In this document: positions 1 to 64,000 of the stretch, one piece after another
Position numbering within the stretch: position 1 is the stretch's first letter
Layout of the letters: each line of letters opens with the position of its first letter
Assembly: GCF_017875315.1 (NCBI RefSeq)
Contig: NZ_JAGGMM010000001.1
Location: 1 to 64,000 of the forward strand
DNA length: 64,000 nucleotides
From: Methanomicrobium sp. W14
GTDB lineage: Archaea > Halobacteriota > Methanomicrobia > Methanomicrobiales > Methanomicrobiaceae
Direction of reading: 5' to 3'
Notes under the pieces: generated by a model
Database searches by the model: none
Seen by the model: only the letters and a program-made list of their open reading frames with translations
What the model was told of the DNA's origin: nothing
Position numbers and translations under genes: made by a program

Positions 1-57
1 TCAGATGGTGTACTGAGATACGCGAGTTCTCGGGAAACATCTAACGCTGCAACTGCT
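1..57 (+). rRNA. rrf: 5S ribosomal RNA, 3' part (5' end outside window)
   Basis: The first bases match the 3' half of archaeal 5S rRNA: a GGTGTACTGAGATACGCGAG block (loop E/helix IV region) followed by TCTCGGGAAACATCTAACGC and an ACTGC end that would pair with the missing 5' strand. The same order is seen in 5S rRNAs of methanogens and haloarchaea. This marks the end of an rRNA operon lying to the left. The exact 3' end is estimated from where helix I should close. Identification is from memory of the 5S consensus, not from a search. Confidence 0.75.
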
Positions 58-78
58 TAATAGAGAAGTGATGAGTGT

Positions 79-94
79 CTTTTTTTGTGTTTTT
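79..94 (+). terminator. T-tract terminator after 5S rRNA
   Basis: A run of seven T, then GTG and a second T run, lies about 20 bases after the 5S 3' end. Archaeal RNA polymerase terminates at such T-rich stretches without needing a hairpin. The remaining bases to about 288 are AT-rich leader for the next gene, with no other gene seen. Confidence 0.5.
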
Positions 95-288
95 GGTGAT
101 TGGTTTAATGATTGTTTTTTGATAAGAGTTAGTGTTTAAGTGGTTGTTTTTTTGTGCGTTCCTTATTGTTAAAAGTGTAAATTTTGTTGTATTCTTCGCT
201 TAAATTTGGTTATTTTTACAGATTTTCTTTTTTGTCAACCAAGACTTTGAATATAGTTGACATCAAATATTTATATGTGAATTTGATA

Positions 289-1764
289 ATGAAAGATCAA
301 TGTCACTACAACGTGCCGAAAACGATGAGCACGCAGCATCCGGACAATGTAAATACTCCTTTTTTTTCGTGTAATTCTCTTTTGGGTGGTGAAGAAGAGG
401 TTCTCGAGGCTTACTATGCATATTCTCACCTTAACTGCAGGGAGCAGATGTGGGACTGTGAGGGAAAAGAGGTCGATAATTTTGTTGTAAAAAAACTACT
501 TTCTAAGTATGATTCTTACTTTTCCCAGAAACAGCTTGGAAAGGATGTTTTTTTAACTTTAAGGCTTCCTAATCCTGAGATAGAAAAGGCTGAGGCTAAA
601 ATTCTTATAGAAACTCTTGAGAGTATACCAAGGTCTTTTGATGTTGCAAAGCTGTTTTATGAAAATGAAATACCCCCGATATTTGAAGTAATTCTTCCGA
701 TGACGACATCATATGTATCAGTAGACAACATCTACCAGTATTACTGTGATTTTGTTATAGGAAAACAGCATGAAAGGCTGGGAGGTCGTGATATAACGGT
801 CTCAGACTGGATTGGTGAATTCAAGCCTGAAAGAATTAATGTCATACCTTTGTTTGAGGACAGGGAAGGTATGCTGAATTCGGATGAAATTGTAAGAAGA
901 TACGTCGAAAATAAAAATCTGGAATATCAACGTGTATTTTTTGCACGTTCAGACCCTGCCATAAATTATGGGAACATAGGTGCCGTTATTCTTAACAAGA
1001 TTGCCCTCATGAAGATGTCCCTTCTCTCAGAAAGCCTTGATATGCCGGTTTATCCTATAATCGGGGTAGGATCGTCGCCTTTCAGGGGAAACCTTAGACC
1101 TGATAATGTTGAGCGTGTAACTGATGAATATCCTGGTGTACGGACGTTTACTATCCAGTCGGCGTTTAAGTATGACTATTCTCCTGATGTCGTGAGGGAA
1201 GGGGTGAAAAAACTTGAGGAAAGAGAATTCACCAGGTCCAGAATTGTTGATGAGAATAAATGCATGTCTCTCTTTGAAAAGTGCTCGGCTGAGTATCATA
1301 AAAGACTTGTGGATTTATCCCCCGTGATAAACAAAGTGTCGGAATACATTCCGGGAAGGAGGAAGAGAAAACTTCACATAGGTCTTTTTGGTTATTCAAG
1401 GAATCATGAGGGTCTGACTTTGCCAAGGGCAATTACCTTTACGGCGGCATGTTATTCTGTAGGGGTTCCGCCTGAGATCCTTGGAATATCAGTGCTTGGT
1501 GACAAAGACAAAGACTTCCTGAATGAGGTGTATCTTCATTTTGAAGATGATTTAAGGGATGCCATGAGATACGTGAACCCGGATTCGCCTTACCTTCCAA
1601 AAGAGGATTATAGTTTTGCAAAAGGTATACTGGAAGATTTTGAAATAGATTCTGAGCATAAAGAGGCAACTGATGTGATACTAAAAAAATACACTTCAAG
1701 TCATATGGACGAGGCAGAACCTTATATTCTTAAGGCTGCAAATAAAAGGCATTTTCTGGGATAA
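289..1764 (+). CDS. ppcA: archaeal-type phosphoenolpyruvate carboxylase
   Basis: Carboxylates phosphoenolpyruvate to oxaloacetate, feeding the incomplete TCA cycle and aspartate/glutamate synthesis in autotrophic methanogens. The 491-residue product has the length of the small archaeal PEPC family, not the about 900-residue bacterial enzyme. It carries the family signatures TMSTQHPDN near residues 12-20, EQMWDCEGKEVDN, EVILPMT, FRGNLRPDN and RRKRKLHIGLFGYSR near residue 356, and ends in the usual FLG. The open frame extends upstream to 184, but that extension is not conserved. ATG 289 puts the conserved block at the expected distance, and ATG 325 is a shorter alternative. It stands alone after the rRNA operon and converges with the next gene. 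Confidence 0.96.
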   Translation: MKDQCHYNVPKTMSTQHPDNVNTPFFSCNSLLGGEEEVLEAYYAYSHLNCREQMWDCEGKEVDNFVVKKLLSKYDSYFSQKQLGKDVFLTLRLPNPEIEKAEAKILIETLESIPRSFDVAKLFYENEIPPIFEVILPMTTSYVSVDNIYQYYCDFVIGKQHERLGGRDITVSDWIGEFKPERINVIPLFEDREGMLNSDEIVRRYVENKNLEYQRVFFARSDPAINYGNIGAVILNKIALMKMSLLSESLDMPVYPIIGVGSSPFRGNLRPDNVERVTDEYPGVRTFTIQSAFKYDYSPDVVREGVKKLEEREFTRSRIVDENKCMSLFEKCSAEYHKRLVDLSPVINKVSEYIPGRRKRKLHIGLFGYSRNHEGLTLPRAITFTAACYSVGVPPEILGISVLGDKDKDFLNEVYLHFEDDLRDAMRYVNPDSPYLPKEDYSFAKGILEDFEIDSEHKEATDVILKKYTSSHMDEAEPYILKAANKRHFLG

Positions 1765-1769
1765 TCTCT

Positions 1770-1794
1770 GAAAAAAATTGTTTTTTTTATTTTG
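1770..1794. terminator. bidirectional A/T-tract terminator between convergent genes
   Basis: Seven A are followed by TTG and eight T in the 61-base gap between ppcA and the convergent UPF0104 gene. Each strand therefore offers an oligo-T tract downstream of its gene. Confidence 0.5.
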
Positions 1795-1825
1795 ATGTCC
1801 CAAATTCCGGGAATATTTTATTTTT

Positions 1826-2878
1826 TCATGAATTTTTTTTCAGCTGTATTTTCTTTTTCAGAGCTTTTCTAAGCACTTCTCTTTTGACGATTATAACGGT
1901 TCCGAAAATCCCAACAAATATATTGAAGTAATAGAGAAGCAGACGCCATAAAACTACAAATATACCTACTATTGAGGACGGTATGAAAAGACTGTAGAGT
2001 GAAGTTGCCGAAAGTTCGGCAATACCAGAACTTCCGGGTGTAAGCGGGACCATCATGATGATTGCTATGATTATCTGTGCAACGAATGATTCGACAATGT
2101 GCGGGCCTTCTCCGAGACCCATGAGTATCAGTGACGCTATAAAAAATTCGTTGAACCAGTATATAATGGTAAAAAGAGACCCCCATACAAGACCGGTTTT
2201 GGAATGGCTTACATAATTTTTAAGGGCGTGGTTGAAATTGTCTACCTCTGAGTCTATATCCCTGGTGAGTTTTTCAATTTTTTCAGCATGCCAGCGTTTT
2301 GTAAAAAATGCCGAAAATTTTTTGATAAGCCTTTTTAAAAATTCAGGATTTTTGACGGAGTAGGCAAAAAGAATTACAAAGCCGGTAATTAAAAACCACA
2401 TGAAGAACAACGGAAGCGCGATTGAAAGCCCAAGGTCTTCTGATCCTATCCACAGCAAAAGCATTGCAACGCCGCCTATAATTCCAAGCAGAATTCCATC
2501 AAGAACCCTTTCCATTATGACGACAGCAGTTGCGTCACCCAGAGGAACGTCAGCCCTGTAAAGCTCGTGAATCCTTACGGGTTCTCCTCCTGCCTGCGAC
2601 GGTGTTACCGCTGCAACCAGAAGGTTTGCAAAGACAGCATTTAGGCAGTGAAGGAAAGGGACTTTGTAGCCAAGTGACCTTGACATGAATTTTAGTCGCA
2701 GGGCCCATGCACATAATGAAAGCATATGGAGGACAATTGCGGCCAGGAGGTATATGGGCTGGAGTTTGCTTAAATATTGTATTGTATTTTCATCAATTGT
2801 GAAATATAAAACAAGAACCAGAACTATCACGCTGAACGCAACGGATAATGCCAGCCATCTCCACTGATTTCGATCCAT
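1826..2878 (-). CDS. UPF0104 / LPG-synthase-TM family integral membrane protein
   Basis: Polytopic membrane protein of about seven to eight hydrophobic segments spread over 350 residues. Its family (PF03706) includes the membrane domain of bacterial lysylphosphatidylglycerol synthase/flippase and the archaeal AglD C-terminal region. Diagnostic motifs are VTPSQAGGEPVRIHEL around residues 91-106 and TPGSSGIAELS about 60 residues from the end. The substrate is unknown; a role in lipid or lipid-linked glycan handling is inferred from the family. It is the last gene of a leftward group with DUF357 and dphB, separated from the former by 59 bases. ATG 2878 is the natural start. A basic K/R-rich tail ends the protein. 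Confidence 0.85.
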   Translation of the reverse strand: MDRNQWRWLALSVAFSVIVLVLVLYFTIDENTIQYLSKLQPIYLLAAIVLHMLSLCAWALRLKFMSRSLGYKVPFLHCLNAVFANLLVAAVTPSQAGGEPVRIHELYRADVPLGDATAVVIMERVLDGILLGIIGGVAMLLLWIGSEDLGLSIALPLFFMWFLITGFVILFAYSVKNPEFLKRLIKKFSAFFTKRWHAEKIEKLTRDIDSEVDNFNHALKNYVSHSKTGLVWGSLFTIIYWFNEFFIASLILMGLGEGPHIVESFVAQIIIAIIMMVPLTPGSSGIAELSATSLYSLFIPSSIVGIFVVLWRLLLYYFNIFVGIFGTVIIVKREVLRKALKKKIQLKKNS

Positions 2879-2937
2879 TTGAGTCTCCGGATTTATCTGA
2901 AAAGTTTTGTTCTGCGGCTATAAACCTTTTGAGGTTT

Positions 2938-3510
2938 TCATATTGTAAACAGACTTCTTTTGCCTGTAATTACGAGAAGTCCGCATCTGACCGCTGCATC
3001 AAGTATTCCGTAACCGTAACTGAATTCGGCAAGAGCATTTACAAAAAACTGTTTGGACAGATAAAATTCTCCGCTTTTAAGGTGTTTTTGTGCGGACGAA
3101 ATTATATCTTTTGAGAAAGGAAACATTGTGCACCCTGTATCCGGGGCAGGGCGGACCGATTCCAATGCCTCTTTAAGCATTTGGTTGTACCTGCCGGTTT
3201 TTTCGTGCAGGTGTTCCTGAATGTTTGCAGGCATCTTCTCTTCGAAACAAAAAAGTCTTTTTTCGGGGATTTCTCCTTTTATCAGTCCTGAAATGATCCC
3301 GAAATCAAGCCACCCGAACCCGTATGTAAATGAGGCATGGGCGTTTACGGGGTCTCCTGATTTTAAAAACGAAAAGCCGTCGCTTCTGTATGCACAGGCC
3401 ATTTCAAGAATTTCCTCCGAAATTCTGGAGAACGGAGTGCCTTTCTCCGGGAAGATTTTGGATTTTTTAAGCTCGGACTCCAGAAGACTCCCGAAATCTT
3501 CAGGTTTCAT
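2938..3510 (-). CDS. DUF357 family protein with an internal repeat
   Basis: Soluble 190-residue protein of the archaeal DUF357 family, biochemical function unknown. Two similar helical segments are visible: about residues 36-76 (ending [13 protein letters not shown]) and 137-180 (ending [15 protein letters not shown]). Both follow the pattern of a helix, an aromatic YGFG/YGYG turn, and a hydrophobic helix with a conserved D. This suggests a tandem helical-hairpin fold. Its start overlaps the stop of dphB by 4 bases (ATGA-type junction), so the two are very likely translationally coupled. DUF357 next to dphB hints at a link to translation but does not prove one. Confidence 0.82.
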
Positions 3511-4259
3511 AGGTCCGCAAAATTCTGGAGATATTCTTTTTCCATCATATGAAGAGATGCAGGGATTGCCATAACGTGCAAAGGCCCGCCGAAATCGACT
3601 GATTTCAGTTTTTCAGCATCACCTGCGGATACGAAAGGTGATTTTGAGCCGGCGCGTGCCATTCCTATGTATATTTCAGGAGGTTCTGTCTTCTTTTTTT
3701 CTGCCATCTCTTCAATAAGAGTGACTCCCTCTTTTACTGTCATATGTCTGTCGGGCTTTATGTCAAGAAAAACAAGGGTGTGCAGGTCCAGTCTGATGTT
3801 CTGCATAATTGTATCAAGAGGGGTTGTAGGAAACCATTTCCCTTCCGGGTATGGTATTGAACAGGATTTCCCGAACCTGTAATTCTGGAGGCCTGACAGC
3901 CCGCATACGGCACTCTGGATTGATGCACCGTGGATGATTCCGGTCTCAATGTCCTTTTCTTTTGCCCGGATGCGAAGGTCGGAATGTGTTGTTGAAACCA
4001 TAGGATCGCCCCCGGTAAGAAAAACGGCGTTTCCGTTAACTGCTGCCTTCAGTATTTTCTCAGGGGACTTCTCCACGTCGTCGCGCCCGAGAAGCGTAAT
4101 TTTCCTGTCGTAATATTTTTCCATTTTTTGTACGTCCGCCCCCATAAGGCGGGACGTATAGCCTTCAAGGAATACCGAATCTGCGCTTTTAACTGCTTCA
4201 AGACCTTTTATTGATATATCTTTCTCATCGTAGAGACCAAGACCAACGAATGTAAGCAT
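3507..4259 (-). CDS. dphB: diphthine synthase
   Basis: SAM-dependent methyltransferase that methylates the modified histidine of elongation factor 2 in diphthamide synthesis. The 250-residue length and the tetrapyrrole-methylase fold motifs fit: an N-terminal [37 protein letters not shown] with the GGDP SAM-binding loop, and [14 protein letters not shown] 4259 immediately precedes the conserved MLTFVGLGL start. It heads a leftward operon and is divergent from the gene at 4338, the 78-base gap holding both promoters. Confidence 0.95.
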
Positions 4260-4337
4260 TTTTTTCCTCTTTTTTTGGAATCGTATAGTATGTATTTATC
4301 TTCAAAGAGAAAAAAGACAATAGTTAGTTTGTGGTGA

Positions 4338-4985
4338 ATGCCACAGACATACATCCGAACGACTGGAATGTCTTTGGGGTGTTGGGAATATATGCTGATT
4401 CACCGTTATTATGAACGAATGCTGAGAAAGGAACTGAAAAACTTTCCTGACTCCGTGTGCTTCATGATAACTGATGAGGACATTACCAATGCCCCAATGA
4501 AACCAGAAGAGGTCTGCGGGTGGTGCATCAGTTTAGGAATTAAAAGAATTATTTTTCATATAGATACAGATTCTGCAGAATCCGTTTTTTCATATCTTGA
4601 CGAAATCCGGAAAATATCCGGGATTGCTCATCTTAACCTTTGCTGCGACGGAAAAACAGAGGTGTCAGGTAAAGGTGCCGAAGTATCAGTGGCTATAGGG
4701 ATGAGCGGAAGGGATGAAATTGTAAATGCCATAAAGCAGATGGCAAAAGACGGCGTTAACCCTGAATCTGTTGACGAAAAAAAGATAGAATCATATTTGA
4801 ACTTTAAATTTGAGCCTGACCTTGTTATAAAAGCCGGGGGAAGCCACCTGACCGATTTTCTTATATGGCAGTCGGTTTATTCTGAACTGTTTTTCCTTGA
4901 CGTCAACTGGAAGGGATTCAGGAAAATTGATCTTTTAAGGGCCCTTCGTGATTACCAGCTGAGAAAACGTCGTTACGGAAAATGA
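4338..4985 (+). CDS. degenerate cis-prenyltransferase paralogue (NgBR/Nus1-like partner subunit)
   Basis: 215 residues. The C-terminal third matches undecaprenyl-diphosphate synthases: PDLVIKAGGSHLTDFLIWQS aligns with the LIIRTGNEKRTSNFLPW region of the neighbouring uppS, followed by ELFFLDVNWKGFRKIDLLRAL. The catalytic P-loop (QDGNRR in uppS) is replaced by ITDEDITNAP, so the essential Asp-Gly-Asn-Arg is lost. The protein nevertheless ends in RRYGK, containing the RXG motif that the non-catalytic NgBR/Nus1 subunit supplies in eukaryotic heteromeric cis-prenyltransferases; two-subunit enzymes have also been reported in Methanosarcina. The gene converges on and overlaps uppS by 13 bases. Inferred role: regulatory or partner subunit for making the glycosyl-carrier polyprenol. 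Confidence 0.75.
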   Translation: MPQTYIRTTGMSLGCWEYMLIHRYYERMLRKELKNFPDSVCFMITDEDITNAPMKPEEVCGWCISLGIKRIIFHIDTDSAESVFSYLDEIRKISGIAHLNLCCDGKTEVSGKGAEVSVAIGMSGRDEIVNAIKQMAKDGVNPESVDEKKIESYLNFKFEPDLVIKAGGSHLTDFLIWQSVYSELFFLDVNWKGFRKIDLLRALRDYQLRKRRYGK

Positions 4986-5749
4986 CCTTCACGGTATCTC
5001 TGGTCATACAGTCTCACTCCGCGTAATAGGTCTATTTTACGGAAAAGGGGCCAGTAAGGTGCGCAGAAATATACTGCCGATTCATTTCCGTTGGCAAGCC
5101 ACGGCAGAAAGTTGGATGTCCTCTTTTCGTTTCCTGTTCTTATGATAAGGTCAACTTTCGGGATATTCACCGTATGATAAAGACTCTTTTCAATTGTGTC
5201 GTAATTGATGTCTTCCGTGTTTATTCTCTTTTCACGTATATCTCTTAATATCGAACGTGTTGCGCACAGGATCTCGTTTCTGCCGCCGTATGCAATTGCA
5301 AGGTTTATCGTGAAATGTTCGTAGTCTTTTGTAAGCTCTTCGACTCTCTCTATCTTTTCAAGAAGGTCTGCGGGCACAAGGTTTCTGTCGCCGACCATCT
5401 GTATTCTTATTTTGTTTTTATGAACTCTTTCGTCAGACCCGGCCTTGACCGCCTTTTCGGTAAACAGCTCAAAAAGTTCGTGCAGTTCGGATTTGGACCT
5501 GCTGAAGTTCTCTGTCGAAAAACAGTAGAGAGTCATATGGTGGACTCCGATTTCCTGCGCCCATTCCAGAACCTTTTCAGTAGTCTGTGCCCCCAGCCTG
5601 TGGCCTGTTGATACTTCAAGTCCGTATTCTTTTGCGAATCTCCTGTTTCCGTCCTGGATTATCGCGATATGGTTAGGGACATGGGATATATTTCTGAGAA
5701 GATGCTTCTCGTAGATTATGTCCAGATATTCTCTTATTTTTGTGTTCAC
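4973..5749 (-). CDS. uppS: undecaprenyl (polyprenyl) diphosphate synthase, catalytic cis-prenyltransferase
   Basis: Cis-condenses isopentenyl diphosphate onto an allylic primer to make the long polyprenyl diphosphate used as glycan carrier. All family motifs are present in 258 residues: IIQDGNRRFAKEYG near residue 30 with the catalytic Asp, GHRLGA, LYCFSTENFSR, INLAIAYGGRNEI, DLIIRTGNEKRTSNFLPW and FRKIDLLRGV. It ends QRYREGHFP, so an R-E-G may act as RXG. The start overlaps the stop of the upstream radical SAM gene by 4 bases. Its 3' end overlaps the convergent paralogue at 4338-4985. Confidence 0.95.
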   Translation of the reverse strand: MNTKIREYLDIIYEKHLLRNISHVPNHIAIIQDGNRRFAKEYGLEVSTGHRLGAQTTEKVLEWAQEIGVHHMTLYCFSTENFSRSKSELHELFELFTEKAVKAGSDERVHKNKIRIQMVGDRNLVPADLLEKIERVEELTKDYEHFTINLAIAYGGRNEILCATRSILRDIREKRINTEDINYDTIEKSLYHTVNIPKVDLIIRTGNEKRTSNFLPWLANGNESAVYFCAPYWPLFRKIDLLRGVRLYDQRYREGHFP

Positions 5750-6723
5750 TGTACCGGTGTCACCTCTACTATCATGCCGTTGTTGGGGTATCTTTCAATG
5801 ATTTTTTTCTCTCCGGGAAAATCATTCGGATAGTCTGTTAAAAGCCACCATGAAAGCTCGATGTGATCTTCAAACCTTTCATACATTGAATCATCAAGGT
5901 CTTTTGGCAGTTCACTTTCGGGAGTCAGAAATCCGTATACTACAGTTCCGTCTTCTGTAATCTCTTCGAAAGGCCTTGCAGTATTTTTGGCAATACGCTT
6001 GAGCCTCTCTCTAAGCTGCACTGAGTCCTTAAAAGCTGATGAGCACCAGTGAACCTTGCTGTCGGCAGAGATCAGTTTATCGGCCCACTGTTTTGCGCCT
6101 GAGACTGCGTTGTGGTAGTTGTCCTCCAGGCTATAGCCCATATTTCTCATAGCTTCTGCGTTTGTCTCGCTCCACTCAAGTTCGTTTATGTTGAGGTGGT
6201 CGAGGTACGGGAGCGCAGGGATAAGGTTTTCAAGTCCTGGCAGGGAAGGGACTTCGAATGTAACTTCAAAACCCATCTCTTTTGCTTTTATTGCAGATTT
6301 TATGTAGTCTGTTGATATAATATCTTTCCACAGTTCCTGCGGCGGGTGCATTCGCAGTTCATCCACAAGACCGGTAAGTTTTGAAAGCGTTTCTTCATCC
6401 GGAGCAGTTCCTGTATACAGGTGTATGTGGTGTTCCTTTCCGAACTCTTTTTTCAGCATGCGACAGCAGTAAACTACTCTTTCTGTCTCAAGAAGCGCTT
6501 CTCCGCCTGTGACGCCTGTCCCGAGAGCACTCATCATTCTGGCTTCGTCCAGAATGTCCTGCGGGGTTTTTACCGGTCTGTCGTTGGCATATGTATTGTC
6601 TTTTCCTTTTCTTTCATAGGATATCGGGCAGTACCAGCAGGATTTGTTGCATTTGCCTGTTATAAACAGGACCATTTTTGCTCCTTTATGGCACAGTCTG
6701 CATCCTTCACTGAGCACCGGCAC
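5746..6723 (-). CDS. radical SAM protein (COG2108-like)
   Basis: 325-residue radical SAM enzyme of unknown substrate. The cluster motif is C25-x3-C29-x2-C32 (GKCNKSCWYCP), followed by a TGGEALLE segment equivalent to the SAM-binding GGE motif. Two further cysteines, C8 and C11 (CRLC), sit just ahead, as in several archaeal relatives. It lies between lysS, overlapping by 17 bases, and uppS, overlapping by 4, so the three genes form one leftward operon. Membership of the COG2108 archaeal group is recalled, not searched. No auxiliary-cluster SPASM-type cysteine pattern is obvious at the C-terminus. Confidence 0.82.
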   Translation of the reverse strand: MPVLSEGCRLCHKGAKMVLFITGKCNKSCWYCPISYERKGKDNTYANDRPVKTPQDILDEARMMSALGTGVTGGEALLETERVVYCCRMLKKEFGKEHHIHLYTGTAPDEETLSKLTGLVDELRMHPPQELWKDIISTDYIKSAIKAKEMGFEVTFEVPSLPGLENLIPALPYLDHLNINELEWSETNAEAMRNMGYSLEDNYHNAVSGAKQWADKLISADSKVHWCSSAFKDSVQLRERLKRIAKNTARPFEEITEDGTVVYGFLTPESELPKDLDDSMYERFEDHIELSWWLLTDYPNDFPGEKKIIERYPNNGMIVEVTPVQ

Positions 6724-8251
6724 TCACCGCTTCAGTCAGTCTTCTGGTCACAAAGTCTTTTCCAAGTGCTTCAAGGAACCATCCTGCACGCGGGCCCCTT
6801 TCCTGGCCGAGAATTGACCTGTATATGCAGGTGAAGACTGATTTTGGATTTATTCCAGCCTCTTCTGCGGTATTGTATACTGAATTGTGCAGATTTTCAG
6901 CAGTCCAGTCAGAAAGTCCCTCCATTTTTGATACAAGGATTCCAAGAGCGTACTTTTCGGCGTCATTAAATGAGAAGACATCCTGCGGGAGCTCTTTTTT
7001 GACCGTGAATTTCACCATATCCGGGGCGTATTTCTCTACCCAGATTCTCGCACGGCTTGCCCTCTTCAGGACGGCTCCCTCGTCTTTTATGTCATATCCA
7101 CTTCTTTTCAGGACTTCCATAACGGATTTGTCATCCTTTGCTATCTGCACGACCGTGACAAGGTGCCTGAACGGGATATCGGTTGCGAGGTTTGAAGAAA
7201 TCTTTGAAAGCTCGTACTCACGGCTGTCGGCCTTTTCTGCAACTCTTGCATATTCGTCGATAAGTGTCAGAAGACCCATTCCGGGGTCGAAAGTTATGGC
7301 TTTTTCCGGTTTGCTTCTTGCTATTAGATATCTCAAAACGTCGGGAGGGACAATTTCAAGCATTGAATCTATTGTAATTGCAACGCCTGTTGACGATGCC
7401 ATTGCGCCTTTTCCCTTCAGGCTTATCCATTCATACGGGACAGGATATGGTGCATTCGCGTTGAATATTTTTTTGACAATCTCTTTCCCGGTCTCATACG
7501 ACCCGCCTGATGCTGCATGGTCCTTCCCGAAAGGCTCTATCGTAACGCCGAGGTTTGCCCAGCGCATAGGCCAGTCAACACGCCAGACAAGTTTTCCTTC
7601 GCCTTTTGAATAGTCGCAGACTCCTTCGTAACCGCAGCTGCACCTGTATTTTACCTGGTGTTTTTCAGGGTCGTGCTCAAGTATCTCTGCGTTGCTTATT
7701 TTTTTGCACTTTTTGCATATAGGGTAAAACGGGACCCAGTTTTCCGGGAGTTTTCTTCTTGATACGCGTTCGAGAATCTCTTTAATCTCCGCCGAATGCT
7801 CAAGGACGGTGCTGATTTCCTCTGTAAACCTTCCTGACCTGTAAAGTTCGCTTGATCTGAGAACTGTCGGCTTTACGTCAAGCTCTTCAAGTGCTTTCAG
7901 GAAGGGTTCAAGGAAATGCTCCGCGTAGTTTTTGTGCTTTCCGCACGGACACGGGATGTCGCATATAGGAAGGCCTATGTACTGCGAGTAGCTTTCCGGA
8001 AGGAAGGGGTATACTTTTCTTAACGGGTCGAAGTCGTCGGCGTTATATATCAGCTTTACTTCAAGTCCCCTGTCTTTTATTGCCTTGTATACGAGGTCGC
8101 CTGTGACGACTTCCCTCATGTTGCCGAGATGAATCGGCCCCGAAGGTGTTATTCCTGTGGCTATAAGGTGGGGTGTGTCCTGATTTACTTCTGATGCACA
8201 GACATCTGCCCAGTATATTTTTTCATTTGATTTTCCGTTGCTGTTCTGCAT
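6707..8251 (-). CDS. lysS: lysyl-tRNA synthetase, class I
   Basis: Charges tRNA-Lys. This is the class I (archaeal LysK-type) enzyme, unrelated to bacterial class II LysRS. The 514-residue protein has the HIGH signature as HLGN at residues 41-44 inside GITPSGPIHLGN, a zinc-binding insert with CPICKKC-like and RCSCGYEGVC cysteines, and the KMSKS loop as MASSTG near residue 284. ATG 8251 starts shortly before the conserved IYWAD. It is the first gene of the leftward operon with the radical SAM protein and uppS. The upstream region to 8382 is shared with the divergent pilin-like cluster. Confidence 0.95.
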   Translation of the reverse strand: MQNSNGKSNEKIYWADVCASEVNQDTPHLIATGITPSGPIHLGNMREVVTGDLVYKAIKDRGLEVKLIYNADDFDPLRKVYPFLPESYSQYIGLPICDIPCPCGKHKNYAEHFLEPFLKALEELDVKPTVLRSSELYRSGRFTEEISTVLEHSAEIKEILERVSRRKLPENWVPFYPICKKCKKISNAEILEHDPEKHQVKYRCSCGYEGVCDYSKGEGKLVWRVDWPMRWANLGVTIEPFGKDHAASGGSYETGKEIVKKIFNANAPYPVPYEWISLKGKGAMASSTGVAITIDSMLEIVPPDVLRYLIARSKPEKAITFDPGMGLLTLIDEYARVAEKADSREYELSKISSNLATDIPFRHLVTVVQIAKDDKSVMEVLKRSGYDIKDEGAVLKRASRARIWVEKYAPDMVKFTVKKELPQDVFSFNDAEKYALGILVSKMEGLSDWTAENLHNSVYNTAEEAGINPKSVFTCIYRSILGQERGPRAGWFLEALGKDFVTRRLTEAVSAGAQ

Positions 8252-8382
8252 GTGCCTTATATATTATTATTCTGAGATTAACAATATGTAGGTTAAGGTC
8301 TTCCTGACAATAGAAAAGTAATTAATTTTTGGCGGTTGAATAAAATCATTAATTGTCCTTAAGAATACCGGTATCTGAAACG

Positions 8383-9255
8383 ATGAGTCCTACAAGGAAT
8401 GAAGATGGTCTTTCCGAAGTAATCGGAATTATACTGATTCTTGCTTTAATAGTGATATTTCTCTCTTTATGGGTTGTTTACGCAGTCCCTGCTGACGGAA
8501 GGCAGGACGAAATAGAGCACATGGACTACGTCCAGAACTGGTTTACGCAGTATAAGATTACGGCAGATTCACTGTGGATAAATTATAACGACAACAGTGA
8601 GTCAAGGACTTCGGGTATTACTGTTTCCGATTCACTGATGCTCGGTTCGCAGGGAGGCGCCACGAACAGCCAGGGACTGTTTCTTGCTCTGATGAGGCCT
8701 TTCGGGTCTTCGGGTACAATATCTGTTGAAAACGAGGGACCTGAGTTTTTTGAAATAAGAAACGGCAGCGGAGTTTTTCTTAACGGGAGTCTGGTGAGGG
8801 TCCAGTACGAGGCGCAGAACAATTACTGGATACACCAGACTTATTACTACCAGATGGGAGGTGTGTTTTTAAACCAGAGTGACGGGACGGTTAACAGGAT
8901 TTCTCCCCTTATCAGTTTTGGTTCAAATGGCAGTCAGAAAATAGCCAATATAATTATAATAAATATCACCCCCGGAAAGGCAACTTCTATCAGCGGAGAG
9001 GGTCCGACGAGGATTGACACAGTCCTGACCAGGATTTCAGATCAGGAGAGGCTGGAGGGAGACCATGATCTGGATATAGAACTGACGCTTCAGGACGAAT
9101 CCGCTGCAAAAGCCTGGCGCAGTATTTTAAGAGGGCTTGGGGGCAATGCCAGTGTTGTCGGCAACAAGGTCACAGTAAGCGGTCTGAGTGAGGTTTACTA
9201 CAGATATGCAAATTATACTGTTTCTTTGCAGTCAGTTGCAGCTTCATTAACCTGA
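8383..9255 (+). CDS. type IV pilin-like exported protein
   Basis: About 290 residues. The N-terminus has the archaeal pilin pattern (PF07790/DUF1628 type): a short polar leader, then GLSEVIGIILILALIVIF as the single hydrophobic helix near residues 10-35. A FlaK/EppA-type prepilin peptidase would cut before LSEVIG. The rest is hydrophilic, rich in Asn/Ser/Gly and beta-prone, with several N-x-S/T sites, as in surface proteins. An open frame begins at TTG 8353, but ATG 8383 gives a leader of normal length. It is the first of three rightward pilin-like genes and probably a minor pilin or assembly partner of the two large proteins downstream. Confidence 0.8.
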   Translation: MSPTRNEDGLSEVIGIILILALIVIFLSLWVVYAVPADGRQDEIEHMDYVQNWFTQYKITADSLWINYNDNSESRTSGITVSDSLMLGSQGGATNSQGLFLALMRPFGSSGTISVENEGPEFFEIRNGSGVFLNGSLVRVQYEAQNNYWIHQTYYYQMGGVFLNQSDGTVNRISPLISFGSNGSQKIANIIIINITPGKATSISGEGPTRIDTVLTRISDQERLEGDHDLDIELTLQDESAAKAWRSILRGLGGNASVVGNKVTVSGLSEVYYRYANYTVSLQSVAASLT

Positions 9256-9310
9256 TGACTGAAAGGTTAGAGAATTTACTTAAGCCTGGTAAAAAAGTGG
9301 AAGTTTTAAA

Positions 9311-10987
9311 ATGGAGTCGGAGAAGCATGGGACAGACAGGGCAGGGCAGGGGGTTGCGCCCGGATATGATGATGGTGTAGCTGAAATTATCGGTGCACTT
9401 CTTCTTATTGCAATTATTTCCGTTACTGTCGGAATAGTTGCAATAGTTGCCTTTTCAAATGTTTCTTCTGTAGTTGAAACTCCTGCCCTGAGAGTAGGGC
9501 TTTATGATGACAGCGGAAATATCAGTCTTCTTCACCAGGGAGGAGACCCCATGTACAGGCAGACCACGCGGATAACGGTCGACGGCGTTGACAGGACAGA
9601 TGATTTTGAAAACGAGGGTGAAGGAGGTGTCTGGAATACGTTTTCGACGGGAGACCTTCTTACAAGTTTTGTTCCTTACGCTGAAGATGCGAAAGTCCAG
9701 ATAATATATACCGCTTCTGAAAACCCGACGGTCATTGAGGAACTGTCAGGTCAGCCTGAGGTTTCTTCTGCACCTGTTGCAAACTTCTCGTTTTCTCCCA
9801 CTTCGGGATACGCACCTCTTGAGGTATCCTTCGAAGATCAGTCTTCAGGAGATACAACATCATATTACTGGGACTTCGGTGACGGTAATACCTCAACCGT
9901 TTCCAATCCTTCCCACACATACGCCAGTTCAGGCACATACGAAGTAACACTAACTGTGTGCAACGGGGATGCATGCACCTCAATAACAAAGAGCATAACA
10001 GTCTTTGGATTTTCAGACTTTGTCGTGAATGAAAGTGTGTTTGTGTACGGTGATTACGTATACCTTCATGGTGGTAATGATGTTACAGGCACAGGTTCTA
10101 CTGTTATAATAACGGGTGACCTGGAAAATAACGGTGGAGTTCACTTATATGTTACTAATGTATACGTTGACGGGTCAGTTGATCTTGGAGGGAGTGCAGT
10201 TCTTGGCTCTGAAACTGACTCAAATATAATTTATATAACCGGAGATATGAGCCTTAAAGGAGACCCAAATGTTTACGGTGATACATACGTAGAAGGGAAT
10301 GTTGATCTTGGAGATTCATCGTATATTCATGGTGACCTGTATACAAATGGGAATCTCAATTTTGGTACAGGTGATCTTTTTGGTGAAACTCATGTAAACG
10401 GAGATTTCACTATGACTAATACTGGTACAATACATGGGAATATGTACATTAACGGTGATCTATCTCTGGAAAAAATTCCTGCTATTGATGACGGGGTGTT
10501 TATCTATTATACTGGATCAGATCACAAAGAAAATTATCCTCAGGATATAATTGACAAATGCATTCATGTTGATTCTGTCCCGGAATTTTCAATGCCGGAA
10601 TTTATTGGTATGCCTATACCTTCTGCAAAATCATCTGACTGGTATGGTTCACGAGGGTACGTTTTGGGTAGCGATGTAAGCGTTCTGAAAAACGGAACGA
10701 AGATATATTCTGAGAGCGGATATTCGAAAACCTGGCGGTGGAATGATGAAGGTGCTGAAAATATTGTTATCATTGCAAAGACTGGTGATATCACATTGGA
10801 TCGTTTCTGGAATATTCCTGTAACAGGTGTTCTCTTTGCCCCCAATGGAAAAGTAACATATACAGGTTCGTCTTTTGAGGGAGTTGTCATTGCAAAGGAT
10901 GGATTTTATGTCACAAACGGAGGGACAGGTATAGTATTCAAGAATTTGGATGAATACATAGCAGACCCTGCTGATTATCCGTTTTAG
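9311..10987 (+). CDS. pilin-like PKD/beta-helix surface protein (558 aa)
   Basis: Modular exported protein. Residues about 20-50 are a pilin-type segment (GVAEIIGALLLIAIISV and following). Residues about 155-232 form a PKD domain (YYWDFGDGN, HTYASSGTYEVTLTV). Residues about 236-388 are short GD/NG repeats (YVEGNVDLG, LYTNGNLNFG, MYINGDLSL) resembling a bactofilin-like right-handed beta-helix. Residues about 430-558 are a compact C-terminal domain containing AKSSDWYGSRGYV and TGVLFAPNGKV. That domain is nearly repeated in the next gene, down to the final DYPF. It probably sits on the cell surface or in a pilus-like structure. A conserved DUF7305-type domain is likely, but that name is from memory. 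Confidence 0.82.
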   Translation: MESEKHGTDRAGQGVAPGYDDGVAEIIGALLLIAIISVTVGIVAIVAFSNVSSVVETPALRVGLYDDSGNISLLHQGGDPMYRQTTRITVDGVDRTDDFENEGEGGVWNTFSTGDLLTSFVPYAEDAKVQIIYTASENPTVIEELSGQPEVSSAPVANFSFSPTSGYAPLEVSFEDQSSGDTTSYYWDFGDGNTSTVSNPSHTYASSGTYEVTLTVCNGDACTSITKSITVFGFSDFVVNESVFVYGDYVYLHGGNDVTGTGSTVIITGDLENNGGVHLYVTNVYVDGSVDLGGSAVLGSETDSNIIYITGDMSLKGDPNVYGDTYVEGNVDLGDSSYIHGDLYTNGNLNFGTGDLFGETHVNGDFTMTNTGTIHGNMYINGDLSLEKIPAIDDGVFIYYTGSDHKENYPQDIIDKCIHVDSVPEFSMPEFIGMPIPSAKSSDWYGSRGYVLGSDVSVLKNGTKIYSESGYSKTWRWNDEGAENIVIIAKTGDITLDRFWNIPVTGVLFAPNGKVTYTGSSFEGVVIAKDGFYVTNGGTGIVFKNLDEYIADPADYPF

Positions 10988-11186
10988 TCAATAATCAGCA
11001 GTCTGTGATATGGAAGATAATGAGTATATTTTTAAATACCTATAAAATGTAGGAACACACAAAGGTCATCTGTTAAGGGGTTTTCATTGGTGTATGAAAA
11101 AATAGGTTTTCCCGTTTTTTTGGATTACAATATAAATTATAATTTTGTCATATTGAGGGGGCTGGCAACTATTGACTGGAGACGGC

Positions 11187-13769
11187 ATGGTGGACGAAGA
11201 CAGATATAATATATGCGTTTGTGAAGCGGTTTCGGATATCGTCGGAGCTATTCTTATGATATCACTGGTTGTAATAGGTATTGCCATTGTAGGAGTTTTT
11301 GTAACAGGCCAGAATACTCCGACTGAAATTCCGAGTCTGTCGGTTATTCCTGATACCACAGGTAATGACCTGCTTTTGTATCATTCCGGAGGAGACTCTC
11401 TAAAAAGCGGAGAATTTTATGTCCGTGTCGATGGCACTGATTATTACCCTGATCAAATGGAGCTTATAGATCAGGGCGATGACATATATTCCGGTTCAGA
11501 TAACTGGAATTCATGGGATGTCGGGCAGACGCTTGTCATACCGGATGAAAGCGATTATAAGCAGGTTCAGATAATCTCCACAACCGGATCCGGCAGTGTT
11601 ATTGCAAGTATAGGTGATTTCACAGATACGTCTGCACCTACGGGTACCACCTCTCCTACAAGTCCAACAGGCACTACTTCTCCTACAAGTCCTACAGGTA
11701 CTACTTCTCCTACTCCGGGACCACTGCCTGTAGCGGACTTCACAGCCAATGTCACTTCAGGAATCGCGCCTCTTATAGTGAACTTCACCGACCTTTCCTA
11801 TGGAAACGGGGCCAATATAACGTCATGGTCATGGAACTTCGGTGACGGTTCTGCCTCGGCGGACCAGAACCCGGTCCATGTGTACAATTACGGAGGCAGC
11901 TATAACGTCACTCTTACAGTTTCAACCATTTACGGCAGCGATTCGGAGATCAAAGCCCGTTACATCAACGTGAGCGGACTTCCGCAGCCTGCCGCGTGGT
12001 GGAAGTTCGATGAGTCTTCAGGAAATACCGCTGTTGACTCGTCCGGAAATAATAATAACGGGGTCATAAACGGCCCTGTATTGCGTGGTGTTGGAGCATG
12101 CGAAAATGCGCTTTATTTCGACGGTACAACAAATTACGTCTCCGTTCCTGACAGCAGCACGCTTGACGCCCCGTCTGAGATTACTTTAACTGCATGGATT
12201 TATCCCGAGCACCCGGTAAACAAGTCCGGAATTCAGGACCAGTACAGAAACTACGTTTCCCTCGTTGACAAAGGCGAAGACGACAGTGACAACTACGAAT
12301 TTTTCGTCCAGAAAACTGACAATATAAGCCGCCTGACATTTGAATCGGGTAACACGTATAATTTCAACAGTCTGTCGTATGGATACAACAGGTGGCAGCA
12401 CCTTGCATGCGTTATAGATTCGGGCTCTTCAACAGGAACAGTATATATTGATGGTGAAGAGGCCGGAACATTTACGGTCGGGTCATCTCTCACCACAAAT
12501 GACCAGCCGGTCTATATCGGCATGCAGAGGATAAACTCTCATCCCGACTGGGCGACATTCAACTTCAAAGGATGGCTTGATGACGTTAGACTTTACACGA
12601 CTGCCCTTACAGGTGACCAGGTAAGAGACATCTATGACACCTGCACACCGCCGGCAACTCCTGTTGCAAACTTTACTGCGAATCAGACTGTCGGAGAAAC
12701 ACCGTTTGCAGTTAATTTCACGGATCTTTCAACGGGAGACCCGATATCATGGATGTGGAATTTTGGTGACAATACCATTTCAACAGAGCAGAATCCGGTT
12801 CACACATATACTGATGCCGGAAATTATACGGTTTCACTGACTGCAACAAACAATGGAGGTTCTGATACTGAGGTAAAGACAGATTATATAAATGTCAGTC
12901 TTTCTTTTGCAGATTACATTGTAACTGAAAATGTGTTTGTTTATGGGTACCAGCTGGAATTTAACGGAGGAACTATAACCGGTTCCGGTTCAACCATTGT
13001 AGTTAGGGGTGGCGGAGTAACAACCGAGGATTTAAACGGCGGAGCCTCACTTTCGGCGTCTTATATTTACATTGATGGCCCTGTGGATCTTGACGGTGGA
13101 AGTGCTGATTTGGGATCTCAGGTGTATCCAGGAATTATATCAGTTAATGGTGATGTAACACTTTGGGCTGGTGATCGTGATGTTTATGGGGATCTTTATG
13201 TAAATGGCGACTTTGCAATAAAAGATGCCAATATACACGGTGATGTTTATGTTAATGGAGACCTGACACTTGGATGGACACCTAGCTTTGATTCTGATTC
13301 ATACATTTATTATACAGGAACCATAACTTACCCGGATAATTATCCTGTGGATGTTATTAACAGATGTATACATGTAGATTCTGTCGAAGTCATTGATATG
13401 CCTGATTATGAAATTCCCCAGGCAAAGTCGTCTGACTGGTATAATTCCCGAGGATACGTGTCCGGTGGTACTCTTTCGAGCGGAATTAAGATATTTGCTG
13501 ACAGTTATTCCTCTACAGACTGGATTAAAGGTGGCAAGGCGGAAAATGTTATTGTTGTCGCATCAACAGGTGATATAACGATAAGTCATGGAGGTATTAC
13601 AGTGACAGGAGTACTATTTGCACCCAACGGAAAGGTAATCTTTAACGGAGCTTCCTTTGAAGGTGTAGTCATTGCAAAGGACGGATTTTATGTCTCAAGC
13701 GGTGGAACCTCAGTTGTCTTTAAAAATATGGATGAATACATAACCGACTCATCAGATTATCCGTTCTAA
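11187..13769 (+). CDS. pilin-like PKD-LamG-PKD-beta-helix surface protein (860 aa)
   Basis: Paralogue of the preceding gene with extra modules. A pilin-type helix lies at about residues 12-38 (VSDIVGAILMISLVVIGIAI). A Thr/Pro/Ser linker of three PTGTTSPTS-type 9-residue repeats covers about 151-181. Then come PKD 1 at about 181-262 (SWSWNFGDGS), a LamG-like concanavalin fold at about 268-483 (AAWWKFDESSGN to WLDDVRLYTTALTGDQ), PKD 2 at about 490-571 (WMWNFGDN), GD/NG beta-helix repeats at about 573-705, and the shared C-terminal domain ending DYPF. LamG and PKD domains usually bind glycans or form stalks. ATG 11187 follows GGAG at good spacing; TTG 11172, preceded by GAGGGGG, is an alternative start. 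Confidence 0.82.
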   Translation: MVDEDRYNICVCEAVSDIVGAILMISLVVIGIAIVGVFVTGQNTPTEIPSLSVIPDTTGNDLLLYHSGGDSLKSGEFYVRVDGTDYYPDQMELIDQGDDIYSGSDNWNSWDVGQTLVIPDESDYKQVQIISTTGSGSVIASIGDFTDTSAPTGTTSPTSPTGTTSPTSPTGTTSPTPGPLPVADFTANVTSGIAPLIVNFTDLSYGNGANITSWSWNFGDGSASADQNPVHVYNYGGSYNVTLTVSTIYGSDSEIKARYINVSGLPQPAAWWKFDESSGNTAVDSSGNNNNGVINGPVLRGVGACENALYFDGTTNYVSVPDSSTLDAPSEITLTAWIYPEHPVNKSGIQDQYRNYVSLVDKGEDDSDNYEFFVQKTDNISRLTFESGNTYNFNSLSYGYNRWQHLACVIDSGSSTGTVYIDGEEAGTFTVGSSLTTNDQPVYIGMQRINSHPDWATFNFKGWLDDVRLYTTALTGDQVRDIYDTCTPPATPVANFTANQTVGETPFAVNFTDLSTGDPISWMWNFGDNTISTEQNPVHTYTDAGNYTVSLTATNNGGSDTEVKTDYINVSLSFADYIVTENVFVYGYQLEFNGGTITGSGSTIVVRGGGVTTEDLNGGASLSASYIYIDGPVDLDGGSADLGSQVYPGIISVNGDVTLWAGDRDVYGDLYVNGDFAIKDANIHGDVYVNGDLTLGWTPSFDSDSYIYYTGTITYPDNYPVDVINRCIHVDSVEVIDMPDYEIPQAKSSDWYNSRGYVSGGTLSSGIKIFADSYSSTDWIKGGKAENVIVVASTGDITISHGGITVTGVLFAPNGKVIFNGASFEGVVIAKDGFYVSSGGTSVVFKNMDEYITDSSDYPF
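11637..11717 (+). repeat. 27-bp tandem repeat (3 copies) encoding a Pro/Thr/Ser linker
   Basis: Three consecutive 27-base units in frame, each encoding PTGTTSPTS or a variant, lie between the pilin-like stalk and the first PKD domain. Copies differ mainly at third codon positions. Such linkers are often O-glycosylated and can change copy number by slippage without breaking the frame. Confidence 0.85.
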
Positions 13770-13799
13770 AAATAATTTTAACATTTTGATAAAAAATAG

Positions 13800-13838
13800 A
13801 GAATGTTGGTATATTAAATCTCTAGTATATCCCATTCT
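13800..13838. terminator. imperfect hairpin in convergent intergenic gap
   Basis: AGAATG at 13800-13805 pairs with CATTCT at 13833-13838, and the inner GGTATAT and GTATATCC stretches can extend the stem imperfectly. It lies between the convergent surface-protein and zinc-ribbon genes, with A/T runs at 13791-13796 and 13852-13866. A termination or mRNA-end role is inferred. Confidence 0.4.
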
Positions 13839-13886
13839 ATGGTTCCTACCTAAAAAATAAAAAAAAGCACAATTTTTAAAAATATT

Positions 13887-14279
13887 CTATTTGGTTTTCT
13901 TTCTGCCCTTTTTCTTCTTTGCCATTGAAAGAATATCGACGATGTATTTGTCGTCAGACCCCATCTGCATAATCATGTCATCGCCCTTTGCCAGTTTCTC
14001 TATATTAAGTTCATAAGAACCGGGACTGACCACCCTGATGCTCTCTATTCTGTCATAAATTTCGGTCTTTTCATCGCTTTTGCCGGTTTTTAACTCGACA
14101 ATCTCTTCTTTCTTTTCTTCGGCAAGTTTTTTTATGGATTTCTCTTCAAGGACGTCCTTGTGGACGTCCTCGTTTTTGATATACAAAAATTTTTTGCCGC
14201 CGCAGCTTGGACAGCCTTTTAAAATCTCCGTGGAACCGTCCCCAAATTCCCTTCCACACTGTATACACTTATGCGGCAT
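13887..14279 (-). CDS. OapC/ArvC-like zinc-ribbon protein
   Basis: 130-residue protein with an N-terminal zinc ribbon (C5-x2-C8 and C23-x2-C26), a charged Lys/Glu-rich middle of about 50 residues likely to be disordered or coiled, then a short domain (YDRIESIRVVSPGSYELNIEKL) and a very basic KKKKGRKKTK tail. It belongs to the archaeal zinc-ribbon family (COG3364) that travels with a DUF2073 protein and an Era-like GTPase, as here. The Haloferax homologues were named origin-associated proteins. The molecular role is unknown. It is the last gene of the leftward trio, 10 bases after the DUF2073 stop. Confidence 0.8.
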   Translation of the reverse strand: MPHKCIQCGREFGDGSTEILKGCPSCGGKKFLYIKNEDVHKDVLEEKSIKKLAEEKKEEIVELKTGKSDEKTEIYDRIESIRVVSPGSYELNIEKLAKGDDMIMQMGSDDKYIVDILSMAKKKKGRKKTK

Positions 14280-14289
14280 GACTATTCTT

Positions 14290-14679
14290 TCACCTTGAAG
14301 AGACCCAGGTACTTATGAGGTCCTTGTCCTTCTTTAATGTCTTCATCTGGTTTGCAGGACCAATTACCGTAAGACGTCCTGAAGAGCTCTCCTTCTTCCC
14401 GAAAAGACCGCCGAAAAGACCACCCTGCTTCTGGTTTTCCTGCTTGTCTGCCGAGTAGGTCTCCATCTCGATACCTGCAAAGCCGTCAGGTGTTATCTCA
14501 CGCATTGTCGTCTCGATGAGCATACTCTGTTCGTCAGGAGAAAGACCCTTTTCGAGGACAACAACGTTTCCATCCATGACCTCGTCCAGAATAAGCCTTA
14601 CCTTCTCAAGGGTAGTTAAATGTTCGAGACGTTCTGCAGAGATTAGGTCTATTTGTACACCCTGGATCATTGGAATCAC
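14290..14679 (-). CDS. DUF2073 (OapB/ArvB-like) protein
   Basis: 129-residue archaeal conserved protein, function unknown. The N-terminal part (MIQGVQIDLISAERLEHL and EKVRLILDEVMDGNVVVLEKG) and the GIEMETYSAD segment fit DUF2073. A low-complexity Gly/Lys stretch (GGLFGGLFGKKESSS) precedes a C-terminal RLTVIGPANQMKTLKKDKD strand-helix. The start overlaps the GTPase stop by 4 bases, indicating coupling. Constant association with the GTPase suggests it is its partner. Confidence 0.82.
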   Translation of the reverse strand: MIPMIQGVQIDLISAERLEHLTTLEKVRLILDEVMDGNVVVLEKGLSPDEQSMLIETTMREITPDGFAGIEMETYSADKQENQKQGGLFGGLFGKKESSSGRLTVIGPANQMKTLKKDKDLISTWVSSR

Positions 14680-15317
14680 CCGAAGTAGTCGATCATTTTT
14701 TCATATAGCTCTTCCACGTTGTTGCCCTCAAGTCCTGATATTGAAATTACGGGGTGTTGCGGGAAAGCGCTTTTAATCCTTGCTGAGGATGCGTCAGGCA
14801 GGTCGTTTTTGTTAGCCACAATTATAACGGGCAGGTCACGGCTTTCAATAATCCCCACTAACATGATATTGACCTGTATAAACGGATCCTGCGTAGAATC
14901 AAGCATGTATATTACTCCGTCGATATCCTCACGGAGCCAGTGCATTGCTTCTGCAACACCTTCTGTCGCCTCTCTTGCCCTGACTATTGCCTCGTCCTTG
15001 TCCATTCCGTATTCCAGGAACTCCTTATAGTCAATCTTTGTTGTAACCCCGGGTGTGTCAACGATATCGATTTTGATTGAGTTTCCCTTTTCGTCGGATA
15101 TCTTTATACCTTCCTTTCTTCGTGCCCTTCGTGTCTCGTGGGGGATCTCGCTTACGGGTCCTATTGCATCCCCGGTCCAGTCACGTACAATTCTGTTGCT
15201 AAGCGTTGTCTTTCCGGCATTAGGAGGGCCGTAAATACCGATCCTCATCTGCTTTTTTTTGAAAAGTCCGCTGAACAGTTTGGAAAATTTTTGTTTTGTC
15301 CTTACGAAAAAATTCAT
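14676..15317 (-). CDS. Era-like GTP-binding protein (OapA-like)
   Basis: 213-residue small GTPase. G1 is GPPNAGKTT at residues 30-38, G3 is DTPG at 87-90, and G4 is NKND near residue 171. A basic and hydrophobic N-terminus (FVRTKQKFSKLFSGLFKKK) could be an amphipathic membrane or nucleic-acid contact. The family is archaeal and conserved next to DUF2073 and the zinc-ribbon gene. It heads this leftward operon. A role near replication origins was proposed for haloarchaeal homologues only from gene position; no Cdc6/Orc gene is present here. Confidence 0.88.
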   Translation of the reverse strand: MNFFVRTKQKFSKLFSGLFKKKQMRIGIYGPPNAGKTTLSNRIVRDWTGDAIGPVSEIPHETRRARRKEGIKISDEKGNSIKIDIVDTPGVTTKIDYKEFLEYGMDKDEAIVRAREATEGVAEAMHWLREDIDGVIYMLDSTQDPFIQVNIMLVGIIESRDLPVIIVANKNDLPDASSARIKSAFPQHPVISISGLEGNNVEELYEKMIDYFG

Positions 15318-15592
15318 GTCCCAGTCTCCGTTTGTAACTAAAACTCTTTAATGTATTACATTATGTACAGTATAAAATAATATCATGTATCCTTTTGGTG
15401 AATAAGATTTCTATTGAGTTATGCATAAAAACGCCTTTTTTGCAATACATCACTTTTGTATATATTAATAGCGCTTTATGAAAATACAGAGTCATTAGTC
15501 TTTTATACTGACAGGATCATAGGTTAGCTTGTAGCCCTCTCTTCTGCCAGGAGAGGTGAAATATCTGCTTTCCTAAAAAGGGGGCAGAAAAC

Positions 15593-15600
15593 GGAGGTGA
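15593..15600 (+). promoter_or_regulatory. strong Shine-Dalgarno deciding a GTG start
   Basis: GGAGGTGA, a full complement of the archaeal 16S 3' end, lies 4 bases before GTG 15605. The ATG two bases earlier reads straight into a stop, so GTG is the start of the CBS-domain gene. Confidence 0.75.
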
Positions 15601-15604
15601 TCAT

Positions 15605-16174
15605 GTGAGTGAGAAAGGGATAGATACAAGGCGCTTTCAGATTGACGTACCCGTTAAGGAGGTCATGAGGTATAATCCTGTAACCATAGGTTCTGAGGCA
15701 ACAGTATGGAAAGCGGCGGAAAAGATGTGCCGCAATGAAGTAGGCAGCTGTATTGTTTTGCAGAACAATGTGCCCAAAGGCATAGTGACAGAGGAGGATT
15801 TGACCTGTAAAATTGTTGCTCTCAACAAAAAACCCGGTGAGGTTTACGTAAGTGAAATTATGAGCACACCTCTGATAACAATTGACTCCGACAAAACAGT
15901 GGGAGAAGCGACTCATATGATGGTATCACATAAAGTAAGAAGACTTCCTGTTGTTGAAAACCAGAAAGTGGTAGGTCTTGTTACTGTACGTGACATACTC
16001 TCTGTCTCAAACGAGCTCAATGAGATTATGTCAGATTTAATAAAAGTGAATCATGATTATGACGAGTCGATGACAGGAGTATGCGACGTATGCGGAAAGA
16101 TGTCCGACAGTCTTACACCTGTTGACGGAAGGCTTCTTTGCCCCGGCTGCAAAGGAAGCGATGATACTGATTAA
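15605..16174 (+). CDS. two-CBS-domain protein with C-terminal zinc ribbon
   Basis: 189 residues. Two CBS motifs (VKEVMRYNPVTIG through GIVTEEDL, and VSEIMSTPLITID through GLVTVRDIL) form one Bateman module that would bind an adenine nucleotide or SAM. The C-terminus is a zinc ribbon (CDVCGKM and LLCPGCKG). CBS plus zinc ribbon is a common archaeal arrangement, and ligand and target are unknown. It is the first of three consecutive CBS genes on this strand, each with its own leader of 250-350 bases, so they are probably separate transcripts. It is divergent from the OapABC-like trio. Confidence 0.85.
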   Translation: MSEKGIDTRRFQIDVPVKEVMRYNPVTIGSEATVWKAAEKMCRNEVGSCIVLQNNVPKGIVTEEDLTCKIVALNKKPGEVYVSEIMSTPLITIDSDKTVGEATHMMVSHKVRRLPVVENQKVVGLVTVRDILSVSNELNEIMSDLIKVNHDYDESMTGVCDVCGKMSDSLTPVDGRLLCPGCKGSDDTD

Positions 16175-16521
16175 TTTAAACAAGGCCTTTTAAGACCTTT
16201 AAAAATAATGATAATGGTTCTCTGCTGATGTAGCAGAATAAAAAGAGTAATCCGAAACGGAAATGAAACCGGAGAAGTGATTTTTGTTCTCTTTGGCAGA
16301 ATTAAAAATCTTTTTTCCTGTTTTTTAAAGGAGAATTGACATAAACTAAAAAAGCGGTAAGAAAATGTAACACCAGTGCAAAAGTTCAGATTACGCTTTA
16401 CGGCTTCACTGTGTTCATTTTCCCTAAACAATCAAAAAGACTAATATGATTACCAGATTTCAGTATAAACCGTGGATTTTACAGGAATAACTGCCCGGTT
16501 ACAGCAATAGGGAATGATTTC
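16175..16521. other. intergenic region between CBS genes, no gene seen
   Basis: AT-rich gap of 347 bases. Near its left end an AAGG...CCTTTT...AAGACCTT arrangement can fold into a weak hairpin that may end the upstream transcript. No tRNA, conserved ORF or repeat array is visible. A minus-strand frame (16171-16431) reads through but looks non-coding. Confidence 0.5.
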
Positions 16522-17385
16522 ATGCGTAAGGAAGTGAAACACCGCAATAATAAAGAAGTTGCAGACATAGCCACACATGATGTAATCTCGGTCTCCCCGA
16601 CCATGAGCATCATAGGTGCTGTTGAAACAATGACCCGCAAGGGCTTCAGACGCCTTCCGGTTACTGATTCCGGAACCAGCAAAATTATAGGAATGGTAAC
16701 TGCAGGAGACATCATAAATTTCATGGGAGGCGGTGAAAAGTTCAATCTTGTATCCGGAAAGCATAAGGGAAACATGATTGCCGCTTTAAATGACAGTGTC
16801 CGTGAAATTATGAGCACAAGGCTTCTGACTGTAAAGGAAAACACCAGAATAACTGATGTCGCAAAGACTATCGTTGATAAAAAATGCGGCGGGATACCAA
16901 TTGTAGATGAAGAAGGTATTCTTACCGGGATAGTTACGGAAAGAGACATCCTTAAAGTGTTCTGCAAAACCCCGAACTATCTGTGTGTCTCGGATATAAT
17001 GACAAAAAATCCTCATGTCACAACTCCGGACTCCCCTATATGCAGTGTCACAAAAGAGATGGTGACAAAAAAATTCCGCCGTCTTCCCGTTGTAAGCGAC
17101 GATGTGCTCTTCGGGATAATCACGGCAATGGATATTATGAATTATGTCGGAGACAAAGATGTCTTTAAGGAAATGATTACAGGAGATGTATCTGATGTCA
17201 TGTCTGTTCCGGTAAGAAAACTTATAAACGGGAACCTGTATACAACGACTCCTGACGAAAGCATAAGCAACGTCGCCATAGAGATGGTGGAAAAAGGCGT
17301 AGGTGCTTTGCCTGTAATCGAAAATTCACGTCTTGTAGGTGTAATCACCGAGTTTGACCTGGTAAGGGAATTATCAGTTGAATGA
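16522..17385 (+). CDS. four-CBS-domain protein
   Basis: 287 residues made almost entirely of four CBS domains: VADIATHDVISVSP to GMVTAGDII; VREIMSTRLLTV to GIVTERDIL; VSDIMTKNPHVTT to GIITAMDIM; and VSDVMSVPVRKL to GVITEFDLV. That is two Bateman modules in tandem with no effector domain. Such stand-alone proteins usually sense ATP/AMP or SAM and act on partners. ATG 16522 follows a weak GGAATGAT. It is a paralogue of the genes on either side. Confidence 0.86.
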   Translation: MRKEVKHRNNKEVADIATHDVISVSPTMSIIGAVETMTRKGFRRLPVTDSGTSKIIGMVTAGDIINFMGGGEKFNLVSGKHKGNMIAALNDSVREIMSTRLLTVKENTRITDVAKTIVDKKCGGIPIVDEEGILTGIVTERDILKVFCKTPNYLCVSDIMTKNPHVTTPDSPICSVTKEMVTKKFRRLPVVSDDVLFGIITAMDIMNYVGDKDVFKEMITGDVSDVMSVPVRKLINGNLYTTTPDESISNVAIEMVEKGVGALPVIENSRLVGVITEFDLVRELSVE

Positions 17386-17631
17386 CAGACTAAATGAAAT
17401 GTATAAGGTCTTTCTTTCATAAAGGAGGGAGAAATCAAATAAGCCTGATGCAGTTGGAAAAAGGGTTTATCCATCTGAAAAATCCAAAAAATAAAAAAAT
17501 CTGCCTGAAAAATAATCTGACGGCCCTGATGCCTGTTAATAAAAACGGGCGTTTCTGAGCCAGGCCTGGCAGAACGGGGAAATGAAAGAGAATAAAAAAA
17601 TATCATAAAACCTTAAACAGAGGTGTAAAAA

Positions 17632-18414
17632 ATGAGTGAAAAACTGCTAATAAAAGATGTAATGTCAAAACCTGTAACTATTGCAAAATCTGCTGTAATT
17701 ACCGAAGCTCTTGATAAAATGCTTGATCTGGGTGTTGATCCGTTAATTGTCACAAACAGTGGTGCCGTTACAGGCACAATATCCCGGCAGTCCATTGCAG
17801 ATGTACTGGGAAGCAAAAAAACCTCTGCGATTTCTCCTACCCAGATTCATGTCTCAAACAGGATGGATGAAAATTTTACTTCAGCATATCCTGATCAGGA
17901 TGCAGAACTTCTGGTCCCGCTACTCCAGGAATACAGGATTGTGGTTGTTCTTGACAACGATCATAACCTTGTCGGAAAGGTGGATGCAGCAGATCTTTTG
18001 TCAGTAATGCTTCCTGAAGCTCCGGTTGAAAAGCTGATGCAGACTCCGCATACTATACATCCCGGAGACCGCGTCGTTCACCTGCGCAGAAAAATGATGG
18101 ATGAAAAAGTCATAAAGTTCGTTGTAACAGATGAGGAAACAGGAGAAATAGTAGGTGTTGTCACCGAAACCGACATTGCTAAGTCCATGCGTGACCTGCG
18201 TGAGAGCGTAAACGCCAAGCATCAGGAGTACCAGGTCAGAAATCTCCTGGTAAGCGAAATAATGACAAGTCCTGCCATATCTGTTGATGTGGGTGCCGGC
18301 CTTGATGAGATAAGAGATCTTATCATAAAAAAGCGCATCAGCTCGGTTCCGGTAATAAAAAACGGAAAACTTGCAGGAATTCTTTCAAAAGAATCAATTC
18401 TGGTTGCTCTATAA
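17632..18414 (+). CDS. four-CBS-domain protein
   Basis: 260 residues with CBS units at IKDVMSKPVTIAKS; at VSNRMDENFTSAYP (the most diverged, lacking the usual GIVT); at VEKLMQTPHTIHPG to GVVTETDIA; and at VSEIMTSPAISVDV to GILSKESIL. The start is fixed by AGAGGTG 7 bases before ATG 17632. It is the third CBS gene in a row. The first pair is less regular than the second, suggesting that only one ligand site may be kept. Ligand and target are unknown. Confidence 0.85.
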   Translation: MSEKLLIKDVMSKPVTIAKSAVITEALDKMLDLGVDPLIVTNSGAVTGTISRQSIADVLGSKKTSAISPTQIHVSNRMDENFTSAYPDQDAELLVPLLQEYRIVVVLDNDHNLVGKVDAADLLSVMLPEAPVEKLMQTPHTIHPGDRVVHLRRKMMDEKVIKFVVTDEETGEIVGVVTETDIAKSMRDLRESVNAKHQEYQVRNLLVSEIMTSPAISVDVGAGLDEIRDLIIKKRISSVPVIKNGKLAGILSKESILVAL

Positions 18415-18616
18415 GAGCATCCTGCTTTTTTTATTTTCAAGAGGGCTTATTATATTTCTATGGCAGAATGAATAGAGTAATGATTAAGCGTTTTATAATG
18501 TTTCTGAACGACTTGATAATAATTTATTGAAAATTCAGGAACCTGTACTGCCGGTTTTCATTTCCGGGCAGTTTTCAGGATTTGTTTTATTTGTAAGGAG
18601 AAATCAGGGAGAAAAA

Positions 18617-19597
18617 ATGAAGAGAGTAGATCCCGCGGTTCCCGCGGGAAATGTAGCAGAACTGCTTGCCAATATGAGCAATACGGGTTTTCAGGGCAGA
18701 AAACTTGGAGAATCCCTGGATATCTGGAGCCGGATGATAGAGGATGAATCATGTACTATATTGCTTGGTCTTTCAGGTGCCATGATACCTGCCGGGATGC
18801 AGGAGATTATACGTGAACTTGTTAAAAGAAGGTATATTGACGTTTTGGTCTCTACGGGGGCGAATATGTTCCATGACACCTGCGAGCACCTTGATGTCCA
18901 CCACTATCTCGGGCACCACCATGTAGATGATGTGGACCTTTTTTCAAAAGGGATAGACAGGATATACGATGTTTTTGCGTATGAAAAGGAGTTTCGGACC
19001 ATAGATTCGGCAATATCCGGTTTTGCCGGGGAACTTTCGCCTTACACCGGCTCATCACGCGATTTCACCGGCAGACTCGGCAGGTGGCTTTCGGAGAAAA
19101 ATCCTTCGGGCAAGTCTGTACTTTCGGAATGCGCAAAGTCAGGTGTACCTGTGTTTATTCCGGCTCTCTGCGATTCGTCTATTGGAATCGGGCTTTTGAT
19201 GGCAAGAAGAAAAGGTGTCAGCACTTTTGTAGACCAGATAGCAGATGTCGATGAAATCACAAAAATCGTCGAATCCTCGGAGAGAACAGGCGTTATATAT
19301 GTAGGAGGCGGTGTCCCGAAAAATTTCATCCAGCAGACCCAGGTGATAGCCTCAATTCACAATGCCGGGAATGACGGTCATCATTATGCTATCCAGTATA
19401 CAACGGACTCTCCCCACTGGGGCGGCCTTTCCGGGTGCACATTCGAGGAGGCCATCAGCTGGGGGAAGGAGACGCCCGACTGCCGGAACGTGCAGTGCTT
19501 CTGTGATGCTACAATTGCGCTTCCCGTCGTCGTTTCGGGTCTGGTGTCTGCCGGAGTGCAAAGAAAAAAAGTGCCTGATGTCATGAATATGATTTAA
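18617..19597 (+). CDS. dys: deoxyhypusine synthase
   Basis: NAD-dependent transfer of an aminobutyl group from spermidine to a lysine of translation factor aIF5A, the first step of hypusine formation. The 326-residue product shows the family landmarks: SGAMIPAGMQEII, STGANMFHDTCEHL, IPALCDSSIG and GGGVPKNFIQQ with the enzyme-intermediate lysine at residue 235. A frame is open from 18527, but ATG 18617 has GGGAG 5 bases upstream and gives the conserved length, so the upstream part is leader. The gene stands alone, with a GC-rich TCCCGCGGGA palindrome just after its stop. Confidence 0.95.
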   Translation: MKRVDPAVPAGNVAELLANMSNTGFQGRKLGESLDIWSRMIEDESCTILLGLSGAMIPAGMQEIIRELVKRRYIDVLVSTGANMFHDTCEHLDVHHYLGHHHVDDVDLFSKGIDRIYDVFAYEKEFRTIDSAISGFAGELSPYTGSSRDFTGRLGRWLSEKNPSGKSVLSECAKSGVPVFIPALCDSSIGIGLLMARRKGVSTFVDQIADVDEITKIVESSERTGVIYVGGGVPKNFIQQTQVIASIHNAGNDGHHYAIQYTTDSPHWGGLSGCTFEEAISWGKETPDCRNVQCFCDATIALPVVVSGLVSAGVQRKKVPDVMNMI

Positions 19598-19798
19598 AGG
19601 TCAGTCCCGCGGGAGATTCCGGATAAAATTTCCCAACCGGCTTATTTGTTAAATTCCATAAACTCCTGATTTCAGGAAATAATGATTAATCTGCCAGGAA
19701 GATATTTTCTCCTGCAGAAAAAATTGTTATTGCCGGTGCTGTTTTTTACAGAATATTTTACAGAAAAACCACAATACTTAATAGTGAATCCTTCTGAT

Positions 19799-19806
19799 CT
19801 ATATAA
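19799..19806 (+). promoter_or_regulatory. TATA box for tRNA-Ser / ribosomal superoperon
   Basis: CTATATAA, about 65-70 bases before tRNA-Ser, is the best TATA-like element in the gap and would start transcription just before the leader hairpin at 19821-19843. Assigned by sequence pattern only. Confidence 0.45.
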
Positions 19807-19820
19807 GCAACATTCATGGA

Positions 19821-19843
19821 GCAACACAATCTTTGTGTGTTGC
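19821..19843 (+). other. leader hairpin upstream of tRNA-Ser
   Basis: GCAACACA pairs perfectly with TGTGTTGC (8 bp) around a 7-base loop, about 27 bases before the tRNA. Shorter GAGATT and AATCTC segments flank the tRNA itself and could pair across it during processing. Confidence 0.55.
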
Positions 19844-19870
19844 GAGTGTCGAAAGATGCGAGATTACTCT

Positions 19871-19954
19871 GTTGAGGTAGCCAAGCCAGGCATGGCGCGG
19901 GGTTGCTAACCCCGTGTCCCTTGGGACTCGGGGGTTCAAATCCCCCCCTCAACG
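19871..19954 (+). tRNA. tRNA-Ser (anticodon GCT)
   Basis: Acceptor GTTGAGG pairs with CCTCAAC, followed by discriminator G. The anticodon arm is CGGGG-TTGCTAA-CCCCG, giving anticodon GCT. A long variable arm (TGTCCCTTGGGACTC) marks it as a class II serine tRNA, and the T arm GGGGG-TTCAAAT-CCCCC is complete. No CCA is encoded. It lies 32 bases upstream of rps13 and is probably cotranscribed with the ribosomal operon. Confidence 0.95.
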
Positions 19955-19986
19955 CTTTCGAGCGAATCTCACTGTGAGGCAGTTGA

Positions 19987-20436
19987 ATGGAAGAAAAAGA
20001 GATTAACTACTTTGTTAGGATTGAAAACGCTGATCTTGACGGTACAAAACCGGTTCAGATAGCTCTGACCGGACTTCCGGGCATAGGGATGCACACGTCC
20101 GTAACAATCGCGAAAATGGCTGAAGTAGACCCTCGTGCAACGATTGGTCTTCTTGAAGAAGATTCGGTCAACCGTATACGCGAGGTTTTATCGTCCTATA
20201 TAGAGCGTGTTCCGTCATGGATGCTTAACCGCCAGAAGGACTACTACGCAGGAGAAGCAAAGCAACTTCTGGGTTCGGATCTTAGCATGGCGATTGATGA
20301 CGATGTCAACCGCATGAGAAAGATCCGCTGTTACCGTGGTATTCGTCATGAAACAGGCCAGAAAGTCAGAGGACAGCGTACGAAATCGACAGGAAGACGC
20401 GGAACTACTGTTGGTGTCAGCAGGAAGAAGGTCTAA
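19987..20436 (+). CDS. rps13: 30S ribosomal protein uS13
   Basis: Head-domain small-subunit protein contacting the P-site tRNA and the intersubunit bridge. The 149-residue archaeal form has a long N-terminal extension and the C-terminal basic signature [20 protein letters not shown] followed by [16 protein letters not shown] 19987 follows GTGAGG at about 8 bases. It is the first protein gene of the superoperon, directly after tRNA-Ser, and is followed after 13 bases by rps4. Confidence 0.97.
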
Positions 20437-20449
20437 ACGGGTGATGTAA

Positions 20450-20998
20450 ATGGTATATCCAGGAAAAAATCACAAATCATATGATACTCCCAAAAGACGC
20501 TTTGAGAAGTCCCGTATCGAGGATGAAAACAGGCTTTTGATTGAATACGGTCTCCGTAACAAGAAAGAACTGTGGAAAGCGGAGAGTATTCTTAGACGTT
20601 ACCGCCGTGCGGCAAGGCATCTTCTTGCACTGAAGTCATCTTCTGTGGACGCAGACCTCGCGAAGAGCAAGGAAGATGAGCTTCTCGGTCACCTTGAACG
20701 TTATGGACTTCTTGGTGGAAATGCAGGTATTGGTGATATTCTTTCGATGAAGATTGAAAACGAGCTTGAGCGCCGCTTACAGACAATTGTCTACAGGCGT
20801 GGTCTTGCACGTTCACCAAAGCAGGCACGCCAGATGATTACTCACGGTCACATCTGCGTTGAAGGAAGAAGGGTCAACATCCCCGGATTCCGCGTGAGAA
20901 AGTCAGAAGAGTCTTCTATTGGTTATTACAACTCATCCCCGCTCAACGATGACGCTCATCCTGAGCGTGCCAGAATCCAGTCGGGAGGCAGAGCATAA
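20450..20998 (+). CDS. rps4: 30S ribosomal protein uS4
   Basis: 16S-binding assembly protein. In 182 residues the archaeal pattern is clear: [24 protein letters not shown] at the N-terminus and the S4 RNA-binding domain near residues 108-160 ([34 protein letters not shown]). The stop overlaps the rps11 start by one base, giving tight coupling within the operon. Confidence 0.97.
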
Positions 20999-21393
20999 TG
21001 GCAGATTCAAATGAAAAATGGGGTGTTGCGCACATCTTTGCTTCATTTAACAATACTGTGGTAACAGTTACCGATTTATCCGGTGCAGAGACAATAACAA
21101 AGTCCAGCGGCGGAATGGTTGTGAAGCAGGCCCGTAACGAGAGTTCACCTTATGCCGCAATGCAGATTGCTGCAAACGTAGCCCAGGCTGCAAAGGATAA
21201 AGGGATTTTCGGTCTCCACGTAAAGGTGCGTGCGCCCGGCAGAGGAAAACAGCGCAGTCCCGGTCCCGGTGCGCAGGCAGCAATTCGTGCGCTTGCCCGT
21301 GCAGGGATGAAGATTGGACGTATTGAAGATGTAACGCCCGTTCCACACGACAGCATTCGTGCAAAGGGTGGAAGAAGGGGCAGGAGAGTCTGA
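20998..21393 (+). CDS. rps11: 30S ribosomal protein uS11
   Basis: Platform protein of the small subunit. The 131-residue product shows [36 protein letters not shown] and the C-terminal [20 protein letters not shown], all standard for the family. Its ATG lies in the TAATG overlap with rps4. rpoD follows 3 bases later. Confidence 0.97.
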
Positions 21394-21396
21394 TTA

Positions 21397-22218
21397 ATGG
21401 ATATTGCGTTCAGCAGACTTGAGAGCGAAGCCGTGAAATTTGTTCTCTCCGGCTCACACCCGGCGTTTGCGAATTCACTGAGACGGTCAATGATAGGTGA
21501 GGTTCCAAAGCTTGCAATAGAAGATGTTATGATCTATGATAACAGCAGTGCACTCTTTGATGAAATGCTTGCGCACCGTCTCGGCTTAATTCCGCTCAAA
21601 ACAAACCTTTCAGATTACAAAAAAAAGTCCGAGTGCTCCTGCGGAGGAAAAGGGTGCCCGTCATGCGAAGCAGTGTATACGCTTAGCGTCGAAGGTCCCG
21701 GTCTTGTTAAATCAAGTGATTTAATTCCGCAGAATCCTGATGCAGCACCGGTAAGCCCTAATATCCCTATTGTCAAACTTGAGGAAGGGCAGAAAGTGGT
21801 GCTTGAAGCGCACGCAGAGATTAACATAGGCCTTGAACATGCGAAATGGCAGTCGACACTTGCATGTGGCTATAAGGCATACCCTGTCGTTAAGATTGAT
21901 GACAGGTGTGATGCCTGCGGTCGTTGTGTAGAGGAATGCCCTAGGAATGTCCTGAAGCTTGGTAAAAAATCCGCAGAAGTGGTGGATGGAAAGCTTGAGG
22001 CCTGTTCCATGTGCAGGCTCTGTGAAAAGGCATGCCTTGCAAGCGGAAATGAAAAGTCGGCTATACACATCGAACCTGACAATACGAGGTTCGTATTTGT
22101 TGTGGAAAGCGACGGATCAATGGCTGTAAAGGATATAATATTATACGGACTTTCCAATCTCAAAGGCAAATCCGATAGTCTGGTGGATGTATTAACCAAT
22201 ATTTCTGGAGCGATCTAA
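21397..22218 (+). CDS. rpoD: DNA-directed RNA polymerase subunit D with two ferredoxin-type cluster motifs
   Basis: Assembly-platform subunit of archaeal RNA polymerase (Rpb3/alpha homologue), pairing with subunit L. The N-terminal alpha-like domain includes HPAFANSLRRSMIGEVPKLA. The inserted domain holds two complete 4Fe-4S patterns, C171-x2-C174-x2-C177-x3-C181 and C203-x2-C206-x2-C209-x3-C213. An additional CSCGGKGCPSC cysteine group lies near residue 70-83. The 273-residue length fits cluster-bearing methanogen versions. The gene is in its usual place between rps11 and rpl18e. Confidence 0.96.
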   Translation: MDIAFSRLESEAVKFVLSGSHPAFANSLRRSMIGEVPKLAIEDVMIYDNSSALFDEMLAHRLGLIPLKTNLSDYKKKSECSCGGKGCPSCEAVYTLSVEGPGLVKSSDLIPQNPDAAPVSPNIPIVKLEEGQKVVLEAHAEINIGLEHAKWQSTLACGYKAYPVVKIDDRCDACGRCVEECPRNVLKLGKKSAEVVDGKLEACSMCRLCEKACLASGNEKSAIHIEPDNTRFVFVVESDGSMAVKDIILYGLSNLKGKSDSLVDVLTNISGAI

Positions 22219-22220
22219 AA

Positions 22221-22586
22221 ATGAAAGCTGCAAAAACAAATCCACGCTATACTGCCCTTGTTACAATGCTCAGGGAAGCATCCCGGGCAAACGAAGCAGG
22301 CATCTGGCGTGAAATTGCAAAGAGACTGGAAGCTCCCAGCAAAAATTTCGCTGAAGTGAACCTGGGCAAGATAAACAGATACGCCCGTGAAGGCGAAACT
22401 CTGATTGTACCGGGAAAGGTACTCGGGAGCGGAATTCTTGACACCGGGGTCAGTGTAAGTGTTGCAGCACTGAACTTCAGTGACGCTGCCGCATCAAAGA
22501 TAAAAGATGCAAAAGGAACCTGTATGACAATAGAAGACCTCGTGAAGACCAACCCCGAGGGTAAAAAAATCAGGATTCTGAGGTGA
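22221..22586 (+). CDS. rpl18e: 50S ribosomal protein eL18
   Basis: Archaeal/eukaryotic large-subunit protein of 121 residues. [18 protein letters not shown] and [20 protein letters not shown] are typical. It is followed by rpl13, whose frame overlaps the stop. Confidence 0.95.
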
Positions 22587-22591
22587 AGGAT

Positions 22592-23014
22592 ATGGTGACC
22601 GTAATTGATGCAACAGACCTTCGTCTTGGAAGGCTTGCAAGTAATGTGGCAAAGCGTGCCCTTGAAGGTGAGGAAATTGCAATTATCAACGCTGAAAACG
22701 CGGTAATTTCCGGTGCCCGTGCCCGTGTCCTCTCGGACTATGACACAAAGCGCAAGCGCGGCTCAAGAGAGGGCGGGCCTTTCTTTCCCAGAAGGCCTGA
22801 ACATATTGTAAAACGCACGATAAGAGGTATGGTCCCATACAAGAGGCAGCGCGGTGCAGAGGCACTTAAGCTTATCAGAGTTTATGTCGGCACTCCTGTG
22901 CAGTTTGCAGATGCAGAGGTTGAAATAATCGAGTCTGCACACGTTGACGGAATGTCAACGCCAAAGTATGTAACTGTCGGTGCGGTAAGCAAAAACCTTG
23001 GAGGAAAGTTCTAA
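22592..23014 (+). CDS. rpl13: 50S ribosomal protein uL13
   Basis: Large-subunit assembly protein. Conserved segments [37 protein letters not shown] and [19 protein letters not shown] are visible. The frame is open from GTG 22583, which overlaps rpl18e, but ATG 22592 is preceded by GGTGA and starts close to the conserved VIDATD, so it is preferred (140 residues). Confidence 0.95.
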
Positions 23015-23029
23015 GGGGGTTTAACAAAG

Positions 23030-23431
23030 ATGTCCAAAGTTGTTAATACAAGTGGTAAAAGAAAGACGGCAATTGCCCGTGCAACTTTAAGAGAAGGAAA
23101 TGGACGTGTCCGTATAAACTCCATTCCTCTTGAGATCTACGGGACCGATCTTTCCCGCATGAAAATATCCGAGCCCCTTCTCCTGATTCCGGGAGTCCTT
23201 GACGGCGTTGATGCAAGCATTGACGTTAGCGGAGGCGGATACATGGGCCAGGCTGAGGCAGTCAGAACAGCACTTGCACGCGGCATTGTTGAATGGTACA
23301 ATGACCCGAAGATAAAGGATACGTTCCTTGCATACGACAGGACGCTTGTTGTCAACGATTCGCGTCAGAAAGAAGCCAAGAAACCTCACGGCCGCGGTGC
23401 AAGAAAGAAATTCCAAAAGTCTTATCGTTAA
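23030..23431 (+). CDS. rps9: 30S ribosomal protein uS9
   Basis: Small-subunit head protein whose C-terminal tail reaches the P-site tRNA. 133 residues with [57 protein letters not shown] and the terminal KSYR. It lies between rpl13 and rpoN in the standard archaeal order. Confidence 0.97.
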
Positions 23432-23465
23432 GATATGCTAAAACATAAGGGAGAGATCTGATCAT

Positions 23466-23654
23466 ATGATACCAGTCCGGTGCTTCACGTGTGGAAAGGT
23501 AATTTCTACTGAATGGGAAGAGTTTAAAAGACGCAGAGATGCCGGGGAGGATCCAAGAGAGATTCTTGATGATCTTGGGCTTGAGCGCTACTGCTGCAGG
23601 CGTATGCTGCTCACCCATATAGAGATCATAGACGATCTCAACCATTATCAATAA
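23466..23654 (+). CDS. rpoN: DNA-directed RNA polymerase subunit N
   Basis: 62-residue zinc-bundle subunit (Rpb10 homologue) that helps join subunits D and L. The zinc ligands are C6 and C9 (RCFTCGK) and the adjacent C43-C44 (RYCCRRML), the classic Rpb10 pattern. The start ATG 23466 follows GGGAGAG. It is separated from rpoK by a tRNA-Pro. Confidence 0.97.
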
Positions 23655-23662
23655 ATTTAGGA

Positions 23663-23735
23663 GGGGTCGTGGGGTAGCCTGGAATCCTATGGCGTTCGGG
23701 ATGCTGTGACCTGAGTTCGAATCTCAGCGACCCCA
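23663..23735 (+). tRNA. tRNA-Pro (anticodon CGG)
   Basis: Acceptor GGGGTCG pairs with CGACCCC, followed by discriminator A. The D arm is GGGTAGCCTGG, the anticodon loop TTCGGGA gives CGG, and the T arm is CTGAG-TTCGAAT-CTCAG. The anticodon stem contains G-U pairs. No CCA is encoded. It is embedded between rpoN (8 bases) and rpoK (48 bases) on the same strand, so it must be cut from the operon transcript or ends it. Confidence 0.93.
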
Positions 23736-23783
23736 TTTTCCAAAAATTATTGTAATTACATTATAAGATTTTGTGGAGTCATA

Positions 23784-23951
23784 ATGGAATCATACACCAG
23801 ATATGAAAGAGCCAGAATTGTTGGGGCACGTTCCCTTCAGATATCAATGGGAGCCCCCGTTCTGGTGAAAAGTGACAAAATCGATCCTTTGGAGATCGCA
23901 ATTGAAGAGTACCAGAAAGGTGTCATACCAATTACTGTAAAAAGAAGTTAG
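23784..23951 (+). CDS. rpoK: DNA-directed RNA polymerase subunit K
   Basis: 55-residue omega/Rpb6 homologue. The sequence begins [20 protein letters not shown] and continues with [18 protein letters not shown] and [10 protein letters not shown], all signatures of archaeal subunit K. It stabilises the polymerase core by clamping the largest subunit. The gene is short enough to be missed by length-filtered gene calling. GGAG lies 6-7 bases before ATG 23784. rps2 follows after 24 bases; the enolase gene often found between them in euryarchaea is absent. Confidence 0.93.
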
Positions 23952-23975
23952 AGTTAGTTATTAGGAGCTGATGTA

Positions 23976-24584
23976 TTGAACGCAAATGAAATAGATATTG
24001 AGCTTAAAGAATCGCTTGTTCCTGTGGAAGACTATCTGGCGGCAGGAGTACATATCGGTACCCAGCAGAAGAGTCAGGACATGAAAAAGTTCATCTACCG
24101 CGTACGCGGTGACGGACTGTATATTCTTGACATTCAGCAGACGGATGAGCGTATAAAAACCGCAGCAGAGTTTCTTTCAAAGTATGAACCGGCAAAGATA
24201 CTCGTAGTCACCTCCCGTCAGTACGGTCAGTATCCTGCGAAGAAATTTGCAGACGCAATCGGAGGAATTTCCAAGGTAGGACGTTTTATCCCCGGTATGC
24301 TTACCAACCAGAAGATTTCACAGTATGTTGAACCTGATGTAATTGTTGTAACAGACCCAATCGGAGATTCGCAGGCAATCAATGAGGCAGTTCAGTGTGG
24401 AGTTCCTGTTGTTGCACTCTGCGACACAAACAACATCACAAAGTACATTGACCTTGTAATCCCGACAAACAACAAGGGAAGAAAGGCACTTAGTATGATC
24501 TACTACCTCCTGACCCGGGAAATTCTTCTGAAGAGGGGAATTACTACTTCACTTACTCCCGAGGATTTCGAGATAGAATTATAA
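23976..24584 (+). CDS. rps2: 30S ribosomal protein uS2
   Basis: Late-assembling small-subunit protein (RPSA homologue). The 202-residue sequence includes [46 protein letters not shown] and [24 protein letters not shown]. The start appears to be TTG 23976, preceded by GGAG; the nearby ATG reads into a stop and the next in-frame Met lies inside the conserved core. Confidence 0.96.
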
Positions 24585-24618
24585 ATATTTTTAAGGTTTT
24601 TTAGGTACATCACTTTTT

Positions 24619-25422
24619 ATGGTGACACGCAGGGCTACTTATGCGGGGATGTTCTATCCCGACAATCCTGCTTTATTAAAACAAGAGATTGGCGCTTTTT
24701 TTGACAATGTAAAATCTGAATCGGGTAAAAGGCCGTATGGAATAGTCTGTCCGCATGCAGGAATAGTTTATTCGGGCCAGACTGCGGCATATTCGTATTC
24801 TGCTGTCAAAAATAGTTTTAAGGGGACTTTTATAGTAATAGGCCCGAGCCATGCCGGGTATCCCGACTGCACCTCGTCTCTTTCGTGGCAGACCCCCCTG
24901 GGAGTCGCGGAAAACGATTCCGTTTTAACGGAGAGTCTTTCCGGGTATATAAGCGAAGACAATTTTTCCCAGGAACAGAGGGAGAACTCTCTTGAGGTCC
25001 AGATGCCTTTCATAAAATACAGGTTTTCCGGTGCGAAGGTTGCAACGGTTCTTATGGGGGATCAGAGCAGGCGCAACGCACTTCGTGTGGCAAAGGCAAT
25101 ATATAATGCTGTTTTAGATACAAACTCTGATGTAATAGTTGTTGCATCTTCCGACTTTTCGCATTACGTTCCTGTTTTTCAGGCGGAAAAATATGATAAA
25201 TATGCGATAGATGCGCTGAAAAATCTGGATACGGCTGAATTTTACCGTCGAATTTTTGATGAGGGTATCAGCGCGTGCGGGTACGGCCCTATAACGGCAA
25301 TGGTTGAATACTCCAGGATGAGAGGAGCAGAGTCCGGGGTACTTCTCAACTATTCGACAAGCGGCGAGATATCGGGTGATTATTCACAGGTGGTCGGTTA
25401 TGCGGCAATATCAGTGGAGTAA
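24619..25422 (+). CDS. MEMO family protein (AmmeMemoRadiSam B-type)
   Basis: 267-residue protein of the MEMO1 family, distantly related to non-heme-iron dioxygenases of the LigB fold. Conserved histidines appear in VCPHAGIVYSGQTAAYSYS and VIGPSHAGYPDC, and the SSDFSHYVP segment is typical. Archaeal MEMO genes habitually sit between rps2 and mvk, as here. The function is not established; redox or copper handling has been suggested for eukaryotic homologues. Confidence 0.9.
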   Translation: MVTRRATYAGMFYPDNPALLKQEIGAFFDNVKSESGKRPYGIVCPHAGIVYSGQTAAYSYSAVKNSFKGTFIVIGPSHAGYPDCTSSLSWQTPLGVAENDSVLTESLSGYISEDNFSQEQRENSLEVQMPFIKYRFSGAKVATVLMGDQSRRNALRVAKAIYNAVLDTNSDVIVVASSDFSHYVPVFQAEKYDKYAIDALKNLDTAEFYRRIFDEGISACGYGPITAMVEYSRMRGAESGVLLNYSTSGEISGDYSQVVGYAAISVE

Positions 25423-25431
25423 GATATCTAT

Positions 25432-26331
25432 ATGGCTACCTGGAGTGCACCGGGAAAGGTGTTTTTGTTTGGCGAGCATGCCGTGGTTTTCGGCAAACCC
25501 GGCATAGCTATGGCTATAAAACCGAGAGTTTATGTGACCGTAAGAAAGTCGCGGACCCCTGCAAGGGTGAATTCACCATATATAGAAGAGTGCTTTTCAG
25601 AGACAGGAGTTACAGGAAGCGTCTATATTCATTCCCAGCTTCCGAGTTCATCCGGTCTCGGCTCATCTGCCGCTGTAACAGTCGCAACGCTTTCTGCAAT
25701 AAATGACGAGTTCAGACTGAATCTCGGTCGTCTTGATATAGCCTCTCTTGCATATAAAATAGAGAGAAAAGTCCAGAAGGGGCGCGCAAGCCCGACGGAC
25801 ACATTTGTGTCAGCTTATGGCGGCCTCGTCCTGATAAAGGACGGCAAAAGAAGACGGCTCCCTCCAGAAAATTTCAATATAGTCATAGGAAATACTATGG
25901 TCTCGCATAAGACATCCGAACTTGTGGAGATGGTTGGTGAGTTTCGGATGAGCAACCCTCTTGTCGTAGACCCTATCCTTGATGCGATTGAGGCCGTAAC
26001 GACACGCTCCATGCACAACTTCCAGAACCTTAAGCTTCTGGGGAGGTACATGGACGTAAACAATGCACTACTGGAGGCGCTTGGTGTCGGGCACCCCTCG
26101 CTTTCAAAACTTGTCTCGGCTTCACGTGCAGCAGGAGCATATGGTGCAAAGATGACGGGCGCAGGAGGGGGGGGGTGCATGATAGCGCTCTGTCCAAAGC
26201 GTTCGAAAAGCAAAGTTGCAGGTGCTATTGAAGCGGCTGACGGCAAGGCTATCATAACGACGATTGATACTGACGGCGCAAGAAAAGAGGACGATAATGC
26301 CAGAACTGATTATACTAAAACTGGGCGGTAG
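25432..26331 (+). CDS. mvk: mevalonate kinase
   Basis: GHMP kinase phosphorylating mevalonate in archaeal isoprenoid synthesis. 299 residues. The N-terminal APGKVFLFGEHAVVFGKPGI, the ATP loop LPSSSGLGSSAAV near residues 70-82, and KMTGAGGGGCMIAL near the C-terminus are the three GHMP motifs. A run of Gly codons there gives nine consecutive G in the DNA (about 26166-26174), a potential sequencing trouble spot, but the frame is intact. It overlaps the start of ipk by 35 bases. Confidence 0.95.
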   Translation: MATWSAPGKVFLFGEHAVVFGKPGIAMAIKPRVYVTVRKSRTPARVNSPYIEECFSETGVTGSVYIHSQLPSSSGLGSSAAVTVATLSAINDEFRLNLGRLDIASLAYKIERKVQKGRASPTDTFVSAYGGLVLIKDGKRRRLPPENFNIVIGNTMVSHKTSELVEMVGEFRMSNPLVVDPILDAIEAVTTRSMHNFQNLKLLGRYMDVNNALLEALGVGHPSLSKLVSASRAAGAYGAKMTGAGGGGCMIALCPKRSKSKVAGAIEAADGKAIITTIDTDGARKEDDNARTDYTKTGR

Positions 26332-27058
26332 CGTAATCACCGATAAATCAAAGAAATGCAGCGTGAACGAAGAGCGTATTTCTGCACTTTCACGGGAGAT
26401 TTCCCAAAGAAAGGACATATTCCCGGTAATAATCCACGGTGCGGGTTCATGCGGACATCCTGAGGCGAAAGAACATCACCTTGATAAAGGGTTAGATCAA
26501 ACAAATAGAGCAGGTATATTTATCACGCACCGTGCAGTCAAAAGGCTTAACAATGCGGTGGTAAACGCGCTTCGTGCCAGTGGTGTTGAGTCTGTAGGGA
26601 TTCACCCGCTTGATGCATGTACTGCGAAAAACGGACGTCTAATATCATTTGAATGCAGGCCTCTGGAGCTCCTCATAAAAAACGGGGTTGTACCTGTTCT
26701 TCACGGGGATGTCGTGATGGATGAGGATAGAGGAGCCTGCATTGTATCAGGAGATCAGCTGGTAAGTTATCTTGCATGCGCAATTCACGCTGAAAGAATC
26801 GGGCTTGCAACAGATGTACCGGGCGTACTTAAAGACGGCAGGGTGATACCCGTTATCACATCCGCTTCCGCCCGGAGTCTTGAAATCAACGAATCAGGAA
26901 ATACGGATGTCACCGGGGGTATGAGAGGGAAGATAAATGAACTTCTTATGCTTGCAGAGAACGGAATTGAATCAAGCATATTTCACGTCTCAAGGACTGG
27001 TGATTTCCTGGACGGGCGCGACCATGGCGGAACGGTTGTTACCAGTGAGAGGTCATAA
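26297..27058 (+). CDS. ipk: isopentenyl phosphate kinase
   Basis: Converts isopentenyl phosphate to isopentenyl diphosphate in the archaeal mevalonate variant. Amino-acid-kinase fold of 253 residues: LKLGGSVITDKS at residues 8-19, HGAGSCGHPEAKEH with the catalytic His near residue 60, VPVLHGDVV, and DVTGGMRGKI. The frame opens at 26264, but ATG 26297 with GAGG upstream starts right before the conserved PELIILKLGG. It is translationally nested in the end of mvk, implying coordinate expression. Confidence 0.95.
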   Translation: MPELIILKLGGSVITDKSKKCSVNEERISALSREISQRKDIFPVIIHGAGSCGHPEAKEHHLDKGLDQTNRAGIFITHRAVKRLNNAVVNALRASGVESVGIHPLDACTAKNGRLISFECRPLELLIKNGVVPVLHGDVVMDEDRGACIVSGDQLVSYLACAIHAERIGLATDVPGVLKDGRVIPVITSASARSLEINESGNTDVTGGMRGKINELLMLAENGIESSIFHVSRTGDFLDGRDHGGTVVTSERS

Positions 27059-27393
27059 AAGGGTTTAAGACTTTTTGCAAAGTGGAAATTTAAGAATTCC
27101 TGCTTAAAAGAGGCTGACCCCGGCTTAAAACTCAGATAACACCCTAGAAAGGCAGGTGCAGTAAAAAAAGGGCCGTTTGCATGCAGGTGTCAAAGGCCGG
27201 TTTATGGGCAGAAATTTAAAAAAATGCGCTGAAATATCGTAAATCGGTTGTTTTGGGACAGACAGAAAAACTTTGGAGATAAAAAAATTTCTGTCCACGG
27301 TCTTTTGCAAAGTTCATGCTGTGTTCTGCCTTTTAACTGCAATCAGACACTGTCATATATACTGAATAAATCAAAAACCAGGGGCTGGTTAAT
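27059..27393. other. intergenic region between ipk and fni, no gene seen
   Basis: 335 bases without a credible ORF. It holds an inverted repeat GACAGAAA (27261-27268) / TTTCTGTC (27288-27295) with a 19-base spacer, and two near-identical segments, TTTTTGCAAAGT near 27071 and TTTTGCAAAGTT near 27303. TATATA elements near 27357 could be the fni promoter. Confidence 0.5.
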
Positions 27394-28455
27394 ATAAAGA
27401 AATCCGGATATACTTCCTCGCGGAAAAAAGAGCATCTGGAAATCTGCTGCGAAAAAGATGTGGAAGCAGGATTTTCAGGTTTTGACGATATCAGGCTTGT
27501 GCATAACGCACTGCCTGAGTGTGGTATGGATAAGATAGATACTTCTGTCAGGTTTCTTGGGTTTAATATGTCCTCTCCGCTGTTTATTGCGGCAATGACC
27601 GGAGGTCATCCCGATACGCGTGAGATAAACATGCGGCTTGCCTATGCTGCCGATATGTTCAATATAGGAATGGGTGTCGGATCCCAGCGTGCTGCACTTG
27701 AAAACCCGGAACTGGAGGACAGTTTTACCGTTGTCCGCGAAGCCGCACCCAAAGCATTTCTGTGCGGAAATCTCGGGGCCGTCCAGCTCCGCGAGAAGGG
27801 TCCCGAGTGGGCAGACAGGGCCGTGGAAATGATTGACGCCCAGGCTTTATGCATACACCTTAACCCTTTGCAGGAAGCCATACAGCCTGAAGGCGATCAT
27901 GATTCAGAAGGCTGCCTTGAAGCCATAAGAGACCTGTGCAGAACGTCGAAGTATCCTGTTATAGCAAAGGAAACCGGATGCGGAATCTGCTATGAGACTG
28001 CAAAGAAACTATGGGGCGCCGGTGTTTCCGCGATTGACACGGGAGGTCTCGGCGGGACGTCGTGGGCCGCCGTTGAAGCGGTTAGAGCGGATGACATGCG
28101 TCTTGTGGGTGCCGGCAGAAAATTCTCAGACTGGGGTATTCCCACGGCAGTCTCTGTCATGGAAATTGCTGGTAAAGATAAGCCCGTTATTGCGACCGGA
28201 GGCTTAAGGTCAGGTATAGATGTCGCAAAGGCGGTCGCTCTTGGTGCAGACCTTGGAGGCATGGCCCTCCCTCTTTTAAAGCCTGCAATGCAGAGCCGTG
28301 AGATTCTTGTAGAAAAAATAGAGGAATTCCTGCATGAACTTACAATTTCCATGTATCTTACAGGCTCCAAAAACTGCGCCGAACTTTCAGGGGCCAGGAC
28401 ATATATGACCGGTCTGACCCGGGAAATAATTGAATTCGAAAAATTCAGGAGATAA
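27394..28455 (+). CDS. fni: isopentenyl-diphosphate delta-isomerase, type 2 (apparent ATA start)
   Basis: FMN-dependent isomerase converting IPP to DMAPP. The core is unmistakable: AAMTGGHPDTREINMRLA, GVGSQRAALENPE, NLGAVQL, HLNPLQEAIQPEGD, KETGCGI, IDTGGLGGTSWA and IATGGLRSG. The essential N-terminal RKKEHLEIC motif is encoded in frame upstream of GTG 27460, yet between the stop at 27367 and that GTG there is no ATG, GTG or TTG. ATA 27394 gives a leader of the normal length (KKSGYTSSRKKEHL) and is the best start, with CTG 27385 an alternative. Starting at GTG 27460 would give 331 residues lacking the motif. The enzyme follows mvk and ipk in the pathway. Confidence 0.88.
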   Translation: MKKSGYTSSRKKEHLEICCEKDVEAGFSGFDDIRLVHNALPECGMDKIDTSVRFLGFNMSSPLFIAAMTGGHPDTREINMRLAYAADMFNIGMGVGSQRAALENPELEDSFTVVREAAPKAFLCGNLGAVQLREKGPEWADRAVEMIDAQALCIHLNPLQEAIQPEGDHDSEGCLEAIRDLCRTSKYPVIAKETGCGICYETAKKLWGAGVSAIDTGGLGGTSWAAVEAVRADDMRLVGAGRKFSDWGIPTAVSVMEIAGKDKPVIATGGLRSGIDVAKAVALGADLGGMALPLLKPAMQSREILVEKIEEFLHELTISMYLTGSKNCAELSGARTYMTGLTREIIEFEKFRR

Positions 28456-28459
28456 CAAT

Positions 28460-29806
28460 ATGGATGTTGAAATAATAGCCGTAGGCGGTTATAATGAGGT
28501 AGGCAGAAATATGACTGCCGTCCGCTGCGGCAAAGAGATCGTAATCTTTGATATGGGGCTGAGGCTTGACCAGATTATGATCCACGAGGATGCTGAAGTC
28601 GAAAATATGCATTCTCTGGATCTAATCGAGATGAAAGCCATTCCCGACGATACAATCATGAATATGGTGGAGGGCAGTGTCAAGGCTATTGTATGCACTC
28701 ATGGTCATCTTGACCATATCGGCGCAATACCAAAGCTTGCCCACAGGTACAATGCACCGATTATAGGGACTCCATATACTGCCAAACTCATAGAGCAGCA
28801 GATTGAGGGAGAAAAAAAGTTCGGTGTTACGAACAAAGTGTTCTCACTTAATGCAGGACAGAAATACAGGTATGAGATTTCAAAGGACTTAAGCCTTGAA
28901 TTCGTAAACGTCCAGCACTCAATTATTGATACGGCGATGGCGGTTTTGCATACACCTGCCGGAATAATCGTTTACGCCAACGATTTCAAGCTTGACAGGA
29001 CACCTGTCGTAGGAAACCCACCTGATTTCGCCCGTATGCGTGAACTCGGAAAGGAAGGTGTTCTTGCACTTATCATCGAGAGCACAAATGTCAGGCTTCC
29101 GGGAAGATGCCCGAGCGAGAGGGTTGCCCAGAGGCTTGTACGGGATGTGATGACAAGTTATGAAGATGATAAGAGTGCAATGATTGTAAGCACATTCTCA
29201 TCCCACATCGCCCGTGTAAAGACTATTGCAGAATGCGCATATGAAATCGGAAGAAAGCCGGTTCTTCTCGGAAGGTCCATGGAAAGGTATGCTGCAACCG
29301 CTGAACAGATGAAGCTTGTCGGTTTCCCTGACAATGTGTCTATGTTTGGTAACCGTAAGACTGTTGACAGGACTATGCGTCGTATTATGAAGGAAGGGAA
29401 GGATAAGTATGTCCCAATCGTTACCGGCCACCAGGGAGAACCCGGTGCGATTCTCACGCGTCTTGCCGCCGGGAATACGCCGTACCGGATTGACAAGGGA
29501 GACAAGATTTTATACAGTGCCAATGTCATTCCGAATCCTATGAATTACGGGCAGAGGCATCATCAGGAAATACTTCTTAAGATGAAAGGCGCACGTATAT
29601 TCGAGGGCCTCCACGTAAGCGGCCATGCACAGCGCGAAGACCATTACGAAATAATCAACCTGCTGAACCCCCAGCATATAATTCCGTCTCACGGCGATGT
29701 CGACATGACCGGTGAGTACGTCAAACTTACCGAGGAATGCGGGTATACGCTTGGGAACGATGTGCATCTTTTAAGAAACGGCATGAGAGTCTGTGTAACC
29801 AAATAG
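28460..29806 (+). CDS. rnj: ribonuclease J (archaeal, beta-CASP)
   Basis: Metallo-beta-lactamase/beta-CASP RNase that in archaea acts as a 5'-3' exonuclease in mRNA decay. 448 residues with GGYNEVGRNMTAV at the N-terminus, the zinc motif CTHGHLDHIGAIP near residue 80, further metal ligands in VQHSIIDTAM, and the beta-CASP region ending HVSGHAQREDHYE and IPSHGDVDM. ATG 28460 lies 4 bases after the fni stop, and an upstream frame from 28430 is not conserved. Its place inside the isoprenoid cluster is conserved in euryarchaea. Confidence 0.94.
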   Translation: MDVEIIAVGGYNEVGRNMTAVRCGKEIVIFDMGLRLDQIMIHEDAEVENMHSLDLIEMKAIPDDTIMNMVEGSVKAIVCTHGHLDHIGAIPKLAHRYNAPIIGTPYTAKLIEQQIEGEKKFGVTNKVFSLNAGQKYRYEISKDLSLEFVNVQHSIIDTAMAVLHTPAGIIVYANDFKLDRTPVVGNPPDFARMRELGKEGVLALIIESTNVRLPGRCPSERVAQRLVRDVMTSYEDDKSAMIVSTFSSHIARVKTIAECAYEIGRKPVLLGRSMERYAATAEQMKLVGFPDNVSMFGNRKTVDRTMRRIMKEGKDKYVPIVTGHQGEPGAILTRLAAGNTPYRIDKGDKILYSANVIPNPMNYGQRHHQEILLKMKGARIFEGLHVSGHAQREDHYEIINLLNPQHIIPSHGDVDMTGEYVKLTEECGYTLGNDVHLLRNGMRVCVTK

Positions 29807-29836
29807 AAAAAATGTATTACTGAAGGGATTATTGAC

Positions 29837-30802
29837 ATGAAACTTGAAGAGTATCTTGAATCTGTTGCAGAGGACGTTGATCTTGAGCTCAACCGGCTTT
29901 TCGGTTCGGCTCCGGGGGAACTTAACAAGGCAAGTGCCCACCTTCTTCTTGCCGGAGGCAAGAGGCTCAGGCCTGCTGTAGTAATACTTGCGGCAGACAT
30001 TGTAAAAAATGGAAGTTCACGTGAAATTTTTCCGGCGGCGCTTGCCCTTGAGGTGACGCATACTTTCACTTTAGTGCATGACGACATAATGGACGATGAT
30101 TCCCAGCGGCGCGGTGTCCCTACCGTTCACTGCAAATGGAACATGCCGACGGCGGTTCTTGCAGGTGATGTCCTTTATGCTGAAGCCTTTGAGCTTATTA
30201 CAAGGGCTATTGCTGACAGCCAGGCAAAGGTCCTGAGTGTTGAGATTCTTGCAAGGACCTGCGTTGAAATCTGCCAGGGCCAACACGAGGATATGACTTT
30301 TGAAGACCGCAACGATGTGCTTGACTACGAGTACATAGACATGGTCGGGAAAAAGACCGGAAAACTCTATGCGGCAGCAGCCGCTATAGGAGGTACTCTT
30401 GCCGGCGGAAACGTAAACCAGGTGCAGGCACTTCACGACTGGGGGTACAACAGCGGAATTGCCTTCCAGATTCAGGACGATCTTATAGATTTGCTCTCAA
30501 CTTCTGATAAGAGCGGAAAGGACAGGGCTTCAGACCTCCGTGAAGGAAAACAGACTATTGTCGCAATAAAAGCCCGTGAGGCCGGAGTCGACCTCTCCAA
30601 ATACAGAAAACCCGACCTCACTGATGCGGAGATTGATGAAGCGATAGCTCTTCTTGAAAAGTCAGGTGTTATTTCGGAAGTAAAAAAGAATGCGCAGAAA
30701 TATGTCACCCGTGCAAAAGAGATGCTGGAAGGTCTTCCCGACTGCGATGAGAGAAAACTTCTTGGAGATATTACAGACTATTTCATCAGCAGGTGTTTTT
30801 AA
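29837..30802 (+). CDS. idsA: geranylgeranyl/farnesyl diphosphate synthase (trans-prenyltransferase)
   Basis: Chain-elongating isoprenyl diphosphate synthase making the C15-C20 precursor of archaeal ether lipids. 321 residues. The first Asp-rich motif is DDIMDDDSQRRG from residue 82, the second DDLIDL near residue 213, and GGKRLRP near residues 40-46 binds IPP. It is followed by gltX after 3 bases. Product length cannot be fixed by eye, and C20 is expected from context. Confidence 0.94.
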   Translation: MKLEEYLESVAEDVDLELNRLFGSAPGELNKASAHLLLAGGKRLRPAVVILAADIVKNGSSREIFPAALALEVTHTFTLVHDDIMDDDSQRRGVPTVHCKWNMPTAVLAGDVLYAEAFELITRAIADSQAKVLSVEILARTCVEICQGQHEDMTFEDRNDVLDYEYIDMVGKKTGKLYAAAAAIGGTLAGGNVNQVQALHDWGYNSGIAFQIQDDLIDLLSTSDKSGKDRASDLREGKQTIVAIKAREAGVDLSKYRKPDLTDAEIDEAIALLEKSGVISEVKKNAQKYVTRAKEMLEGLPDCDERKLLGDITDYFISRCF

Positions 30803-30805
30803 AGT

Positions 30806-32491
30806 ATGCCAGTAGACCCAAAAGAGTTTTTTCTCGTATATGCACTTGAAAATGCAGTCACACATAACAGCGTTCCGAAGGCAGGTGCAGTTCTCGGGAT
30901 GCTCATGGGGAAGCATCCTGAATTCCGGTCGCAGGCAAAGGAGATGTCTGCTGTTCTTAAGGATGTCCTGAATGAGGTGGAAGCCCTCTCTTCCGAAGAG
31001 AGAGTTGAACGCCTTAAAAAGCTATCTCCTGAATTTTTCACTCACAAGGATGAAAAGAAAGAGAAGGTGCGCGGTCTGCGCGAGCTGAAAAATGTCGGTG
31101 AGAACGGAGTTGTGATGCGTTTTGCACCAAACCCCAGCGGTCCCCTGCACCTCGGACATGCACGTGCGGCATACCTTAACGACTACTACGTGCGCCGCTA
31201 CAAAGGGCGCTACATCTTAAGAATTGAAGATACCGACCCGAGACGTGTTGAGCCTGAGAACTACGGTCTTCTCCTGGACGACGTGAAGTGGCTTGGAATA
31301 AACATAACCGAGACCGTTTACCAGAGTGACAGGTTTGACATATACTACGAATACGGTAAGAAGCTTATCGAAATTGGCGGGGCTTATGTATGTACATGCG
31401 ATTCCGAGGTATTCAGGGAGCTTAAAAACAGCAAAAAGGAATGCCCGTGCCGTAAAAATTCGATAGAAAAGAACCTTGAACTGTGGAAGAGGATGCTTGC
31501 AGGTGAGTTTCCTGAAGGGACAATCACTGTAAGAGTGAAGACCGACATGAACCATCCCGACCCTGCGATGCGGGACTTTTCAATTTTCAGGGTCGTCGAC
31601 CACCCTCACCCGAAGATTGATGCGAAGGTCTACCCGATGATGAATCTCTCTGTCGTCATTGACGATCACCTTCTCGGAGTGACCCATGTTATCCGCGGCA
31701 AGGACCACATTGCAAACACAAGACGTCAGGCATATATCTACGATTATTTCGGGTGGAATCCTCCCGAGTACCACCATTACGGCAGGATGTCAATAGGTGA
31801 CGTTGTTCTTTCTACAAGCGCGATGAAGGAAGGAATAAAGACAGGCATCTATACATGGTGGGACGATATTCACCTCGGTACTCTGAAGGCGATTGCAAGG
31901 AGGGGAATTCTTCCCGAGGCTGTAAGAAACTGCATGATTGATATCGGCGTAGGTCAGACTGACATAAAGTTCTCATGGGAAAATCTTTTTGCTGAAAACA
32001 AAGCACTTGTTGACCCTGTTTCAAACCGCTACTTCTTTGTTCCGAGTCCTGTCAGGTGCGATATAGCCGGCGCACCTAAAGTTACTGCAAAGGCTCTTTT
32101 AAACCCGAACGATGAGTCGAAGGGTTACAGAAGTCTTGATTTTGAAGGGTCGCTTTATGCGTGCAGAGACGACCTGAAAGACGTTTCAATGGTCAGGTTC
32201 AAGGACCTTTTCAATGCTACGGTAAAACCGGAAGGAGACGGTTTTACTCTTAAATACTGCGGCAAATCCCTTGAAGACGCAAGAAATAAGCATGCCCCGA
32301 TAATTCAGTGGGTTCCTGCCGGAAAGAATGCAAGATGCACTCTTCTGTCGCCTGATTCAAAAATGGAAGGGTTCTGCGAGGAAGGCGTTATGTCTGAAGT
32401 CAACAACGTCGTTCAGTTTGAAAGAATCGGTTTTGCAAGAATTGATTCCGAAAAGGGTGGGAGTGTCACTGCATATTTCGCCCACCACTAA
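30806..32491 (+). CDS. gltX: glutamyl-tRNA synthetase (archaeal, possibly nondiscriminating)
   Basis: Class I synthetase of 561 residues, GlnRS-like archaeal type. An N-terminal helical appendix of about 95 residues precedes FAPNPSGPLHLGHARAAY (HIGH as HLGH). Then come RIEDTDPRR, RGKDHIANTRRQ, and the KMSKS loop as STSAMKEGI. A Cys pair group (VCTCDSEVF, CPCRKNS) is present in the catalytic insert. In methanogens it normally also charges tRNA-Gln for later transamidation; the GatDE genes are not in the window. It is the last gene of the rightward superoperon. Confidence 0.95.
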   Translation: MPVDPKEFFLVYALENAVTHNSVPKAGAVLGMLMGKHPEFRSQAKEMSAVLKDVLNEVEALSSEERVERLKKLSPEFFTHKDEKKEKVRGLRELKNVGENGVVMRFAPNPSGPLHLGHARAAYLNDYYVRRYKGRYILRIEDTDPRRVEPENYGLLLDDVKWLGINITETVYQSDRFDIYYEYGKKLIEIGGAYVCTCDSEVFRELKNSKKECPCRKNSIEKNLELWKRMLAGEFPEGTITVRVKTDMNHPDPAMRDFSIFRVVDHPHPKIDAKVYPMMNLSVVIDDHLLGVTHVIRGKDHIANTRRQAYIYDYFGWNPPEYHHYGRMSIGDVVLSTSAMKEGIKTGIYTWWDDIHLGTLKAIARRGILPEAVRNCMIDIGVGQTDIKFSWENLFAENKALVDPVSNRYFFVPSPVRCDIAGAPKVTAKALLNPNDESKGYRSLDFEGSLYACRDDLKDVSMVRFKDLFNATVKPEGDGFTLKYCGKSLEDARNKHAPIIQWVPAGKNARCTLLSPDSKMEGFCEEGVMSEVNNVVQFERIGFARIDSEKGGSVTAYFAHH

Positions 32492-32568
32492 TATTTTTAT
32501 AAATTTTTTAATTGCCGCCCTCTCTCTTGTAAAAAACAGATTTTTTAAAGAAAATTCCTTTTGGAGAG

Positions 32569-33318
32569 TTATATATGGTCTTCAATCAGATTCAGGTGTG
32601 TCAGCCAGCGTGTGATAATATAACTTATGACAGGCAGTTTTGACACAACTCCTATTTTTTTGCTTCCTATATTTACCACGTCAAATGACTCTGTTCTGTC
32701 GATTATAACTGAAAAATCGTTTCTGTATTTTATTCCGTCATGGATAATATCCCCCATGATATAGAAAAATTCCTCATTGGCCTTTATAAGGTTCAGGTTT
32801 GCACCGGTAAATTTTTCAGGGTCGTCCACAATCACATAAACTGTGCATTTCTTTTGAATTTTCTGCAGTTCAGAGGAGAATCTGCGAAAAAAAAGAGGGT
32901 TTCCTGAAAAGACTATAACCTCTTTTCTGGCAGACCTTATAAGAGCGAATATCCTGTTTATTATAGCCTGTTCGTTGTGGATTACCCATAGAGGATATTG
33001 TGATGAGGAATCTATATGCAGGTCTCTTAACGTATTCATTGACTGATTTAGCAACTGTGTATACTCGCCGCTAAGGTTCTGGATTACTGTTGTAGGTTCA
33101 ATGGCACGGTAATATGTTGGGTTTCCATCAAGTATCTCCAAAAATCCTTTTTTCCCCAGTTGTTTGAGGACATCATATATTCTTCCCTGCGGAATGTTTC
33201 CTGCCTGGAGGATTTCTCTTGCAGTAGCCTCCCTAAGACCGGCAAGACTTGCATATGCTCGTGCTTCATATTCATTCAGGCCTATTTTTTTGAGATTATC
33301 AATCTGTTCTTCAAGCAT
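32569..33318 (-). CDS. TrmB-family transcriptional regulator
   Basis: 249 residues. The N-terminal winged helix (LKKIGLNEYEARAYASLAGL to GRIYDVLKQLGKKGFLEIL, about residues 6-65) is the TrmB DNA-binding domain. A short coiled linker follows, then a C-terminal PLD-like effector domain (WVIHNEQAIINRIFALIRSARKEVIVFS). TrmB proteins regulate sugar or central metabolism; the effector here is unknown. GTG 33327 is possible, but ATG 33318 begins at the conserved MLEEQIDNL. It is divergent from the ferredoxin-GGR pair (58-base gap) and may control it. Confidence 0.88.
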   Translation of the reverse strand: MLEEQIDNLKKIGLNEYEARAYASLAGLREATAREILQAGNIPQGRIYDVLKQLGKKGFLEILDGNPTYYRAIEPTTVIQNLSGEYTQLLNQSMNTLRDLHIDSSSQYPLWVIHNEQAIINRIFALIRSARKEVIVFSGNPLFFRRFSSELQKIQKKCTVYVIVDDPEKFTGANLNLIKANEEFFYIMGDIIHDGIKYRNDFSVIIDRTESFDVVNIGSKKIGVVSKLPVISYIITRWLTHLNLIEDHI

Positions 33319-33375
33319 TGCAACCACTAATAGTTGTATCTGTTTATTATATATGATATTCTGAAATGGTGTATT

Positions 33376-33558
33376 ATGCTAAGGGTAAAAAGAATTTCCT
33401 GCTTCTACTGCGGGACATGTGTAGCCATATGTCCACGGGCGAATCTGGAATTAATAGATTCTTATCTTTTTATAGGTAAGGACTGTGCTGAGTGCGGAAT
33501 ATGTGCAGGAGTATGTCCTGTAGGAGCACTGGAGGTTTTAAATGAAGAGCAGATATGA
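33376..33558 (+). CDS. 2[4Fe-4S] ferredoxin, partner of geranylgeranyl reductase
   Basis: 60-residue ferredoxin. Cluster ligands are C9-x2-C12-x2-C15-x3-C19-P and C37-x2-C40-x2-C43-x3-C47-P. The frame is open from 33334, but ATG 33376 starts the conserved part. It overlaps the reductase start by 17 bases, so the two are coupled. In Methanosarcina acetivorans an adjacent ferredoxin was shown to support complete lipid saturation by this reductase. Confidence 0.92.
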
Positions 33559-34732
33559 TGTCCTTGTTATCGGCGGAGGCCCTGGTGGAGCCGTTGCCGC
33601 AGAAAAAGCCGCAGCGGAAGGGTTATCTGTCTGTCTTGCAGAAAAAAGACCAGCTATAGGAACACCTGTGAGGTGTGCCGAAGGTATAGGAAAAGAGGCC
33701 CTGAAGAAGTTTATAGATCCCGATCCGTGTTTTATTTCAGCAGAAATTTCCCGTGCGGCTATCACAGCCCCTGACGGGGAAAGTATGATACTTGATTCTT
33801 CAAAATGTGGAAATAAAATAGGATATGTTGTCGAGAGAAAAATATTTGACAGGGAACTTGTCAGGCAGGCTGCCGATTCGGGTGCAGATATTTTACTGAA
33901 AACAAATGCAAAAGCTCCTGTTATCGAGAATGGTTTTATAAAAGGTGCATATCTGGAGGGAATGGCTGATAAAATAAGTGCAGATGTAGTTATCGCAGCT
34001 GACGGCGTTGAGTCACGCTTTTCCAGAATGTGCGGAATAAATACACTTGTTTCGCCCCGCGAGATGATGTCCGGAGCGCAGTATCTTCTGGCAGGTATTG
34101 ATATTGAACCGGATATGAATATCTTTAATGTAGGCAACAGTGTTGCTCCAAAAGGGTATCTATGGGTATTTCCAAAAGGAGAAAGCATTGCCAATGTAGG
34201 CGTAGGCATACAGGGGCTAAAAAGCGGTGAAGGTCACAGGGCTAAGGACTATCTTGATAATTTTGTAAGAAAAAAATTTCCCGGCGGTAAAATTATCGAA
34301 TTCATAACCGGTGGAGTGCCGGTATGCAGACCACTGCCCGAGACCGCAGCAGACGGTCTTATGGTTGTCGGAGATGCAGCAAGGGTTGTTGAACCGCTTA
34401 CCGGAGGCGGGATATACAATGCGATGTACACCGGTGAACTTGCGGCAAAAGTTGCTGTTGACAGTATCTCCGGTGAAGACTACAGCAGAGATTCACTTGG
34501 CAAATATGATTCTTTATGGCGTTCTTCACCTATGGGTAAAAGTCTGGAGCAGAATTATCTGATGAAAGAATATTTTGTCACTCTTTCAGATGAAAAATTA
34601 AACAGACTTATTCATTCCGCATCAAAAATTGCGCTGAAAGATTTCAGTGTCATTCAGCTTGTAAAAGAACTGGTTCTCAGAAATCCTGAATTAATTATTG
34701 AACTGCGCTCTGCGGGTATCTTTATGAATTAA
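33542..34732 (+). CDS. digeranylgeranylglycerophospholipid reductase (geranylgeranyl reductase family)
   Basis: FAD-dependent reductase that saturates the isoprenoid chains of archaeal membrane lipids. 396 residues. A Rossmann FAD site [16 protein letters not shown] lies at residues 5-20, [16 protein letters not shown] carries the catalytic-region Cys, GVGIQG is present, and [21 protein letters not shown] near residues 278-298 is the second FAD motif. The length and the closely coupled ferredoxin match the Methanosarcina enzyme. It ends just before a T-rich stretch. Confidence 0.94.
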
Positions 34733-34873
34733 AGTTTCAAAAAAAAAGGTATTTTAAAGGCAGAAGCAAGGCTTCATAATATTTTTTGTTGCACCTGTGC
34801 GTCTGGAGTTTTTGTCCTCCTTTAATATTAATGAAAACTCTCATTATCACAAAAAACCTAAATATCAGGCATC

Positions 34874-35827
34874 ATGCCAAATCTAAATGTTGCAATGCTC
34901 GGAACTGCGGGCTACGCAAAGAATGTCGGGAAAAAGGGAACAAGCTCTGATATAGTTTTCTACAACCTCAAGAAGGGTGAGGACACCTTAACTATGATTG
35001 AGCCGCAGAGGTACCCTGAACGCCTTGCACCTCTGTTCTACTCGATTTCAGCGACTGACTGTGCGGTTATCGTCGTCGATTCTGTGAGCCCGGAATTCGG
35101 CGAGACAATCGTTGCTCTTGACTGTGCAAATGTGAAAAAAGGTTATGTCATCTTAAGAAACTACCTTGACAAATCCCAGATTGAGCCTCTTATCCGCGGA
35201 ACTGTAATCGAGAATTATTCTTTCATAGAAGACGACCCGAATGTCCTTAGAGAAAAACTTTTTGAAGACGCTGCAAAAAAGCCTCACGAAGTCACTGAAG
35301 AGCCGGGAATCGTTCCTGTTGACCACCATTTCAACGTAAAGGGAATCGGAACAGTAGTTCTCGGAAACGTGATATCAGGGACTATCAGGACGCATGATAA
35401 TCTGAAGGTCCTTCCTACGCAGAAGACTGCTCTGGTGCGTTCCATTCAGAAGCATGACGCTGACTGTCCGGATGCATCAGGGGGCGACAGGGTGGGTCTT
35501 GCACTGAAAAATATAACTTCGGAAGAGCTTGACCGCGGATACGTTCTTACAGCACGCGGGGATGTAAAAACGGGCGATGAGTTTACTGGAAAGCTGAACA
35601 TGGTTAAATTCTGGCAGACTCCTGTTGCAGAAGGCATGGTAATACACGTTGGCCACTGGATGCAGTATATATCCGGGAAAATAGAGTCCGTATCCAAAGA
35701 CCCGAAAAATCCTGACATCTCAATATCACTTGAAAAAGAGCTGGTGTACCTGCAAAACGATATTGCACTTGTTTTTCACCTTGATGCCGGAAAACTTCGT
35801 GTTGTCGGCACTATTTCTCTCAACTAA
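34874..35827 (+). CDS. EF-Tu/SelB-like protein with degenerate GTPase domain
   Basis: 317 residues arranged like a translational GTPase: a G-like domain (about 1-130), then EF-Tu domain 2 (about 145-235, with KGIGTVVLGNVISGTIRTHD) and a third beta domain. The G1 P-loop is not a GxxxxGK[ST] (LGTAGYAKNVGKKGTSSD), DxxG is replaced by EPQRYPE, and NKxD by RNYLDK, so GTP binding is unlikely. Similar proteins occur in other methanogens. The role is unknown; it could be a scaffold or regulator derived from SelB or EF-1A. ATG 34874 is the only reasonable start. Confidence 0.8.
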   Translation: MPNLNVAMLGTAGYAKNVGKKGTSSDIVFYNLKKGEDTLTMIEPQRYPERLAPLFYSISATDCAVIVVDSVSPEFGETIVALDCANVKKGYVILRNYLDKSQIEPLIRGTVIENYSFIEDDPNVLREKLFEDAAKKPHEVTEEPGIVPVDHHFNVKGIGTVVLGNVISGTIRTHDNLKVLPTQKTALVRSIQKHDADCPDASGGDRVGLALKNITSEELDRGYVLTARGDVKTGDEFTGKLNMVKFWQTPVAEGMVIHVGHWMQYISGKIESVSKDPKNPDISISLEKELVYLQNDIALVFHLDAGKLRVVGTISLN

Positions 35828-35928
35828 ACCCGGAATATCCTTCTATTTTTAAAATACTCTCCCTAAAGACTTCAGATTTTTTCGAAGTCAAAGATAGGGT
35901 TAATATAGTTTAAATCCATTTATTGCAT

Positions 35929-36663
35929 ATGTCTATCAGAAGCAAACTGGTCATTGCTGTCTTTGTGGTTCTTATCGCAGCGGCAGCATTCGTCGGCAGC
36001 GTATCCGCGGCCGATGACGAAAAACTAATCCATGTCTCAGGTACCGGAAAGATTACAACCGACCCTGACCTTGTTGAGATATCCATTGCCGTTCAGACAG
36101 AGGATACTGATGGTGTAAAAGCACAGCAGGATAACGCAAACAAGATGAGTACCTGTATTGATGCACTGAAAGGTCTGGGACTTAACGACAGCGAGATTAA
36201 AACTACAGGATACAGCATGTATTCCTATAAAACAGATTCAAATTCTCCGTTTGGAGGCGACAAGACGGTATACCGTGTCACAAACACGATTCTTGTGAAG
36301 ACAGACAGGATTGATGATGCAGGAGATATCATAGATACGGCTATTTCAAACGGAGCGAACAATGTGAATTACATTTCGTTCACACTTTCGGACAGCAAGA
36401 GCCAGGAATTAAGAGCGCAGGCACTTGCAAGTGCTGTTGCCCAGGCACGCTCTGATGCAGAATCCGTTGCGTCAGCTCTCGGTGTTCAGATAGAAGGTAT
36501 ACAGAGTGTAGATGTAGGCGGAAGTTCAACGCCTGTGACATACTCCGGGACAAGCTACAAGAACATTGCGATGGACGAGGTTGCAGGAGGCTATTCAACG
36601 CCTGTACAGACGGATACAGTTGACGTGACAGCAAGAGTATCAATTGATTACATAATCCGTTAA
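35929..36663 (+). CDS. exported SIMPL (DUF541) domain protein
   Basis: 244 residues. The signal peptide covers about residues 1-27 (RSKLVIAVFVVLIAAAAFVG...VSA), with cleavage likely before ADD. The rest is a SIMPL/DUF541 domain: HVSGTGKITTDPDLVEISIAV, the tandem strand-helix region, and a QTDTVDVTARVSIDYIIR end. Bacterial relatives (BP26, YggE) form ring oligomers in the envelope and are linked to oxidative stress, but the archaeal role is unknown. A TTG six bases upstream is possible, and ATG 35929 fits better. No C-terminal sorting signal. Confidence 0.88.
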   Translation: MSIRSKLVIAVFVVLIAAAAFVGSVSAADDEKLIHVSGTGKITTDPDLVEISIAVQTEDTDGVKAQQDNANKMSTCIDALKGLGLNDSEIKTTGYSMYSYKTDSNSPFGGDKTVYRVTNTILVKTDRIDDAGDIIDTAISNGANNVNYISFTLSDSKSQELRAQALASAVAQARSDAESVASALGVQIEGIQSVDVGGSSTPVTYSGTSYKNIAMDEVAGGYSTPVQTDTVDVTARVSIDYIIR

Positions 36664-36793
36664 AATCAAAACACCTTTTTAAAACAATTCCATTTTTTGT
36701 ACGGCAGTTCAAATGTTTTCTCTTTGGATAAAGAAAAAAAGCTGAAAAGTTTATTTGCCATTTGAAGCGACTAATAAACTACGGTTTTGGATC

Positions 36794-37483
36794 ATGTCCG
36801 AAAAAATTTTGAATTCAAAGAAAAATGCAGGCTGTTATGCCGCAGAACTTGTGAAATCCGGTGATGTCGTCGGTCTTGGGACCGGCTCGACCGTATTATA
36901 TTCAATGGAGCGGCTTTCAGAGAGGATAAAATCGGAGGGTCTGGAAATAAAAGGTGTTCCTACCTCTTTTCAGACTGCATCCAGGGCGAGAGCCTTAGGG
37001 ATTCCCCTTACAACTCTTTATGACTGCCCGGAGATTGATATTGCAATTGACGGGGCTGACCAGGTAGACCCTTCCGGAAATCTTATCAAAGGGCGTGGCG
37101 CTGCGCAGACGCGGGAAAGGTGTGTTGCATCAGCTGCAAAGCGTTTTATTGTAATTGTCGACGAGGCAAAGCTGACACAGACACTCTCTTCACCTGTTCC
37201 CGTTGAGGTTATATCGTTTGCACTGCCGCTTTTGTACCGGGTAGTAAAGAGTCTCGGGGGAGTAGTGAAGGTCCGTGAGGGTGTAAAAAAAGACGGGCCT
37301 GTAATTACTGATAACGGATGCATTGAGACTGACTGCAACTTCGGTGAGATTGACGACCCTGAAAAACTTCAGACCGGACTGAATAATGTTCCAGGTGTTC
37401 TTTCCTGCGGGCTGTTTACTGAATTTCGTGAAAAAATAGTTGTTGTTGTTGGAGATGAGGCCGGCACCAGAATTCTATGCTGA
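36794..37483 (+). CDS. rpiA: ribose-5-phosphate isomerase A
   Basis: Interconverts ribose 5-phosphate and ribulose 5-phosphate for nucleotide synthesis. The 229-residue product carries VGLGTGSTV, GVPTSFQT, DIAIDGADQVD, LIKGRGAAQTRER, and IVIVDEAKL with active-site Asp, Glu and Lys in place. The TTG-started frame from 36755 is not conserved, whereas ATG 36794 starts at the family N-terminus. Its last 9 bases overlap the convergent regulator gene. Confidence 0.95.
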   Translation: MSEKILNSKKNAGCYAAELVKSGDVVGLGTGSTVLYSMERLSERIKSEGLEIKGVPTSFQTASRARALGIPLTTLYDCPEIDIAIDGADQVDPSGNLIKGRGAAQTRERCVASAAKRFIVIVDEAKLTQTLSSPVPVEVISFALPLLYRVVKSLGGVVKVREGVKKDGPVITDNGCIETDCNFGEIDDPEKLQTGLNNVPGVLSCGLFTEFREKIVVVVGDEAGTRILC

Positions 37484-37852
37484 CACGATTTCACGGACTT
37501 TCTGAATAAGTTTCAGCTGGTTTTCAATCTCTTCCTTTTTATCTGACTCTATTGTATCCACAATGTCTTTAATCGGTTTTGAAAGGCAGTATATCTTTAC
37601 AGGCCTTCCCTTGCTTTCTGCCTTGCTCTCGCGGTTTTCTATCCACTCTTTTTCGCTGAGTGTCCGCATAGCAATGCTCACTTCAGGCTGTCGGAGGTCT
37701 GTTCCACGTTCAATATCTCTCGATGTTGCTTCATTTGTATTCGCAAGGTATACAAGGACTTTGGCTACATTTCTTTTTAGTCCAACATCTGTAAGAAGAG
37801 TGGCTAACTCCTCTTCTTTCTCTGTAAAAGTAAGCACTTTTTCTAGTTTCAT
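37475..37852 (-). CDS. small winged-helix transcriptional regulator
   Basis: 125 residues: a winged helix (about 15-80: LLTDVGLKRNVAKVLVYLAN, ATSRDIERGTDLRQPEVSIA, MRTLSEKEWIENRE) followed by a charged C-terminal helix likely to dimerise as a coiled coil (IVDTIESDKKEEIENQLKLIQ). It resembles TrmB/ArsR-like small archaeal regulators. GTG 37861 is possible, but the GGTGAG there is better read as the ribosome-binding site of ATG 37852. Targets unknown. Convergent overlap with rpiA. Confidence 0.82.
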   Translation of the reverse strand: MKLEKVLTFTEKEEELATLLTDVGLKRNVAKVLVYLANTNEATSRDIERGTDLRQPEVSIAMRTLSEKEWIENRESKAESKGRPVKIYCLSKPIKDIVDTIESDKKEEIENQLKLIQKVREIVSA

Positions 37853-37985
37853 TATTCTCACCAGAAATTACTCTTAATATTCTGTACGTAAGATATAAAT
37901 AGATTTTTATCAAAGTACTTGTATTAGTTTTGGAATAAATATTCATTTAAAAAAGGGAGTAATATTTTTTTGGGTTAATTCCCGG

Positions 37986-38552
37986 TCACTGGTGAATCAG
38001 CCCGAGATTTGAAAGGTCTGAAAGAATTTTTATAACTGCTTTTTTTGCATCTTCAGGCTGTTTTCCACCTGTAATTATGAGTTTCCCTGATCCAAAGAGA
38101 AGGACAACCACTCTCGGCTCTTCAAGACGGTATACGAGACCCGGGAACTGCTCCGGTTCGTATTCAATTCTGTCGAGGTTAAAACCCACTGCAATTTTGT
38201 TGAGGTTTATCGGTGTTCCAAGGTCAGCGGATGTCACGATGTTCTGAATTTTGTATTCCAGTTTTTTCGGAATGTTCAGTTTGAGATCACGAAGCTTGTT
38301 GCCGAGAATTTCAAGGCCCTTTGAGAGACTGTCAACACTTTTTGCACCGGTAAGGACTACTTTTCCTGATCCGAAGACAAGTGCCGCAATCTTTGGGTCC
38401 TGCATCCTTAGTACAACACCTGGAAACCGTTTCTTGTTGTATTCCGCATCCTTTATTTTTTCATTAATCATCTGGAGATCCAGAGTCTCTGCAACCTTTG
38501 CTGACGCAACTATATTTTCTATCTTTAATGACTCTTCGGGGTTGACCTTCAT
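37986..38552 (-). CDS. tbp: TATA-box-binding protein
   Basis: General transcription factor that bends promoter DNA. 188 residues formed by two direct repeats (about 8-97 and 99-188), each with the pattern FPG(V/L)V(L/Y)R, a VFGSGK(V/L) strand and a final amphipathic helix. Phenylalanines expected to kink the DNA lie in these repeats. ATG 38552 has a TATA element at 38575-38584, so the transcript is nearly leaderless and may be autoregulated. It reads alone, leftward. Confidence 0.96.
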   Translation of the reverse strand: MKVNPEESLKIENIVASAKVAETLDLQMINEKIKDAEYNKKRFPGVVLRMQDPKIAALVFGSGKVVLTGAKSVDSLSKGLEILGNKLRDLKLNIPKKLEYKIQNIVTSADLGTPINLNKIAVGFNLDRIEYEPEQFPGLVYRLEEPRVVVLLFGSGKLIITGGKQPEDAKKAVIKILSDLSNLGLIHQ

Positions 38553-38574
38553 ATTTATAAAGTGATTTATATGG

Positions 38575-38584
38575 TATATAAATA
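38575..38584 (-). promoter_or_regulatory. TATA box of tbp
   Basis: On the minus strand the sequence reads TATTTATATA, centred about 27 bases upstream of the tbp ATG, the spacing expected for a leaderless archaeal mRNA. Confidence 0.6.
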
Positions 38585-38851
38585 GTTGGGTGTTTCAGGA
38601 TGGCTGAATTTTAATGGAGGTATTTTTGGATGTAGTCATTTGCTCTTATTCCGGCTTATGTTATGAGAGCATTCTTAATGATTAACAATTACAAAATTTT
38701 ATCTATAAATTCGTTCAATAACTTGTAAGCAATAGTTAACGAATGAAAATTCGACATTTGTTGAACCTGTATGTTTTAAACATTTATATTATTAAAGCAG
38801 CAAAGTTTTGCAGTGGCAGCAGAAAAAAATGCAGGTTATGCGAGGTAAGAC

Positions 38852-40912
38852 ATGGCAAGATGGATGTTAAGTGAGTCTGAAGGCTACGATTTCCTTAAAA
38901 AATACGACGTTCCTGTTCCGGAGTACAGTATTGTTAAATCTCCGGCTGAAGCAGGCAAGGAAGCAGAGAGAATTGGATATCCTGTCGTAATGAAGATAGT
39001 CTCTCCGCAGATACTTCATAAAAGCGACGCCGGCGGAGTTATTGTCGGGGTAAAGAACAATGAAGAGGCGGAAGAGGCATACCGGCAGATAATATCAAAT
39101 GTTGAAGCCAGCAAGCCCGATGCCGATATAGAGGGCGTAATCGTTGAAGCGATGGCAAAACCCGGTGTCGAGCTTATCATAGGCGGAAACACTGATTCAA
39201 CCTTCGGTAAGACTATAACCTTCGGTATCGGTGGGACGCTTGTAGAATTTTTAAAAGACGTTTCGATGAGAATTCTTCCTATTGATGAGGATGAAGTCAG
39301 AAAGATGGTCCGTGAGATAAACTCCTACAAGCTTATAACAGGATACAGGGGATCTGCACCAAAGGATGAGGAAATTCTTGTCAGGACTATAATGAATGTC
39401 TGCCGTGCCTTTGAAGAAACCGATGATTTAAAAGAGTTTGATATAAACCCTCTCAGGCTGTACGAATCAGGGGCATGTGCGGTTGATACAGCCCTTATAT
39501 TTGACGATGATCATGAAAACGGGGCAGACGGAGATGTTCCTGTTGATTTAAATATTTTTGATCCTAAATCAATTGCCGTAATAGGCGCATCCGAGACACC
39601 CGGAAAGATGGGTTATGCGGTCATGCACAAGCTCTCTACTTTCCCCGGGAAACTCTATCCTGTAAACCCCAAAAGGGACGTCATTATGTGTTTCAAGACA
39701 TACCCGACGATTCTTGATATACCTGAAGATATTGATATGGCAGTTATCACGGTCCCTTCTTCTCTTGTTCCGGGAATTATGGAGGAGTGCGGTAAAAAGG
39801 GCGTAAAAATAGCGGTCGTGATTACGGCCGGCTTCAGGGAGATGAACGATGAGGGCAGAAGACTTGAAGAGGATACCGTCTCTATTGCAAAGAAGTACGG
39901 GACAAGAATCGTCGGTCCGAACTGTCTTGGAATAATCAACCCGCACAAGGGGTATGATACGACATACGTACAGAGGTCTCCTGCGCCGGGAAGCATAGCA
40001 TTCCTGTCACAGAGCGGCGCTATCGTAAATGCAGTCGTTGACTGGAGCCTGACGCATAATATAGGGTTTTCAGTGGTGGTGTCTGTCGGAAACCAGTCTG
40101 ATCTCAATTTCTTCGATTACCTGCGGTGGGCCGAGTCAGACCCTAATACCGAGGCTATAATCATGTATATCGAGGAGATAAACCGTGGCAGGAAGTTCCT
40201 TGACCTCGTGTCAAGGATTTCAAAGACAAAACCCGTTGTTGCGATTAAATCGGGATCTTCAGAGCGCGGACGCGCTGCTGCCGCTTCCCACACCGGTTCT
40301 CTTGCAGGAAGCTATGAAGTATACATGGAAGCGTTCAGGGAGTCCGGGATATTAAGCGTCACAAATCTCGAGGATGCATTTCTTGCAGCAGAGTTTCTGT
40401 CCCACAACAAGCAGTACCCTAAGGGCAGACGGGCAGTCATCGTGACAAACGCCGGTGGTTTTGCAGTTCTTTCAAATGACTACGCTGAACGTTACGGCGT
40501 TGACATTATTGACCTGCCAAAGGAGGTAATAGAAGAGATGGACCAGTTTCTTCCGCCTTTCTGGAACCGCGGCAACCCGATTGACCTTCTCGGGGATGCA
40601 GACGGGGCAAGGTTTGCAAAGACTTTCAATGTCCTTGCAAAGCACGATGACCTCTGGGACATCTGTATGGTCATAGGCTTCCCGAACCTTGTCTTGACGT
40701 CAGAGCGTTTTGCAAAGCAGATTATGATGCTTTCGGAGTCAACAGAAAAAAGAGTAGTCTCTGTCCTTATAGGCGGAGCGGAGATGAACGGAGGCCGTGA
40801 GATCCTCAGAGAGAACAAAGTGCCCCCGTTTGAAGAGCTTGAGACTGCATTCCGCGTTGTGGGAAGAACCCTTCAGAGCAAATATCGCGTCAAAGGCGTA
40901 GGTCTTCTCTGA
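38852..40912 (+). CDS. ADP-forming acetate/acyl-CoA ligase, fused beta-alpha order
   Basis: 686-residue fusion that would interconvert acyl-CoA, ADP and phosphate with acid, CoA and ATP. Residues about 1-225 are the ATP-grasp (beta) part (YPVVMKIVSPQILHKSDAGGV, EFDINPL). About 235-686 form the CoA-binding and ligase (alpha) part, from SIAVIGASETPGKMGYAVM through GPNCLGIINP and FLSQSGAI to the phospho-His loop AAASHTGSLAGSYEVY. The ATP-grasp half comes first, opposite to the classic alpha-beta ACD fusion. It is monocistronic, preceded by about 300 bases of AT-rich leader with a TTTATATTA element. Substrate is unknown; acetate or aryl acids are possible. Confidence 0.88.
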   Translation: MARWMLSESEGYDFLKKYDVPVPEYSIVKSPAEAGKEAERIGYPVVMKIVSPQILHKSDAGGVIVGVKNNEEAEEAYRQIISNVEASKPDADIEGVIVEAMAKPGVELIIGGNTDSTFGKTITFGIGGTLVEFLKDVSMRILPIDEDEVRKMVREINSYKLITGYRGSAPKDEEILVRTIMNVCRAFEETDDLKEFDINPLRLYESGACAVDTALIFDDDHENGADGDVPVDLNIFDPKSIAVIGASETPGKMGYAVMHKLSTFPGKLYPVNPKRDVIMCFKTYPTILDIPEDIDMAVITVPSSLVPGIMEECGKKGVKIAVVITAGFREMNDEGRRLEEDTVSIAKKYGTRIVGPNCLGIINPHKGYDTTYVQRSPAPGSIAFLSQSGAIVNAVVDWSLTHNIGFSVVVSVGNQSDLNFFDYLRWAESDPNTEAIIMYIEEINRGRKFLDLVSRISKTKPVVAIKSGSSERGRAAAASHTGSLAGSYEVYMEAFRESGILSVTNLEDAFLAAEFLSHNKQYPKGRRAVIVTNAGGFAVLSNDYAERYGVDIIDLPKEVIEEMDQFLPPFWNRGNPIDLLGDADGARFAKTFNVLAKHDDLWDICMVIGFPNLVLTSERFAKQIMMLSESTEKRVVSVLIGGAEMNGGREILRENKVPPFEELETAFRVVGRTLQSKYRVKGVGLL

Positions 40913-41104
40913 ATAAACGAGTTAAATTTAATTTTTCCTATTCTTTTTATTCTTCAGACGTTTGTGTTTTGTATTTTTTATTAATTTTCAATAAATCGCG
41001 TTGATTATGGATTTTTGGAGGATTTTCAGGCAGAAGAAAGAATCAACTGATAATATTTCAGATCCATATAAAAATAAAAAAGGCGAATGAAATTTGAAGT
41101 TTTC

Positions 41105-41419
41105 TCAGTCGTATTCACGCCACGTGTGTTTGCACTTTGTGCAGCGGAAAAAGCGGACTTCACTTTCATCAGCAGAACGGAGCTGGCGCAGCCACCATTC
41201 AGCCTTATCATTGCCGCATTCCGGGCATTTTACGTTTATTGTCGGCAGTGTCGTCATGTTTTGATCACCGTCAACAATTATAATTTCCCTTTCAACCCTC
41301 TGGTCTGTTTTAAGAAGCTGGGATTTGTCTGTAACGTCCTGCTCATAACCGCATTTTGGACATTTCAGCTTTCCACCAGATGATTTTAGCATGCTTTTGC
41401 ATTCTGGACAGAACATCAT
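41105..41419 (-). CDS. tfs: transcription factor S (TFIIS/Rpb9-like cleavage factor)
   Basis: Rescues backtracked RNA polymerase by stimulating transcript cleavage. 104 residues with two zinc ribbons: C4/C7/C20/C23 at the N-terminus and C65/C68/C93/C96 at the C-terminus. The acidic D84-E85 pair in RSADESEVRFFRC reaches the polymerase active site. The full set of residues indicates an active factor rather than an inhibitory paralogue. Confidence 0.95.
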   Translation of the reverse strand: MMFCPECKSMLKSSGGKLKCPKCGYEQDVTDKSQLLKTDQRVEREIIIVDGDQNMTTLPTINVKCPECGNDKAEWWLRQLRSADESEVRFFRCTKCKHTWREYD

Positions 41420-41562
41420 CGTTTATAATATTGTTATCTATTTGATTAATTCTTATGGATTGTACCTTTACAAAAAAACCTTATAACGGCTTTAAAGTAT
41501 ATTTAGGGTTTGAGAACAGGGACATCTGGTTTCATAAGGCAGAACAAAAATAATACTATACA

Positions 41563-42375
41563 ATGGAAGCCATTCTGGTATTTTTGTCTGCCGTTGCATT
41601 TATAGCATTTCTTGTTTGTCCCGGCAGCAAAAGAAATTATTTCGCCGCATTTGGATGGATAGCAATAGTTTTGTCCATAATAATTGACATCCCCTATTAC
41701 ATATATGAAGAGAATAATTTTATGTATCCTGTGCTTGGAATACTCGGACTGCCTTTTTTGTATGTAACGGTCCCACAGCTCCTTGAAGGCAATAAATACG
41801 TAAATTACCTGAGCCGGGGGGCGGCAATAGCGTTTCTGATATATCTTCCGTTTGCCTATATTCCCGGTGCGGGGGACTGTCTCATAGCAGTCGTGACTTC
41901 CCAGGTTTATGCTGTGGGAAGTTTTCTGGGTCTGCCTTTCAGTCGTATTGCATGGAATATGCTTGGATACAATGGTTTTTCCGTAGAAATCATTCTGGCG
42001 TGTACAGGAATCCAGAGCATCGCTATAATGCTTGGACTTGCATACTGCGTTCCTACGACGTTCCGGCAGAAAGTGCTTTCATTTCTTATAATAGCCCCGG
42101 TAATTTACATACTGAACATCTTCAGGAATGTCTTTGTGGTTGCAGCCTATACAGGGCAGTGGTTTCAGTTTCTGCCTGAGATTGCGTCCAACGGAGAGCT
42201 CGGTTATGAAAGTTTTTTCTGGGCCCATAACGTAATGGCAGAACTTGGTGCACTTGTATTTTTGATTATTCTTGCACTTGGTCTTTTTATGGTAATCCCG
42301 GGCCTTGGTGATTTTGCAGACGGTCTTATAAAACTGTATACCAAAAAGCTCAAAGGTGTCTGTAAAGGTAAATGA
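41563..42375 (+). CDS. artA: archaeosortase A-type membrane transpeptidase
   Basis: Eight or so transmembrane helices in 270 residues. The catalytic triad of the exosortase/archaeosortase family is visible: C147 in ILACTGIQS, R188 in NIFRNVFVV and H222 in FWAHNVMAELG. In haloarchaea ArtA cleaves PGF-CTERM proteins and links them to lipid. No protein with an evident C-terminal sorting motif lies in this window. The 3' end overlaps by 26 bases with the convergent CDP-alcohol phosphotransferase gene, notable because phospholipid enzymes are required for ArtA substrates in Haloferax. Confidence 0.9.
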   Translation: MEAILVFLSAVAFIAFLVCPGSKRNYFAAFGWIAIVLSIIIDIPYYIYEENNFMYPVLGILGLPFLYVTVPQLLEGNKYVNYLSRGAAIAFLIYLPFAYIPGAGDCLIAVVTSQVYAVGSFLGLPFSRIAWNMLGYNGFSVEIILACTGIQSIAIMLGLAYCVPTTFRQKVLSFLIIAPVIYILNIFRNVFVVAAYTGQWFQFLPEIASNGELGYESFFWAHNVMAELGALVFLIILALGLFMVIPGLGDFADGLIKLYTKKLKGVCKGK

Positions 42376-42988
42376 TTCTCTGCAGTGCCGAGAGATTTGT
42401 GCAGACTGCGATGATTACAACGGCAACCGGCATATATATTATTCCTCCGGCAACCAGAAAGAGTATGGTCTCTGGTCTTCCGAAAAATCCGACTCTTTCA
42501 AGCGGGTCGTCTATTTTTCCGTCCTCTCTTTTTTCGAATCCCACCTCTGCATATGTGACCGGTTTTATGAACGTGTTCATCAGGGAGCCTATTATAGCAA
42601 AAGCAACGACGGCAAAGTCAAGGGTATACCCGTTAACACCATTTATTGAGATATAAGGGCTTATTATTGCTATTCCGGAAAGAGCTACTCCCAAAAGTAC
42701 AATACTGTCAACGTACTTGTCTACTATCCAGTCAAAGACAGCACCAAATTTGCTCTCACGGCCGGTTTTTCTTGCGACAGTTCCGTCTACAAGGTCAAGG
42801 ACGGCGGATATTACAAGAAATACCGCACCGGCCCTGAAAAACCTGATAAAGAAAAGATACGCCGTAATAAGTCCGGCAATAAGGGACAGGGACGAAATCA
42901 TATTCGGCGTTATTTTAAGTCTTATGAATATATCTGCAAGAGGCTCAAGGCATCCGATAAATTTTGGTCTTAGTGCAGTAATATTCAT
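42350..42988 (-). CDS. CDP-alcohol phosphatidyltransferase family protein
   Basis: Membrane enzyme of 212 residues joining a CDP-activated lipid (CDP-archaeol) to a polar alcohol. The signature D-x2-DG-x2-AR-x8-G-x3-D-x3-D is complete (DLVDGTVARKTGRESKFGAVFDWIVD). Hydrophobic helices follow on both sides. It could be an archaetidylinositol-phosphate or archaetidylglycerol-phosphate synthase, which cannot be distinguished by eye. Convergent and overlapping with artA. Confidence 0.88.
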   Translation of the reverse strand: MNITALRPKFIGCLEPLADIFIRLKITPNMISSLSLIAGLITAYLFFIRFFRAGAVFLVISAVLDLVDGTVARKTGRESKFGAVFDWIVDKYVDSIVLLGVALSGIAIISPYISINGVNGYTLDFAVVAFAIIGSLMNTFIKPVTYAEVGFEKREDGKIDDPLERVGFFGRPETILFLVAGGIIYMPVAVVIIAVCTNLSALQRIIYLYRHL

Positions 42989-43218
42989 GTTTTATTTATA
43001 TGCAGCCCCTTGCATAAAGATTTCACTAAAATTTCCTGTAAATGCATATGCAAATTGGTTTTGATATGTTCTGTTAAACTCTTCATCAGACATAAAGCGC
43101 TTTTTTTAACTGTTCTTCAGTGGCATATTAATAATATAAAAAACCAAAAATTGTTCCGAACCGCCGGGGCTAACTTCTTTTATTATAACGAAACAATAAA
43201 CCTTAAAGAAAGATTGTC

Positions 43219-43902
43219 ATGAAAACAGAATATAAAAGACCTCATGTAATGATAATGTCAGAGATAACTGTTGACGGAAAACTGACATTAAAAAAGGGTG
43301 CTTCAAGCAAAATCCTTATGAAATACATGGATCCAAAAACCGATATCCTTCTGCATAAGACAAGGGCCGAATATGATGCCATAATGGTAGGTTCCAATAC
43401 AATAAGAATCGATAATTCATTTTTAACAGTACGATACGTAGAGGGGGAAAACCCGGTAAGGGTTATCCCGAGCAGTATGGGTGATATACCGCCTGAATCA
43501 AACGTTTTGGGAAAGGATGCGAAAACAATAATTGCAGTGTGCAAAAAAGCGCCTCAGGAGAGGGTGGACGCCATTTTAAAGAAAGGCGCCGAGGTTTTGT
43601 TCTGTGGAGAAGACAGGGTGAGTCTTCCTCTCCTGATGAATATTCTGGCAACAGACTACAATATAAAGACCCTGATGGTTGAAGGGGGTCCGACGCTGAA
43701 TTATTATATGCTGCAGGACAGACTTGTTGATGAAATAAGACTTATCCATCTGCCGTTTATAGTTGGAGGAGCAGATACGCCTTCTCTTGTTGGCGGAATG
43801 CATATAGACTCGGAGGAGGAAATGTTTCATCTGGCCCTCAAAGAGTACTATATGTGCGGCTCCAATCTTGTAACCGAATACGACGTAAACTATAGTGAAT
43901 AA
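43219..43902 (+). CDS. arfC: 2,5-diamino-6-ribosylamino-pyrimidinone 5'-phosphate reductase
   Basis: RibD C-terminal-type reductase (archaeal ArfC) of riboflavin/F420 precursor synthesis, reducing the ribose side chain with NAD(P)H. 227 residues, with PHVMIMSEITVDGKLT at the N-terminus, YDAIMVGSNTIRIDN, and LMVEGGPTLNYYML plus PFIVGGADTPSLVGG at the C-terminus. The SMGDIPPESNVL segment is somewhat diverged. It is 52 bases upstream of sppA on the same strand. Confidence 0.92.
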   Translation: MKTEYKRPHVMIMSEITVDGKLTLKKGASSKILMKYMDPKTDILLHKTRAEYDAIMVGSNTIRIDNSFLTVRYVEGENPVRVIPSSMGDIPPESNVLGKDAKTIIAVCKKAPQERVDAILKKGAEVLFCGEDRVSLPLLMNILATDYNIKTLMVEGGPTLNYYMLQDRLVDEIRLIHLPFIVGGADTPSLVGGMHIDSEEEMFHLALKEYYMCGSNLVTEYDVNYSE

Positions 43903-43954
43903 TACAAAATGCCCGGGAAAAACGGGGTTTAAATAGAAATAACGGAGAATCTGA

Positions 43955-44758
43955 ATGTCATGGCTTGACAGGGAAATACTACTGATAGATAAAAGAAAAC
44001 AGCGTAAAAACGGCTGGAAATGGTTTGCGGCAGGGATTATTGTTGCAGTCATTATTTTCGCAGTTGTAACCCTTTATCCATACACCCATGATGAGGGTGT
44101 CAAAGTAATATATATCGAAGGAACTCTTACTACGGGAAATGCATATGACGGTGAGTACGCCGGAAGCGAATATATAGGCGGACTTATCAGGTCTGCAGCA
44201 GACGACCCGTTAACGTCAGGAATAGTGCTTAGAGTGGACAGTCCTGGCGGCTATCCCGCAGCTGCACAGGAGATAATAGAAGATCTCGAGTACGCAAAAA
44301 AGAAAAAGCCGGTTGTTGTTTCAATGGGTGAGATGGCGACTTCAGCCGCTTACTATGTGAGTGCCTATGCGGACAGGATATTTGCAAATCCGGACACTAT
44401 CACGGGGGGAATAGGCACGATATCAACCTTTTATGATAACAGTGAGTCGCTTGAAAAGGAAGGTGTGTCGGTATCAGTTGTAAAGTCCGGGGATATGAAG
44501 GATTTGGGCTCGACCTACCGCAATATGACTGAGGAAGAACACAATTATATGCAGAATCTGGTTGATGACAGCTTTGAGCTTTTCATAAGCGACGTTTTGT
44601 CCCAGAGGCAGAATATCAGCAGGTCGGATGTGGAGGAGGCGCAGATTATACGCGGTGAGAACGCACAAAAGCTTGGCCTTGTTGATGAAATGGGAAACCT
44701 TTACGATGCAATAGATTATGTCAAAAATTATGACATTAAAACAGGCGGAAGCAACTGA
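43955..44758 (+). CDS. sppA: signal peptide peptidase SppA
   Basis: Membrane-anchored serine protease that degrades cleaved signal peptides. One transmembrane helix lies at about residues 23-43 (WFAAGIIVAVIIFAVVTLYP). The protease domain has VDSPGGYP, the nucleophile S130 in EMATSAAYY, and the general-base Lys at residue 182 in KSGDMKDLGS. The 52-residue Ser-Lys spacing equals that of the Thermococcus enzyme. 267 residues, single-domain archaeal form. Confidence 0.94.
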   Translation: MSWLDREILLIDKRKQRKNGWKWFAAGIIVAVIIFAVVTLYPYTHDEGVKVIYIEGTLTTGNAYDGEYAGSEYIGGLIRSAADDPLTSGIVLRVDSPGGYPAAAQEIIEDLEYAKKKKPVVVSMGEMATSAAYYVSAYADRIFANPDTITGGIGTISTFYDNSESLEKEGVSVSVVKSGDMKDLGSTYRNMTEEEHNYMQNLVDDSFELFISDVLSQRQNISRSDVEEAQIIRGENAQKLGLVDEMGNLYDAIDYVKNYDIKTGGSN

Positions 44759-44823
44759 AAATCCTTCTGCTTAAAATCCGTAAGGGTGGCTGAAAAAAAA
44801 ATAATTACTCTTTTTTTGTTTTT

Positions 44824-46098
44824 TTATGCCATATCCTTTGGATCTGCCTTCATAATTTCACGGCAGACCGTTGTTGCGTAATGCCCCGGCGGGAGTGTAA
44901 ATTTCAGGTTAATGGTATCACCGCAGACAGAGCTGTTTAAATCTGTTTTAAGATCAATTGCCCTTGAGGCCCCGGTAAATCTTGCACCCACGAAAGATGA
45001 TATGTTTTCGTAACCTTCCTTTGAGATTCTAAGTTCATCCATTATTGACAATGCGTATCTGTCCATGGCGCCGGTTTCACTGAAGTCTTCAGACCCGGGC
45101 ATGTATATTGCGACTGAGCATTTCCCGCGTCTGGTGTGGATTTTTGCTGTCTTCAGGGTGCGTTCTGTCACGACGTCCTCTCTTCCGTCTGAAAACAGAA
45201 GCCTGTCGCCTGTTTCAGGTTCAAAAATATTCCCGTTCCCTGTTTCAATTCTCATGCTGAGTGTCCTGTTGAACATGTAGGACTGAAAGGCGCTTACAAA
45301 CATCGACAGAAGTTTCGGTGGGATTGTCAGAAGGGCCCCTTTGTAGTCTTTGGGCTTTTCTATCAGGTGATGAAGAATTGCTCTTTCGTAGTGCATATTT
45401 ACAGGCATAAGGTCAAGAGCCTCTCTCGGGTTCCGTGTCTCCTCAAACACCTTACGTGCATTCCGTGTCTCCTCTCTTTCATCCCTGCAGGGATATCCTG
45501 CATATTTCATCACCGCATCTTCAAAGTCGCCTTTTAGCATGGCAATCCCTACAAGGTGCGATACAGGTCTGAGCGTCCCGAACCTCTGTATCCCGTAGTA
45601 GTTGCACAGACCGGTCTTCGCAGCGTCACTGCATTCTTCAAGGACTTCGGGGAGGTTTTCTTTGGTGCAGTCGCAGATGTTGATGTCAAAAGAGTTTCCT
45701 TTCAGGTCTCCCAGGGACATCTGCTGTCTTGCATACCCCAGGGGCTTTAACTCAATGTCTTTCAGGTGAACCCTGTCAAGGTCTTCGGCCTTTATACCGT
45801 ATATTGATATGAGCTGTTTTGTCTCCGCACGTTTGTCCTTAGTCCCCCCCCAGGAGATTCTTTTGTGGCTTATTCCAAGCCTGTTTGCAATCTCTTTTAC
45901 AGCACGCTGAAGCTCCCAGTTCGTCTTGGAAAGTTCACATATAAGGTGCGGCCCTCCGGTAAGTTTTATGTCTGCAAAAATTTCGTTTACTTTGAAATCC
46001 CCGGGAGTTTTTCTTAGAATTCCCCCGCAACCCGGTTTGTCCGTAAGGTAGTATTCTATTCCGAGAAGTCTTTCCGTTTCATATGGGCTTTTAATCAT
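44824..46098 (-). CDS. truD: tRNA pseudouridine(13) synthase TruD
   Basis: Pseudouridylates tRNA position 13. The 424-residue archaeal form shows the catalytic Asp88 in SWGGTKDKRAETKQ, followed by NYYGIQRFG and the insertion domain with FVSAFQSYMFNRTLS. The start overlaps the stop of pth2 by 4 bases, so both form a leftward operon with a translation theme. A 14-residue near-repeat (EETRNARKVFEETRNPREA) appears in the insertion domain. Confidence 0.94.
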   Translation of the reverse strand: MIKSPYETERLLGIEYYLTDKPGCGGILRKTPGDFKVNEIFADIKLTGGPHLICELSKTNWELQRAVKEIANRLGISHKRISWGGTKDKRAETKQLISIYGIKAEDLDRVHLKDIELKPLGYARQQMSLGDLKGNSFDINICDCTKENLPEVLEECSDAAKTGLCNYYGIQRFGTLRPVSHLVGIAMLKGDFEDAVMKYAGYPCRDEREETRNARKVFEETRNPREALDLMPVNMHYERAILHHLIEKPKDYKGALLTIPPKLLSMFVSAFQSYMFNRTLSMRIETGNGNIFEPETGDRLLFSDGREDVVTERTLKTAKIHTRRGKCSVAIYMPGSEDFSETGAMDRYALSIMDELRISKEGYENISSFVGARFTGASRAIDLKTDLNSSVCGDTINLKFTLPPGHYATTVCREIMKADPKDMA

Positions 46099-46457
46099 AG
46101 TAACGCGAGTGTACCTGTAATTTTATCAAGGTCTTCTGATTTAGCAGGACCCAGTCCAAGCGCCGTAACCGTTCCGGGTTCGACTTCAGTCATACCTGCG
46201 TCGGTTATAAGGGCGGTCGAAATGCCGGCGGTCTCGGCAAGAGTTTTCAGTTCATAGAGTTGTTTTAGTGAGTCGGCCTTTAAGGCGACTTTTTTCATAC
46301 CCTCATCGAACCATTTTTTCTTAGTTGCCTTGTCCGCATGTTCATACGCTGCAACTGCCGCATGTGCCAGCTGGGCGCATTTTTTTCCGCAGGACATTTT
46401 GATGTCGTTTCTGATTATAAGACACTGCTTGAATTTAAAATCCGGCGTTTCTTTCAT
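46095..46457 (-). CDS. pth2: peptidyl-tRNA hydrolase, Pth2 family
   Basis: Releases tRNA from prematurely dropped peptidyl-tRNA. 120 residues with FKQCLIIRNDIKMSCGKKCAQLAHA (Pth2 signature with the Lys/Asp catalytic region), ALKADSLKQLYEL, ALITDAGMTEVEPGTVTALGLGP. It heads the operon with truD and is divergent from the reductase at 46551. Confidence 0.95.
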   Translation of the reverse strand: MKETPDFKFKQCLIIRNDIKMSCGKKCAQLAHAAVAAYEHADKATKKKWFDEGMKKVALKADSLKQLYELKTLAETAGISTALITDAGMTEVEPGTVTALGLGPAKSEDLDKITGTLALL

Positions 46458-46550
46458 CGTATGGATACCTGTTTGTTTTTAAACCGGAAAAACTGTTTCC
46501 ACTGAACTGATGGGTTTATACTTTTTAGTGATAAATTCTGAAGAAGAACA

Positions 46551-47723
46551 ATGTACGATGTCGTTGTTGCTGGTGGAGGTCCTGTTGGCAGTTCAGCCGC
46601 ACGTTTCTGCTCGGAAAAAGGACTTAAGACACTTTTGATAGAGGAACATGCAGGTTTCGGGAGACCTGTACAGTGTGCAGGGCTTTTGAGCAGAAAGGCA
46701 TTCTTAGAATGCGGTGTTTCGGAAAGGTCTGTTTTAAACGAAGTTTCAGGCGCACGAATCGTATCAGGACTTAAAACTGATCTTTTTTTCGATGCGAAAA
46801 AGACAATGGCATATGTCGTTGACCGCAGCGCCCTTGACCTTGAAATGGCCCAGAACGCCGCGAAGGCAGGTGCCGATGTTCTGCTTAAGACGTCTGTTAC
46901 GGGGTTTCGGGACGGATTTGTTCTGACAACCGGTATTAACGGGAAAAAGTCCGTCAGGTGCAGGATGGTGATTGCAGCTGACGGGCCGAGGTCGGTTTTC
47001 ACGAGGTTTCTCGGTATGAAAAGGGCGCCTGTTTTTTTATCCGGTATTCAGGCGGAAATATTTGCTGACAAACCCCCGAATATTGTTGAACTGCACCCTT
47101 ATGCATCTCCGGATTTTTTTGGGTGGGTAATTCCCTCAAATGACAAAGCCGCAAGAATTGGCCTGTGCGGAGAAAGAGACGTTTACAAAAGATTTCTGAG
47201 GTTTTTCGGCCGGTTTGAAGGCTCTAATATACATCTTGTAACAGGAACGATTCCCATAGGGGTTATGCCGAAAACATACGGGAACAGGGTTTTATTCTGC
47301 GGTGACGCCGGAGGTTTTGCAAAACCGACGTCAGGCGGAGGCGTTTATACCGGCATACGGACAGCAGTGCATGCTTCGGATACGGCACTGAAATGCTGTG
47401 AAAGAGACAATTTTTCGGATTCCTCTCTTTCCGGCTATGAAAGGAGCTGGAAAAAGGATATAGGTCGTGAACTTGCCTTTGGCATGACCCTTTTTAAAAT
47501 GAGGAAAAAAATTTCTGACAAGACTGTGGAAAACCTGTGCAGTTGCATGAATAATCCTGAAATAATCGATGAGATTGTTAAATACGGCGATATGGACAGG
47601 CCACGTGAGGTTATAAAGAGAATGGTGCTCAAACCTTCCGTCATGAAGGCCTTTGGCGGTGTCGCAAAAGCGGAACTATGTGACCTTCTGATCGGATCGA
47701 CAGTCTTAAAAAAAAGAATGTAA
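46551..47723 (+). CDS. second geranylgeranyl reductase family FAD oxidoreductase
   Basis: 390-residue FAD protein related to, but clearly diverged from, the reductase at 33542. MYDVVVAGGGPVGSSAARF is the N-terminal FAD site, GRPVQCAGLLSRKAF corresponds to the PVRCAEGI segment, MVIAADGPRS and LFCGDAGGFAKPTSGGGVYTG form the second FAD motif. No ferredoxin is adjacent. It may act on another isoprenoid (glycosyl-carrier lipid or quinone-like chain) or a specific lipid position; the substrate is not deducible. A 106-residue gene follows after 3 bases. Confidence 0.88.
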   Translation: MYDVVVAGGGPVGSSAARFCSEKGLKTLLIEEHAGFGRPVQCAGLLSRKAFLECGVSERSVLNEVSGARIVSGLKTDLFFDAKKTMAYVVDRSALDLEMAQNAAKAGADVLLKTSVTGFRDGFVLTTGINGKKSVRCRMVIAADGPRSVFTRFLGMKRAPVFLSGIQAEIFADKPPNIVELHPYASPDFFGWVIPSNDKAARIGLCGERDVYKRFLRFFGRFEGSNIHLVTGTIPIGVMPKTYGNRVLFCGDAGGFAKPTSGGGVYTGIRTAVHASDTALKCCERDNFSDSSLSGYERSWKKDIGRELAFGMTLFKMRKKISDKTVENLCSCMNNPEIIDEIVKYGDMDRPREVIKRMVLKPSVMKAFGGVAKAELCDLLIGSTVLKKRM

Positions 47724-47726
47724 TAC

Positions 47727-48047
47727 ATGAAAACTGATATGGTTAGTCAGTTTGGAAGGGGATTTATAACCAATATTATGTTAATATCAAAGCATGTCGG
47801 TCTGCCGCCTGAAAGGGCATGGGTGGGACTTGCCGACCACATGACCGAGGCTGTTCTTCCCGACGCCTTTAAGGGGACAGAGGTTGACGAGCTGTTTTCG
47901 CAGCTCAGGCAAAAGATAGTGTGGCACCAGAGCGGTCTTATGGACGCAGATGACCTGGAAGGGGTAAACAGGACTTTAAAAAGACTTGTCGTTGCAATAG
48001 ACCGTGAACTAGGGGTCTCCGACCCGTCTGTTGGTAAATACGACTAA
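47727..48047 (+). CDS. conserved-looking small protein of unknown function
   Basis: 106 residues, predicted soluble and mostly helical (GRGFITNIMLISKHVGLPPERAW; VDELFSQLRQKIVWHQSGL; LEGVNRTLKRLVVAIDRELG). I do not recognise a family. Its close spacing (3 bases) after the FAD reductase suggests an operon. Codon usage looks like its neighbours and no cysteine is present. A 234-base gap then precedes gyrB. Confidence 0.7.
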   Translation: MKTDMVSQFGRGFITNIMLISKHVGLPPERAWVGLADHMTEAVLPDAFKGTEVDELFSQLRQKIVWHQSGLMDADDLEGVNRTLKRLVVAIDRELGVSDPSVGKYD

Positions 48048-48109
48048 GGTTTTTTCTGCCGGGGACTGTTTTTATGCAGGCCTGACAATAATAATACTAT
48101 TTACCGTTT

Positions 48110-48137
48110 AATCCTGTATACATGGAAAATCAGGATT
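48110..48137. repeat. 7-bp inverted repeat upstream of gyrB
   Basis: AATCCTG and CAGGATT are perfectly complementary with a 14-base spacer, about 145 bases before the gyrB start. It could be an operator (gyrase genes are often supercoiling-controlled) or a weak hairpin; function unproven. Confidence 0.4.
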
Positions 48138-48220
48138 GATTTAAGTGGTAGTAGACCCAATAATATATGTGTATTTTAGTCCTGAATATGTACTGTTTTT
48201 CAAAGAACAAAAATTCCTGA

Positions 48221-52682
<4,462 letters not shown>

Positions 52683-52753
52683 TCCTTTTTTATCAATATT
52701 TTAAAATTTTTGCATTTCGTTAAAAGGGAGTATTATTATATTAAACACTCCTA

Positions 52754-53419
52754 ATGGAAATCATGGATAAATGGAAGATCTTCGCAGTGATTATTGTAAT
52801 TGCGGTAATTGCATGCGGCGGGTATGCAGTCCTGAAATATTACCCGAATCTTTTGTGCCTTAAAAGCCCTGTCAGCCAGGGTGCCGGAGGAAATACTTAC
52901 ATTACGTACCAGGTTTCGGCAACCGAAACGCCGGCGGTGCCAGGTGAAGGCACCGGTTCAGAAAACGGAGAATCCGGTGGTGTTACGTATATTCATAACG
53001 GTGAAATCTACTCCTCACCTTCCGCCATAAAAAGCATGGACCTTTATGCCGAACCGGTAGACTGGGATTCCGATCCGGGTAACGATGGTATTGTAATACA
53101 TTTTAATTTCTATGACGAATACGGAAGGAAAGTTGTCTTTTATGATTCCAGTATTTCCTGTACTGTTATTCTTCTTTCACCGCAGACTGACACTCTCATG
53201 CGTACGGTAAGCCCGAGGAAAGTTTTGTATATGGGCTATACAACGATTACAAGCTCTGATCAGGGTGAAGGGGGTCCTCTTGCAGGAATACGCGTTGCAT
53301 ACAGTGATATCAGTTACGGTGAATACACAAGAGGAATCGGCCAGATAAAGGTCTCGGCTTCACTTCCGACGGGTGGAATTGTTACTGGTCTTGAGACTTA
53401 CCTGTATACGAAGAATTAA
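52754..53419 (+). CDS. membrane-anchored extracellular protein, unknown
   Basis: 221 residues with one N-terminal transmembrane helix (about residues 9-28: FAVIIVIAVIACGGYAVL), then a Gly/Thr-rich linker (TPAVPGEGTGSENGESGG) and a beta-rich extracellular domain (about 95-220: DLYAEPVDWDSDPGNDGIVI, HFNFYDEYGRKVVFYDSS). No family recognised; the domain has the look of an immunoglobulin-like beta sandwich. ATG 52763 is an alternative start. A low-complexity AT-rich gap follows. Confidence 0.72.
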   Translation: MEIMDKWKIFAVIIVIAVIACGGYAVLKYYPNLLCLKSPVSQGAGGNTYITYQVSATETPAVPGEGTGSENGESGGVTYIHNGEIYSSPSAIKSMDLYAEPVDWDSDPGNDGIVIHFNFYDEYGRKVVFYDSSISCTVILLSPQTDTLMRTVSPRKVLYMGYTTITSSDQGEGGPLAGIRVAYSDISYGEYTRGIGQIKVSASLPTGGIVTGLETYLYTKN

Positions 53420-53582
53420 ATTAATTCTTATTTATTTTTCGGTATCATTCTAAAGGAACTGTGAAACTGAAATTTTAAAAAATGAACTGAGTTAAATTTT
53501 TTTATTAAAATAATTTTTTTAGCAGAATTAACTGTATTTTTACTTATTTCGAAAATCCAAAACCTTTAAATGATTAGCCTCT

Positions 53583-53846
53583 TTAGTCAAGGGGCAGTGT
53601 CTCAAGCTTTGATGCGAGCTGCCATATGCGTGTTCTTGCGTGAACAGGCATGTTCGGGTCGTTTGAAATTTCATCTATAAGCGATATGGCTGTTGCTGCA
53701 CGAAGACCCAGCTCCTGTGAATCGTTCATGAGCACTTTTTTTGTTTCTTCCGCAACTCTTCTTATATTTTTAGGTATTGTCGTGTCATCCATGATTCCTG
53801 AAAGCATCTGGATGCAGTAATTTATAGTCTTCTGGGTATCTTCCAC
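53583..53846 (-). CDS. UPF0147 family protein
   Basis: 87-residue all-helical archaeal protein ([59 protein letters not shown]). The family is widespread in euryarchaea but uncharacterised. Convergent with the membrane protein at 52754 and divergent from the zinc-ribbon gene at 53919, whose ATG is 73 bases away. Confidence 0.9.
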
Positions 53847-53918
53847 TTAAAATCACCATCCTATTATTAATTTAGGTGCCGGCATATATAAGATGAACGA
53901 GAAAAGTTTAGTGGTATC

Positions 53919-54311
53919 ATGAGGAATCCTGAAGATATTATGGCCGATTCTCTGCTTAAAGGCGGAAAAATGCTTGATAAAACCTGCCCTGAATGTGGTT
54001 CTCCCCTGTTTACGGTGAAGGGAGATACCTTCTGTGTAGTTTGCAGGGAAAACAGGACGGAGAATAAGCCCGCGCCAAAAAAAAGCGGAACGGATGGTGC
54101 TGAAAAAAAATACGAAGCGCACACTGAAGAAAAAAGGCAGGCAAAAGAGCCTTTGTGTGTGTCCGATTCAAAACTGTATGATGAGGTGAAAAGCGCAGTC
54201 ATATCACTTTGCAGGCGTGCAGAATCCGAAAGCAGGCCCAAAGACTGCCTCTGCCTTATGAAATCGGTAAACGAGGGGATAGATGCACTGCTGAAACTGG
54301 AAAAAATGTGA
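53919..54311 (+). CDS. Sjogren's syndrome/scleroderma autoantigen 1 (p27) family zinc ribbon
   Basis: 130 residues. NPEDIMADSLLKGGKMLDKTCPECGSPLF, then CVVC, is the family N-terminus with a C4 zinc ribbon. A long charged and Lys/Glu/Ala-rich linker follows and the C-terminus is helical (LYDEVKSAVISLCRRAES, CLCLMKSVNEGIDALLKL). Found in archaea and eukaryotes; function unknown in archaea. Confidence 0.88.
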   Translation: MRNPEDIMADSLLKGGKMLDKTCPECGSPLFTVKGDTFCVVCRENRTENKPAPKKSGTDGAEKKYEAHTEEKRQAKEPLCVSDSKLYDEVKSAVISLCRRAESESRPKDCLCLMKSVNEGIDALLKLEKM

Positions 54312-54455
54312 TGAAAGGACTTTCCTGAAGTTTAATGCAAAGAATGCGTTTTTTGGGTTTGGACTGAAGAATCTTTGGGAAAATCCGGAATAAATAATAT
54401 TTTCAATATGTTTTAGATTTTTTAACTGCAGTTATTGCAGGCACCTAAATACTAA

Positions 54456-56735
54456 TTAGTATATCTGTCTGGATATTTCATAAATTTTACTGGCCGTTTT
54501 TTCACCTATTCCGTCGACTGCCTTTAATTCCTCCTCTGATGCTTTGATTATATTTTCAAGTGTTCCAAAGTTTTCAAGGAGTATCCTTGCGTTTTTAAGT
54601 CCGGTTCCGGGAAAAGACGAGAGAATGTACTCAAGGGCTTCACGTTTTGTTTTGTATGACTTGTGAAAGTGCGGAGATTTGGCGCCATCACTGCTTCCCT
54701 CCTCCCTGTTTGCAATCACAAAAAGCATATCCGCGGTCTCTTCGGGAGTTTTCGTGTAAAAAATACTTACCCCCATTCCTATTGCTATTGCAGAGAGAGC
54801 TCCCCTTACAGCGTTCGGGTTTACATCACGCTGGGAGTAGAGGTCGTCTCCTTCAATTATCAGGACAGGTTTTAGCACCGAGTCAGCCATCCTTTTTATC
54901 TGGCCTATAAGGTCACGCTCAACGAGAGTGTCCATGAAGTCCCGTGTAGTTTTTCTTTCGACGACTATCCTGTCACCGATTGCATAATCGCCGTTTTCAA
55001 GCCTTTCCAGTGATATTGCGGCGCCTGAGTTGTGAAGGCATTCGACGACCCTTGAAGAGCTTTCCCTGTCGTCTGCTATGATATAAGGCCCGCTTTGCGG
55101 GAAAGCCGGTGCATCGAATTTTTCCGACAACGTAGCCTGGCCCTGCGGGTTTTGCCGGATTTCGTTTAATGTTGTTATGTTGTTTTCCAGGGCGTTTTTG
55201 GTGAGGCCGGAGAGGTTTAGGATTCCTTTCTTCATTGACCTTTCCCGTCCCCTGCTGACGTAGGTGAACGTCTCGTCCAGTGTGCCTTTCGTTACAAGGA
55301 CGATTATGCTGCCGCTTCCATGCCTTCCTGTACGGCCTTTTCTCTGGATGCTCCTGATTTCGGAGGGGACGGACTCATAAAATATAACGAGGTCGGTTGA
55401 GGGGACATCTAAGCCTTCCTCTCCTACTGATGTTGCTACAAGGACCCTGAAGGCTCCTTCACGAAATTCCGACAGTGTTTCGATCTGCTTTTTCTGGGAA
55501 AGCCCTTTTGCCCTGTCCTTTGAAGCCTGCCCTATAAAATGTCTTGCCTCGATTCCTTTATCCGATATATATTTGCAGAGGAGTTCTACTGTGTCGCGGT
55601 AGTTTGCAAATATTATTATTCTGCTTTCGGGAGATTCGGTCAGCTGGTTTTTTACTATCTGGTATGACGTCTCAAACTTCGGGAGCAGTTCACCCTCCCA
55701 TTTGTCCGATTCGCTGACAAGATTTACAAACAGAGAGTCGTGCGCCAGTCTTTTGCTTGCCTTTGTCCCGGATGAGTTCATACCCTCGGCCGTGAGTTTG
55801 TTGAGGTAAACTTTAAGGATTTCGCTTCCCTGCGACTCTGCAAGTGTAATTGCATGCCGGATTTTCATAATCTCGGCGTGTATGGATGCGGCAGTGTAGG
55901 CGTCCCTGTTTCCTGCCTGAATATTTCTCTGAATCTGTGCATTTATCCCGTTTAATGCCGTCATTGAAAGTTTATCCGGTGACGGAACGATATAACCGGC
56001 TGAACCGAGGACCGAGAGGCGCTGTTCAAGGAGTTTTTTAAGAGTAATCCTTGCAAACTCAAGTTCTGGCGGAAGCTCTATGCCAACGTATTTAATCTCA
56101 CGTTCGTGAATATACGGCCTTACGTCAGAATCAGTTTCTGTCCTTGTCTCGACTGTCCGGATGAAGAGGTTATTGCAGACTTCCATCAGTTTTTCTTCTT
56201 TGCTGCCTGGGGATGCAGTCATGCCAAGGATCAGCGGGTTTTGTGCGGTCTTCATGTATTCAGCTGCTATGAAAACGTATGCATAATTTCCGACAGCCCT
56301 GTGGCATTCGTCGAATATCACAAGAGAGACGTCCTTTAAGGAATAACGCCCGGCAATTATGTCATTTTTTATGACCTGCGGCGTTGCGAGTATTATATCT
56401 GCCGCCCCCCACATTTCAAGCCGTTTTTCAGAGTCGGTTTCGCCGGTAAACATAGCAAAACCGTCCTGGGCGCTGTTTTCAGGAAGGATTATCTTTTCGC
56501 TGAAAAGTTTTTTGTGCTGGTCAACAAGCGGCTTTGTGGGGGCAAGGACAAGGACCCTGCCTTTGCATGACTTCAGCCGCATTGCAGAACAGAGAAGAGC
56601 AATTGCAGTTTTTCCAAGACCTGTCGGCAGGACGACAAGTGTGTTTGACTCAACCGCATGAATAGCTATTGACAGCTGGTACTGTCTCTCTTCAAGACTT
56701 TGAGGTTTTATAAGGGGATGGGTGATGTATTTCAT
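54456..56735 (-). CDS. hef: Hef helicase-nuclease (FANCM/XPF-like)
   Basis: Fork-repair enzyme acting on stalled or branched DNA. 759 residues: superfamily 2 helicase with Walker A PTGLGKTAIALL at 37-48, FDECHRAVG (DECH box) near 141, and QRKGRTGRHGSG (motif VI). The XPF-type nuclease has IADDRESSSRVVE near residue 553 and VERKTTRDFMDTL near 591. Tandem helix-hairpin-helix elements lie at the end (SSFPGTGLKNARILLENFG, VDGIGEKTASKI). All catalytic motifs are intact. The start is 5 bases after the glyS stop, so the two are in one leftward operon. Confidence 0.95.
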   Translation of the reverse strand: MKYITHPLIKPQSLEERQYQLSIAIHAVESNTLVVLPTGLGKTAIALLCSAMRLKSCKGRVLVLAPTKPLVDQHKKLFSEKIILPENSAQDGFAMFTGETDSEKRLEMWGAADIILATPQVIKNDIIAGRYSLKDVSLVIFDECHRAVGNYAYVFIAAEYMKTAQNPLILGMTASPGSKEEKLMEVCNNLFIRTVETRTETDSDVRPYIHEREIKYVGIELPPELEFARITLKKLLEQRLSVLGSAGYIVPSPDKLSMTALNGINAQIQRNIQAGNRDAYTAASIHAEIMKIRHAITLAESQGSEILKVYLNKLTAEGMNSSGTKASKRLAHDSLFVNLVSESDKWEGELLPKFETSYQIVKNQLTESPESRIIIFANYRDTVELLCKYISDKGIEARHFIGQASKDRAKGLSQKKQIETLSEFREGAFRVLVATSVGEEGLDVPSTDLVIFYESVPSEIRSIQRKGRTGRHGSGSIIVLVTKGTLDETFTYVSRGRERSMKKGILNLSGLTKNALENNITTLNEIRQNPQGQATLSEKFDAPAFPQSGPYIIADDRESSSRVVECLHNSGAAISLERLENGDYAIGDRIVVERKTTRDFMDTLVERDLIGQIKRMADSVLKPVLIIEGDDLYSQRDVNPNAVRGALSAIAIGMGVSIFYTKTPEETADMLFVIANREEGSSDGAKSPHFHKSYKTKREALEYILSSFPGTGLKNARILLENFGTLENIIKASEEELKAVDGIGEKTASKIYEISRQIY

Positions 56736-56740
56736 CTGTT

Positions 56741-58459
56741 TTACTGCAGTTCGTCAAATAAGACTTTTCCCCGTATGAGGTCCCTTAATATGCCGGGGAT
56801 TTTCTGTGCATCGCACCTTATCTGCTTCATTGAGTCGCGTTCACGCAGTGTTACGGTGTTGTCCTCTTTTGTGTCGTAGTCTACGGTTACCGCAAATGGT
56901 GTTCCTACTTCGTCCTGTCTTCTGTAGCGTCTTCCTATTGCGCCTGAATCATCGTACTGTGCAATTATTCCCTCGTCCTGCACCTTCTCCATAATTTTTG
57001 AAGCAATGCTGTCAAGTCCGTCTCTTGACATGAGAGGCAGAACCGCGACCTGCACGGGAGCAATCTTTGCCGGGATATGAAGGACCTTTCTTACTTCACC
57101 GTCTACGTCCTCCTCATCGTAAGAATGTTCAAGGACACAGTAGAGTATTCTGTCTATACCGTAGGAAGGCTCTATTACGTGCGGCATGATGTATTCTCCC
57201 TGGATTTCAGTCTCCTGTTCGCGGATTTCGTATAGTTCAGGGGGTATTGTTATTTTTTCTCCGTCAAGAACGATTTCAGCACCGTTTTCTCCGGGTGTGG
57301 ACTCTGCAAGTGCGTCTGAAACGGCCTTTGCCCTGTTGCGGTATTTCGGGCCGAGTGCACCCATGTTTGGGATAATTTTTCTTTCCATGACTTTTTTCGG
57401 CTCGTCGTACGGCATGAATACGGTAAATGAGTCTTTGCTGTTCTTTGCATGTGCATTCAGGTCATAGTTTGTCCTGTCTGCTATACCTACGGTTTCAATC
57501 CACCCGAACCTTTCAGAGAAGACCTCGGCGTCCCAGCAGTCAGTGGCGTAGTGTGCACGCTCGTCAGGCAGGTGCTGCCTGAACCTTACCTTTTTCGGCT
57601 CGGCACCGCATGATATCAGAAAGTCGTGTGTAAGCGCAACGTAATACGCGACATATTCGTTTGCAATAATCCCTGACGATACGGCGTCCTTCATCGTCAT
57701 GGAAACGGGGTCGGTGCATTTCTCCTGCTGCTCTATTCCCCAGAGGGGAACGGCCCTGTCTGCATAGCGCCCGAAATTGGGATGCTTCTTGTCGTTAGGG
57801 TTGACGAATATTTCCGCTTCAGCCTGGGTAAATTCACGCAGGCGTATCATTCCCTGCCTTGGTGAAATCTCGTTTCTGTATGATTTTCCTATCTGGACTG
57901 CACCGAAAGGAAGTTTTTCCCTGTAAAATCGAAGGAGCCTTGTAAAATCCGTAAATATCCCCTGTGCTGTTTCAGGCCTGAGGTAACCCGTCCTCTGGCT
58001 TCCCGGACCGATTGTCGTGTGAAACATCAGGTTGAAATAGTGGACCTGTGCGCCGTTGAAGGTCTCCCCGCATGCCGGGCACGGCAGGTCCTTTAAAATC
58101 TCCGTCAGCTCATCGAGGCTTTTAGTCTCCGCATTCTTTATATTGTGGGCATCGCAGACGTGGTCTGCCCTGTGATATTCATTGCAGTGCGGGCACTGGA
58201 TCATTTTGTCCGCGAATCCCTTTACGTGGCCTGATGCAATGTATATGGCCTCCCCTCCTATCGTAGGGCACTCAATCTCGAAGTATCCTTCGCGTGCGAC
58301 ATAAAAATTGCGCCATACATTCTCTATTTTTCTCTTCAGCATAGCCCCGAGGGGTCCGTAGTCGATAAATCCTGCAACAGATCCGTAGCACTCTGATGTG
58401 GGCCAGACAAAGCCGCGTCTTCTTGCAAGTTCTATCACTTTATCGTAAATGTCAGCCAT
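56741..58459 (-). CDS. glyS: glycyl-tRNA synthetase (class II, alpha2)
   Basis: 572 residues. Motif 1 region GFVWPTSECYGSVAGFIDYGPLG, a zinc-type cysteine set (IQCPHCNEYHRADHVC, DLPCPACGETF) in the inserted domain, motif 2 GKSYRNEISPRQGMIRLREF, and motif 3 VIEPSYGIDRILYCVLEH followed by the C-terminal anticodon-binding domain (PVQVAVLPL). This is the archaeal/eukaryotic homodimeric type. It heads the glyS-hef pair. Confidence 0.96.
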   Translation of the reverse strand: MADIYDKVIELARRRGFVWPTSECYGSVAGFIDYGPLGAMLKRKIENVWRNFYVAREGYFEIECPTIGGEAIYIASGHVKGFADKMIQCPHCNEYHRADHVCDAHNIKNAETKSLDELTEILKDLPCPACGETFNGAQVHYFNLMFHTTIGPGSQRTGYLRPETAQGIFTDFTRLLRFYREKLPFGAVQIGKSYRNEISPRQGMIRLREFTQAEAEIFVNPNDKKHPNFGRYADRAVPLWGIEQQEKCTDPVSMTMKDAVSSGIIANEYVAYYVALTHDFLISCGAEPKKVRFRQHLPDERAHYATDCWDAEVFSERFGWIETVGIADRTNYDLNAHAKNSKDSFTVFMPYDEPKKVMERKIIPNMGALGPKYRNRAKAVSDALAESTPGENGAEIVLDGEKITIPPELYEIREQETEIQGEYIMPHVIEPSYGIDRILYCVLEHSYDEEDVDGEVRKVLHIPAKIAPVQVAVLPLMSRDGLDSIASKIMEKVQDEGIIAQYDDSGAIGRRYRRQDEVGTPFAVTVDYDTKEDNTVTLRERDSMKQIRCDAQKIPGILRDLIRGKVLFDELQ

Positions 58460-58789
58460 TTCAATATCACTCAGACAGATTGCATGTTTAAATGCTTAAT
58501 ACTGATTTTTCTGTTGGTTATTAGTTTCATCTGCGCTTAGAAAAATGCATTCTTATGCAGTTTTTTATGCGTTTTTATGTTCTTTTACGGTTCATTTTGG
58601 TATGATAAAGTTTTTTGAGGGATCTTGTTATATTCATTTTTTGTTATTTTCAGTATTCTTATCATATTGGTCAGGATATATAATTATAAAATACGGTATA
58701 AAATTGTCCTGGTTTTAAGCTCATATGTAAGATTCAATAAAATTATATAGTTTTGTGAACACTATAAAGGGAAATCTGGATTGATCAGC
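58460..58789. other. divergent intergenic region, no gene seen
   Basis: 330 AT-rich bases between glyS (leftward) and the HTH gene (rightward). TATAATTATAAAATA near 58678-58692 and AATTATATAG near 58740 are candidate TATA elements for the rightward gene. No tRNA, repeat or conserved ORF visible. Confidence 0.5.
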
Positions 58790-59425
58790 ATGGCTGCAAT
58801 AAGAAGGAAAAAGAAAATAAATACTACGGATCGTAAAAAGGAACTTTTAAGCCTTTTTAGCGACATTTCCGGTAAAACAGAGATCGTAGAGCCTATGAAG
58901 AAAATCCACGGTACTTTGCGCGACAAGGATGCAATAGAGCGTGAAGTGGCTTTGATTATGCGTGAAATCCTGGATCAGGGGCATTTTAAAACCAAACTGA
59001 AGCCCCGTGATCTGGCGTGTCTTGTATGCGGCTACTATGAGGGAAAGAACGATACCGAAATAGCACGTGAACTCGGAGACGAGAAACTTTCGAAGACAGT
59101 TGCAAGGGCACGTGTAAGACTGAAGCTTTTCCGTGACCTTGATTTTAAAATGCCTTTCGAGCGTTCTGCAATGGAGGACCTTCTTGAATCAGGCAAGACT
59201 ATGAAGGAGATAAGCGAGGAGCTTGGCATAAGTCCTTCAACGCTGCGTGAGTACCGTCATGTCATTGAACAGGAACGTGACAAAACACTTGATCCTTTCC
59301 TTGAGCGCATAAAAGACGTCATGGAAGACCGTGACCTGACTGAATCGATGACCGGAACGCTTGCAAATGACGGGCTTTCGGAAGCAATTGATACTACCGA
59401 GGCAGAGCTTGCGGATATTTCATGA
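58790..59425 (+). CDS. two-HTH DNA-binding protein (conditioned-medium-induced protein 4-like)
   Basis: 211 residues with a basic N-terminus (AAIRRKKKI), a first helix-turn-helix (about 72-110: LKPRDLACLVCGYYEGKNDT, EIARELGDEKLSKTVARARV) and a second (about 128-158: DLLESGKTMKEISEELGISP, STLREYRHVIE). The acidic C-terminus (LANDGLSEAIDTTEAELADIS) is probably disordered. The layout recalls the haloarchaeal Cmi4 protein, a tentative match from memory. TTG 58781 would add three residues; ATG 58790 is preferred. Confidence 0.75.
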   Translation: MAAIRRKKKINTTDRKKELLSLFSDISGKTEIVEPMKKIHGTLRDKDAIEREVALIMREILDQGHFKTKLKPRDLACLVCGYYEGKNDTEIARELGDEKLSKTVARARVRLKLFRDLDFKMPFERSAMEDLLESGKTMKEISEELGISPSTLREYRHVIEQERDKTLDPFLERIKDVMEDRDLTESMTGTLANDGLSEAIDTTEAELADIS

Positions 59426-59519
59426 TTATGCAATTAGAAAAATATAATTTTTTGAGAATATGTTTGCCGCAGGCATCTTCTCTATATATCATATGTGACA
59501 TAATTATATACTAATATAC

Positions 59520-60455
59520 ATGCCCACAGATATCCCGAAAAAAAATCCCGACGTCTACGGTTTAATGGCCTTTTCTTTAGTATGCCTTGTATCACTGTCA
59601 GGTTACATGGTCGCAGAGGCAAAATCCATTACAGTTACATCTCTGTACATAGAGGGTGCGCCGCAGTCGGTTGTTTTTATATCCGACCCGCATCTCCAGG
59701 ATAAGAATATTGGACATATCAGTAATGCAGTGGACATAATAAACAGCCTTAATGCTTCCGTTGTCCTGATAGGTGGCGATTTTGTGAACGGAGAAAATGA
59801 TAATTTCACTCTTCAGGAAGTATGGAGTAAAATTGATGCACCTGTTTATGCGATTTTGGGGAATCACGACTATCACTCCGGTATAAACGGAATAAACGGG
59901 CAGTACAAGATGCTTGACGTTGCCACGGAAACGAACAGGACAGTAGAAGGTTACGATATGAGTCCCCTTTCTGCCGATACCGATACTTCCGACCTTGACT
60001 TCGCGGACTCTGTTGCAGGTGTCCTTGAGGATAACGGTGTAAATGTTCTCCGAAACGAGTACGTTACTCTAGACATAAACGGAACTTCCCTGAGGGTTGT
60101 TGGTCTTGATGACGGCTGGGCCGGAATGGCAGACCCCCCGTATGTTCCGGAGAGCGACGATTTTACAATATTCATGATACATGAGCCGGAGTGCAGGGCA
60201 GACTGGGATGCGAACCTGATTCTGTCCGGTCATACTCATGGCGGTCAGTTTACCCCCCCTTTTGTTCAGATTTTAAACGAAAACGGTATAATTGAGCTGA
60301 GCGGCTATTTTGATTCAGGAACTCCTTTGTATATTACAAGCGGAATCGGTTCATCACCCCTTTTCGGGATAGAATTAAGGTATGAGTCACAGCCTGAAAT
60401 TGTGGTGATTAACCCTTCGTCACCTATAGAAGGCAGCAATGTAGTTTATGCATAA
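59520..60455 (+). CDS. membrane-anchored calcineurin-like metallophosphoesterase
   Basis: 311 residues. One N-terminal transmembrane/signal helix (about 13-30: GLMAFSLVCLVSLSGYMVAE), then the metallophosphoesterase domain: FISDPHL (motif I), LIGGDFVNG (II), LGNHDYHSG (III), IHEPE, and LSGHTHGGQFTPPF (final His motif). The arrangement resembles the YkuE/LpxH-like subgroup, which acts on lipid-linked or envelope phosphodiesters. The substrate is unknown. Separated from UPF0173 by about 165 bases. Confidence 0.88.
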   Translation: MPTDIPKKNPDVYGLMAFSLVCLVSLSGYMVAEAKSITVTSLYIEGAPQSVVFISDPHLQDKNIGHISNAVDIINSLNASVVLIGGDFVNGENDNFTLQEVWSKIDAPVYAILGNHDYHSGINGINGQYKMLDVATETNRTVEGYDMSPLSADTDTSDLDFADSVAGVLEDNGVNVLRNEYVTLDINGTSLRVVGLDDGWAGMADPPYVPESDDFTIFMIHEPECRADWDANLILSGHTHGGQFTPPFVQILNENGIIELSGYFDSGTPLYITSGIGSSPLFGIELRYESQPEIVVINPSSPIEGSNVVYA

Positions 60456-60619
60456 ATTTTTCATGAAAAATTCCATTTATCCTTTTTATTTTTTTGTTTT
60501 ATGAGTGGCGTCTCCTTCAGGTCACGTTGTTTTTATTTTGTCGAAATTTTTCTGAAGTTTTTGTTTTTCCGGTATTAATAAAAAAATATATATCGGGACG
60601 GCCCTGTAAAATAGTCATT

Positions 60620-61285
60620 ATGATAGTCAGATGGCTCGGGCATTCATGCTTTTTCCTTGAAGGCTCAAAAAATATTATGACAGACCCGTTTATGCCTTAC
60701 GGGGACTTCGGGTGCAGACCTGATATCGTTGCGGTTACGCATGCACATGGTGATCATGTCGGTGATGCGGTATCCCTTAACTGTCCTACCGTATGCCCTA
60801 ATGAGCTTGCTATATACTTATCCAAAAAAGGGCTTAAAACCGAGGCTATGAATATAGGCGGAACAATTTTCGTTGATTCCGTCAAATTCACGATGGTATA
60901 TGCTTCCCATTCGTCGTCGATTGATGATGACGGTGTACTTGTTTACGGGGGCCCTGCGTCAGGTTTTGTGATATCAATGGACGGTGTCACCGTGTATCAT
61001 GCAGGAGATACGGGTCTTTTTTCGGATATGAAGCTTATTCACGAGATGTATCACCCGGATATAGCGCTTCTTCCTATAGGAAGTAAGTTTACCATGGGGC
61101 CGTCGGAGGCTATGGTTGCAGCCGAATTTGTCGGTGCACCTGTTGTAATTCCGATGCACTACAATACTTTTCCCCTGGTTGAGCAGGACGCCTTAGCCTT
61201 TAAGGCGGCTGTTGAGAAGGTCACTGATACTAAGGTTGCAGTTTTAGAGCCCGGTGAAAGCATCGATACGGAGGAGTATCTTTAG
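60620..61285 (+). CDS. UPF0173 metal-dependent hydrolase (metallo-beta-lactamase fold)
   Basis: 221 residues. RWLGHSCFFLEG at the N-terminus, the zinc motif VTHAHGDHVGDAV, YHAGDTGLFSDMKL, LLPIGSKFTMGPSEA and IPMHYNTFPL define the UPF0173/YtkL-like family. The open frame begins at 60494 but that part is not conserved; ATG 60620 starts the family N-terminus. Substrate unknown. Confidence 0.92.
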   Translation: MIVRWLGHSCFFLEGSKNIMTDPFMPYGDFGCRPDIVAVTHAHGDHVGDAVSLNCPTVCPNELAIYLSKKGLKTEAMNIGGTIFVDSVKFTMVYASHSSSIDDDGVLVYGGPASGFVISMDGVTVYHAGDTGLFSDMKLIHEMYHPDIALLPIGSKFTMGPSEAMVAAEFVGAPVVIPMHYNTFPLVEQDALAFKAAVEKVTDTKVAVLEPGESIDTEEYL

Positions 61286-61430
61286 ATATATTCATTCCTT
61301 TTTTCGTATTTTTATTTTGGTATTATAACCTGTGTTCATTTTTATGCTTTCTCTAAGCTTTCTGTTTAATCCGTTTTTCCCTTGAAACTATCAGATAATT
61401 ACAAGTAATGGTTTTGAGTATATCTTTTCG

Positions 61431-62293
61431 ATGAGCGGAACCCCCTCTTCTTTAAAGGAGTTTGTTATCGTCCGGAATATGAACCCTGAAGAGACCAGAA
61501 TGGCTGCGGCCTGGGCAGCGGATGAAGGCTGGAACCCAGGGTTTCATGATATCGGGTGCCATTATTCCGTTGACCCGAAAGGCTGGTTTGTAGCTGAGTA
61601 TGAAGGCCGGCCTGTAGGAATCGTTCAGTTTTCAAACTATGACGACAGTTTCTCGTTCGGAGGTTTTCTGGTTGTAAGACCAGAGTTCAGAAAGACGGGA
61701 ATTGGTGATGTCCTTTTAAAAGAGGGCCTTTCGCATACAGAAGGAAGAATCTGCGGTGCTGACGGTGTTTTTGAGATGCAGGAAACTTATTCACGAAAAT
61801 ACGGGTTTATTTTTGCATACCGCAATATACGCCGGGAGGGAAATGTCAATGGTTTATCTGACAGCAACCTTCTGGGTGCATCAGACGTTTCTTTTGAAAG
61901 ACTTGCAGATTATGATTCCCGCCACTTTCCTGTAAAAAGGCATGGTTTTCTCAAAAAATGGATTGAACAAAAGGAGAGTGTATCGCTTGTCAGCTGTAAC
62001 GGCGATGAGATTGAAGGATTCGGGACTATAAGAAAGTGCTTTTCTGGCTATAAAATTGGTCCTTTGTTTGCTGAAAATTTTGGTACTGCCGAAAAAATAT
62101 TTCTTGGTCTTTGTGATTCGGTTGATTCCGAGCCGGTGTACCTTGACACTCCTGCGCCGAATGCAGGTGCGGTTTTGCTTGCGAAAAATACGGTATGAGT
62201 GAGGTTTTCGTGACTGCGAGAATGTATACGAAAGAGGTCCCAAAGCTTCCACTAAAAAACATTTTTGGTGTCACTTCTTTTGAGATGGGATGA
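61431..62293 (+). pseudogene. GNAT acetyltransferase with C-terminal frameshift
   Basis: The first frame (61431-62198, 255 residues) has an N-terminal GNAT domain (residues about 12-130: AAAWAADEGWNPG, GFLVVRPEFRKTGIGDVLLK) and a YitH/HolE-like C-terminal domain. It stops at AKNTV, but adding one A to the A5 run at 62184-62188 continues the protein as AKKYGMSEVFVTARMYTKE, then VPKLPLKNIFGVTSFEMG, ending at 62293. That tail is the conserved end of the family. So the gene is truncated by a 1-base deletion, either a real mutation or a sequence error. The enzyme substrate is unknown. Confidence 0.8.
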
Positions 62294-62414
62294 GTCTTTT
62301 ATCCATACCTGTCTCTTTTGCACGGTCGTGGAAAATTACTGCCAAAAAGAATCCAAATAATTGTTTTACCATTTTTAGTGTCCTGGTTTATTTAACCAAT
62401 AAAATTTCTCATTT

Positions 62415-63117
62415 TCAGTCCCAGCTGTCTGATATCTGATAATTTACACTTATATTGGAATATCCGATATCTTCAAAAAATACGGATTTCACGGATGACG
62501 ATTTCCATATTGGTTCTACAAACATTAACTCCTTGTTTCCCCCTCCGATGTATTGGAGATGAAATTCAACAGGTTCCTCAGAAGGATAAAAACTGCCGTT
62601 AATATAAATACAGCTTTCATATGTTCCGGACTTTTTTTTAGAGAATTCCTCTAGAGTAAGACCTCCTGGAATATTAATAACAGGCATTAAAAGTCTTGGG
62701 ATGAATTTTCTGTCAAATTCTGCTAATCTGATATTCAAATCTGATAATTCTGATTTGGATGTCTTTAAAACCATCATATTTCCACGTGATGTTTTGTCAA
62801 CTGACAGGTTCCAGTCCGTATTTAGTCTGTAAACATCAGGTTCATCATTAACTCTTTTCAGTAAACCTTCAGAAAATACCGGTTCTCCGTCAACATAAAC
62901 AGGAAGAGGAATCATGATTGTAGTTTCTCCTGTGGTTTTTACAGAATCAAGACCTGATATAGTTATGAAATAATTATTATTGCCCTCTGATCCAAAGACA
63001 AGCCATGCTGGGATATATGAAGCAAATAATAATAAAAAAAAAACCACAAATTACTGCAATGGTTACAAAAAACAAATTTTTAAGTCTGGATTTGCATTTT
63101 TTGGATTTCTCTGTCAT
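62415..63117 (-). pseudogene. secreted beta-rich protein gene with frameshift in a T10 tract
   Basis: The main frame (63047-62415) would start at a GTG without a ribosome-binding site. In another frame ATG 63117 opens MTEKSKKCKSRLKNLFFVTI followed by AVIC, a normal basic plus hydrophobic signal. A 10-base T run on the minus strand (63034-63043) separates the two frames; a single-base change there joins them into one protein of about 233 residues with a signal anchor and an extracellular domain (ISGLDSVKTTGETTIMIPLP, GSFYPSEEPVEFHLQYIGGG). No family recognised. It could be a slippage-controlled gene, a pseudogene or a sequence error. Confidence 0.65.
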
Positions 63118-63369
63118 AATTAAACCAAAAAAATAAATTAAGTTGAGTATCTAACAAGTCCCATATTATACTTGAGAGCTTCCTTTCCACATATCTCCTT
63201 TTGTATTCACCAATAAAATTGTCTCTTCATGGCACTTTGATTGAATTTTTTAAAAGGAACTTAGTGAAGATATTACTCTGGACATCCCCAGTTAGGAATA
63301 ATATGTGATTTTATAAAACTGGTTCTCACTATGAGATTGAACTATCAGTACGTGATATGTTATTCCTGT
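63118..63369. other. AT-rich intergenic segment with a diverged repeat copy
   Basis: No credible gene. It contains TTCTCACTATG at 63323-63333 followed by a TTGAACT that recurs at 63942-63962. Confidence 0.45.
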
Positions 63370-63962
63370 TCAGATACCTTCCCCTGAAACTATGATCCTG
63401 AGAACTCCGGAGACTGCTGAACTGTCGCTAACCACAAAAAAAGATGAATTGTTTCTCTCAAACGGTTTAAAAAATGAATAATATCTGAATAAATATTCAC
63501 CTGCCTGTAGCTTTGTGCCTGTTTTTACGGTCAGATTTGATACATATGTCCCTTTTTTGGATACGGTAAATTCAGAATGAGATATATTTATTTTCAGGCC
63601 CATGGGAATCAGGGCCGTGATGGTCTCATTTTCTTTGTTATTTAAATCAATATATGGAGATAAGCAGTAATTTATTATCCCCGGCCCTTTTTAATTTCCT
63701 ATGGATTATCTCATAAATATGATGTTATAATACCTCTAAATGGGATTTTCGGACTATTTGACATTAAATAATATTGTCTGAAATTATGCAGATGTAAAAT
63801 ACAGAGGAAAAGAAGGGAAGAGGATTGGTTTAATTAAAAGGTTTTGTTTTTTTAACTGGTTGATTTATGCTCTTAATAAAAAGGATAGACGCCCCCCTTT
63901 TTCTCCCCCATTTTAGAATGGGATAGTTATGTATATACCGTTTCTCACTATGTACTTGAACT
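63323..63962. repeat. pair of diverged direct repeats flanking the degenerate gene
   Basis: TTCTCACTATG then TTGAACT with a 3-base gap occurs at 63323-63343 and 63942-63962; both are followed some 20 bases later by TTATTCC. The copies bracket the degenerate gene at 63370-63690. They may be remnants of a tandem duplication unit. Confidence 0.45.
63370..63690 (-). pseudogene. degenerate paralogue of the preceding secreted protein
   Basis: The downstream frame (ATG 63603 to stop 63370, 77 residues) extends upstream without a start as IDLNNKENETITALIPMGLK. A second frame just upstream reads AGDNKLLLISIY. Joined, GDNKLLLISIY-IDLNNKENETITALIP resembles GNNNYFITISGLDSVKTTGETTIMIP of the neighbouring gene. 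The frames meet in a TATAT run near 63645-63652, so this looks like a frameshifted relative with no intact start. Part of its 5' end may be missing. Confidence 0.5.
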
Positions 63963-64000
63963 GTTATTTTTATTATTCCCCAATACAGTGTATTTTTTGG
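63691..64000. other. AT-rich end of window, no gene seen
   Basis: About 310 bases without an open frame of note. A C-rich block (GCCCCCCTTTTTCTCCCCC near 63891-63909) and several T and A runs stand out; their role is unclear. Confidence 0.4.

Follow-up and report, generated by a model that had tools for sequence, protein, structure and literature searches.

The convergent genes partner and uppS of Methanomicrobium sp. W14 in all likelihood encode the two chains of an obligate heteromeric cis-prenyltransferase (cPT) that would make a glycosyl-carrier polyprenol; we infer the complex, its dependence on both subunits, the product length and the role. The reading is backed by the sequences, the partition of motifs, the fold, a phylum-wide co-occurrence and a conserved gene orientation. 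An earlier note, made from the DNA letters, had proposed a two-subunit cPT at this locus, and the proposal was supported by the presence of only two cPT genes in the genome, by complementary residues in their products, by co-occurrence in the order and the phylum, and by a cPT fold in both models. Such a two-subunit archaeal cPT is already known (Methanosarcina mazei MM_0618/MM_1083), and the division of labour is very probably the same as that in human DHDDS/NgBR. The features of the locus are summarized in Table 1, in which the window is the whole stretch of 64,000 nucleotides that was analysed.

Table 1. Features at the cPT locus, numbered by their positions in the window.
Feature	Position	Strand	Description
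dph5	3507..4259	-	Diphthine synthase gene next to the partner, in divergent orientation; TIGR00522 above cut-off
TATA-like sequence	4290..4299	+	ATGTATTTAT; putative partner promoter, in conserved columns
Partner leader	4325..4391	+	Structured, very probably untranslated; block at about 4344-4382 near-invariant between genera
Partner gene	4392..4985	+	Non-catalytic (NgBR/Nus1-like) cPT subunit; 197 aa from the very probable start; C-terminus R-R-Y-G-K-stop
Overlap	4973..4985		13 bp, tail to tail; uppS stop (TAA) and last codons antisense to partner YGK-stop
uppS	4973..5749	-	Catalytic cPT subunit, uppS-like/DHDDS-like; 258 aa, GTG start, no RxG tail
Radical SAM gene	5746..6723	-	Upstream of uppS; 4 nt overlap with the uppS start

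Both genes of the pair belong to PF01255, with 228.7 and 89.9 bits in the profile search against a curated cut-off of 27. UppS covered the whole profile (E 8e-68), exceeded the cut-off of TIGR00055, and retained every tested catalytic residue except at the position of E. coli R39. Human DHDDS was the top match of its AlphaFold2 model (mean pLDDT 87.5) in both Foldseek and VIA (Z 29.0, 244 residues, 2.3 Å), and the bacterial enzymes followed less than 2 Z units behind. The C-terminus of UppS contains a literal R-E-G that lies one residue out of register with RxG and is not conserved, its sisters having LEG, SEN, and KNS at this site; the register shift and the lack of conservation rule it out as an RxG motif. 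At the two RxG positions themselves, the window UppS has E and H. Most catalytic subunits from outside Methanomicrobiales have an extension after the last helix that is absent from the window UppS and in this order. The extension, which may alter the assembly state of those subunits, comprises several dozen residues in L093 (4580-5509), L095 (4657-5586), L096 (4649-5545), L110 (4657-5586), and L134 (2398-3300).

The partner matched only the C-terminal half of PF01255 (profile positions 108-219, E 2.3e-25). Aligned directly with UppS, it was 34% identical over 106 residues (E 3e-12), which indicates that the resemblance is not due to chance. The QDGNRR loop is lost from the 4338-4985 protein, with ITDEDITNAP in its place, and the tail reads RRYGK, as had been noted before. 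The AlphaFold2 model of the partner (mean pLDDT 89.0) has the cPT fold, with a Z of about 16 over 181 residues against cPT structures; an NgBR chain was absent among the best 50 VIA matches listed for the partner, which excludes nothing. The chain of 197 aa, modelled as one helix (2-14) followed by the fold, does not have the N-terminal transmembrane anchor of NUS1 proper, and we therefore describe it as NgBR-like and do not file it as NgBR.

The listed open reading frame of the partner, which the earlier note had adopted, starts at 4338, and this start is ruled out by in-frame stops in relatives. In G001 and G025, two relatives, the conserved MLVHRYYE is closely preceded by an in-frame TGA, and the conservation in the alignment of partners begins at this motif. 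Comparison of these sequences therefore places the true start very probably at ATG 4392, and the listed frame very probably begins with 18 codons of untranslated leader. A Shine-Dalgarno-like sequence, GGGGTG, lies shortly 5' of ATG 4392.

We aligned 25 archaeal partners and 24 archaeal catalytic subunits with seven bacterial enzymes and the human proteins DHDDS and NgBR, and compared their active-site residues; identity to PDB chains was confirmed for the sequences from human and E. coli. Ten positions (D26, G27, N28, R30, S71, N74, R77, R194, R200, and S202 in E. coli numbering) were conserved in DHDDS and in all 24 catalytic subunits, and most of them were lost or variable in the 25 partners and NgBR. 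Binding of the metal and of both diphosphates falls to D26, N28, R30, S71, N74, R77, R200, and S202. The RxG motif was present in the partners (R in 24/25, G in 25/25), in the bacteria and in NgBR, was not conserved in the 24 catalytic subunits, and was absent from DHDDS. The split is imperfect and holds for the loop and the tail, not for each residue: among the archaeal catalytic subunits R39 is not a conserved position, and 19 of these 24 subunits keep E213, as do all 25 partners. The NgBR/Nus1-like combination of a lost catalytic loop and a retained RxG, which had been attributed to the partner beforehand, was found as one side of a complementary set of residues in the 25 partners and 24 catalytic subunits.

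The partner shows the features of NgBR/Nus1-type subunits, namely loss of the catalytic residues and cPT similarity mainly in the C-terminal half, by which the type is defined in PMC7839719, together with a C-terminal RxG. UppS shows those of the DHDDS/Rer2 type: the catalytic loop and the diphosphate-binding residues are present and the C-terminal RxG is absent. All intact partners inspected have one residue after RxG and then end. Human NgBR touches the active site and catalytic residues through its terminal K293 and the carboxylate of that residue, and deleting K293 or adding one residue impairs the activity (PMC7573591). In the enzyme proposed here, UppS would form the catalytic pocket (D, GNRR, FSTEN..R, and RTG..R.S), and the partner would be a pseudo-enzyme that gives half of the dimer interface and whose RxG-plus-one-residue tail would cross over to close the UppS active site above isopentenyl diphosphate. 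The product would most likely be a medium-length polyprenyl or dolichyl diphosphate that serves as the glycan carrier for AglB/STT3-type N-glycosylation.

The genome of the window, which is 99% complete, contains exactly two PF01255 genes. Among 150 genomes of Methanomicrobiales, at least one PF01255 gene was found in 144; both subunits were located in 139, the partner alone in 4, and the catalytic subunit alone in 1, and all five single-subunit genomes were 90% complete or less. In a Halobacteriota sample covering 28 families, 195 of 197 genomes matched the partner profile, nearly all of them with two matches, and both cPT types were seen directly in a subset of 30 genomes from the phylum. 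The earlier note had called for a survey of co-occurrence in Methanomicrobiales and had named absence of the paralogue from close relatives as grounds for abandoning its proposal; the partner was instead found to be kept across the order and nearly the whole phylum. Two genomes of one genus in the phylum sample (G171 and G179) had neither a cPT subunit nor a match to STT3, which is present in the genome of the window. This suggests that they lost the whole N-glycosylation route, and it supports the glycosylation role only weakly because a single lineage is concerned. Beside the pair, some genomes have a further cPT that scored about 150 bits and may belong to the MM_0014 type, as in G183 (C1:1608317-1608934) and G166 (C3:32280-32888).

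The open reading frames 4338-4985 (+) and 4973-5749 (-) are convergent and share exactly 13 bases (4973-4985), in agreement with the earlier description of a facing, overlapping pair outside an operon. The orientation in this description holds order-wide, the pair being convergent in 111 of the 112 order genomes in which the genes lie at most 3 kb apart (sum of family counts), and the overlap proved incidental. The 80 named loci examined were the best 80 matches of one contig scan, all from the same phylum by their titles; each catalytic gene found within the flank of at most 4 kb lay downstream of the partner on the opposite strand. Convergent loci included those of Methanoperedens, Argoarchaeum, Methanocellales, and Haloarcula. 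These counts are non-independent owing to shared descent. The gene dph5 was retained beside the partner in about 6 of these best 80 loci, a difference between the uppS and dph5 sides of the partner gene that speaks for a link of the two subunits. The convergent orientation is old, order-wide and recurrent in other orders, and is not special to this genome.

The junction between the two genes ranged from 54 overlapping bases to several hundred intervening ones, and it differs among members of the window's genus as well. Part of this genus has the two genes 42-74 nt apart in place of the overlap, so that the 13 bp are incidental, and other families have gaps of tens to hundreds of nucleotides; these gaps rule out the overlap as a conserved device. 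The uppS stop lies inside the antisense of the last codons of the partner, and UppS therefore ends in GHFP. The two genes would be separate convergent transcription units, and the overlap would be a side effect of the UppS C-terminus reaching into the last codons of the partner. The radical SAM gene, uppS, and lysS probably form one operon; a radical SAM gene was found behind uppS in 21 of the best 80 loci in the phylum. A flippase-like membrane protein (1826-2878, -; TIGR00374/PF03706) is encoded a few genes away from the cPT pair, and the order flippase-DUF357-dph5-partner is retained in some relatives. Elsewhere in the window, two adjacent large proteins with PKD-like repeats (9311-10987 and 11172-13769, both +) have a similar C-terminal part by eye and are apparently duplicated.

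M. mazei, an archaeon of the same phylum, likewise has two cPT paralogues, MM_0618 and MM_1083, which form a heteromeric cPT with C45-50 products (Emi et al. 2019, as quoted in PMC8131916). In our tree, Methanosarcinaceae members of both families shared clades with the window's genes, and we infer that MM_0618 and MM_1083 belong to these clades; the cPT genes lie apart in the Methanosarcinaceae loci examined, whereas they lie together in the window. Af1219/Af0707 of Archaeoglobus fulgidus is reportedly another heteromeric two-subunit archaeal cPT, and the authors of that study are said to have favoured convergence of the quaternary structure. Archaeoglobaceae relatives of both window genes were found in the tree; unlike in the window, the two genes were not neighbours in the Archaeoglobus-type loci inspected. 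Human DHDDS/NgBR (NUS1; 6z1n and 6w2l) likewise combines an RxG-less catalytic subunit with a pseudo-enzyme that ends in RxG plus one residue, and the partner profile aligned with human NUS1 over nearly its whole length. In contrast to the human pair, the window partner has no N-terminal membrane anchor and UppS has no DHDDS-like C-terminal domain; human NgBR is far more diverged. The homodimeric E. coli UppS (1jp3) has the same fold and catalytic residues as the window uppS protein, but bacterial subunits unite RxG with the catalytic loop on a single chain, whereas the window pair carries them on two.

Judged from sequence comparison, one origin of the archaeal and eukaryotic pairs is possible. 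In the best tree, DHDDS fell with the archaeal catalytic subunits (96/64), and NgBR, though on a branch of 5.2 changes per site, fell with the archaeal partners (83/100); among PDB chains the profile of the N-terminal half of the archaeal partners clearly matched only DHDDS (E 1e-4) and NUS1 (6e-4). These results speak against a separate rise of the two-subunit arrangement in archaea and eukaryotes, a view on which we are nearly evenly divided, leaning slightly against it, and which is compatible with a heteromeric archaeal enzyme. It agrees with the convergence reportedly favoured for A. fulgidus and with the AU tests, in which neither a separate eukaryotic origin with NgBR and DHDDS together (p 0.35) nor the other alternatives (p 0.32-0.44) were rejected.

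It is improbable that UppS works as a homodimer, as do the bacterial enzymes and MM_0014, and that the paralogue is a separate protein such as a regulator, a lipid-binding protein, or a decaying pseudogene. By family score, uppS encodes a full-length cPT, and the two genes do not form an operon; an enzyme whose two subunits come from separate convergent genes is unusual. Moreover, MM_0014 is without RxG and works as a homodimer (PMC8131916), so that loss of RxG alone is no proof of dependence on a partner. However, the partner is kept phylum-wide with RxG and the FLIWQS.YSE motif invariant, which argues that it is not decaying; the genome of the window has no homodimer-type enzyme with RxG; and the M. 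mazei pair is heteromeric according to the report quoted in PMC8131916. That the paralogue is itself catalytic, with another chemistry or substrate, is highly improbable: it does keep the cPT fold and E213, but the partners have lost or vary at D26, N28, R30, S71, N74, and R77, and often at the R200 and S202 equivalents.

The leader of the partner gene, whose extremely conserved structured part spans about 4327-4382, contains a conserved block 5' of ATG 4392, CAGACATACA(T)CCGAACGACTGGAATGTCTTTGGGG. In 12 genomes of four genera, 33 of its 36 columns were invariant, compared with 6% of the third codon positions of the partner, and the block was the most conserved 36-nt stretch in the 2-kb region. 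These carriers represent 12 of 28 Methanomicrobiaceae genomes, and the element occurs as a single copy, always at the partner gene. A search of Rfam with the leader gave no match, and beyond the four genera only two weak matches were obtained (E 0.03-0.07), which we took as chance. The fold of the leader had a z of -3.3. In the first hairpin, three pairs were changed on both sides and 90.9% of the cells were paired, compared with at most 59.1% in slid controls; in genus g2, most of this hairpin is replaced. Because the second hairpin does not vary, covariation gives it no support. Single-base indels and stops break the frame, so that the conservation is not coding; they rule out both a coding extension and an upstream open reading frame.

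We tentatively propose, with somewhat less than even confidence, that the partner is controlled by an undescribed leader RNA with two stem-loops that lie between the TATA-like box and the start codon. By folding, this RNA could mask or free the ribosome-binding site and so adjust the level of the helper separately from that of the catalytic subunit. The second stem-loop is predicted to end in the GGGG of the ribosome-binding site, through which the regulation would act, and the catalytic subunit would sit on its own convergent transcript, apart from this control. A DNA operator of the divergent dph5/partner pair is a further candidate for the element, because dph5 lies on the other side of the leader in nearly all carriers.

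With the present analysis, the range of a two-subunit carrier-lipid synthase grows from the few archaea in which it was documented to almost an entire phylum, at one pair per genome, and the tail-to-tail order of the cPT genes is seen to be conserved in several lineages. If the leader is a true RNA switch, it would be a rare example of regulation at a carrier-lipid step. Furthermore, the human-disease enzyme DHDDS/NgBR can be compared with small soluble archaeal versions that have no membrane anchor and, in this order, no C-terminal extension, and the origin of the eukaryotic DHDDS/NgBR pair becomes testable.
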